This document shows positions 1-35,075 of a stretch of 35,075 nucleotides of DNA, piece by piece. Each line of letters begins with the position of its first letter. Position 1 is the first letter of the stretch. The notes under the pieces were generated by a model. It was not told the origin of the DNA and searched no databases. It was given only the letters and a program-made list of their open reading frames with translations. The position numbers and the translations under genes were made by a program. Origin of the DNA: Methyloprofundus sp. (GTDB lineage Bacteria > Pseudomonadota > Gammaproteobacteria > Methylococcales > Methylomonadaceae); NCBI GenBank assembly GCA_014859465.1, contig JACUUF010000027.1, positions 1 to 35,075 on the forward strand, written 5' to 3'.

Positions 1-49
1 CAATAAACCACCAGAAGATGTTTATGCGTTTAGTTACGATAAAGTATAA
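1..49 (+). CDS. Possible 3' end of a gene cut by the window edge
   Basis: Reading frame 2 is open from the left edge and encodes about 15 residues ending PPEDVYAFSYDKV before a TAA at 47-49. The composition looks protein-like, but the stretch is too short to identify. It could equally be a chance open stretch. Confidence 0.3.
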   Translation, partial: NKPPEDVYAFSYDKV

Positions 50-287
50 CGCCTCCACTAGCCGCTTAGTCTTGGTATACATCATAACTATTGCTGATTA
101 CGCAGACGCTCAGCTATTATTAAACAAGCGTATAAATCTAATGTAGCCTGCATGAAGTTTATAACATGCGTGGATAAGGGGCACCAGCCTCTCATGTTTC
201 GCAAGCCCCATAACGGGCTACAAAGAGTTTTTAGTTATAAACTGTTTGCTTCATGAGGTAACTATTTGCTAAATACGCAGACTAAAA
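50..287. other. Intergenic stretch with a small hairpin
   Basis: No gene is seen here. A weak inverted repeat, AGCCC (204-208) and GGGCT (215-219) around a 6-base loop, is followed by ACAAAGAGTTTTT. On the plus strand it could act as a weak terminator for whatever ends at the left edge. Confidence 0.3.
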
Positions 288-1031
288 CTAGGGTTTGAAT
301 TTCTTTTTTAGAGCAGATAATTTTACTCGTTTGTTCTGAAATTTATGACTAGCATTTAGCATATCATTGTAAACATCTTGATATGCTTTTTGACAAAGTG
401 TTGCATATTCTAAGGCTATTATTTCCAGCATATCTTCAGTGAGCGCTAGACGAGTGAAGTTTTCGATGCGTGTTTGATAACTTAATGGCTTAAAGCTCAT
501 CCGGTTTAAATCAACTAAATAGAATTTATAACTGCCATCTTTTTGCTTAACAATCAAGGTATTACCGGGAGAGTGATCTATAAAATGAATACCACTTTCC
601 TGTAAATTATAAGTAAAAGCGGTGAACTCCTTTAGAATGCGAGTTCTATCAGGGTATTGCGGCTCATGGATCAAAGTTCTAAAGGTTAATTGGCAATCTA
701 AATGCTCAGAGATATAAAAGCTCTCGGACAAAAATAGAGCCGATCTTTGTTCAGCAAAAGCAATAGGATTAGGCGTATAAAAGCCCTTTTCCAGTAGTTT
801 GTGTGCATATTCAAAAGAGCGCTGCGCTTTAGACTTTCTAAAGTAGCGATACACAAATTTATTGAGTAAATGGGGGATTTTGAAAATCTTAACATTCCAT
901 ATTTTGTCGCCTACTTTAATTGACTTAACTGTATTACGCCCTTGATATTCGACATGGCCAGTGTTATGGATTGCGTTTAAAAGGTATTGAATATCAGCAC
1001 TTTTATAGGGAGAGGTAACGACTATCTTCAT
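288..1031 (-). CDS. WaaP/KdkA-like lipopolysaccharide sugar kinase
   Basis: A 247-residue cytoplasmic protein of the lipopolysaccharide kinase (Kdo/WaaP) group, which uses ATP to phosphorylate inner-core sugars of LPS. The kinase-like C-lobe shows a catalytic loop HFIDHSPGN at residues 149-157 (Asp152, Asn157) and a metal-binding VDLNR with Asp174. Lys48 in NVKIFK is the likely N-lobe lysine. Length is usual for the group (about 230-270). Its start overlaps the stop of the upstream remnant by ATGA at 1028-1031, suggesting it was once translationally coupled to a preceding LPS gene. The family call is good; the exact sugar (Kdo or heptose) cannot be told. Confidence 0.75.
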   Translation of the reverse strand: MKIVVTSPYKSADIQYLLNAIHNTGHVEYQGRNTVKSIKVGDKIWNVKIFKIPHLLNKFVYRYFRKSKAQRSFEYAHKLLEKGFYTPNPIAFAEQRSALFLSESFYISEHLDCQLTFRTLIHEPQYPDRTRILKEFTAFTYNLQESGIHFIDHSPGNTLIVKQKDGSYKFYLVDLNRMSFKPLSYQTRIENFTRLALTEDMLEIIALEYATLCQKAYQDVYNDMLNASHKFQNKRVKLSALKKKFKP

Positions 1032-1300
1032 GTGTTTAATTTTATAAAGGGTAGTGCAAAAGATGGTTTAATTATATGGTATTTTAGTATTAATAGTTGC
1101 ATTGCTGGATAAATAGAAAAAATTGATTTAATTGCGACTAATGACATCAGGGGTTTTAAGGAGCCAGTTATAAGTGCTTGAATTAATAATTTTGATAATG
1201 CATTAGAATCAGCGAAAAAGTCAAAATAGCGAGCGACCCAACGGGTTAGCATGTGATGGTTTACTTGTTCAGCTAGGCGATCTAACGATATGGTGTGATG
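1028..1300 (-). pseudogene. Truncated 3' remnant of a gene coupled to the kinase
   Basis: An open minus-strand frame runs from just after an in-frame TAG at 1301-1303 to a TGA at 1028. It overlaps the kinase start by four bases (ATGA). The first ATG in the frame is at 1252, but protein-like sequence (SLDRLAEQVNHH) continues upstream of it, so the true 5' end is missing. The remaining ~90 residues have a basic/aromatic stretch followed by hydrophobic helices. This would suit the C-terminus of a membrane-associated LPS glycosyltransferase, but I do not recognise it with certainty. The neighbouring decayed insertion sequences are the likely cause of truncation. Confidence 0.4.
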
Positions 1301-1417
1301 CTAAATATATAGAAAAAAACGTAGACTCCAGCATCGACTGGAAAAAGAGATGCACAGCCTAAATAGTCAGATACCGCCATATACAATGACTCTTAATGCT
1401 AAGGGCCGTATTCCATT

Positions 1418-1475
1418 GTAAATATTCAGACACCCCTGTATTTATCCCCCCTGATCCCAGCCTTCTCCCTCAGGG
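1418..1475. repeat. Truncated copy of the 92-bp palindromic element
   Basis: It begins GTAAATATTCAGACACCCCT and continues through CCTTCTCCCTCAGGG, closely matching the left part of the element at 11031-11122. The right terminal repeat is absent, so this is a partial copy lying beside decayed insertion sequences. Confidence 0.7.
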
Positions 1476-1498
1476 CATAGGTATCTACATAAGTTGCA

Positions 1499-1856
1499 TC
1501 AGAAAAAATCCTTGGCAGTTTCCCGTAACTCGGCTAACTGGTCAGAAAAATAGTAATCCAAGACCTCTTGCATTGAAAGAAATACCCATAGCCCAGACAA
1601 TAATGCAGGCTGAGTAAATGATGTCCGCGATTTCATTTGCCTTCCACTTAATTTGATACGAAATACACGCAAAGCTTCTGCGCTGTTTGCTTGCGCGGCC
1701 GCCATTTCCCAAACGGTCACACAAGCCATACTGATAAGGAGTAAGCATTTCGCTATCGCTAACCCTATTTCTTGACTGCCAAGATTCTAGATCATGGCCT
1801 GCTTTTTTGATTAACTTGAAAAAACATTCAATTGGGCAGCGCTCAGTCTGATGGAA
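1499..1856 (-). pseudogene. IS4-type transposase C-terminal remnant, frameshifted
   Basis: The minus strand reads FHQTERCPIECFFKLIKKAG, the family's R-x-x-IE-x-FFK motif with the catalytic Glu of the DDE triad, then HDLESWQ. A single frameshift near 1730-1745 moves to the frame reading LLLISMACVTVWEMAAAQ. That frame continues with LSGRQMKS, FTQPALLSGLWVF and SMQEVLDYY and stops at 1499. The motifs are typical of the C-terminal ~115 residues of IS4-group transposases. The first two catalytic Asp residues and most of the protein are missing, so it is dead. An in-frame TAA bounds it upstream. The neighbouring IstB remnant starts at almost the same base on the other strand. Confidence 0.75.
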
Positions 1857-2089
1857 GCCTTAGAATTCACCGCATTAAAAAGCAATCTAAAAAAGAAAAT
1901 CAGCCAAATAGTGAAATTCGATGTGTTAATCATTGATGAGCAGGGCTATTTACCGATGAATGAATGAACAAACAAAGTAGCACAGCCTATTTCAACTTAT
2001 CAATAGATTATATAAAACCCGACCATCATTCACATATTTTGATGCTAGAAGGTAAACGTTATCGACTGAAATTAAATCTCAATAACTGA
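1851..2089 (+). pseudogene. IS21-type IstB helper ATPase remnant
   Basis: Three short stretches on the plus strand match the C-terminal half of IstB, the ATPase helper of IS21-family transposition. They are FDVLIIDEQGYLPMNE with a Walker B motif (ending at a TGA, 1965-1967), then in another frame SLFQLINRLYKTR (about 1984-2022), then in a third frame HHSHILMLEGKRYRLK ending at TGA 2087-2089. The Walker A half is gone. Frameshifts plus a deletion between the second and third segments show an old, dead copy. It abuts the IS4-type remnant at about 1857, so one element probably inserted into or next to the other. Confidence 0.75.
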
Positions 2090-2179
2090 TTTTTAGCCTA
2101 GAAAAGTAGCTAAATTCTGTTGGCTATTAACAACACCGTTAGTAATATTTAAAACTGGTATCTTTCACTAATTTGTTGA

Positions 2180-3256
2180 TCATTGCAAAATATCTAAGTA
2201 TTTTTTTGTTTCTTTTTCTTCATTAAATAGTGTCTTAACTAAATCTATATTTTTTTTCGACTTTTCTTTTTCATAAGCTATATTTTGTGCTACGTACAGT
2301 AGTTTTTCTTGTAGTTTATTGATGCTTCTATCTTCAACAATATGCATATAAAATCCTAATTTTTTAAACTCTTTAAATGTGGTATTCTCATAGCAAATAC
2401 ATACTAACCCAGCTGATAAGGCTTCAACAAAAGAATTCCCAAATCCCTCACCATAGCTTGGAAAGATAAATATGTTAGAGTGCTCGATAAAATCTATAAC
2501 ATTGTCTACATGACCCGTAATATTAATACTATTTTTATACGATACTGTCTTATAAAAATCTAAAAAAATATCTTTATCTTTTTCGTTTTCATAACCACCA
2601 ACTATATTGAAATAAAAATATATATCATTCTCTACTAGTGTCTTACAAGCTTTAATAGCATCGAGCTGTCCTTTTCCCTCAGTGATTCGGCCGGTATGAA
2701 GCAATCTAATATCATTAGAATCATTACTATTTTGGCTAGGTGAATATTTTATAGATGGATAGATAATGCACTCTTTTGTCGCTTTGCCAAATGGAATTAT
2801 TTTTTGCACATTATTAAATATATGCTTTGATGTCGAAACATGATAATTTACTCTATTATAAATTAATCGACGAAACCCATTTTTTTTAGACTTCGTTTTT
2901 GTTGTGCCATGCCTTATTATAAGATTTATATCAAAATATAAAAAAGAAAAATATAATGATTTTAGTTCGCTTGCCCCAAAAAAAATAACATTTTTTATAT
3001 TATATTTTTTAATTATATCTCTTGTTTTAAGTATTATAGACAAACTTAGAGATGACCTAAAAGAAATTTTTTCTAGAGAAATATTCCCCCCGACATACTC
3101 ATTACTGTTTTTTGCAATAAATCCATTTTCTTTTGCAATGACAATAACTCGAGTATAGGGGCTTAATTTTTTAGCCAATTTTATTGTGCTTAGTTCCATA
3201 CCACCTAAATTGGGTGATAAACATATAATTGCTGTATTACTTCTAATGTTATCCAA
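2180..3256 (-). CDS. GT4-family glycosyltransferase (AT-rich gene)
   Basis: A 358-residue cytoplasmic glycosyltransferase of the GT-B fold, family GT4 (group 1), expected to add a sugar from a nucleotide-sugar donor to a surface polysaccharide. The C-terminal domain has LLHTGRITEGKGQ, FNIVGG, NITGHVDNV and the E-x7-E donor site in YGEGFGNSFVEALSAG. The N-terminal acceptor domain starts LSPNLGGMELSTIKLAKKL, similar to the next gene's LSPAKGGLEMLAVDSVKN, so the two are related. The gene is much richer in A and T (long A/T runs, many Lys, Ile, Asn) than its neighbours, which suggests acquisition by transfer. IS remnants lie directly downstream. Donor and acceptor cannot be deduced. Confidence 0.85.
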   Translation of the reverse strand: MDNIRSNTAIICLSPNLGGMELSTIKLAKKLSPYTRVIVIAKENGFIAKNSNEYVGGNISLEKISFRSSLSLSIILKTRDIIKKYNIKNVIFFGASELKSLYFSFLYFDINLIIRHGTTKTKSKKNGFRRLIYNRVNYHVSTSKHIFNNVQKIIPFGKATKECIIYPSIKYSPSQNSNDSNDIRLLHTGRITEGKGQLDAIKACKTLVENDIYFYFNIVGGYENEKDKDIFLDFYKTVSYKNSINITGHVDNVIDFIEHSNIFIFPSYGEGFGNSFVEALSAGLVCICYENTTFKEFKKLGFYMHIVEDRSINKLQEKLLYVAQNIAYEKEKSKKNIDLVKTLFNEEKETKKYLDILQ

Positions 3257-3735
3257 GAAACGCCTCCAACTATTTATCGTTTATATCTACATTTGACAAT
3301 TTTTAGAAATGAATTTTGATAGTTCTAAGAATGCCATCATGTCTTCGATTCTAAATACTAGGTTAATTGCGCCTCTTCCTCGTAACAGCTAGATTGCTTT
3401 AAATATTGAAACAAGCAAATCATAAAGCATAGGTTACCTGCCACGATAATAAGTTTCTACTACTCAGCTTCCGATGCATTTAAGCAGGTCGATTGCTTAG
3501 TTGGTTGTTCACTGTTTACCTAGCTCGCAGAATATGGGAGCAATTTATTTTAAGACCTGAAAAACAGAGTGAGAATAGACAAAATTTTACCTTTATTATA
3601 ACTTTGGATTTTCTTTTACACGCAGTAAGAAATAAATTGACCTGCCTGTTCATAATTTTGCTACCAAGACATATAATCTTAATTAGAATTCCTAGGTTAT
3701 AGTATTGTCTCTGGATTAATTCTAAGGAGATCGGC
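3257..3735. other. 479-bp gap without a recognised gene
   Basis: All frames are short. One minus-strand stretch reading AINLVFRIEDMMAFLELSKF and stopping at 3287-3289 looks protein-like and may be the tail of a lost gene, but it has no start and I cannot identify it. The open stretches near 3493-3749 on either strand lack ribosome sites and family features. Confidence 0.4.
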
Positions 3736-4824
3736 TTATAGCTTTTCAAGGGTATTTTCTAAAAGCCGATAATTAGCTGTTTTATCGAATAATTGCTCCG
3801 CTCTTTTTTTACCCTCTAAAGCAATGGTATTTATTTCCGAGGGATGTGCAATAAACCATTCCAGTTGTTCAGCTAAGGCGCTTGCATTTTCTGTGGCAAA
3901 TAATAGGCCAGTCTTCTGGTGCTCAATTATTTCGGTGACTCCACCAGCTCTTGATCCGATAGCTAAAATACCCGCTCTCATCGCTTCAATAAGAACCAAG
4001 CCAAAAGTTTCGCAACGTGTGGTTAAAATTAACGCGTCAAAATGGGCTAAATATTGTGCGGGTTGTGGTATGAAATTACAAAATGTAACGTTTGATGTAA
4101 CTCCTAAGGAACTTGCCAAAGCTTTAAGTTCAGTTAAATAACTTTCGCCCATCGCCTGTCCGACAAAATAACAATGTATATTCGGTTTAGATAAATGCGC
4201 TAAAGCTTGTAGCATTAAATGCTGCCCTTTAACTGGTTCAAGGCGCCCTAAAACAATAATATTGTTTTTTTTCGAGTCAATAACAAAAGGCAAGTGATTT
4301 GATTGTTCGGCTGCATCAACCCCGGGGTAGATTTTATACAGCTTATCGGTTGATATTGGTAGATTAGATTTTGCCTGCTCATGTACAAAATCACAGACAC
4401 TGATATAAGCATCAACAGAGCTGTATATCCAGCGATGATATAGACTTTTCTTGGGATGCGGTAACGACATATGTCGGCTTACGACCAGTTGTAATTTATA
4501 GTGCTTTGCGATTAATATTTTCTTAATCAGTGCCGCTAATGGAAGGTCTTTTGCCCAGTGAATATGGAGCAGCGAAATATTATTTCCTTTAATCCATTGA
4601 GCAATTTTCAGCGCAGTAAAATAAGGCAAATATCGTATACCGAGCTTTGCAGAAAGGTAAATATTTCTATCCGTTAAATTAGATAATGATTCTGCCACCC
4701 AGCTTTTTTCTAATGCTATCGCATAGCCGAACTGAGCTATATTTTTAACGCTATCTACCGCAAGCATTTCTAGTCCTCCTTTTGCAGGAGATAAACAAAG
4801 CATGGCCCAGTTATTATTTTTCAT
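3736..4824 (-). CDS. GT4-family glycosyltransferase
   Basis: A 362-residue GT-B glycosyltransferase of family GT4, probably acting at the cytoplasmic face of the inner membrane in LPS core or O-chain assembly. The N-terminal Rossmann domain begins LSPAKGGLEMLAVD and contains LLHIHWAKDLPLAAL. The C-terminal domain has IIVLGRLEPVKGQHL, then CETFGLVLIEAMRAG, the E-x7-E donor site, followed by GSRAGGVTEII. Length and layout are normal for the family. It lies 53 bp downstream of the O-antigen-ligase gene on the same strand and is likely co-transcribed with it. The specific sugar is not predictable. Confidence 0.88.
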   Translation of the reverse strand: MKNNNWAMLCLSPAKGGLEMLAVDSVKNIAQFGYAIALEKSWVAESLSNLTDRNIYLSAKLGIRYLPYFTALKIAQWIKGNNISLLHIHWAKDLPLAALIKKILIAKHYKLQLVVSRHMSLPHPKKSLYHRWIYSSVDAYISVCDFVHEQAKSNLPISTDKLYKIYPGVDAAEQSNHLPFVIDSKKNNIIVLGRLEPVKGQHLMLQALAHLSKPNIHCYFVGQAMGESYLTELKALASSLGVTSNVTFCNFIPQPAQYLAHFDALILTTRCETFGLVLIEAMRAGILAIGSRAGGVTEIIEHQKTGLLFATENASALAEQLEWFIAHPSEINTIALEGKKRAEQLFDKTANYRLLENTLEKL

Positions 4825-4877
4825 GGTTAATTCACAACACCTGTACCGCTAAATAAACAATTTTGTTAGTTAAATTA

Positions 4878-6110
4878 TTAAGCATTTTCATTGAGCTCTA
4901 TATTCCTAATCATGCCTGCAATACTAGCCACCATTACTGCAAAAAATAAAACCATTACTTGATGGCCAAAAGAATAATTAGTAAGGCCAAAAATAAGAAA
5001 TCCACCCACTAATATAAGCCCTAAGAGACTTAAATATCTTATTTTATAAATACTGTCTGGAGTTAAGGAGCAATAAAAATAATAAGCGCTTCCTGCATAA
5101 AGAAAGATATAACTGAGAAATCCGATTATGCCAGTTGTTGCTAATATCTGTAGAGGTTCATTATGTGCATGGTTAAGTACTGGTATTTTTGGTATTTCGC
5201 CTGCGTCTATTTTTTCTTTGAGGATATCATTAAACTGTCCTGAACCGACCCCAAAAATAGGCTGCTCAGTAAATATAAGCCATGCTGCTTTCCATAGTTC
5301 AAAGCGTATGCCTTCTGAGGTGTTAACTGCTTTTGAACCCGCAGAATAAAGGTAAGTGCCAGCATTACTATAGGCTGCATCAGTTCGTGACTTAAAATAG
5401 GCATTAGAGGCATAAGTTATAATAAGTATTATTGCTAAAGCTCCAATACTTATGAGTTTTCTTTTCTTGCTTGCTGGGAAATAAACTATAAATAAACTGA
5501 CAAAAAAGGGCATAGCAATCCAGCCACCTCGTGTTCCAGATAAAATAGACGCCGTTAATCCAAAGCCAAAAGAGAGTAGGCAAAGCAGGATTAATGTTTT
5601 TTTATAAGAAACTTCTGGTAATAAAAATAATCCGGTAATACTCATTACCCCAAGTAGCAGGCCAAGATTACCAAAATTTATTTTCATAAGATACCCATGC
5701 ACATTATGGACATCGATAAACATAGTTTGATAAATTGCAAAGACTCCGGCACCGAGGGCGCCAATAAGAATACCGTTAATAAAAGGCTTTAAGTTTACTT
5801 TTGTTTGTCGTAATGCAAAATAAATAGGAATAACTAAAATAAAGCGTAAATAATAATCTAAATACTTCAACCTTAAATCTCTTAATAGCACATCCAAGGC
5901 TATTATGATGGGCAGTAAGGCTAAGGATAAAATTAAAATTTTTTCCTTATTATTTAAACTGAAGTTAATCGGTCTATGCTGTATTAAATGAATGAGTGAC
6001 AATATAAATAGCGATATAGCCGCTATATTATCACCATGATGGATAGTTAAGACTAAAGCAGGCATCAGGCCAAGTGATAACGAAAATAATATTGTCAGTA
6101 TTTTAGTCAT
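4878..6110 (-). CDS. O-antigen ligase / Wzy-type polymerase membrane protein
   Basis: A 410-residue polytopic inner-membrane protein of the O-antigen ligase (WaaL)/Wzy_C superfamily. It has about ten hydrophobic segments starting ILTILFSLSLGLMPALVL. A large periplasmic loop holds SGTRGGW and the diagnostic FGVGSGQFND and LNHAHNEPLQILATTGIIG, where the His of NHAHNE is in the position of the functional His of WaaL. Proteins of this type transfer polymerised O-chain from undecaprenyl diphosphate to lipid A-core, or polymerise it. WaaL and Wzy cannot be separated from sequence alone. Neighbouring GT4 genes and divergent msbA favour a role in LPS. It faces msbA across an 86-bp region that must hold both promoters. 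Confidence 0.82.
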   Translation of the reverse strand: MTKILTILFSLSLGLMPALVLTIHHGDNIAAISLFILSLIHLIQHRPINFSLNNKEKILILSLALLPIIIALDVLLRDLRLKYLDYYLRFILVIPIYFALRQTKVNLKPFINGILIGALGAGVFAIYQTMFIDVHNVHGYLMKINFGNLGLLLGVMSITGLFLLPEVSYKKTLILLCLLSFGFGLTASILSGTRGGWIAMPFFVSLFIVYFPASKKRKLISIGALAIILIITYASNAYFKSRTDAAYSNAGTYLYSAGSKAVNTSEGIRFELWKAAWLIFTEQPIFGVGSGQFNDILKEKIDAGEIPKIPVLNHAHNEPLQILATTGIIGFLSYIFLYAGSAYYFYCSLTPDSIYKIRYLSLLGLILVGGFLIFGLTNYSFGHQVMVLFFAVMVASIAGMIRNIELNENA

Positions 6111-6196
6111 TGAGTTTTTAGTAGTATAGAATTTTTGCTGTCATTTTTAGTTCATGCTAAGCTGGCATTAATGCTATTATCTGAATATTTTTCCAT

Positions 6197-7945
6197 ATGA
6201 CACAAAAAACTTCAAGCTTTAACATTTACGCACGCCTACTTAAATACGTAGTTCCTTTTATCAAGTTCTTTATAGTCAGCGTACTTGGGTTTGTTATTGT
6301 AGCAGTTGCCCAGCCTTTGTTTGCGGAATTGGTTAAATTAATTATTGAAACCATAGAGCATGGAAACAAAGCCGATAATAAGTATTTGCCTGTTTATATT
6401 ATGGTGCTGGTTTTGCTTAGAAGTACCGGGTCTTTTTTCGGTAATTATTTTTTAGCTAAAGTCTCGGTGAATGTTGTACATAAACTCCGACAAGAAATTT
6501 TTAATCATTACACGCAACTATCTATAGAGTATTTTGACGCGCAAAATAGCGGTCATTTAATTTCCTTAATTACTTATAATGTCGCAGAAGTGACGCGCGC
6601 CGTTACTGATTCAGTGAGAACTTTTATTAGAGAAGGCTTAACCGCTATTGGTTTATTAGGGTATCTACTTTGGCTGAATTGGCAATTGACGTTGATCTTT
6701 TTCGTTATTGCCCCTTTTATTGCCGTGTTAGTAACAAAAGTTAGTAAAAAACTAAGATCTTTAAGTAAAAACGTGCAAGATTCAATGGGTGATATGACCC
6801 ATATCACCTCTGAACTAGTGATGGGCAGTCGGGTGGTTAAATGTTTTGGCGGCTCTGATTATGAAATAAAGCGCTTTAAAAAAGTCAGCTTTTTTAATAA
6901 GCAGCAGTCACAAAAAGTTGCCTTAGTCGCAGCGATTCAAAACCCGATTATGCAATTATTAATTGCATCTGCATTATCAGCTTTACTTTTCTTGGCTCTC
7001 ACTATCATGGACACTGCGAGTACCGGTGATTTTGTCGCTTATTTATTAGCGGCATTTATGGTACCTAAGCCCATTCAATCTTTAGCTCAGGCAAATAATG
7101 ATATTCAAAAAGGCATTGCAGCGGCAGCTGATATTTTTAATACCTTAGATGTAGAGCCAGAGCAAGATCAAGGTACTGTTGAAAAGGCAAAAGCTAAAGG
7201 CGTTTTAATTTTCGAAAATTTGTCTTTTAGTTACCCCGACGCTAAAAAACTCGCGTTAAAAAATATTAACTTGACTATTCAAGCGGGACAAACTGTTGCG
7301 ATTGTCGGCGCTTCAGGTAGTGGCAAAACGACTTTAACGAATTTAATTCCGCGTTTCTATGATTATTCTCAGGGGCGTATTTTAATTGATGGCATAGAAA
7401 TCAACCAATACACCTTAAATTGCTTAAGAGAGCAGATTGCTTTAGTGACACAGAATATTACTTTATTTAATGATACGGTTTTTAATAATATTGCCTATGG
7501 GGTGCTCGGGCATGTTAATGAAGCCGCTGTATTAAAGGCTGCGCAAGAGGCTTATGCGACTGAGTTTATTGACGCCTTATCCCACGGCATACAAACTGAG
7601 ATTGGTGAACATGGCATACAGTTATCTGGCGGACAAAGACAGCGTTTAGCTATTGCACGAGCCTTATTAAAAAACTCACCTATTTTAATTCTTGATGAAG
7701 CGACTTCAGCTTTGGATACACAGTCTGAACGTTATATCCAAAAAGCCTTAGAGCATGTGATGGCACATAGAACGACCATTGTGATTGCGCATCGCTTATC
7801 AACCATAGAAAAAGCAGATGTCATTTTGGTTATGGATCAAGGTGAGATTATTGAGCGCGGCCCCCATGCAGAGTTAATGGCTAAGCAAGGGGCTTATGCA
7901 AAATTACACGCTATGCAGTTTACTGAGAGTGAAAATATTACTTGA
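6197..7945 (+). CDS. msbA: Lipid A/LPS flippase ABC transporter MsbA
   Basis: A 582-residue half-transporter; MsbA homodimers flip lipid A-core across the inner membrane using ATP. The N-terminal ~310 residues form six membrane helices. The C-terminal nucleotide-binding domain has Walker A GASGSGKTT (371-379), signature LSGGQ (476-480), Walker B ILILDE (496-501) and the switch His532 in VIAHRLST. Length is exactly that of typical MsbA. The start ATG at 6197 directly precedes TQKTSSFNIYARLL, as in homologues. It stands alone on the plus strand, divergent from the LPS genes. An lpxK gene, often its partner, is not present in this window. Confidence 0.93.
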   Translation: MTQKTSSFNIYARLLKYVVPFIKFFIVSVLGFVIVAVAQPLFAELVKLIIETIEHGNKADNKYLPVYIMVLVLLRSTGSFFGNYFLAKVSVNVVHKLRQEIFNHYTQLSIEYFDAQNSGHLISLITYNVAEVTRAVTDSVRTFIREGLTAIGLLGYLLWLNWQLTLIFFVIAPFIAVLVTKVSKKLRSLSKNVQDSMGDMTHITSELVMGSRVVKCFGGSDYEIKRFKKVSFFNKQQSQKVALVAAIQNPIMQLLIASALSALLFLALTIMDTASTGDFVAYLLAAFMVPKPIQSLAQANNDIQKGIAAAADIFNTLDVEPEQDQGTVEKAKAKGVLIFENLSFSYPDAKKLALKNINLTIQAGQTVAIVGASGSGKTTLTNLIPRFYDYSQGRILIDGIEINQYTLNCLREQIALVTQNITLFNDTVFNNIAYGVLGHVNEAAVLKAAQEAYATEFIDALSHGIQTEIGEHGIQLSGGQRQRLAIARALLKNSPILILDEATSALDTQSERYIQKALEHVMAHRTTIVIAHRLSTIEKADVILVMDQGEIIERGPHAELMAKQGAYAKLHAMQFTESENIT

Positions 7946-7956
7946 TAATAGGCGTG

Positions 7957-7998
7957 ACAAGCTTTAGCTATTTCCGAATCAGCAAATAGCTAAGGCTT
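7957..7998. terminator. Hairpin downstream of msbA
   Basis: AAGCTTTAGCTATT and AATAGCTAAGGCTT form an inverted repeat around a short loop (TCCGAATCAGC), about 12 bases after the msbA stop. There is no long T-run, so termination is plausible but unproven. The rest of the gap to 8217 also contains ACGCGA/TCGCGT (8112-8117, 8128-8133) but no gene. Confidence 0.4.
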
Positions 7999-8217
7999 AT
8001 CATTCCTGCTCAATTGTTATTTTGTATACTTCTTGCAAAGCTTGCTGCATTCATTGCCAATCCATTGCTCAAGAATGCACGATTAAATAGCATAGGATGA
8101 TACCAAACAATACGCGATCAACTGTAGTCGCGTTGTCTACCTAAAGCCACCCCCGCAAAATGCAAGCGTCACTTTTTACCCTTGTCTTTAATTAAGCGTT
8201 GCTCCTGAAGTAACCTT

Positions 8218-10854
8218 TTACTCTTTTGATGTCCCAGAACCCTTACCATCGCTGACATCTTGGATAAATTTAGATTTTAGCTTCTTAAAGGCTGACCATA
8301 GGGTAGTATCCATGACCACTTGATTACCAATGGAAACAATAACCCGGGTTAACTCTGGTATCTTGTTCTTATTTGCAATCATATAAATAGGTTGCACATA
8401 TAAGATCGAGTTATTACCCATAGGTAAAATAACCATTCGTCCTTTGGCTACTGTCGAACCGTGCTGATCCCACAAAGTGAACTGCTCTGAAATTTCAGGG
8501 TTTTGGTCAATCAGGGCTTCAACTTGAGCCGGCCCATTCACTTGGATGTCTTTACCAAATTTGTAGATATTGATGCTCGGTTTGTAATCTTTATTATCAC
8601 AAGTTCCGGTATCTAAAGTACCAGCAACGCCAATCATACTCAAATTACTACGGTTAATGGGCGTCATAGGGTTAATCATAACGAACTCCTCTCTATCGTT
8701 ACAGTGCCCAAAATCCATGGTTTGATAATAAGGCATAACCGGTGCTTTGTTTACCTTAGCAAATTGCCATGTTTCAGCTTGCTCATAAAATAAGGCAGGA
8801 TCTGTTTGATGATACTTGGCATAAACCATCATTTGCATAAAATAGAGCTCACGCGGATAACGCAAATGCTCCCGTAACTCGCCGGGCATAGTATCTAGGC
8901 GATTAAACACGCCGGGGTAGGCAATACGATAAGCATTAATAATCGGATCTTTTGTATCTGAAATATAATATTTTACTGAGCCATCATAGGCATCCACAAC
9001 CACTTTTACCGAGTTACGGATATAGTTAAAATTTTCTGTGCTCGCTAAAAAGTTATCACTAGCAAATTTAGATACTGGATATTTATCCGACAAGGTATAA
9101 GCGTCTTGAATCCAATAAAATCGGTCTTGGGTCATGACCAAGTAAGGGTCTTTATCAAGATGCAAAAAGGGCGTAAGGGTATTGATTCTTTCAATAATAT
9201 TACGTCTTAATAAAACTTTACTCTGCTTAGAAATATTAGTGGAGAAAAAAACCTTCTCGTCGCCCAAGTAAAAAGCAAATAATAACTTTCTAAACATAGA
9301 AGGGATTGGTATGCCTGCTTGCCCTTGATAAGCCTGATTCGCGCTTTTATCTGAGCCGGCTAAACCCATGACATCCAAACCATTAGGGACAATGGCATAA
9401 TCATATTTTTCTTGACCAAAATAAATATCTGGCGTTTTAACAGAAAATCCAACGTTGGATTGCATGTTTAAATCACGTAAATACCATAAAATTGGCTTCC
9501 CAGCGTCTTGCGCGGCAGGGGTTATTACTGCACCATAGCCATGGGTATAACGCAAATGAAGGTTCTCCCAATTTTTGGCCGCCGCCGGCAATTTATTGGT
9601 GTTCAGTTCTCGCGCAGATAAGTTGACTTGTTGAATATGGTTATTCAAGTAGTACCGATCCTCATCGACACTTTCAAAATTATAATAAGGCCGAATGCCT
9701 TGCAATTGCTGATAGCCATCTATTAAATACTCTCTATCCCAAACAGGAATATTCTCAAAACGCCTTTGCGTGCCCCATAACTCAATATCCTTACTTGCAT
9801 CTAGCTTAACTTTATAATCAACAATATTAATGTTTTTTAAATCATAGGCATCAAGAGTTGCTTTAATATTGCTTTCCATAAACGACCCTTCTGTCAGTAC
9901 AGGATTAGGCTTGACAATTAAGGTATTAATTAAGCTGGGAATAAACGCTGTATTTTGTAAGCCTATCGCTAATAAAAAACCACCAATACCAATAAAAACA
10001 GGGACTTTAGAGCGATGTTGTTCGGAGAAAATGTAAATTACAATAGCAACAAATATCGCGATTATAGAAATTATACTGAGCCAGATCAGCGGCAATTGAT
10101 AACGTATCTCAACAAATCCGGGACCAAAAAATACGGGTTCATGTGAGCTGACATACAACAAAGAAAAGCGTTCCAGGAAAAAACCCCAAACCACAAATAA
10201 CGTTACAAAACCAATTAAAATTGTTAAATGAATTTTTACGCCCAGTGGATAAGCTTTATTCTGATTAGGTACAAATATATGCTCCATCCAATAGAGAGCG
10301 GTAACCAGAAAAAACATGATAATAGCGCTATAGAGTAACTCTTGCTGTATCAGCATATAGAATGGATAGGCAAATAAATAAAAACTTACATCCTGCCCAT
10401 AAACTGGCTCAGTAACACCAGATGAACTACCAAAGAAAAACAATAAAGCTGCTTCCCACTGGTTGTAGAAAGGAATAGCAATGACAATAGCTAAGATTAA
10501 GGATAAAGGCGTATAAATCCTTACTGAGCCATACATAAAAGTATCCGCAAACGACTGAAAGCGCCGGCGCTTATCAGCACTTACCAGTACTTCATCGGGA
10601 GGACTTAATCCTAAATAGCGTGAAGCAATCCAGAAATGAAAAAAGAAAATACTGAAAAAGATCAGCGTCACACCACCCGAGAAAATAAACCGGTAGAGTA
10701 GACGTAACCAAAAATAGCCTTCAAAATTAAGCGAACGGAACCACCATAAATCGACGAAAAAATCGAGAAAAACAAAATAAAATAAAATATAGATGATGAC
10801 AGCTAATACTGACAACCCCGTTAAAAAAGCAGGTAACAATTTCCAGTTCCGCAT
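8218..10854 (-). CDS. UPF0182 family large membrane protein
   Basis: An 878-residue protein of the UPF0182 (COG1615) family, whose function is unknown. The first ~315 residues hold about seven membrane helices, beginning LPAFLTGLSVLAVIIYILFY, with family-typical stretches such as FVDLWWFRSLNF and DVSFYLFAYPFY. From about residue 315 follows a large soluble region, probably periplasmic, with the conserved pieces WDREYLIDGYQQLQGIRPYY, RYTHGYG and VDAYDGSVKYYI. The family is commonest in actinobacteria and cyanobacteria and patchier in proteobacteria. The start ATG is preceded by AGAGG six bases upstream and by a good extended -10 promoter. Transcription is monocistronic by position. Confidence 0.85.
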   Translation of the reverse strand: MRNWKLLPAFLTGLSVLAVIIYILFYFVFLDFFVDLWWFRSLNFEGYFWLRLLYRFIFSGGVTLIFFSIFFFHFWIASRYLGLSPPDEVLVSADKRRRFQSFADTFMYGSVRIYTPLSLILAIVIAIPFYNQWEAALLFFFGSSSGVTEPVYGQDVSFYLFAYPFYMLIQQELLYSAIIMFFLVTALYWMEHIFVPNQNKAYPLGVKIHLTILIGFVTLFVVWGFFLERFSLLYVSSHEPVFFGPGFVEIRYQLPLIWLSIISIIAIFVAIVIYIFSEQHRSKVPVFIGIGGFLLAIGLQNTAFIPSLINTLIVKPNPVLTEGSFMESNIKATLDAYDLKNINIVDYKVKLDASKDIELWGTQRRFENIPVWDREYLIDGYQQLQGIRPYYNFESVDEDRYYLNNHIQQVNLSARELNTNKLPAAAKNWENLHLRYTHGYGAVITPAAQDAGKPILWYLRDLNMQSNVGFSVKTPDIYFGQEKYDYAIVPNGLDVMGLAGSDKSANQAYQGQAGIPIPSMFRKLLFAFYLGDEKVFFSTNISKQSKVLLRRNIIERINTLTPFLHLDKDPYLVMTQDRFYWIQDAYTLSDKYPVSKFASDNFLASTENFNYIRNSVKVVVDAYDGSVKYYISDTKDPIINAYRIAYPGVFNRLDTMPGELREHLRYPRELYFMQMMVYAKYHQTDPALFYEQAETWQFAKVNKAPVMPYYQTMDFGHCNDREEFVMINPMTPINRSNLSMIGVAGTLDTGTCDNKDYKPSINIYKFGKDIQVNGPAQVEALIDQNPEISEQFTLWDQHGSTVAKGRMVILPMGNNSILYVQPIYMIANKNKIPELTRVIVSIGNQVVMDTTLWSAFKKLKSKFIQDVSDGKGSGTSKE

Positions 10855-10886
10855 GGAAGCCTCTTAAAAATAAAATGTTATGGCCT

Positions 10887-10915
10887 ATTATAGCAACAAC
10901 ATGAACATTACAGTT
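10887..10915 (-). promoter_or_regulatory. Extended -10 promoter of the UPF0182 gene
   Basis: On the minus strand the sequence reads TTGCTATAATAGG. TATAAT at 10892-10887 is a perfect -10 and is preceded by TG plus one base, the extended -10 signature. The -35 region (AACTGT at 10915-10910) is poor, as is common for extended -10 promoters. The start site would be about 25 bases upstream of the ATG at 10854. Confidence 0.6.
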
Positions 10916-11030
10916 TTCATTTAAATGCTCACAAAGCTATAAACTCATCTTTCTTGTTAAATCTTGGCTGGCAGCTTACCAGGGGCTATTTAGCCGGCCA
11001 TTATTGAATACTGGCTTGCCCTAGCGTCAC

Positions 11031-11122
11031 GTAAATATTCAGACACCCCTGTATTTATTGACCTCATCCCAACCTTCTCCCTCAGGGAGAAGGAGATAAG
11101 CAGAGGATCTCTGAATATTTAC
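11031..11122. repeat. 92-bp MITE-like element with 13-bp terminal inverted repeats
   Basis: The ends GTAAATATTCAGA (11031-11043) and TCTGAATATTTAC (11110-11122) are perfect inverted repeats. Inside, CCTTCTCCCT-C-AGGGAGAAGG is a second, nested palindrome with 10-bp arms and a 1-base loop. The element has no coding capacity. A truncated copy lies at 1418-1475. It resembles a non-autonomous mobile or REP-like palindromic unit; no matching transposase is identifiable in the window. Confidence 0.7.
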
Positions 11123-11200
11123 AGCGGCACGGCTATTAAGTTAACGAATGTCATTGAAAAATAATCTATCGTGGCAAGGGCTCTATTTATTATCGATTAG

Positions 11201-11397
11201 CTAAGCAACGTACATAAAACAATTTCGACAAGTACCGTATAAAATAACCAATAACATAAACAAATTAAACTAAAAAATAGGGCACTCATAACTTGAGCAA
11301 GAATAAAAAAGCTTTAGCTTTTTTTGGCAGGTACAGCAATAGCTAAAGCTATTGCACTCCGTATCAAATGTCGAACTCAATAAATGCTCATTGCTAA
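11201..11397. repeat. ~196-bp two-hairpin repeat, copy A
   Basis: It begins CTAAGCAACGTACATAAAAC and ends TGCTCATTGCTAA. It aligns over its whole length with 29575-29770, at roughly four-fifths identity by eye. It contains two hairpins: AAAAAAGCT/AGCTTTTTT around TT, and AATAGCT/AGCTATT around AA. There is no open frame of note. With the element at 11031-11122 it fills most of the 585-bp gap between the UPF0182 promoter and the LOG gene. Confidence 0.75.
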
Positions 11398-11439
11398 GCT
11401 AGCAACTCATTGTTCCCAGGCAATATTTAGCGACTAATC

Positions 11440-12162
11440 TTACACAGCTAAATCGTTATCCTTAGGCCCCATTTGACGCTGCTCTTGTTTCCATGCTCGA
11501 TGCTCTAACATAATCTCTAACACTTCCTGAGGATCATCGGTCACTTTAATATAGTTTAAATCTTCAAGTGAAATGGTTTCATATTGCACTAATGTGCTTT
11601 TAAGCCAATCAACTAAGCCGCCCCAAAAATCACAACCAAACAGAATGAGCGGTAAAGGATAAATTTTATGCGTTTGCATTAAAGTTAAAGACTCAAAAAA
11701 CTCATCTAAAGTACCAAACCCACCGGGCATACAAACATAACCTATGGAGTAACGCACAAACATAACTTTACGTACAAAGAAATAGCGAAAACCCAATGAA
11801 ACCGTTTGATAAGGATTAGGCGCTTGTTCTTGAGGTAACTCAATATTAAGCCCGACCGTCTTCTGATGTTTGAGAAAAGCCCCTTTATTAGCCGCTTCCA
11901 TTACTCCGGGACCACCGCCAGTAATAATGGTAAAACCATTTTCGGATAATAACTGAGCGATTTCAGTTGTTTTTTGATAATACGGATTACCGGGTCTTAG
12001 TCGCGCAGAGCCAAAAATAGAAATGCCGTCGCAAATACCTGACAAACGATCAAAGCCTTCGGTGAACTCACTAATAATACGAAAAATTCGCCATGACTGA
12101 TCTCCTTTTAAGTCATCAATAATACTCGCGGAGTCATGATGGATATTAGCGCAATAATTCAT
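11440..12162 (-). CDS. LOG-family nucleotide-processing protein
   Basis: A 240-residue cytosolic protein of the LOG/TIGR00730 Rossmann-fold family. Members cleave cytokinin nucleotide monophosphates or related nucleoside 5'-monophosphates to base plus ribose 5-phosphate; some bacterial members act as nucleotide 5'-monophosphate nucleosidases. Two signatures are clear: GGGPGVMEAANKGA and PGGFGTLDEFFE (PGGxGTxxE). I chose the ATG at 12162 rather than one 14 codons upstream because AAGGAG stands 7-8 bases before it and the longer form would overlap the cytochrome gene. The start lies 7 bases after the cytochrome stop, so the two are coupled. It is the last gene of the pyrimidine cluster; a nucleotide-salvage role fits that place. 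Confidence 0.82.
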   Translation of the reverse strand: MNYCANIHHDSASIIDDLKGDQSWRIFRIISEFTEGFDRLSGICDGISIFGSARLRPGNPYYQKTTEIAQLLSENGFTIITGGGPGVMEAANKGAFLKHQKTVGLNIELPQEQAPNPYQTVSLGFRYFFVRKVMFVRYSIGYVCMPGGFGTLDEFFESLTLMQTHKIYPLPLILFGCDFWGGLVDWLKSTLVQYETISLEDLNYIKVTDDPQEVLEIMLEHRAWKQEQRQMGPKDNDLAV

Positions 12163-12169
12163 TTTATAG

Positions 12170-12478
12170 CTACTCCTTAAGGTTATGCTGCAATACATAC
12201 TCACTTAGCTTACGCATACTCTCGCCTTGTATATTAGGAAAGTTAGGCATAGTTAAACTGCCGGCATTGACTTTATAAGCAATGTATCTAGCATTAATAT
12301 TTTTAGGGTTAATGGACCAATAATACATTTTAGGATTTTCCGGTTCGCCCGAGTGACATCTCGCGCAAGCCTCTAAATAGATAGTTTTGCCCGATGAAGT
12401 GGGTCTGGGGGTGTAGTCATCTGAGCAAGCGACCAAACTTAAAGTTAATATCAATAAACTTAATTGTTTATGCCGCAT
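12170..12478 (-). CDS. Small c-type cytochrome lipoprotein
   Basis: A 102-residue secreted lipoprotein. The signal peptide ends with lipobox LVAC, lipid-modified Cys18. One haem c site, CARCH, is at 38-42, and Met77 in LTMPNFPN is the probable sixth ligand, so this is a class I single-haem cytochrome c anchored to a membrane and facing the periplasm. The mature part is about 85 residues, normal for a minimal cytochrome. It starts 13 bases after pyrC' and its last codons contain the ribosome site of the LOG gene. Its redox partner cannot be named. Confidence 0.82.
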   Translation of the reverse strand: MRHKQLSLLILTLSLVACSDDYTPRPTSSGKTIYLEACARCHSGEPENPKMYYWSINPKNINARYIAYKVNAGSLTMPNFPNIQGESMRKLSEYVLQHNLKE

Positions 12479-12491
12479 AGCCTCACCCCAT

Positions 12492-13772
12492 TTAATTTTC
12501 TGCCGAATAAATTATTTTTCCGGCCTGTATTGTGCAGACGACTTTGCCGTGCATTGTTGCTTGCCAAAACGGAGTATTCTGACCGCGACTTTGCCATGTT
12601 GCAGCGTTTATTTGCCAGCTCTCGCTAGCGTTAAACACACACACATCAGCCATACTGCCAAGCGCTAAATCACCCGCATTAATGCCTAAAATTCGGGCTG
12701 GCTCAGTACTTAATTTTTCGATACCCTGCGCTAAGCTTAAGGTTTTTTGTGCAACCAAACGCAACATTAACGGCAACACCGTTTCTAATGCCGAAATACC
12801 CGGTTCCGTTTCTGGGAATGCACCTAATTTAGCATCGACATCGTGCGGTTGGTGGTCACTGCAAATACTATTAATTGTACCGTTCTGTATACCCACTAGC
12901 AGAGCATCTCTATCTTGCTGGCTACGTAAAGGCGGAATAACATGATAATAGCTATCGTAAGGTTGCATATCCTGGTCAATCAAGTGTAATTGATGCATAG
13001 CAACATCAGCACTAACCGGCAGGCCGGCGGCTTTAGCTTTGGCAATCAAAGCTACTGAGCGCGCACTGCTTAAGCCTTGAAAATGCACACGACACCCGGT
13101 TTGTTCAATTAATTCCATGCACTGCATTAAAGCAATCGTTTCCGCCGCAACAGGTATACCAGGTAATCCATAACGGCTCGCCATCGCACCTTCATGCGCG
13201 CAACCATGATTACTCAGTGATGCTTCTTGAGGGCAATAGATTAATAATAAATTATAGGTTGCCGCGTATTCCATCGCTCGGCGTAAAACCAATAAGTTTT
13301 GCAGTGCATGATGGCCATGACTGACAGCAATACAGCCTGCCTTTTTTAAAGCATGCATGGCGCTAAGCTCAGTACCGGCTAATTTTTGAGTTAATGCGGC
13401 AATAGGGTAAATATGGGGATAGCCACATTTCTCAGCTTTATCCTCAATTAATTCAACAATCGCAACTGAATCGATAACAGGGCAGGTATCAGGCGGAATG
13501 CAAAGGCTGGTAAAACCAGCACTTGCAGCCGCCTTAGTTTCCGATTTCATGGTTGCTTTGTGGCTTTGTCCTGGCTCACGTAAGCGTGCACTCAAATCGA
13601 CAAAACCTGGGCAAACAATATGTCCTTGCGCATTAATGCTGGTCTCAGCAGTAAAACCCTCAGGCGCTTGCATAATGCCGACAATTTTACCATCTGCAAT
13701 ATATAGCGAACCTTGTTGATCAATACCATTTTTCGGGTCAATAATATGCCCATTGACAATTTCAATACGCAT
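12492..13772 (-). CDS. pyrX: Dihydroorotase-like, probably non-catalytic PyrC' subunit
   Basis: A 426-residue amidohydrolase-fold protein of the class I dihydroorotase family. Active enzymes carry a DxHxH metal motif before LREPG. Here it reads DLSARLREPG (59-68), so both metal-binding His are replaced by Ser61 and Arg63. The usual HCED stretch is YCPQE, losing another ligand. This is the pattern of the inactive PyrC'/PyrX protein that assembles with PyrB in Pseudomonas-type aspartate transcarbamoylase dodecamers. Its ATG overlaps the pyrB stop by one base (TAATG), as expected for a stoichiometric partner. A separate active dihydroorotase must exist elsewhere in the genome. It is often annotated as pyrC; that would mislead. 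Confidence 0.85.
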   Translation of the reverse strand: MRIEIVNGHIIDPKNGIDQQGSLYIADGKIVGIMQAPEGFTAETSINAQGHIVCPGFVDLSARLREPGQSHKATMKSETKAAASAGFTSLCIPPDTCPVIDSVAIVELIEDKAEKCGYPHIYPIAALTQKLAGTELSAMHALKKAGCIAVSHGHHALQNLLVLRRAMEYAATYNLLLIYCPQEASLSNHGCAHEGAMASRYGLPGIPVAAETIALMQCMELIEQTGCRVHFQGLSSARSVALIAKAKAAGLPVSADVAMHQLHLIDQDMQPYDSYYHVIPPLRSQQDRDALLVGIQNGTINSICSDHQPHDVDAKLGAFPETEPGISALETVLPLMLRLVAQKTLSLAQGIEKLSTEPARILGINAGDLALGSMADVCVFNASESWQINAATWQSRGQNTPFWQATMHGKVVCTIQAGKIIYSAEN

Positions 13773-14743
13773 TATTCTGTCCCTCTATTGCCATTCATAG
13801 TCATGGATAGAACGGCCATGCGCACCGCAATACCATTACTAACTTGCTGTAAAATAACGGACTGAGGTCCATCAGCGACACTAGACGCAATTTCAACACC
13901 ACGATTTATCGGGCCAGGATGCATAACAATGGCATTTTTATTGGCAATTTTTAGCTTTTCATCAGATAAACCAAAGCATTTAAAATATTCACTTTCACTG
14001 GGTAAAAACGCGCTATTCATACGCTCTTTTTGTAAACGTAACATAATAATTACATCAACATTTTTTAAGCCAGCTTGCAGATCATAATAAACAGAAACCC
14101 CTAAATCTTCGACTTGTGCAGGCAATAAGCTCTTAGGAGCAATGACGCGAACTTCTTCGGCACCGAGCATATTTAAAGCCAGTATCTGCGAACGTGCAAC
14201 GCGTGAATGTAAAATATCGCCAACGATAGCAACGCGTAAGCCAACAAACTGTTGCTTAACTCGGCGAATAGTAAACATATCCAGCATCGCTTGCGTCGGA
14301 TGTTCATGCTGGCCATCGCCGGCATTAATAACATTAATATGCGGTGCGGTATGCTGCGCTATAAAGTGTGCCGCGCCGCTAAGTGAATGGCGTACGACAA
14401 ACATATCAACCTGCATAGCCTCCATATTACGAATAGTATCCAATAAACTTTCGCCTTTTGACGTCGCAGACGTCGCAATATTCATGCTTAATACATCAGC
14501 AGAAAGGCGCGTAGCTGCAAGCTCAAACGTAGCTCGGGTGCGCGTACTATTTTCAAAAAATAAATTAACAATAGTTTTACCGCGCAACAAGGGGAATTTC
14601 TTAATGTTTTGCTCGGCAGCATCGGCAAAAGATTCTGCGGTATCTAAAATTTCGGTCAGTAAGTCCTTATTTAAACCTTCAATACTTAGAAAATGACGTA
14701 ATTTACCTTGTGCGTTTAATTGTAAATTCTCAAGCGCGGTCAT
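13772..14743 (-). CDS. pyrB: Aspartate carbamoyltransferase catalytic subunit
   Basis: A 323-residue enzyme catalysing carbamoyl phosphate + aspartate to carbamoyl aspartate, the committed step of pyrimidine synthesis. The carbamoyl-phosphate loop FFENSTRTR is at 62-70, SKGES at 95-99 supplies the mobile-loop Lys96, and HPTQ is at 148-151. I chose the ATG at 14743, with AAAGGAG just upstream, over a TTG five codons earlier that would lie inside the ribosome site. It overlaps the 3' end of pyrR by 14 bases. No pyrI regulatory gene is adjacent; the partner is the degenerate PyrC' downstream. Confidence 0.95.
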
Positions 14744-15251
14744 ATCGTCTCCTTTCAATCACGGCATCTAATGGCTCTGGCCCGGTTACTTTGATGCGTT
14801 GCCCTTCGGCCAAGGAAATTCTTGCGCCAACACAATCAGGACGAATAGGTACTTGCCTGCCATCGCGCTCAATTAAGACACCTAAAATTACTTGGTTTGG
14901 TCGTCCAAACTCAAAAATTTCATTTAATGCCGCGCGTATTGTTCTTCCAGTATAAAACACATCATCAATCAAGATAATATCGCGTCCTTCTATGGTAAAA
15001 GGGAGCGTGCTTTGTTTCACTTTTGGATGCATACCGATCTGAGAAAAATCATCTCGATAAAAAGAAATATCCAGTGATGCCAAAGGCTCTTTAATATTTA
15101 GCCACTGGTGTATTTTTTCTGCAATCCAAACACCACCAGTATGAATACCGATAACAATAGGATCAGTCACTTGGCGCTGCTCCATAAGCTCAATGAGGGA
15201 TGACTCTAATTGATTTAATAAAACAGGGATTTCAATGTGTTCAATAGCCAT
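14730..15251 (-). CDS. pyrR: PyrR bifunctional regulator / uracil phosphoribosyltransferase
   Basis: A 173-residue phosphoribosyltransferase-fold protein with the PRPP loop [18 protein letters not shown]. PyrR has uracil phosphoribosyltransferase activity. In Gram-positives it also binds pyr mRNA to cause attenuation, while in gammaproteobacteria its regulatory role is less clear. I chose the ATG at 15251 ([12 protein letters not shown]), 5 bases after the ruvX stop, over an upstream TTG inside ruvX. No obvious anti-terminator leader is visible next to it, since it sits mid-operon between ruvX and pyrB. Its 3' end overlaps pyrB. Confidence 0.9.
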
Positions 15252-15256
15252 TTTTA

Positions 15257-15706
15257 TTATTGTTGATTTAACCAAGATTGAAGAATTAATTGCGCTGCCA
15301 ATTGATCTTGAACTGCCCAGAGCTTACTAGCATTCACATACAGGTCATCATACAGCATTTGTTTTGCCTCAAAAGTAGATAAAGCCTCGTCTACTTGAAA
15401 AACAGGAAGATTATAGCGGCCATTTAATTGGCGGCAGAATTTTAACATTCTGGGGGTAATGATATTATCACTGCCATCTGCTTGATGAGACACGCCGACC
15501 ACTAGACCGGTCGGTTGCCATTCGCTAATTAATGCACCGATTTTATGCCAATCCGGGGTTTGATTGAGCGAACGAATAGTCGTCAACGGGCTCGCTGTTT
15601 TAGTCATTAGTTGACCCACGGCTATGCCTATTTTTTTATTGCCAAAATCAAAGCCCAAATAAGCTTCTGATTGTAACCGCGCCAGTATAGGATCTTGTTT
15701 ATGCAT
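15257..15706 (-). CDS. ruvX: RuvX/YqgF RNase H-fold nuclease
   Basis: A 149-residue protein of the YqgF family (putative Holliday-junction resolvase, also implicated in 16S rRNA 5' processing). The N-terminal YLGFDFGNKKIGIAVG is the family's RNase H-like first strand with catalytic Asp, and the C-terminal region has FQVDEALSTFEAKQML, containing the conserved DE. Length is normal. It overlaps the end of yqgE by 8 bases and is followed 5 bases later by pyrR, the arrangement of the conserved yqgE-ruvX-pyrR-pyrB cluster. Confidence 0.92.
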   Translation of the reverse strand: MHKQDPILARLQSEAYLGFDFGNKKIGIAVGQLMTKTASPLTTIRSLNQTPDWHKIGALISEWQPTGLVVGVSHQADGSDNIITPRMLKFCRQLNGRYNLPVFQVDEALSTFEAKQMLYDDLYVNASKLWAVQDQLAAQLILQSWLNQQ

Positions 15707-16265
15707 GGCCCGCTTGCGTGCTTAATAAGTTAATATCTAAACCCATTTTATGTGCAGCGGTATTCCAGCGTTCACTGATTGGGGTATCAAAAACGACACT
15801 TTCATCATAATGCGTATTGAGCCAGGCATTTTCTTTAATTTCTCTTTCCAACTGCTCTTCGCCCCAGCCGGCATAGCCGAGAGCGATTAAAAACTTATGC
15901 GGACCTTGCTTGACGGCAATAGCTTTTAAAATATCGCGTGAGGTTGTTAGCGAAAGCGTATCTGATACAGGGATACTTGATTCCCAATGCTCTTCTGAAG
16001 TTTGATGCAAAACAAAGCCGCGCTCTTGCTGTACTGGACCGCCAGCAAAAACCGGCAGATTGGCTATTTTTCCATCCTCAACGGGGATATTCATTTGCTC
16101 CAAAATATCACCCAATTTCATTTGCAAAGGGTGATTAATAACCAAGCCCAAAGCACCTTCACTATTGTGTTGGCAAATGAAAGTCACACCATGAAAAAAA
16201 TTGGGGTCTTTTAAATTAGGCATGGCAATCAGCAATTGATTTTTAAAGGAGCTAGTTTCTTGCAT
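15699..16265 (-). CDS. YqgE/AlgH family protein (UPF0301)
   Basis: A 188-residue cytosolic protein of the UPF0301 YqgE/AlgH family. It opens with the typical LLIAMPNLKDPNFFHGVTFI and has GALGLVINHPL, VFAGGPVQQERGFVLH and ALGYAGWGEEQLEREI. Its biochemical function is not established; in Pseudomonas the homologue was linked to alginate gene expression. It is the first gene of the cluster, with AAAGG a few bases before the ATG. Confidence 0.9.
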   Translation of the reverse strand: MQETSSFKNQLLIAMPNLKDPNFFHGVTFICQHNSEGALGLVINHPLQMKLGDILEQMNIPVEDGKIANLPVFAGGPVQQERGFVLHQTSEEHWESSIPVSDTLSLTTSRDILKAIAVKQGPHKFLIALGYAGWGEEQLEREIKENAWLNTHYDESVVFDTPISERWNTAAHKMGLDINLLSTQAGHA

Positions 16266-16301
16266 AAACCTTTATTTCCTAAGTAGTTATTTATCGGAAT
16301 C

Positions 16302-16307
16302 GTTATA
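16302..16307 (-). promoter_or_regulatory. Candidate -10 box for the yqgE-pyrB cluster
   Basis: TATAAC on the minus strand, about 35 bases upstream of the yqgE ATG, is the best -10-like hexamer in the short gap. No convincing -35 is seen at 17 bases, so this is a weak call. Confidence 0.3.
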
Positions 16308-16423
16308 CTGCTTATGAAGCTATTAATAATGACGACAATACAATGTTTTCAAAACGCTTGATAGCGCTTTATTGTATTTTGCCTAATAAAATCGCTATTT
16401 TTAAGTGAGTCAATTCTATGCGG

Positions 16424-17635
16424 CTAAATTCCGCGCGCCATTTCAGGCAAATCATCGCGCAAGCCCATCGCATAGCGATTAAAATAATTTTTTAGCCAAG
16501 CGCTATGATTTACCCAGCTCATACCTGTACCACGCAATTGGCGAAGCACTTCATGATGTGTCGTGTACATTTTATTAATGACATCCATACTGGCCATCAT
16601 GGCCAAGTTATCGCCTTTACGCCAGCGCTCATATTGACGCAAAGTTTTATGACTACCCATGGGTCTGCCTGCTTGATTAGCCTTAATGATTAATTCTGCA
16701 ATCGCTGCAGCATCTAATAAACCGGCATTCGCACCTTGGCCAGCCAAAGGATGCATGGCATGTGCGGCGTCGCCAATTAACACAAAATGATCGCTGCTAT
16801 ATTGCTGGGCATACTGAAAGCGTAAAGGAAAAGCGCCGCGTGGACCGACTGTTAGCATTTTGCCCAAGATACCTTCGGTAGCGTGCGCTAAAGTTTGCAG
16901 AAAATCGGCAGCAGATAAGTTTAAGTAGGCTTGCGCGGTATCGTGATTTAAGGTCCAAACAATAGAGCATTGGCCGTTTTTTAACGGTAAAAGCGCTAGC
17001 GGACCTTCCGGTAAAAAACGCTGCCACGCAGTAAATTGATGGCTTTTTTCACTACTGATTGTGGCAACCAAACCATCTTGTTTATATTCCCAGCCGGTAG
17101 TTTGCATACCGGCCATCTGGCGTAAAGCTGAATCGCGGCCATCTGCCGCAATAACTAAGTCTGCGACCAATATTGTGCCATCGCTAAGTGTTATTTGAGC
17201 GCTGTCGGCACTAAGCTGCAAGTCTTCTACGATTGCAGGGCATAAGATCGTCGCGCTAGGCAATAAATCTAATTGATCCCATAAGCAAGCTACCGTCACG
17301 CGATTTTCGACAATATGCCCTAGTTCCGGAAATTCAGTATCCGCAGCGTCAAAGTGTAACACGCCGGCACTGCCCGCATCCCAAACATGCATATGATCAT
17401 AAGCACCGATACCACGCGCCTCCATTGCATCCCAAACGCCAACAGCGCGTAAAATATTTTGCGAAGCACGCGTTAAAGCGGAAACGCGAATATCGATCGG
17501 ATCTGCTGGCCATGTGCGCGCAGGATTTCTGGCATCCAATAAAGCAACATCAACGCCCGCTTGCGCTAAAGCACAAGCGGCCGTTGCCCCAACAATACCG
17601 CCACCGACAATAATAACCGCGTATTTTTTACTCAT
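16424..17635 (-). CDS. ubiI: UbiI-type FAD ubiquinone-biosynthesis hydroxylase
   Basis: A 403-residue flavoprotein mono-oxygenase of the UbiH/UbiF/UbiI/Coq6 family. The N-terminal dinucleotide motif is VIIVGGGIVGATAACALAQAG, the mid motif is VIAADGRDSALR, and GDAAHAMHPLAGQGANAG near residue 290 is the second FAD motif. The segment YDHMHVWDAG...ELGHIVENRV resembles UbiI (C5 hydroxylation) more than UbiH. Ubiquinone-ring assignment within this family is error-prone, and UbiF-type or broader specificity is possible. Its ATG overlaps the ubiH stop by four bases (ATGA), so the two are translated as a pair. Confidence 0.8.
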   Translation of the reverse strand: MSKKYAVIIVGGGIVGATAACALAQAGVDVALLDARNPARTWPADPIDIRVSALTRASQNILRAVGVWDAMEARGIGAYDHMHVWDAGSAGVLHFDAADTEFPELGHIVENRVTVACLWDQLDLLPSATILCPAIVEDLQLSADSAQITLSDGTILVADLVIAADGRDSALRQMAGMQTTGWEYKQDGLVATISSEKSHQFTAWQRFLPEGPLALLPLKNGQCSIVWTLNHDTAQAYLNLSAADFLQTLAHATEGILGKMLTVGPRGAFPLRFQYAQQYSSDHFVLIGDAAHAMHPLAGQGANAGLLDAAAIAELIIKANQAGRPMGSHKTLRQYERWRKGDNLAMMASMDVINKMYTTHHEVLRQLRGTGMSWVNHSAWLKNYFNRYAMGLRDDLPEMARGI

Positions 17636-18846
17636 ACTCGTCTCCGATTACCGATATGTGGTATGCGTGCATTTAAGCCCATGGCATAGCGCGCCAAGTG
17701 TTTTTTAGCGCCGGGAATACTGTCTAACAAAGCTAGCCCGACATTTCTCGCAGCAGCCAGTGATAGCCATTCATTAGAAAATAATTTGACCACGCTATCG
17801 GTAAAATTAATCACTGTATCGTGATCCTTTTTGCGCTGCTCCGCATAACGCTGCAAAACAGAATGCGCGCCTATATCAGCACCCTTTTGTGCAGTTTCAA
17901 GAATAATTTCCGCTAATTGCAGCACATCTCTGAGGCCTAAATTAAAGCCTTGACCTGCAACAGGGTGCAGTTGATGCACTGCGTTACCTATAATCACTGC
18001 GCGATTCGAATACATGCTTTGCGCTCGGATTAAGCTTAAGGGAAAAGAGCGCCTCGGCGCTGCCAGGCTAAATTGCCCTAATTTATAGCCAAAACAAGCC
18101 TGTAAGCTAGCCATGAAGTCGGCTTCACTGTCCAGCATTAATTGCTCAGCTTCTGCTGTGCTACGCGTCCAAACGACCGCGTAGTCTTGTTTTATCGGCA
18201 GCAACGCAAGCGGGCCTTCGGCCGTAAAGCGTTCATAAGCGGTATGCTCATGTGCCACTTGGGGTTTAATCGTGGTGACAATCGCGGTCTGCTGATATTC
18301 GGTAATGCTTTGCTCTATATCTAATAGCTTCCTGATGGTCGACTGACCGCCATCAGCACCGACAACTAGTTTGGCCGATAAGTTAAGTGCAGCCTGCTGC
18401 TGCTTTAAGCTAATATGCGCAAACTGACTATCTGCTGCAATGCCCATAACGCGTGCAGGGCAGATTTGCGGTATACCTGCTTGTGCAACTAAATCTGCAA
18501 CAACGGCCTCTAGCTCACGCGCGGTAATCACATAACCTAGGGCATCAACGCCTTCTTTTTTTGCCGAAAGGCGTGTTTTGCCAAAATGCCCTTGGTCTGA
18601 AACGTGAATACGCTTAATCGGCGTGGCTTTTGCTTGCGCGTGCTGCCAAATACCTAAGGCATCAAGCATACGCACAGAACCATTAGCTAAGGCTAAAGCA
18701 CGATCTCCGGCGGCGGCATCGTGTAATTGCTCGCGCGTATTAGCCTCAACAATAGCAATCTTTAACTCATTGTTTTGTAACGCTAATGCTAGGCAATTTC
18801 CTGCGAGACCACCGCCGATAATCAATACATCATAATCTTGCTTCAT
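17632..18846 (-). CDS. ubiH: UbiH-type FAD ubiquinone-biosynthesis hydroxylase
   Basis: A 404-residue flavoprotein mono-oxygenase that hydroxylates a polyprenyl-phenol ring carbon (C6 in E. coli UbiH). The FAD-binding VLIIGGGLAGNCLALAL starts at residue 7. The UbiH-like segment HVSDQGHFGKTRL is followed by GYVITARELE. VVGADGGQSTIRKL and GNAVHQLHPVAGQGFNLGLRD complete the FAD site; the usual GNAAHTLHP is slightly varied here. It sits between pepP and ubiI as in E. coli (pepP-ubiH-ubiI), which supports the assignment. Confidence 0.87.
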   Translation of the reverse strand: MKQDYDVLIIGGGLAGNCLALALQNNELKIAIVEANTREQLHDAAAGDRALALANGSVRMLDALGIWQHAQAKATPIKRIHVSDQGHFGKTRLSAKKEGVDALGYVITARELEAVVADLVAQAGIPQICPARVMGIAADSQFAHISLKQQQAALNLSAKLVVGADGGQSTIRKLLDIEQSITEYQQTAIVTTIKPQVAHEHTAYERFTAEGPLALLPIKQDYAVVWTRSTAEAEQLMLDSEADFMASLQACFGYKLGQFSLAAPRRSFPLSLIRAQSMYSNRAVIIGNAVHQLHPVAGQGFNLGLRDVLQLAEIILETAQKGADIGAHSVLQRYAEQRKKDHDTVINFTDSVVKLFSNEWLSLAAARNVGLALLDSIPGAKKHLARYAMGLNARIPHIGNRRRV

Positions 18847-18878
18847 GTTTAAATTCTCTTTTAGCTATGAGGAAAAGC

Positions 18879-20183
18879 TTACTGCATCATCGCTTCAATA
18901 TCAGCAATGGTTTTGGGAATCGCTTGCGTTAAAATCTCATACCCTTGTTTGGTCACTAAAACATCATCTTCTATGCGGATACCTATACCACGCCATTTAG
19001 CATCAACAGCTAAGCAATTGTGCGGAATATATAAGCCTGGCTCTATTGTTAAAACCATGCCCGGCTCTAAAAGACGCCACTGATCATCAATTTTATAATC
19101 GCCAACATCATGCACATCCATACCTAGCCAATGACCAATACGATGCATATAAAAGACTTTATAGCTTTCATCTTCGATGAGTTTATCGACTTCGCCTACC
19201 AGCAGGCCAAGCTCAACCAAACCTTGGGTTAAGACTTCAACCGAAGCATCGTGTGCTTTATTCCATGGTGCACCGGGTTTAATTTCTGCCAGAGCCGCCA
19301 ACTGAGCATCTAAAACTAATTGATACAGTGCTTTTTGTGCCGCAGAAAAGACACCATTAACCGGAAAAGTACGGGTAATATCAGCCGCATAATGATCGCA
19401 TTCGGCTCCAGCATCAATCAGCAATAAATCGCCATCATTTAATACCGCTTTATTTTCCACGTAATGCAATACACAGGCATTTTTTCCGCCAGCCACAATA
19501 GAAGGATAAGCTACAGCGCGTAGGCCGTTATCTATAAATTCATGGATAATGTCGCCTTCCACTTGATATTCATAGCGTCCGGCTTTGCAATTGAGCATAG
19601 CGCGAATATGCGCTTTGGCAGAAACATCCGCAGCTTTTTGCATTAGCTTAATCTCGGCGGGACTTTTGATTAAACGCATTTCATGCAAGGTATGCTCTAA
19701 TGAAACTAACTCGCCAGGGGCATTAATACCGCTACGCGTTTGACTGCGAATATGGGTAATCCATTCCATAAGCTGATGATCTAATTCAGGATCCCGCCCC
19801 ATGGGATAAAAAACTTTGTGCTTATTTTCTAATAAGCCAGGCAAAATATCACCTAAATCAGTAATAGGGAAAGAATCATCCGCGCCATATTTTTCTGTAG
19901 CGCCCTCTAACCCGGCATGAGCGCCTTCCCATAAAGCTTTTTTCTCATCAAATTCTTGGCAAAATAAAATATATTGCCCTTGCTCACGGCCTGGAATAAA
20001 GGCAGCTAATGCATTTGGCTCATTAAAGCCAGTTAAATAATAAAAGTCACTGTCTTGGCGAAAAGGGTAATCAACATCACGATTTCTAGTTCGTGTATTG
20101 GCGCTAGCAATAATGGCAATATTGCCCTTTCCCACTTGCGCCATTAATTGTGCTCGTCGCTTTTGAAATTCTTGTGCGTCCAA
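18879..20183 (-). CDS. pepP: Xaa-Pro aminopeptidase
   Basis: A 434-residue M24B metallopeptidase that removes N-terminal residues preceding proline. The N-terminal creatinase-like domain begins FQKRRAQLMAQVGKGNIAII and has YPFRQDSDFYYLTGF. The catalytic pita-bread domain supplies the dimetal ligands in LLIDAGAECDHYAADITRTF, HRIGHWLGMDVHDVG, TIEPGLYI and RIEDDVLVT. Length matches E. coli PepP (441). It lies 9 bases after ygfB in the conserved ygfB-pepP-ubiH-ubiI operon. Confidence 0.93.
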   Translation of the reverse strand: MDAQEFQKRRAQLMAQVGKGNIAIIASANTRTRNRDVDYPFRQDSDFYYLTGFNEPNALAAFIPGREQGQYILFCQEFDEKKALWEGAHAGLEGATEKYGADDSFPITDLGDILPGLLENKHKVFYPMGRDPELDHQLMEWITHIRSQTRSGINAPGELVSLEHTLHEMRLIKSPAEIKLMQKAADVSAKAHIRAMLNCKAGRYEYQVEGDIIHEFIDNGLRAVAYPSIVAGGKNACVLHYVENKAVLNDGDLLLIDAGAECDHYAADITRTFPVNGVFSAAQKALYQLVLDAQLAALAEIKPGAPWNKAHDASVEVLTQGLVELGLLVGEVDKLIEDESYKVFYMHRIGHWLGMDVHDVGDYKIDDQWRLLEPGMVLTIEPGLYIPHNCLAVDAKWRGIGIRIEDDVLVTKQGYEILTQAIPKTIADIEAMMQ

Positions 20184-20192
20184 TTGCTGCTC

Positions 20193-20738
20193 CTAATGCA
20201 GAGTCGTGTTGTTAGCGACATCTTTAACAATATCACTTAATTCAGTACGGATTAGCATCGTAGAAGCGCGCAAATACTCTTGAATTTCAACCAACGAACC
20301 TTCCGCCTCGTCATCATGCTCTTCTATATCCGCATCAAGCTTGGTAAATTCAACGATATCTTTAATAATATCTTGCACATCGCTAGACCATTGCTGGCTA
20401 GTACTTGCTCGACCTAAACCAAATAAAAAACCACGACACCATTGAATTAAAGCCGTACAACGAACAGCTAGACTAGCCTCTTGTTCATCAGGCAAAAACA
20501 AATCAAACAAAAACTCATCGCTTGCTAATAACTCTTTGGTTTCATCAAATAAGTTAATAAAGGCATACTTATCCTCCTCTAATAAGTGGGCATCTGCAAA
20601 AAAAGCCTCCGTCATCCATGAACTTGCCTCGGTAGCTGGATTAAGGCATAACATAGCGGTGGCAATGCCATGCGCTTCGGCAGCACTCTCAGCGGCATCT
20701 CGTTGTAAAATAATTGAATTAACTTCAGAATAGCTCAT
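20193..20738 (-). CDS. ygfB: YgfB/YecA (UPF0149) family protein
   Basis: A 181-residue acidic, helical cytosolic protein of the UPF0149 family. It has WCRGFLFGLG near the middle and conserved EIQEYLRASTMLIRTEL at the C-terminal side. Function is poorly known; the Pseudomonas homologue represses some ampicillin-resistance and pyocin genes through AlpA. The call rests on the fold-typical residues plus position directly before pepP and divergent from the zapA cluster. Confidence 0.88.
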   Translation of the reverse strand: MSYSEVNSIILQRDAAESAAEAHGIATAMLCLNPATEASSWMTEAFFADAHLLEEDKYAFINLFDETKELLASDEFLFDLFLPDEQEASLAVRCTALIQWCRGFLFGLGRASTSQQWSSDVQDIIKDIVEFTKLDADIEEHDDEAEGSLVEIQEYLRASTMLIRTELSDIVKDVANNTTLH

Positions 20739-20811
20739 TGCGTTTTAGAATAAATATTTAATAACAGTAGTGGGATAGGGTTGGCGTAACTAGCGCTCAT
20801 TTTTTTGGGTA

Positions 20812-20827
20812 GCTATGCTAACATAGC
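20812..20827. promoter_or_regulatory. 16-bp dyad between divergent ygfB and zapA operons
   Basis: GCTATG-CTAA-CATAGC is a perfect inverted repeat with a 4-base centre in the 185-bp region that must contain both divergent promoters. It could be an operator or a chance palindrome; no bound factor can be named. Confidence 0.35.
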
Positions 20828-20923
20828 GTTTAATGTTATAAACTTTTCAGAAAAAATAATCGGCCAGTATAGCGCTTTTTTATTAATTATAGGCCGTTTT
20901 TGGTTTAATTAAATGAGTCATCT

Positions 20924-21145
20924 ATGAGTACAAAAAATCCATCATTTGATATTACAGCGCTTGAAGATAAGTTAGAAGAGTTAATTCAGCGCTACAATTC
21001 CATTAAGCAGGAAAATACCAGCTTAAAAGTAAAACAAGATGAATTAGTTAAAGAAAAAGCTAAACTAGTTGAAAAAACTAACTTAGCTCGCACCCGTGTA
21101 GAGGCAATGATTAGTCGTTTAAAAACAATGGAACATGACTCATGA
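20924..21145 (+). CDS. TIGR02449 family ZapB-like coiled-coil protein
   Basis: A 73-residue, highly charged, almost wholly coiled-coil protein (LEDKLEELIQRYNSIKQENT). It fits the TIGR02449 family found immediately upstream of zapA in many gammaproteobacteria and is comparable in size and character to the division protein ZapB. A role in the Z-ring with ZapA is inferred from position. Its stop overlaps the zapA start by four bases (ATGA). Confidence 0.8.
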   Translation: MSTKNPSFDITALEDKLEELIQRYNSIKQENTSLKVKQDELVKEKAKLVEKTNLARTRVEAMISRLKTMEHDS

Positions 21146-21441
21146 GTAAACAAGAAGCTCCGGTCTCACTCATTATCCTTGGCAAAGAGTATAAAATTAT
21201 GTGCGCCGCTGAAGAGCAGGAAGATTTAATTGATTCAGCCCATCAATTAGACGAGCAAATGCGCAAGATTCGTTTAACAGGCAAAGTATCTGGCGCTGAA
21301 CGCACAGCAGTACTTGCCGCACTAAACTTAACCCATGAGTTAATGCAAGCGAAGAAAAATGCCATACCTGATGGCTCAGGGATAAGCAAGCAGTTAAATA
21401 AAATGTATCTTAAGATCGAAACGGCGTTAAAAAACGTTTAG
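21142..21441 (+). CDS. zapA: Cell division protein ZapA
   Basis: A 99-residue ZapA, which binds and cross-links FtsZ filaments at mid-cell. The N-terminal head carries SLIILGKEYKIMCAAEEQEDL, matching the family pattern (I-L-G-K-x-Y), followed by the long C-terminal helix with AALNLTHEL. It is translationally coupled to the coiled-coil gene upstream. The stop codon lies inside the promoter of the 6S RNA gene that follows. Confidence 0.92.
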   Translation: MSKQEAPVSLIILGKEYKIMCAAEEQEDLIDSAHQLDEQMRKIRLTGKVSGAERTAVLAALNLTHELMQAKKNAIPDGSGISKQLNKMYLKIETALKNV

Positions 21442-21444
21442 AAT
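21416..21444 (+). promoter_or_regulatory. Promoter of the 6S RNA gene
   Basis: TCGAAA (21416-21421, 4/6 to TTGACA) and TAGAAT (21439-21444, 5/6 to TATAAT) are separated by exactly 17 bases. They overlap the last codons and stop of zapA. The start would fall about 21450-21451, where the 6S terminal stem begins. Confidence 0.6.
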
Positions 21445-21449
21445 ATCCC

Positions 21450-21632
21450 TCGTATCTCCTGTCGCGTTCGACAGTGGAGTGGGTGTTCCTTGGACCTGTA
21501 ATTACCCCGGGGATCGACTCGTGTACTGGTGTGCATGTCCGCTTGCGGAAAGCCTGAAATGCACGATAGATTCCCACTTGAACCATTCGGTTCAAGGACG
21601 ATGCTTCGCATCGGCGCATACGGGAGATACGC
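21450..21632 (+). ncRNA. ssrS: 6S RNA (SsrS)
   Basis: This is the RNA that mimics an open promoter and binds the sigma-70 RNA polymerase holoenzyme in stationary phase. The ends pair: CGTATCTCC (from 21451) with GGAGATACG (ending 21631). The conserved 3'-half segment CACTTGAACC-ATTC-GGTTCAAGG is typical of gammaproteobacterial 6S RNA (CCUUGAACC...GGUUCAAGG). Length of about 183 bases is normal. It lies directly after zapA, the place of ssrS in E. coli, and is followed by TTTTT at 21633. The usual next gene, ygfA (5-formyl-THF cyclo-ligase), is replaced by a DUF3530 gene. Confidence 0.88.
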
Positions 21633-21781
21633 TTTTTATTCCTCGGTCTGCTGGCTTTCGCCCAGAAAATGCAGCGACGTCTTAATCTGGCATTTATATT
21701 CAATTAAAGTTTACCTGTCACTTTCGAGCTGACTTTGTCTCGCAGCCAATACCCCCCACTAGAGACACGCGTGGTCTAAGT

Positions 21782-22552
21782 ATGTTAATTAGAAAAGTAG
21801 CGATTGCTTTAATTTTTTGTCTGATCAGTGTTAATCTTTATGCCACAGATGCAACGCGTGAAGCGCAGTATGCTAGAGAAATTTCCGCAGGCAGTGCCAA
21901 GGACGAGGTGATTTGGCTGGGCGAACCTAATAAACGTTTCTTAGTGCTCTATAGAGAGTCGGAGCAATCAGGCTTTAAAGGAACGGCGATTTTACTGCAT
22001 CATATGGGCAGCCATCCTGATAATGACCCGCTTATTTATACGCTGAGGCGTGAATTGGCACAGCATAATTGGGCAACCTTTGCGTTACAAATGCCCTTGC
22101 GTGAGAAGGGTGCTACAGAAGCTGATTATTACCCCTTATTCCCTGAAGCAAAACAAAGAATTGACCAAGCAGCGCGCCATTTAGTTGCGCATGGCTCAGA
22201 ATCCATAGTTTTGATAGGTCACCAGCTAGGGGCTTTAATGGCATTATATGCGCAAGCGAATGAGCCGACGCAAGAAATTAAGGCACTGGTTACTATCGGC
22301 TTAAACGCGCCTGACTCAGACAGTAAAAATGCGCAAACATTCGAATTAATTAAGCAGGTTCGCATTCCATTTTTCGACATCTACGGTGAACAAGACGGCC
22401 AAGATATTGTTGACAGCGCAAGAGAAAGACGGATTTCAGCACGCAACAATAAACACTACCGTCAATTCAAATTAAACCGAGCTAGCTCGCCTTATTGGCA
22501 TGATCAAGCTGTAGTTGTTAAGCGTGTCTATGGCTGGTTAAGTCATTATTAA
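21782..22552 (+). CDS. DUF3530 alpha/beta-hydrolase-like secreted protein
   Basis: A 256-residue protein with an N-terminal signal peptide (VAIALIFCLISVNLYATDA), so it is probably periplasmic. The remainder resembles the DUF3530 family with an alpha/beta-hydrolase layout: GTAILLHHMGSHPD (oxyanion region), VLIGHQLGALMALYA at the nucleophile elbow, IYGEQDG and a late His in SPYWHDQ. The elbow reads G-H-Q-L-G, so the usual nucleophilic Ser is replaced by Gln, which is common in DUF3530 and leaves catalysis in doubt. It starts 150 bases after 6S RNA and may be transcribed separately. Confidence 0.75.
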   Translation: MLIRKVAIALIFCLISVNLYATDATREAQYAREISAGSAKDEVIWLGEPNKRFLVLYRESEQSGFKGTAILLHHMGSHPDNDPLIYTLRRELAQHNWATFALQMPLREKGATEADYYPLFPEAKQRIDQAARHLVAHGSESIVLIGHQLGALMALYAQANEPTQEIKALVTIGLNAPDSDSKNAQTFELIKQVRIPFFDIYGEQDGQDIVDSARERRISARNNKHYRQFKLNRASSPYWHDQAVVVKRVYGWLSHY

Positions 22553-22674
22553 CAGCGCCCGATAAAAGCGACTCGCCTCATTTAAATAACCCTAAAAAAT
22601 ACTGAAATATAAGCTAGCTACGTATATACTGGAAAATTTCAATCTATTCCTTGCACAGGCGCATAAGGTCAACG

Positions 22675-23844
22675 ATGAATATTCATGAGTTTCAGGCAAA
22701 ACAACTATTTAGAGACTACAAAATACCTGTTCCCGAAAGTATGGTTGTCACTTCAGCTGAGCAAGCGTTGGCAGCAGCACAAACGCTATCCGGTGATACT
22801 TTTGCAATCAAAGCACAAGTACATGCGGGGGGGCGCGGCAAAGTAGGCGGCGTTAAAATAGTTAAAACAGCCGCAGCTGCTGCTGAAGCAGCCGGCCAAA
22901 TGTTAGGCCAACGGTTAATTACACAGCAAACAACGGCCGCTGGCTTGCCGATTAATTCTGTTTTAATTGAACAGACAACGGCTATTAAGCGTGAGTTTTA
23001 TTTAAGCTTAATCATTGATCGTCATTCAGAAAAATTGTGCTTTATCGCCTCCGAAGCTGGCGGTATGGATATTGAAGCCGTTGCCGCGGAAAGTCCGGAA
23101 AAAATAATCAGCCTGTTTATTCACCCCGCCGCAGGATTGCAAGCTTATCAGTGCCGACAAATTGCCTTTGCCTTGGGCTTACAAGGTGAGCAATTGAAAA
23201 AGCTACAGCAGCTAATGACCGGCATGATGCAGCTATTTTTAGATAAAGACGCGAGCCAAATTGAAATCAATCCTTTAGTCGAATCAGAAGCAGGCGATTT
23301 ATTAGCCTTGGATGCAAAAATCAATTTTGATGACAATGCCTGCGCCTTACATCAAGATATTCTAGCGTTACGTGATACCAGCCAAGAAGATGCCAAAGAG
23401 AATAGCGCAAAACAATTTGACCTTAATTATATTACTTTAGAAGGTAATATTGGTTGTATGGTTAATGGCGCGGGATTAGCGATGGCAACGATGGATTTAG
23501 TAAAGCTGAAAGGTGGCACGCCAGCCAATTTTCTCGATGTCGGTGGCGGCACAACCACAGAAAAAGTCACCGAAGCTTTTAAATTAATCGTCTCAGATAA
23601 CAATGTCAAAGCCGTTTTAGTTAATATATTTGGCGGTATCGTGCAATGCGATGTGATTGCTAAAGGTATTTTAGGTGCATTGGCGCAAATCAACACCGAC
23701 TTGCCGGTCATTGTCCGCTTAGAAGGCACGCATGCTGAAGAAGGCCGGGCATTACTGCATAATGTTGCGCCTAATATTATCCCTGCAAAAGATTTAGATG
23801 ATGCCGCCGAACAAGCCGTTGCCCTTGCTGGAGGTGCTGCATGA
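22675..23844 (+). CDS. sucC: Succinyl-CoA synthetase beta subunit
   Basis: A 389-residue beta subunit (E. coli SucC is 388) that carries the ATP-grasp domain and the nucleotide specificity. It opens [12 protein letters not shown] and has [14 protein letters not shown] in the ATP-grasp domain, then IEINPLV, and [18 protein letters not shown] plus [14 protein letters not shown] in the C-terminal ligase domain. I chose the ATG at 22675, with AAGG eight bases upstream, over a TTG eight codons earlier. It overlaps sucD by ATGA. The N-terminus and central motifs are closer to SucC than to malate-CoA ligase MtkA, although the families are related. Confidence 0.93.
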
Positions 23845-24725
23845 GCATTTTAATTGATCAACATAGCAAAGTGATTTGCCAAGGTTTTACCGGTAAACAA
23901 GGCACTTTTCATGCGCGCCACGCTTTAGATTACGGCACGAAGTTAATTGCCGGAGTAACGCCAGGGCGCGGTGGCTCAGAGCATTTGGGTTTGCCGGTAT
24001 TTAATACCGTGCAACAGGCTTATGATGCAACCCAAGCCGATGCCAGCGTCATTTATGTGCCACCTTTTTTTGCCGCTGATGCCATTTTAGAGGCAGTGGA
24101 TGCGGGTATTAAATTAATTGTTTGTATTACCGAAGGCATTCCCGTTTTACATATGCTGCGCGTTAAAGCCGCCATGCAAGACAGCGGTGCTTTATTAATC
24201 GGCCCTAATTGCCCAGGCATTATCACGCCCGAGCAATGCAAAATTGGCATTATGCCCGGCAATATTCATCAAGTCGGTGCTATCGGCATTGTTTCACGCT
24301 CAGGTACTTTAACTTACGAAGCGGTACACCAAACGACGCAACAAGGCTTGGGGCAAAGTACCTGTGTCGGCATTGGCGGTGATCCTATTCATGGCATGAA
24401 TTTTATCGATGTTATCAGCCGATTTCAGGCCGATGACCAAACTCAAGGTATTATTATGGTCGGTGAAATTGGCGGCAGTGAAGAAGAAGAAGCAGCTGAA
24501 TATATTAAACATCATGTGACCAAGCCTGTGGTCTCTTATATTACTGGTTTGACGGCTCCAGCAGGAAAACGCATGGGTCATGCAGGCGCGATTGTCACTG
24601 GCGGTAAAGGTACCGCTGAGGGCAAAGTTAATGCGCTGAAAGCAGCCGGAGTGGAAGTCGTTAACTCGCCTTCAGTAATGGGTATAGCAATGAAGGAACA
24701 GCTACTAGCAAGGCAAAGTGCGTAA
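23841..24725 (+). CDS. sucD: Succinyl-CoA synthetase alpha subunit
   Basis: A 294-residue alpha subunit with the CoA-binding Rossmann domain ([18 protein letters not shown]) and the phospho-His site [17 protein letters not shown] with His247, matching His246 of E. coli. [20 protein letters not shown] is also family-typical. With SucC it interconverts succinyl-CoA and succinate with substrate-level phosphorylation in the TCA cycle. It is coupled to sucC by a 4-base overlap. No sdh, odhA or odhB genes are adjacent, so the pair stands alone here. Confidence 0.94.
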
Positions 24726-24775
24726 AAGAAAGCGTTATATTAACAAATAATAATAAACAACTTGAGGGAAACACC

Positions 24776-25459
24776 ATGAAAAAAACCACTAAAACTTTAA
24801 CAACACTAGGTACTGCTTTAGCATCTTCATTCGCTGCATCTGCGGTTAATGCTGAGAGCAACCCATTTGCAATGACTGAATTAAGCAGCGGCTATATGCA
24901 GCTTGCTCAAGCAGACAAAGCCGAGGAAATGAAGTGCGGCTCGACAATGAAAATGGATAAAAAAACCGAAGCGGCTTGTGGCGAAGGCAAGTGTGGCGGC
25001 ATGATGGCAAACGGCAAAATGAAAAAAGGCCTAGAGCAATCTTGTGGCGCTATGATGAAAGGCAAAGAAGGTGCTTGTGGTGATCTGCAAGAAAAAGCAT
25101 CGACTGGAAAAGCAAAGAATAAAGGCTTCACTGTTAATAAATCAGGCTGGGGCAATAAGAAAGCATCTGAAATGAAAAAAATGGACATGAGTAAAGACAT
25201 GGACATGACAGGTGAAACGAATACGGACAAAGGAATGCAAGGCATGTGCGGCGGTATGATGCAAGATGGCAAAATGAAAGAGGGCATGGAGCACAAATGT
25301 GGGGCAATGATGAAAGGTAAAGAAGGTATGTGTGGCATGGGTGACATGAAGGGCATGGATATGAAAGATGGCATGGGTGACATGAAGGGCATGGATATGA
25401 AAGGCAAAGAAGCAAGTTGCGGCGTTATGGTGACGCCTGAGCAAGCAGCTGGTAACTAA
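24776..25459 (+). CDS. Secreted Met/Cys-rich HvfA-like low-complexity protein (possible RiPP precursor)
   Basis: A 227-residue protein. Residues 1-26 form a signal peptide ending AVNA. Residues 29-46 read NPFAMTELSSGYMQLAQA, which resembles the start of the secreted low-complexity proteins (COG3767/HvfA type) that are substrates of MNIO (DUF692) enzymes. It has nine Cys (54, 68, 73, 90, 101, 158, 175, 186, 215). Cys73 lies in an EGKCG motif (70-74), where HvfA Cys are converted to oxazolone/thioamide copper ligands. A 30-residue module at 73-102 recurs at 158-187 (23 of 30 identical), joined by a Lys/Met linker. A Met-rich MGDMKGMDMK tandem repeat follows. It lies 50 bases after sucD with a strong GAGGG site. 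No MNIO or HvfC-like gene is adjacent. Copper or metal binding is inferred. Confidence 0.7.
   Translation: MKKTTKTLTTLGTALASSFAASAVNAESNPFAMTELSSGYMQLAQADKAEEMKCGSTMKMDKKTEAACGEGKCGGMMANGKMKKGLEQSCGAMMKGKEGACGDLQEKASTGKAKNKGFTVNKSGWGNKKASEMKKMDMSKDMDMTGETNTDKGMQGMCGGMMQDGKMKEGMEHKCGAMMKGKEGMCGMGDMKGMDMKDGMGDMKGMDMKGKEASCGVMVTPEQAAGN
25337..25408 (+). repeat. 36-bp tandem repeat encoding a Met-rich dodecapeptide
   Basis: Two head-to-tail 36-base units (25337-25372 and 25373-25408) encode MGDMKGMDMK plus two residues, at 188-199 and 200-211 of the Met/Cys-rich protein. They are identical for their first 30 bases and diverge only in the last two codons, so the duplication is recent. Confidence 0.85.
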
Positions 25460-25511
25460 CACTCAATACACACTTATGTTAAAGAGGGCCTTAGCAAGGC
25501 ACATTGAATAA

Positions 25512-25580
25512 AACCCGAAACTGTATTTATAGCACTGCCGGTCGTTTAAGGGCTGGCAGTGCTTCGGGTATTATTTATTG
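25512..25580 (+). terminator. Hairpin terminator candidate after the Met/Cys-rich gene
   Basis: AGCACTGCC (25531-25539) pairs with GGCAGTGCT (25555-25563), and ACCCGAA (from 25513) can extend the stem by pairing with TTCGGGT after a bulge. ATTATTTATTGTT follows. The stem is strong though the T-tract is broken. It would separate the sucCD region from hemW. Confidence 0.5.
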
Positions 25581-25657
25581 TTGACGCCTTAACTCTATTG
25601 TTGGAGCTAAGACCCTCCCACACAAAGCTCTAACCCCATCCATTCAGATATTCTCTA

Positions 25658-26806
25658 GTGCCTCAATCCTCTATTCCGCTTAGTCTCTACATTCATTTCC
25701 CGTGGTGCATACAAAAATGTCCCTATTGCGATTTTAATTCTCATAAGGCTAGCAGTACTTTGCCTGAAGATCGATATATTGAGGCTTTATTAAGTGATTT
25801 AGCGCAAGATATTGCTCAATTTGCAGAAACGCGCCCTATTCAAAGCATTTTTATGGGCGGCGGCACACCGAGTTTATTTTCTGCGCGACACATACAGCGA
25901 TTGCTCATAGGTATTCAAAAGCAACTAGCTTTTGCTGAGAATATAGAAATTACCTTGGAGGCAAATCCCGGTACTTTTGAAAGTGAAAAATTTACCGATT
26001 ATAGAGCGATAGGTATTAACCGCCTTTCTATCGGCATACAAAGTTTTCATGATCAGCATTTAAAACGCTTAGGACGTATTCATTGTGCCCAAGAAGCGCT
26101 ACGCGCAGTGGCAATTGCTCAACAAGCTGGCTTTGATAATCTTAATTTAGATTTAATGTTCGGCTTACCCGATAGCAGCGAACAAGATAGTATTGATGAT
26201 GTGGTACAAGCGATAGCTTTGCAGCCCAGCCATATATCTTTTTATCAGTTGACCTTAGAGCCGAATACTTATTTTCATAAATACCCGCCGGTATTACCTG
26301 AAGATGATGCTATTTTTAATAGCCAATTAGCTTGCCAAGACTTATTAGCGCAACACGGCTATTTGCAATATGAAATCTCCGCTTATGCACAAGCAGATAA
26401 GCCGTGTAGACACAATCTTAATTATTGGTCGTTTGGCGATTATCTAGGCATAGGAGCCGGCGCGCATGGCAAAATAACGCAAAACACGCCTGATCAGATT
26501 GTGCGCACGATGAAACCGAAGCAGCCAGAACAATATCTCCAGCAAGACAAAAGCGATAGGCTTGCCCAAGCGATAAAGAGTAATGATTTAGCACTCGAAT
26601 TTGTGATGAATAATTTGCGTTTAAAGATTGGTTTCAGTCTTGATATTTATACGCAAAGGACGGGCCTAAGTGCGCTAACATTAGAACCTGCTTTAACTCA
26701 CTGCCTGCAACAAGGCTTATTAGTTGCGCATAAGCAACATTATTTTTGCTCAGAAAAAGGCTGGTACTTTCTGGACAGTATTTTAGAAAAATTTCTTGAC
26801 TCATAA
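25658..26806 (+). CDS. hemW: HemW, radical SAM haem chaperone
   Basis: A 382-residue radical SAM protein. The cluster motif C-x3-C-x2-C is C17-C21-C24 (WCIQKCPYC), followed by FMGGGTPSLF for SAM binding. The HemW-specific HNLNYW stretch, which separates it from true coproporphyrinogen oxidase HemN, is present in PCRHNLNYWSFGDYLGIGAGAHG. Older annotation as oxygen-independent coproporphyrinogen oxidase would be wrong. The start appears to be GTG at 25658, nine codons before YIHFPWC. It is followed 15 bases later by pyrE. Confidence 0.92.
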   Translation: MPQSSIPLSLYIHFPWCIQKCPYCDFNSHKASSTLPEDRYIEALLSDLAQDIAQFAETRPIQSIFMGGGTPSLFSARHIQRLLIGIQKQLAFAENIEITLEANPGTFESEKFTDYRAIGINRLSIGIQSFHDQHLKRLGRIHCAQEALRAVAIAQQAGFDNLNLDLMFGLPDSSEQDSIDDVVQAIALQPSHISFYQLTLEPNTYFHKYPPVLPEDDAIFNSQLACQDLLAQHGYLQYEISAYAQADKPCRHNLNYWSFGDYLGIGAGAHGKITQNTPDQIVRTMKPKQPEQYLQQDKSDRLAQAIKSNDLALEFVMNNLRLKIGFSLDIYTQRTGLSALTLEPALTHCLQQGLLVAHKQHYFCSEKGWYFLDSILEKFLDS

Positions 26807-26821
26807 CATAGGATTAATCAA

Positions 26822-27463
26822 ATGCTTGATTATCAAAAACAATTTATTCAATATTCACTGGAATGCGGTGTCTTAAAATTTGGTCAATTCCATTTAAAAT
26901 CAGGGCGCACCAGTCCTTATTTTTTTAATACCGGTTTATTTAATACGGGCGCTAAATTAGCTAAATTAGGCGAATTTTATGCACAAGCGCTGATCCATTC
27001 GAAAATAAAAGTCGATATTTTATACGGCCCAGCTTATAAAGGCATTCCTTTAGTTTGCACGACCTCGATCGCTTATGCGCAGCTGCAAAAAAGCGATATT
27101 CCCTTTGCTTTTAACCGTAAAGAAGCAAAAGATCATGGCGAAGGTGGAAATGTAGTCGGTGCGCCTTTAAAAGGCAATGTCTTGATTTTGGATGATGTGA
27201 TTACGGCCGGAACTTCGGTGCGCGAGTCGGTAGTAATTATTAATGATGCAGGCGCAACAGCCGCTGGCGTACTAATTGCATTGGATCGCCAAGAAAAAGG
27301 TGAAAATGATATTTCGGCAATACAAGAAGTAAGCTACCGTTTTGATATGCCTGTGGTTGCCATTATTGCTTTAGAGCATATTATTGAATTTATTGAGTCT
27401 GATGCTTCTTATGCTATGAATATCGCTGCTATTAGGGAGTATCAGCAGCAATATGGTATTTAG
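26822..27463 (+). CDS. pyrE: Orotate phosphoribosyltransferase
   Basis: A 213-residue enzyme converting orotate plus PRPP to orotidine 5'-phosphate (E. coli PyrE is 213). It has FHLKSGRTSPYFFNTGLF, the substrate loop ILYGPAYKGIPLV, the mobile loop FNRKEAKDHGEGG, and the PRPP site NVLILDDVITAGTSV. It is probably co-transcribed with hemW. This is the second pyrimidine gene group in the window after pyrR-pyrB-pyrC'. Confidence 0.95.
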   Translation: MLDYQKQFIQYSLECGVLKFGQFHLKSGRTSPYFFNTGLFNTGAKLAKLGEFYAQALIHSKIKVDILYGPAYKGIPLVCTTSIAYAQLQKSDIPFAFNRKEAKDHGEGGNVVGAPLKGNVLILDDVITAGTSVRESVVIINDAGATAAGVLIALDRQEKGENDISAIQEVSYRFDMPVVAIIALEHIIEFIESDASYAMNIAAIREYQQQYGI

Positions 27464-27474
27464 ACTATAACGAC

Positions 27475-27512
27475 TGAGAGCGCAGAGATTCAGTTTTTCC
27501 CTGCGCTTTCGG
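27475..27512. terminator. Hairpin between convergent pyrE and ilvE
   Basis: AGCGCAG (27479-27485) and CTGCGCT (27501-27507) form a 7-bp stem, extendable by two pairs past one mismatch, in the 61-bp gap between convergent genes. It could end transcription from either side, though no long T-run is present. Confidence 0.5.
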
Positions 27513-27524
27513 CGTTTAATGTTG

Positions 27525-28451
27525 TTATTTAATCCGTGCTAACCACTCGCTATGGTCAGATCTACGACCATGCACGTAATCAAAGTACAAAGTCTGAATT
27601 TTTTCGGTAATAGGACCGCGCGCGCCCGAACCAATTTTACGGTCATCGTATTCACGAATCGGCGTTACTTCAGCAGCAGAACCGGTAAAAAAGGCTTCAT
27701 CTGCAACATAAACTTCATCCCGGGTAATACGTTTTTCTTTAACTTCTATGCCTTGTTCTTGCGCAATCGTTAGGATGGTGTCACGAGTAATCCCTTCTAA
27801 TGCCGAAGTGGTTTCTGGCGTATAAATAATGCCATTACGCACGATAAATAAATTTTCACCACTGCCTTCAGCAACAAAACCTTGATGGTCAAGTAATAGC
27901 GCCTCATCGTAACCTGCCGCTAATGCTTCTTGCAGAGCCAAGATAGAGTTAATGTAATTGCCGTTAGCTTTGGCTTTACACATCGTGCTGTTAACGTGGT
28001 TGCGTGTGTAAGAAGAGGTACGGATACGAATACCTTTTTGCATACTTTCAGCGCCTAAATAAGCGCCCCATTCCCAAGCAGCAATCATCATGTGGACTTT
28101 AAGGTTGTCTGCTCGTAAACCCATGCCTTCAGAGCCATAAAAACACATCGAGCGAATATAGCCGCTGTCTAAATTATTTTTACTAATCGCATCTTTATGT
28201 GCTTGATTAACCTCTTCTTTAGAAAAGGGAATCGCCATATTCATAATGTGCGCAGAACGATATAAGCGGTCAGTATGCTCTTCTAGCTTGAAAATGGCAG
28301 GGCCTTGATCAGTATGGTAAGCTCTTAAACCTTCAAAAACACCCGCACCATAGTGTAAGGTGTGCGTCAGAACATGCACTTTCGCATCACGCCATTCGAC
28401 CCACTCGCCATCCATCCAGATTTTGCCGTCTCTATCATCCATTGTCTTCAT
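27525..28451 (-). CDS. ilvE: Branched-chain amino acid aminotransferase
   Basis: A 308-residue PLP enzyme of fold type IV catalysing the last step of valine, leucine and isoleucine synthesis (E. coli IlvE is 309). It has HTLHYGAGVFEGLRAY near the N-terminus, CKAKANGNYINSILA with the PLP-binding Lys, GFVAEGSGENLFIVRNG and FFTGSAAEVTPI. It is divergent from the cytochrome gene at 28645 and convergent with pyrE. Confidence 0.94.
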   Translation of the reverse strand: MKTMDDRDGKIWMDGEWVEWRDAKVHVLTHTLHYGAGVFEGLRAYHTDQGPAIFKLEEHTDRLYRSAHIMNMAIPFSKEEVNQAHKDAISKNNLDSGYIRSMCFYGSEGMGLRADNLKVHMMIAAWEWGAYLGAESMQKGIRIRTSSYTRNHVNSTMCKAKANGNYINSILALQEALAAGYDEALLLDHQGFVAEGSGENLFIVRNGIIYTPETTSALEGITRDTILTIAQEQGIEVKEKRITRDEVYVADEAFFTGSAAEVTPIREYDDRKIGSGARGPITEKIQTLYFDYVHGRRSDHSEWLARIK

Positions 28452-28644
28452 TGTAATTACACCTATATTCGTAAAAAATCATTACTTGCTATTAACCAAT
28501 ATTATACTGGCATTATCTAGGAATCATGTATCTTAGTTGTGCTGCATGATAAAAAATTAACGATGATAGGACAATGAATTTTAGTCGAATATCGCTATAT
28601 CATATAAAATAGCATTTTCTAATATACAACTAATCTACCCGACT

Positions 28645-29535
28645 ATGACTAATCTTAAAATCACTTTAAGTGAGCTCGATACCCCAGTAAAAGTGCTGTT
28701 TACTGGCTATTTAACGACCGTGGCTATCGGTTATCTTTTTGCTCTAATCCAAATATTATTTACCCATGGTATGGCCGATGGGAAATTTGGTTTATCAATC
28801 GATGATATTGTTTATAGTTATTACGGTAACCGCTCGGGTACCGTGCTAGAAAAGAAACTAAACGGCTCTATGAAAGATAAAGCGACCGAGCAAGAGAACT
28901 TTAAAATCATGCAATGGGTGCGAGATGGCGCTGATGAAATGGAGTATACCAATTTAAAAATTGATAAAATTATTGAACAAAAATGTGTGCTGTGTCACAA
29001 CGAAGGCGCGTCAGGTATTCCTGATTTTTCTGAATTTGAAAACCTAAAAGAAGTGACTAAAGAAGATGAAGGCGCAACCTTTAGCTCATTAACACGCGTT
29101 TCGCATATTCATTTATTTGGTATCAGTTTTATTTTTATGTTTGTTGGGCTTATTTTCAGCTTCTCAACCACAGCTTCAAGCAAATATAAAAGTATTGCAA
29201 TCGGCATGCCTTATGCCTTTCTTATTGTTGATATTTTATCCTGGTGGCTGACTAAATTACATCCCATGTTTGCCTCATTAGTTATGCTTGCCGGAGCGGG
29301 TATGGGCGCTTCATTTGCGTTTATGTGGATCGTCTCTATTAAAGAGATGTGGTTTATCAATAACCCTTGGTTTTGTGAGCCTGGTTCGCCTTGCCAAAGG
29401 ACTTTAAAAGCTATTTCTGGTTTGGGTTTAAATAGCTTGGCTTTTATTGGCGGTAAATTAAGAAGAAGCATTTTCCCTAAACTGTTTACGCTGATACAAG
29501 ATGGCTTTTCTTGGTTATTTAATAAAATGAAATAA
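28645..29535 (+). CDS. Membrane-bound single-haem c-type cytochrome, unknown role
   Basis: A 296-residue membrane protein. One helix lies at about 16-40, then an extracytoplasmic segment with a haem c site CVLCH (114-118), then three more helices at about 155-175, 185-205 and 208-232, and a basic C-terminal tail. His153 and His155 in RVSHIHLFG are possible quinone- or haem-side ligands. I do not recognise a named enzyme. It resembles uncharacterised membrane cytochromes found near electron-transport genes in proteobacteria. Haem attachment requires the segment to face the periplasm. It is transcribed alone, followed by a strong hairpin. Confidence 0.7.
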   Translation: MTNLKITLSELDTPVKVLFTGYLTTVAIGYLFALIQILFTHGMADGKFGLSIDDIVYSYYGNRSGTVLEKKLNGSMKDKATEQENFKIMQWVRDGADEMEYTNLKIDKIIEQKCVLCHNEGASGIPDFSEFENLKEVTKEDEGATFSSLTRVSHIHLFGISFIFMFVGLIFSFSTTASSKYKSIAIGMPYAFLIVDILSWWLTKLHPMFASLVMLAGAGMGASFAFMWIVSIKEMWFINNPWFCEPGSPCQRTLKAISGLGLNSLAFIGGKLRRSIFPKLFTLIQDGFSWLFNKMK

Positions 29536-29549
29536 GCTTGTTATGCTTT

Positions 29550-29573
29550 GCTACGCACACAAGTGTGCGTAGC
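29550..29573. terminator. Perfect 11-bp-arm inverted repeat after the cytochrome gene
   Basis: GCTACGCACAC and GTGTGCGTAGC flank a 2-base centre, 15 bases after the stop. It is very stable as a hairpin and may end or protect the transcript, although no T-run follows. It directly abuts copy B of the ~196-bp repeat. Confidence 0.55.
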
Positions 29574-29574
29574 T

Positions 29575-29770
29575 CTAAGGAACGTGCATAAAACAATTTC
29601 GACCAGTATCGTATAAAATAGCCAATAACATAAACAAATTAAACTAAGCAATAAGGCGTTAATAACTTGAGTAGGCGTAAAAAAGCTTTAGCTTTTTTAT
29701 CAAGTACAACAATAGCTAAAGCTATTGCACTGCTTATCAAATATCTAACTTAATAAAGGCTTATTCCTAA
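29575..29770. repeat. ~196-bp two-hairpin repeat, copy B
   Basis: It aligns end to end with copy A (11201-11397), same orientation. Shared core stretches include CATAAAACAATTTCGAC, CAATAACATAAACAAATTAA and the hairpins AAAAAAGCT/AGCTTTTTT and AATAGCT/AGCTATT. It fills the gap between the cytochrome gene and the SirB2-like gene. Confidence 0.75.
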
Positions 29771-29791
29771 ACTCTCACTAAAGGAAAAATA

Positions 29792-30148
29792 ATGATTAAA
29801 TCCCTACACATGCTGTTTATCTTATTATCGATCAGCAGTTTTATTATCCGTATTATGCTGGCAGAATTTAAGCCTGCTTTATTGCAAGCTAAACTCGCTA
29901 AAATTGCCCCTCATGTTATTGACACGCTTTTAATATTGACCGGTTTGACTTTAGTTTTCCAAGGCAATTGGTTGTCAGCTGAGTACGGCTGGATCATCAG
30001 TAAGATTATGATCTTATTAGCTTATATTGGGCTTGGTATTGGCGCGATGCGTAATAGCGGAATGAAGCGCTGGGCTTATTTTGCAGGTGCTTTAGTCTGT
30101 TTTGGCTATATTCTATTGATCGCCATTAGTAAGCACGGTTTTATCTAA
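29792..30148 (+). CDS. SirB2-family small membrane protein
   Basis: A 118-residue protein with four hydrophobic helices, matching the SirB2 family in length and pattern (IKSLHMLFILLSISSFIIR, TLLILTGLTLVFQGN, WIISKIMILLAYIGLG). The family is widespread in gammaproteobacteria and of unknown function. AAAGGAAAAATA stands before the ATG. The next gene starts 15 bases downstream, so they probably form an operon. Confidence 0.8.
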   Translation: MIKSLHMLFILLSISSFIIRIMLAEFKPALLQAKLAKIAPHVIDTLLILTGLTLVFQGNWLSAEYGWIISKIMILLAYIGLGIGAMRNSGMKRWAYFAGALVCFGYILLIAISKHGFI

Positions 30149-30163
30149 TATTACTGAATTTTT

Positions 30164-30982
30164 ATGCCTAAACCTTCCTGTTACTTCTTTGCAGCCTTAC
30201 CTTGTGAAGCCAAACCCTTAATTGAGCACTTTAAATTAAAAAAAGAGTTATCGGTGAGCGCCTTTACTATTTATCGAAGTGCCAATATCACACTAACAGT
30301 AACAGGCCTTGGCAAATCAGCAATGGCTGCAGGCGTAGGCTATACCTTAGCTTTATTTCCTGCAGCCGCTTTGCCGGTTATGCTGAATATCGGCATTGCT
30401 GGGCATAAGAACTCTGCTTTAGGTACGGTATTTTCTGCACAGAAAATTATTGATCATGACAGCAGCCGCAATTTTTACCCACAATTAGTCAGTTCACCAC
30501 CTTGCGCAACGCAACTGATAACGACAGTGAGTCAGGCGCAACTAAATTATTCCACCGATACGCTTTATGACATGGAAGCCTCCGCTTTTTATGAAACAGC
30601 GATCCGCTTTAGCTCCAGTGAATTAATTCAGTGCATTAAGATTATTTCTGATAATGAAGATCATCCGAGCACACAGATTAAACCCGCACAGGTCAGTGCA
30701 TGGCTCACAAAGGCACTACCGATCATTGACAGCTATTACCAGCAACTGGGCGAATTAGCGAGCCTAGTTACGCCGACAGATATATCAGAATTTAATGAAA
30801 TGATTAGTCAATCGCGTTTTAGCAGTAACGAAAAAATGCAATTGCACAGCTTATTAAATAAAAGAATGCTTTTAGCGAATGATAAAAAACTTGATTTAAC
30901 GCGGCCTGCACCAGCAACAGGCAAAGAAATTTTGACTTTATTGCGTAATGAAATTGACGCCCTAGCCTTCGGTGGTTTTTAG
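30164..30982 (+). CDS. Nucleoside phosphorylase/MTA-SAH nucleosidase-like protein
   Basis: A 272-residue protein whose first ~200 residues resemble the phosphorylase superfamily. It has FFAALPCEAKPLIEHF, LTVTGLGKSAMAAGVGYTLA, VMLNIGIAGH and LYDMEASAFYETA, in which the Met-Glu pair holds the ribose. IISDNED occupies the position of the base-contacting Asp loop. A ~70-residue C-terminal extension (from about 203), rich in charged helices and ending LTRPAPATGKEILTLLRNE, is not part of the fold. Substrate is not predictable: it could be a salvage nucleosidase or a hopanoid/futalosine-type relative. Confidence 0.65.
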   Translation: MPKPSCYFFAALPCEAKPLIEHFKLKKELSVSAFTIYRSANITLTVTGLGKSAMAAGVGYTLALFPAAALPVMLNIGIAGHKNSALGTVFSAQKIIDHDSSRNFYPQLVSSPPCATQLITTVSQAQLNYSTDTLYDMEASAFYETAIRFSSSELIQCIKIISDNEDHPSTQIKPAQVSAWLTKALPIIDSYYQQLGELASLVTPTDISEFNEMISQSRFSSNEKMQLHSLLNKRMLLANDKKLDLTRPAPATGKEILTLLRNEIDALAFGGF

Positions 30983-31025
30983 CGATTTTGTCCACTAATC
31001 GCGCAGATAATTTTAAACCGAAAAA

Positions 31026-31667
31026 TCAGTTTGCCAAGACCTCATCAAAAACAAGACTGACTTCTTCACATGAAATATTCGCTTGCTCATTACTTAAAAT
31101 ATACTTGGCAAAATGCTCAATGCAGCGCCAGTTTTTAGGCCGGTTAATAAATTGAAACGCGCGTATAAAAAGATATTCTATTTTCAATTCTCGCTCTCTC
31201 GCATCACTAATAAAATACTCCAAATAAACCTGTGCTTGCGCTAAGTCAGAGTGCCCACCATAATTCTTTAAAGCCTTAATATTCACTAGCTGTGGATTGA
31301 ACACCTCATCATCACGTAAGGCAACAAATTTAGCTTCAGCCAAAGGACCTGCGAGCAAGTTGATGACATCGGCTTCATAAGCTTGTTGTAAGCTTTGTTT
31401 TTCTGCGCCAAAATCTAAATAGGTATTTTCAATTTCAGCAACCGGTAAATTATCAATTAAGCGACCGCCTTCAATTTTAGCAAAAAAGGGCGATTCTGCG
31501 CACTCTTGGCGGTTGAAGTTTATTTCAAAGTAAATCGCTGGTAGCTGCTGCTCACGATTACGAATATAAATGGCGGCAACATGTCCTGCTTCATGATAGG
31601 CAATATGCCTATAGCGCTCTTTAGCAGAAGTAACAGGGGCGTTGGGAAAATAATAGGTACGTTGCAT
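31026..31667 (-). CDS. Orphan M41 (FtsH)-like metalloprotease domain protein
   Basis: A 213-residue protein with a zinc-protease motif HEAGH (25-29) in RYRHIAYHEAGHVAAIY, as in the peptidase domain of FtsH. A second region, LLAGPLAEAKFV, matches the A-G-x-x-A-E segment following the M41 active site. There is no AAA ATPase domain and no membrane segment, so it would be a free-standing, soluble peptidase domain. The third metal ligand (an Asp in FtsH) cannot be placed with certainty. It starts just after a minus-strand rho-independent terminator. Function is unknown. Confidence 0.6.
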   Translation of the reverse strand: MQRTYYFPNAPVTSAKERYRHIAYHEAGHVAAIYIRNREQQLPAIYFEINFNRQECAESPFFAKIEGGRLIDNLPVAEIENTYLDFGAEKQSLQQAYEADVINLLAGPLAEAKFVALRDDEVFNPQLVNIKALKNYGGHSDLAQAQVYLEYFISDARERELKIEYLFIRAFQFINRPKNWRCIEHFAKYILSNEQANISCEEVSLVFDEVLAN

Positions 31668-31676
31668 AGCGGTGTC

Positions 31677-31709
31677 CTAAAAAAAAATGCGGCCAGAAGC
31701 CGCATAAGA
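31677..31709 (-). terminator. Rho-independent terminator upstream of the M41-like gene
   Basis: On the minus strand, ATGCGGC-TTCTG-GCCGCAT is followed by T-rich TTTTTTTT. The stem is GC-rich, 7 bp, with a 5-base loop (plus positions 87-93 and 99-105 after 31600). It ends only about 10 bases before the M41-like ATG at 31667, so it acts either as an attenuator of that gene or as the end of an upstream transcript. Confidence 0.75.
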
Positions 31710-32094
31710 GGAAGGAAGTAGCTTTGATTTCCTAGAAAGGGAACGCATTCAAAGTTGGACTTAGTTTAGAGGTATTCTTTGCATCTGGAAATGTGTCAAT
31801 TTGACGCGCGACAATTTGTCGCTGCTCTTGGCATAATAACTGCATAATTTATCTATTTTGCCTATTAAAAATCCAACAAAACCAATGAATTTAGGCTTTC
31901 TTTTAGCCCAAAATAAGTTATATCCCTCACTGCATTGCGGCATATACCCCATTAACAAAAATTGTCTACGATTAAGCTTAATCTGAGCCAGTCACTATGT
32001 TATTCAGCTATTTATTTCTAACGGCAAAACTTGCGCTAAAATAATGCGTTTTAATCTTGCATTCATCATACGCTTTTAGAAAAAACGCCTATCT
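31710..32094. other. Divergent intergenic region, possible leader RNA
   Basis: No convincing gene is seen. Features are a minus-strand TTGACA (31799-31794) without a clear -10, the terminator above, a dyad/promoter pair for the plus strand, and a 23-codon minus-strand open frame (31748-31677) that runs through the terminator but has no ribosome site. A 65-codon minus-strand frame at 31761-31958 also lacks a ribosome site and family likeness. Confidence 0.45.
31808..31837 (+). promoter_or_regulatory. Promoter with overlapping operator-like dyad
   Basis: The extended -10 TGGCATAAT (31829-31837) has CATAAT 5/6 to consensus, and GCGACA (31808-31813, 4/6) lies 18 bases upstream. The -35 is embedded in a dyad GCGACAA-T-TTGTCGC (31808-31822). 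It points towards the GT2 gene at 32095. A repressor binding site is possible. Confidence 0.45.
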
Positions 32095-32916
32095 ATGACC
32101 ATTTCTCTTATTATTCCCACCTTTAACCGACAAGCCACACTAAAACGCGCATTAGACTCGGTTTTACAACAAAGCTTATTACCCGATGAGATTATTGTCA
32201 TTGATGATGGCTCGACCGATGCCAGTGCGAAAATGATTAAAACCGACTATCCACAAGTACAGTATCTTTACCAAAACAACCAAGGAGTCAGTGCCGCTAG
32301 AAATAGTGGCATACGTCATGCAAAAGGCGAATGGATTGCCTTACTAGATTCTGATGACACCTGGTTTGCTAAAAAGCTAGAAATGCAAATAAAGGCGTTA
32401 CAACAAGCACCGAAAATAAAGCTCTGTCACACAGAAGAAATATGGATTCGTAATGGCGAAAGAGTCAATGCCATGAACAAGTACAAAAAAACCGGTGGCT
32501 GGATATTTAGCCACTGCCTGCCTTTATGCGCCATATCGCCTTCCTCAACATTAATACACCGCTCAGTTTTTGACGATGTTGGCCTGTTCGATGAAAGCCT
32601 TCCTGCCTGCGAAGACTATGATTTATGGCTACGCATTAGCGCCAAATACCCAGTATTATTTTTAGAACAAGCTTTAATTAATAAATACGGCGGCCATGAA
32701 GATCAGCTTTCGCATCAGCATTGGGGCATGGATCGCTTTAGAATACAAGCCCTAGACAAGCTACTCAGTCACGCTGATTTAAGCGACGAGCATAAAACGG
32801 CGGCAACCAATATGCTATTAAAAAAGGCGCGTATTTTCCAAAAAGGCGCTTTAAAACGAGGCAAAAAAGATTCGGCAAACTATTACCAAGGATTAATTGA
32901 ACGCTATAAAAACTAA
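32095..32916 (+). CDS. GT2-family glycosyltransferase
   Basis: A 273-residue GT-A fold glycosyltransferase of family GT2. It starts ISLIIPTFNRQATLKRALDS and has VIDDGSTDAS for nucleotide binding, GVSAARNSGIRHAKG, the DxD-type LLDSDDTW for metal, and a C-terminal CEDYDLWLRISAKYP with the acidic ED motif near the catalytic base. There is no membrane helix, so it is a soluble enzyme acting on a surface glycan or lipid-linked sugar. The ATG at 32095 is immediate to the conserved start. Substrate is unknown. A strong terminator follows. Confidence 0.9.
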   Translation: MTISLIIPTFNRQATLKRALDSVLQQSLLPDEIIVIDDGSTDASAKMIKTDYPQVQYLYQNNQGVSAARNSGIRHAKGEWIALLDSDDTWFAKKLEMQIKALQQAPKIKLCHTEEIWIRNGERVNAMNKYKKTGGWIFSHCLPLCAISPSSTLIHRSVFDDVGLFDESLPACEDYDLWLRISAKYPVLFLEQALINKYGGHEDQLSHQHWGMDRFRIQALDKLLSHADLSDEHKTAATNMLLKKARIFQKGALKRGKKDSANYYQGLIERYKN

Positions 32917-32928
32917 GCGCCAATCGAT

Positions 32929-32970
32929 AAAAAAGCGACCATCAAAGGATTGACCGCTTTTTTATTTATT
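32929..32970. terminator. Bidirectional terminator after the GT2 gene
   Basis: AAAAAAGCG (32929-32937) and CGCTTTTTT (32955-32963) form a stem whose outer A/T parts supply T-runs on both strands. It lies between convergent genes and can serve both. Confidence 0.75.
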
Positions 32971-32991
32971 AATTGATGTTACGCACAGGTC

Positions 32992-33020
32992 ATCTCGACG
33001 CAGGCGAGATCTTGATTTTT
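32992..33020 (+). terminator. Second small hairpin with T-run
   Basis: ATCTCG (32992-32997) and CGAGAT (33005-33010) flank a 7-base loop, followed by CTTGATTTTT. It may back up the terminator before the convergent gene end at 33034. Confidence 0.45.
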
Positions 33021-33033
33021 AGGGTGACACTAA

Positions 33034-34074
33034 CTAAATATCCACCTGCAAAACATCAACTCCTTCCCATATCTGCTCAGTAAATTCTGGCGTCATTTCA
33101 GGCATGCCGTCTTGCATCCAGTCAACCAGGACACGCGCGATATTTGGATAAGTAATATGTACCGCATGCTGATGATGCAGCCATTCCTCAATCACTTCTG
33201 TATCCAGATCATTCATGGTGTGACCATAACCTAGTTGCTTTAAAGCTGCTGCATTAGAAATTTGCTCCATTTGTGCATGTAACGGCTTGGCGAGTATTTT
33301 TTTACCTAATTGCAGTGATTCACTGGCCAGCTCGAAACCGGCATTACTGATAATTCCCTGACAATCGTATAAATCTTTTTGAAAGCCATCTCTTGATAAA
33401 GGATGGCAAATAATGTGCTCATATTTACTAACAACAGGCGCAGGAGAGTACAAATGAAATTGAAAATTTTCGAAAGGACACAAGTGTTTAATGACTTCAT
33501 GCTGCTCCTCAAAGGGCAGATAAACAACTATCTTATTGCTTTGCGTACTTTTGGGGAATTCTGGCGTGTCAATAATAGGTGGTAGTATCGGCTGGCCAAA
33601 ATGATGCCAATGTAAGCCTACACCTATATCCGCAGGCGCAAAATTTTTCATCACCAGATCAGCAATCGGATCAGAACCTGCGCGCGGAATATGATGATTA
33701 AAAGCATACTGGTGCCCTATGCCCAAGACCTTTTTTTTCTGCTTTTTCGCGGCCCAAGCGGTCACTGGCTCAAAATCACTAATCACCAAATCATAAGTCG
33801 ACAAATCAAGTGCATTAATATCTTTAATAAAACGAATCGGCTTAGCTTCAAGGGCTGTTTTAAGATAATTAACCTGGCCTTTATCGGTATTAAAGGTTAG
33901 TCCTTCCCGATGCTGATAACCATTAAAGACCTCCATATCAAAATACTTATCCTCTGGCCGGCCGGTAAATTGAAAAGTAACAGCAAAACCTGCGGCATAT
34001 AATTCCTTTGCCATCACTCGGGCACGAGTAATATGCCCGTTGCCAGTTCCCTGAACTCCGTAAAATATTTTCAT
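33034..34074 (-). CDS. MJ1255/VC2487-type glycosyltransferase
   Basis: A 346-residue GT-B-fold protein of the MJ1255/VC2487 family (TIGR00661-like), related to GT28/MurG-type UDP-sugar transferases. It has IFYGVQGTGNGHITRARVMAKEL at the N-terminus, LVISDFEPVTAWAA, and the donor-binding GIISNAGFELASESLQLGK followed by PLHAQMEQ. The acceptor is unknown. Its ATG overlaps the stop of the upstream PAP2 gene by ATGA, so the two are coupled, suggesting glycolipid assembly from a prenyl or lipid phosphate. Confidence 0.85.
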   Translation of the reverse strand: MKIFYGVQGTGNGHITRARVMAKELYAAGFAVTFQFTGRPEDKYFDMEVFNGYQHREGLTFNTDKGQVNYLKTALEAKPIRFIKDINALDLSTYDLVISDFEPVTAWAAKKQKKKVLGIGHQYAFNHHIPRAGSDPIADLVMKNFAPADIGVGLHWHHFGQPILPPIIDTPEFPKSTQSNKIVVYLPFEEQHEVIKHLCPFENFQFHLYSPAPVVSKYEHIICHPLSRDGFQKDLYDCQGIISNAGFELASESLQLGKKILAKPLHAQMEQISNAAALKQLGYGHTMNDLDTEVIEEWLHHQHAVHITYPNIARVLVDWMQDGMPEMTPEFTEQIWEGVDVLQVDI

Positions 34075-34595
34075 GACATTAATTGATTTAAACTAAAAAG
34101 AGCAACGCTAACACCCAGAACCATTCCAACTAAAGTATCCGTCGGAAAATGCACCCCAAGTGCGACACGAGAAAAGCCCACCAAAGCGGCCCATAACAGT
34201 AAAGGCAGTAATAATAAGGGCATAAAAAAACCTATGATCGTTGCCACCATAAAAGCGGCGGAAGTATGTCCCGAAGGGAAACTAAATTGATCTGAAGGAG
34301 TCACTAGACTATGAAAATCTTTTAAAGCCGCTTGTGGACGGTTACGTTTGAAGCCATTTTTCAAGACAAAATACACCGGCCTTTCAATTAAAAAGGCGAG
34401 TAGTAGTGTTTGTAAAAAAGTACTTTCTAGCCCTTGGGTCAGACAAAGAAAACCAATGAGTAAAGCATATAAATGACCGTCTCCGGTACGGGAAATATAA
34501 CGAGAAAATAAAGCGAGCTGTTGGTAGATTCCTGCATTAATTAAACGCGTGAACATAAAAATATCATATTTATGAACGGAATAAATTAGTTTCAT
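34071..34595 (-). CDS. PAP2-family membrane phosphatase
   Basis: A 174-residue integral membrane phosphatase of the PAP2 superfamily. The three catalytic motifs are intact: K-x6-RP (Lys79, Arg86, Pro87), PSGH (107-110) and S-R-x5-H-x3-D (Ser142, Arg143, His149, Asp153). Members dephosphorylate phosphatidic acid, undecaprenyl diphosphate or lipid A. About five helices are visible around these motifs. It is directly coupled to the glycosyltransferase downstream, which favours a lipid-sugar pathway. Confidence 0.88.
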   Translation of the reverse strand: MKLIYSVHKYDIFMFTRLINAGIYQQLALFSRYISRTGDGHLYALLIGFLCLTQGLESTFLQTLLLAFLIERPVYFVLKNGFKRNRPQAALKDFHSLVTPSDQFSFPSGHTSAAFMVATIIGFFMPLLLLPLLLWAALVGFSRVALGVHFPTDTLVGMVLGVSVALFSLNQLMS

Positions 34596-34716
34596 TTTTC
34601 TTACCTCTATTTCGGTCTGAATAACACTGCAGATGCATTGCCTGTACTCAAGGCTAAGAATAGTTTGCTACTGTGACAGAATAATGAAGCTTTTTTGAAA
34701 CTTTTGTGACAGGCGC

Positions 34717-34962
34717 TTAACGAATCAGCGATTGTTTTTTACTACGTCGGTAATCTTTCGCTTTTTGCCACGCTTTTCGGCTATGCTGATTCTTATCAAA
34801 GAGCTTAATAACTCTACGTTTAACCTTATTTGAGGCTTTAAACATAATCGCCAAACCCACGACCATCGTTGGTAAACCAAAAGGAACCGGCAAGGGAAAT
34901 AAAATCATACCGATAACAAAAATAATGCTGCCCAAGACCAACAATAAAGTTTTTTTAACCAT
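34717..34962 (-). CDS. PGPGW-like small membrane protein
   Basis: An 81-residue protein with two hydrophobic segments around PLPVPFGLPTMVVGL, which resembles the PGPGW-type membrane family (P-x-P-G/x-P-x2-G). A strongly basic tail of Lys/Arg follows (KVKRRVIKLF, DYRRSKKQ). Function unknown. GGTGGTG stands before the ATG. It lies 121 bases upstream of the PAP2 gene on the same strand and may be transcribed with it. Confidence 0.7.
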   Translation of the reverse strand: MVKKTLLLVLGSIIFVIGMILFPLPVPFGLPTMVVGLAIMFKASNKVKRRVIKLFDKNQHSRKAWQKAKDYRRSKKQSLIR

Positions 34963-35044
34963 AATGACACCACCTTTGCTAGGTTACTTAATCGATCACA
35001 GCCCTATAAAGCCACAATTGCTTATTCCAATGACTTAGAAAGAA

Positions 35045-35075
35045 GCCGTTAATCACTTGAACAGAAGCAAAAAAG
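35045..35075. repeat. Probable third copy of the ~196-bp repeat, cut by the edge
   Basis: GCCGTTAATCACTTGAACAG and the following AAGCAAAAAAG match 24 of 31 bases of the interior of copy B, where the first hairpin begins. The sequence just left of it is not clearly alignable, so this copy may be partial. Confidence 0.5.

Follow-up and report, generated by a model that had tools for sequence, protein, structure and literature searches.

The window, a 35,075-nt stretch of a Methyloprofundus sp. assembly (the window genome, G000), contains a 227-aa ORF at positions 24776-25459 of the forward strand, lying between sucD and a HemW-like radical-SAM gene per the ORF list and Pfam searches of the neighbors. 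A preliminary description made from the sequence had given this protein NPFAMTELSSGYM, an EGKCG motif, and nine Cys, and had named sucCD and hemW as its neighbors, all of which was borne out by the ORF translation and the Pfam results. The lineage of the window's Met-rich EGKCG-type precursor is labeled P1 here, and the features of the locus are as follows.

22675..23844, + strand: sucC (succinyl-CoA ligase beta), upstream of P1; Pfam ATP-grasp_2 and Ligase_CoA
23841..24725, + strand: sucD (succinyl-CoA ligase alpha), 50 bp upstream of P1; Pfam
24776..25459, + strand: P1, putative Met-rich EGKCG-type MNIO substrate (precursor); ORF, orthologs, sub-threshold NF050137 match, tree
24776..24853, + strand: signal-peptide-like stretch, residues 1-26 (MKKTTKTLTT...AVNA), probable leader; by eye
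24860..24898, + strand: NPFAMTELSSGYM, residues 29-41, common to MNIO-linked and unlinked precursors; leader-motif regular expression
24968..25081, + strand: Cys-Gly module 1, residues 65-102, with C68, C73, C90, and C101; alignment and Cys contexts
25238..25336, + strand: Cys-Gly module 2, residues 155-187, with C158, C175, and C186; alignment
25337..25408, + strand: Met-rich repetitive tail, GDMKGM-like; tandem repeats 25310-25403 and 25334-25394, alignment
25409..25423, + strand: EASCG site at the C-terminus; alignment and Cys contexts
25531..25563, + strand: strong hairpin 3' of P1, followed by an A/U-rich stretch; fold of 25505-25580
25658..26806: HemW-like radical-SAM gene, downstream of P1; Pfam

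Residues T10, G12, A14, A16, and A26 of the N-terminus are invariant across the 16 aligned P1 orthologs, and the signal-like stretch, judged by eye, ends in VNA. The regular expression for the leader motif matched 16/16 P1 sequences, 16/16 and 6/6 sequences of two other precursor lineages (P2 and P3, respectively), and 22 of 23 operon-encoded precursors of the family, the sole miss being a sequence truncated at a contig end. The first EGKCG site of module 2 is degenerate in the window protein (QGMCG) and canonical in several orthologs, which read EGKCGEGKCG or EGKCGEGMCG in the same alignment columns, and the length of the GDMKGM-like tail varies between orthologs. The AlphaFold2 model of P1 is disordered and of low confidence (mean pLDDT 43.5), with no fold. 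The hairpin 3' of P1 (-36.8 kcal/mol, z -8.0) is a possible transcript end; it is not among the calls of a terminator pattern scan, and no promoter or terminator pattern in 22400-25900, the sucD-P1 gap included, rose above shuffles. The hairpin and the promoter-less gap are compatible with, rather than a demonstration of, a sucC-sucD-P1 transcript.

The window protein has 34 Met among its 227 residues and, beside its one exact EGKCG, two further EGxCG sites. Gly follows Cys at all nine Cys sites (about 6e-8 expected from composition), and Glu stands at position -3 of Cys (ExxCG) at eight of the nine (about 1e-8 expected from composition). The 16 P1 orthologs together have 167 Cys, of which 166 precede Gly; 156 of these Cys-Gly sites have the ExxCG form, and in 30 other gammaproteobacterial precursors Glu occupies position -3 in 237/242 cases. 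These 30 derive from the 30 top-scoring loci, of which 28 contributed (L159 and L161 had no ORF passing the filter, and two loci contributed two each), and one of them, L175, belongs to the same order as the window genome. Several P1 sites have drifted from EGKCG. The Cys-Gly/ExxCG pattern is the register of EGKCG. The enzyme FonBC converts the Cys of EGKCG to 5-thiooxazole, tolerating A, R, or T at the preceding position and requiring a small residue at the following one (PMC13097082); Met or Ser precedes Cys at four of the nine window sites, neither of which we saw among the FonBC variants named there.

A Pfam profile search of P1 gave no match. Against the NCBIfam HvfA-type domain NF050137 the window protein scored 15.5 bits (E 0.011), under the 19.5-bit cut-off, while all 16 P1 orthologs matched it at E<=0.1 (best 2.6e-9) and 7/16 matched NF050188 (HvfA). 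In the HvfA HMM check proposed in the preliminary description, the window protein itself thus falls short of the cut-off. Because the window protein is sub-threshold, has one exact EGKCG and 8/9 ExxCG sites, and has orthologs that match at E<=0.1, P1 is best filed as a divergent relative of the EGKCG (HvfA/oxazolin/captophorin) precursors rather than as a strict member.

A profile search of the contigs found a single MNIO (DUF692) gene in the window genome (PF05114, E 4e-107), so that an enzyme for the action in trans considered in the preliminary description is at hand. A genome devoid of DUF692 genes, named there as part of what would speak against the idea, is therefore not what the search showed. 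Of the companion genes expected on the model of HvfA, a DUF2063/NGO1945_C partner comes after the MNIO, and there is no DoxX gene beside it. The MNIO lies on contig C162 and P1 on contig C294, leaving the two unlinked, and the 13.7-kb MNIO contig contains neither a leader motif nor any frame with at least two ExxCG sites. The enzyme matches the solved DUF692 chain 3bww at E 3e-72 and MbnB, a distant relative, at E 1e-14, and it keeps the sequence blocks common to MNIO and 3bww, which we take to be catalytic. The assembly has 7% contamination; the MNIO, P1, and P2 nonetheless have the same few closest-kin genomes. Nearest to the window genome among named relatives are Methyloprofundus MAGs, Bathymodiolus gill symbionts, represented by the methanotrophic endosymbiont of B. 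puteoserpentis, and a Methylococcaceae MAG. PF05114 was found in 150/151 genomes of the order at >=90% completeness and in 95/96 family genomes (hand count), compared with 220/370 in the class sample.

P2, the second unlinked precursor of the window genome, is 122 aa long (L033:1450-1818, contig C255), scores above the NF050137 cut-off, and lies directly behind mgtE and before mraZ; it is present in 16/18 genomes of the genus. P3 (L137, L139-L143), a third lineage of 88-112 aa whose N-terminus resembles a lipoprotein signal (LTAGC-type), occurs at several loci in six genus genomes and was not found in the window genome. G001 and G005 each encode an additional MNIO accompanied by a precursor of its own (L054:2332-2694 and L055:2170-2532), which is rich in GGCNG plus GKCG motifs and lacks the usual leader motif.

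Something P1-like is present in 18/18 genomes of the genus and a long ortholog in 16/18, the other two (G012 and G015) being incomplete assemblies. P1 is unlinked to the MNIO in all 16 genomes that hold it, and in 12 of them it lies directly behind sucD with gaps of 44-265 bp. Elsewhere, transposase-like ORFs separate sucD and P1 (G007), P1 lies away from sucCD (G006, G010), or only the hemW side is kept (G017), and on these arrangements we rejected strict co-expression of P1 with sucCD.

Most of the family is arranged differently. When one MNIO locus was taken from each of 24 family genera, an upstream Cys-Gly precursor was present in 23/24, one of these being truncated at a contig end and another lying at a distance of 605 bp. 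Within the genus, 15 of the 17 main MNIO loci have no precursor signature. At another, in G008, all that remains of a collapsed precursor ORF is its leader part, and at the last, in G014, an intact precursor belongs to an operon that also contains sigma factor, anti-sigma, and DoxX genes; in G011 this operon occurs with the precursor missing. In three related genomes, the sigma-antisigma-DoxX-MNIO-DUF2063 operon thus has its precursor intact (L045), collapsed (L040/L153), and missing (L042/L152), respectively. The orphan state of P1, which has no linkage to the MNIO as first described, reflects a derived split at the level of the genus and is no isolated oddity. Close relatives of the window genome show the route by which precursor gene and enzyme separated.

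The sample of 24 genera is free of a bias that affects our public genome scan, whose patterns contained MM and whose 80 kept loci (of 175) are consequently skewed to Met-rich members; in these 80, the fetched flank held an MNIO at 52, sucD at 11, and neither at 17. Met-rich precursors, often two in tandem, were seen in freshwater MAGs (L081, L095, L096, L100, L107, L109, L124, L129), with no MNIO in the fetched flank of these loci and with apparent bamA/ompH/fabZ/lpxA genes near several of them. A family genome that is 98% complete, G492, has a precursor (L254:1381-1764) adjoining a sigma-factor-like gene, and no MNIO was found in it. Likewise, G012, a genus genome with 7% contamination, has P2 and yielded no MNIO.

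In a precursor tree (71 sequences, 101 columns; bootstrap not fully settled), the 16 P1 rows form one clade (100/96), and its sister group (97/98) consists of two precursors encoded beside an MNIO in related genera. This placement points to common descent of P1 with MNIO-linked precursors and, with the ortholog profile matches and the Cys register, upholds the relationship to HvfA/EGKCG-type MNIO substrates suggested in the preliminary description. In an MNIO tree that did not include L233, L242, or the additional MNIOs of G001 and G005, the 17 MNIOs of the genus group as a single clade (99/98) inside the family. For the MNIO, dN/dS was 0.03-0.06 in nine of ten genus pairs, the tenth being saturated, and for the first 100 codons of P1 it was 0.04-0.20 in ten pairs. 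The genus MNIO is under strong purifying selection despite the absence of a linked precursor at most loci. An enzyme that stays constrained after losing its linked substrate needs another substrate in the same cell, and P1 and P2 are the two candidates in the window genome.

Met makes up 16.3% of the mature part of the window protein, and the median of the 16 P1 sequences (16.5%) is the highest of the groups compared. The median is 3.2% (0.6-11.5) in the 30 other gammaproteobacterial precursors, 10.7% (7.3-14.6; n=23) in the per-genus family sample, and 7.7% (2.2-9.8; n=8) in other families of the order. A Mann-Whitney test applied to Met content counted related sequences as independent. Met-richness is thus normal among methanotroph precursors, unlike those of other gammaproteobacteria, so that the Met density first described as unusual for the family is unusual against members outside the methanotrophs and not within them. 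The many MxxM-type motifs, which had also been singled out, do not exceed same-composition shuffles (MxxM 7 vs 5.2, MxM 5 vs 5.2, MM 4 vs 5.3), and we rejected an enrichment of Met spacing motifs; only Met content stands out. The window genome has a pMMO-family gene (E 3e-127), and the AMO/pMMO family was found in 23/24 sampled family genera, in all 10 further genomes that were searched in the order, and in 1/29 others. Since five genomes with AMO-family genes (L174, L175, L244-L246) have Met-poor precursors (0.8-4.6%), an AMO gene alone does not explain Met content, and we rejected AMO-family genes as its sufficient cause.

The explanation that we favor, with a probability of about 0.74, is that P1 is a multi-site, Met-rich EGKCG-type captophorin precursor which is modified in trans by the window genome's only MNIO-DUF2063 pair and buffers copper. 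The signal peptide and the NPFxMTELSSGYM segment of P1 would be recognized in the cytoplasm by this pair, encoded on another contig, which would convert the ExxCG Cys to 5-thiooxazoles. Sec would then export the modified product, which would hold copper via its heterocycles, perhaps also via its many Met, and would buffer periplasmic copper in a methanotroph running on the copper enzyme pMMO. Across the genus, P1 has parted from the MNIO operon and now lies behind sucCD. Cytoplasmic modification before Sec export is modeled on HvfA, whose signal peptide serves as leader (PMC13419390), and copper binding on oxazolin and fontiphorin; the proposed copper role as a whole is drawn from characterized relatives.

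Modification in trans is favored by the sole MNIO and its DUF2063/NGO1945_C partner having no linked precursor, by the MNIO linkage of P1's sister precursors in a family where 23/24 genera keep precursor and MNIO together, and by the low dN/dS of the MNIO although 15/17 genus loci lack a precursor. The Cys-Gly and ExxCG counts of P1, the NF050137 and NF050188 matches of its orthologs, the tolerances described for FonBC (PMC13097082), and the pMMO gene argue in the same direction. It is weakened by the sub-threshold score of the window protein and the Met or Ser before Cys at 4/9 sites, by P2 (and P3 elsewhere), since P2 alone could account for retention of the MNIO, by G492 and G012 with a precursor and no MNIO found, and by the contamination of the window assembly.

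P1 might also be modified in trans and have as its main task the delivery or storage of copper for pMMO, not protection from excess copper. The pMMO/AMO family in the host and in nearly all sampled family genera, the Met-rich precursors typical of methanotroph families, and the position of P1 with a central metabolic operon in 12/16 genomes all speak for such a role, which we nevertheless consider rather unlikely, as the five AMO-bearing genomes with Met-poor precursors indicate that lineage, not AMO genes, may explain Met, and the literature discusses characterized captophorins in terms of copper protection.

We give a lower probability to P1 now being an unmodified Met/Cys copper-buffering protein, with the MNIO retained for P2 or other substrates. 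This alternative has been raised for additional precursors by Antoine et al. 2025 (PMC12452194), and it would suit the lack of MNIO linkage in 16/16 genomes, the sites drifted from EGKCG, and a Met content above that of every other group compared. A leader motif in 16/16 orthologs and ExxCG at 156/166 sites, however, go beyond what free thiol ligands need, and the dN/dS of the first 100 codons and the MNIO-linked sister precursors also make this alternative improbable.

That P1 is a low-complexity Met/Lys/Gly protein, HvfA-like by composition and unrelated to MNIO substrates, would fit the missing Pfam match, the sub-threshold NCBIfam match, and the disordered model, but the chance is slight, and we ruled out such a look-alike on the Cys-Gly/ExxCG register far beyond chance, the canonical EGKCGEGKCG at the same columns in orthologs, and the placement of P1 with MNIO-linked precursors.

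Among known systems, the HvfA/oxazolin system of Haemophilus influenzae resembles P1 as interpreted here in its leader-role signal peptide, its Glu-x-x-Cys-Gly sites, and its MNIO with a DUF2063-type partner (PMC13419390). P1 differs in not being linked to an MNIO, in having one exact EGKCG with the other sites degenerate, in its length of 227 aa, in a mature part that is about 16% Met, and in the lack of a DoxX gene beside the MNIO. Fontiphorin (FonABC) undergoes Cys-to-5-thiooxazole conversion on repeated 5-mers under substrate rules that suit Cys-Gly; unlike P1, FonA is encoded within its own gene cluster, and we saw no Met-rich substrates described for it (PMC13097082). Methanobactin shares with P1 the MNIO family (MbnB) and a copper-binding peptide in methanotrophs, whereas its precursors have no signal peptides (PMC12452194) and MbnB is distant from the MNIO of the window genome. 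We ruled out P1 as a methanobactin precursor given its 227 aa, its signal-like N-terminus, its lack of linkage, and the weak match of the sole MNIO to MbnB.

Stand-alone Buf_EGKCG precursors, and several precursors per MNIO/PME1 pair, were already described by Antoine et al. 2025 (PMC12452194), for whom precursor-MNIO linkage is not obligatory and who left open the modification in trans of precursors without a linked MNIO. Unlike such cases in general, the P1 lineage is resolved: sister genera have it linked, the genus has it moved to a place behind sucCD, and the enzyme locus shows one precursor collapsed and another deleted. Its modules are also longer and contain Met. In the open-access literature, five papers were listed for methanotrophs together with MNIO, and we found none on DUF692 in Methylococcales. 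The additions to prior knowledge are the resolved split of precursor and enzyme and the Met-rich methanotroph lineage.

The genus offers a natural test of modification in trans, in that most of its genomes keep a constrained MNIO-partner pair without a linked substrate and one subclade shows the intact, collapsed, and deleted precursor at the enzyme locus. More tentatively, and as a possibility that we would not yet back, gammaproteobacterial methanotrophs may have a Met-rich captophorin branch devoted to the housekeeping supply of copper to pMMO, with the MNIO-partner pair of Methyloprofundus, mussel symbionts included, acting as a general modifier of several precursors at scattered loci, including one tied to the sucCD operon. 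The near-universal MNIO of the order, together with its Met-rich substrates, may represent a little-noticed copper system of methanotrophs.
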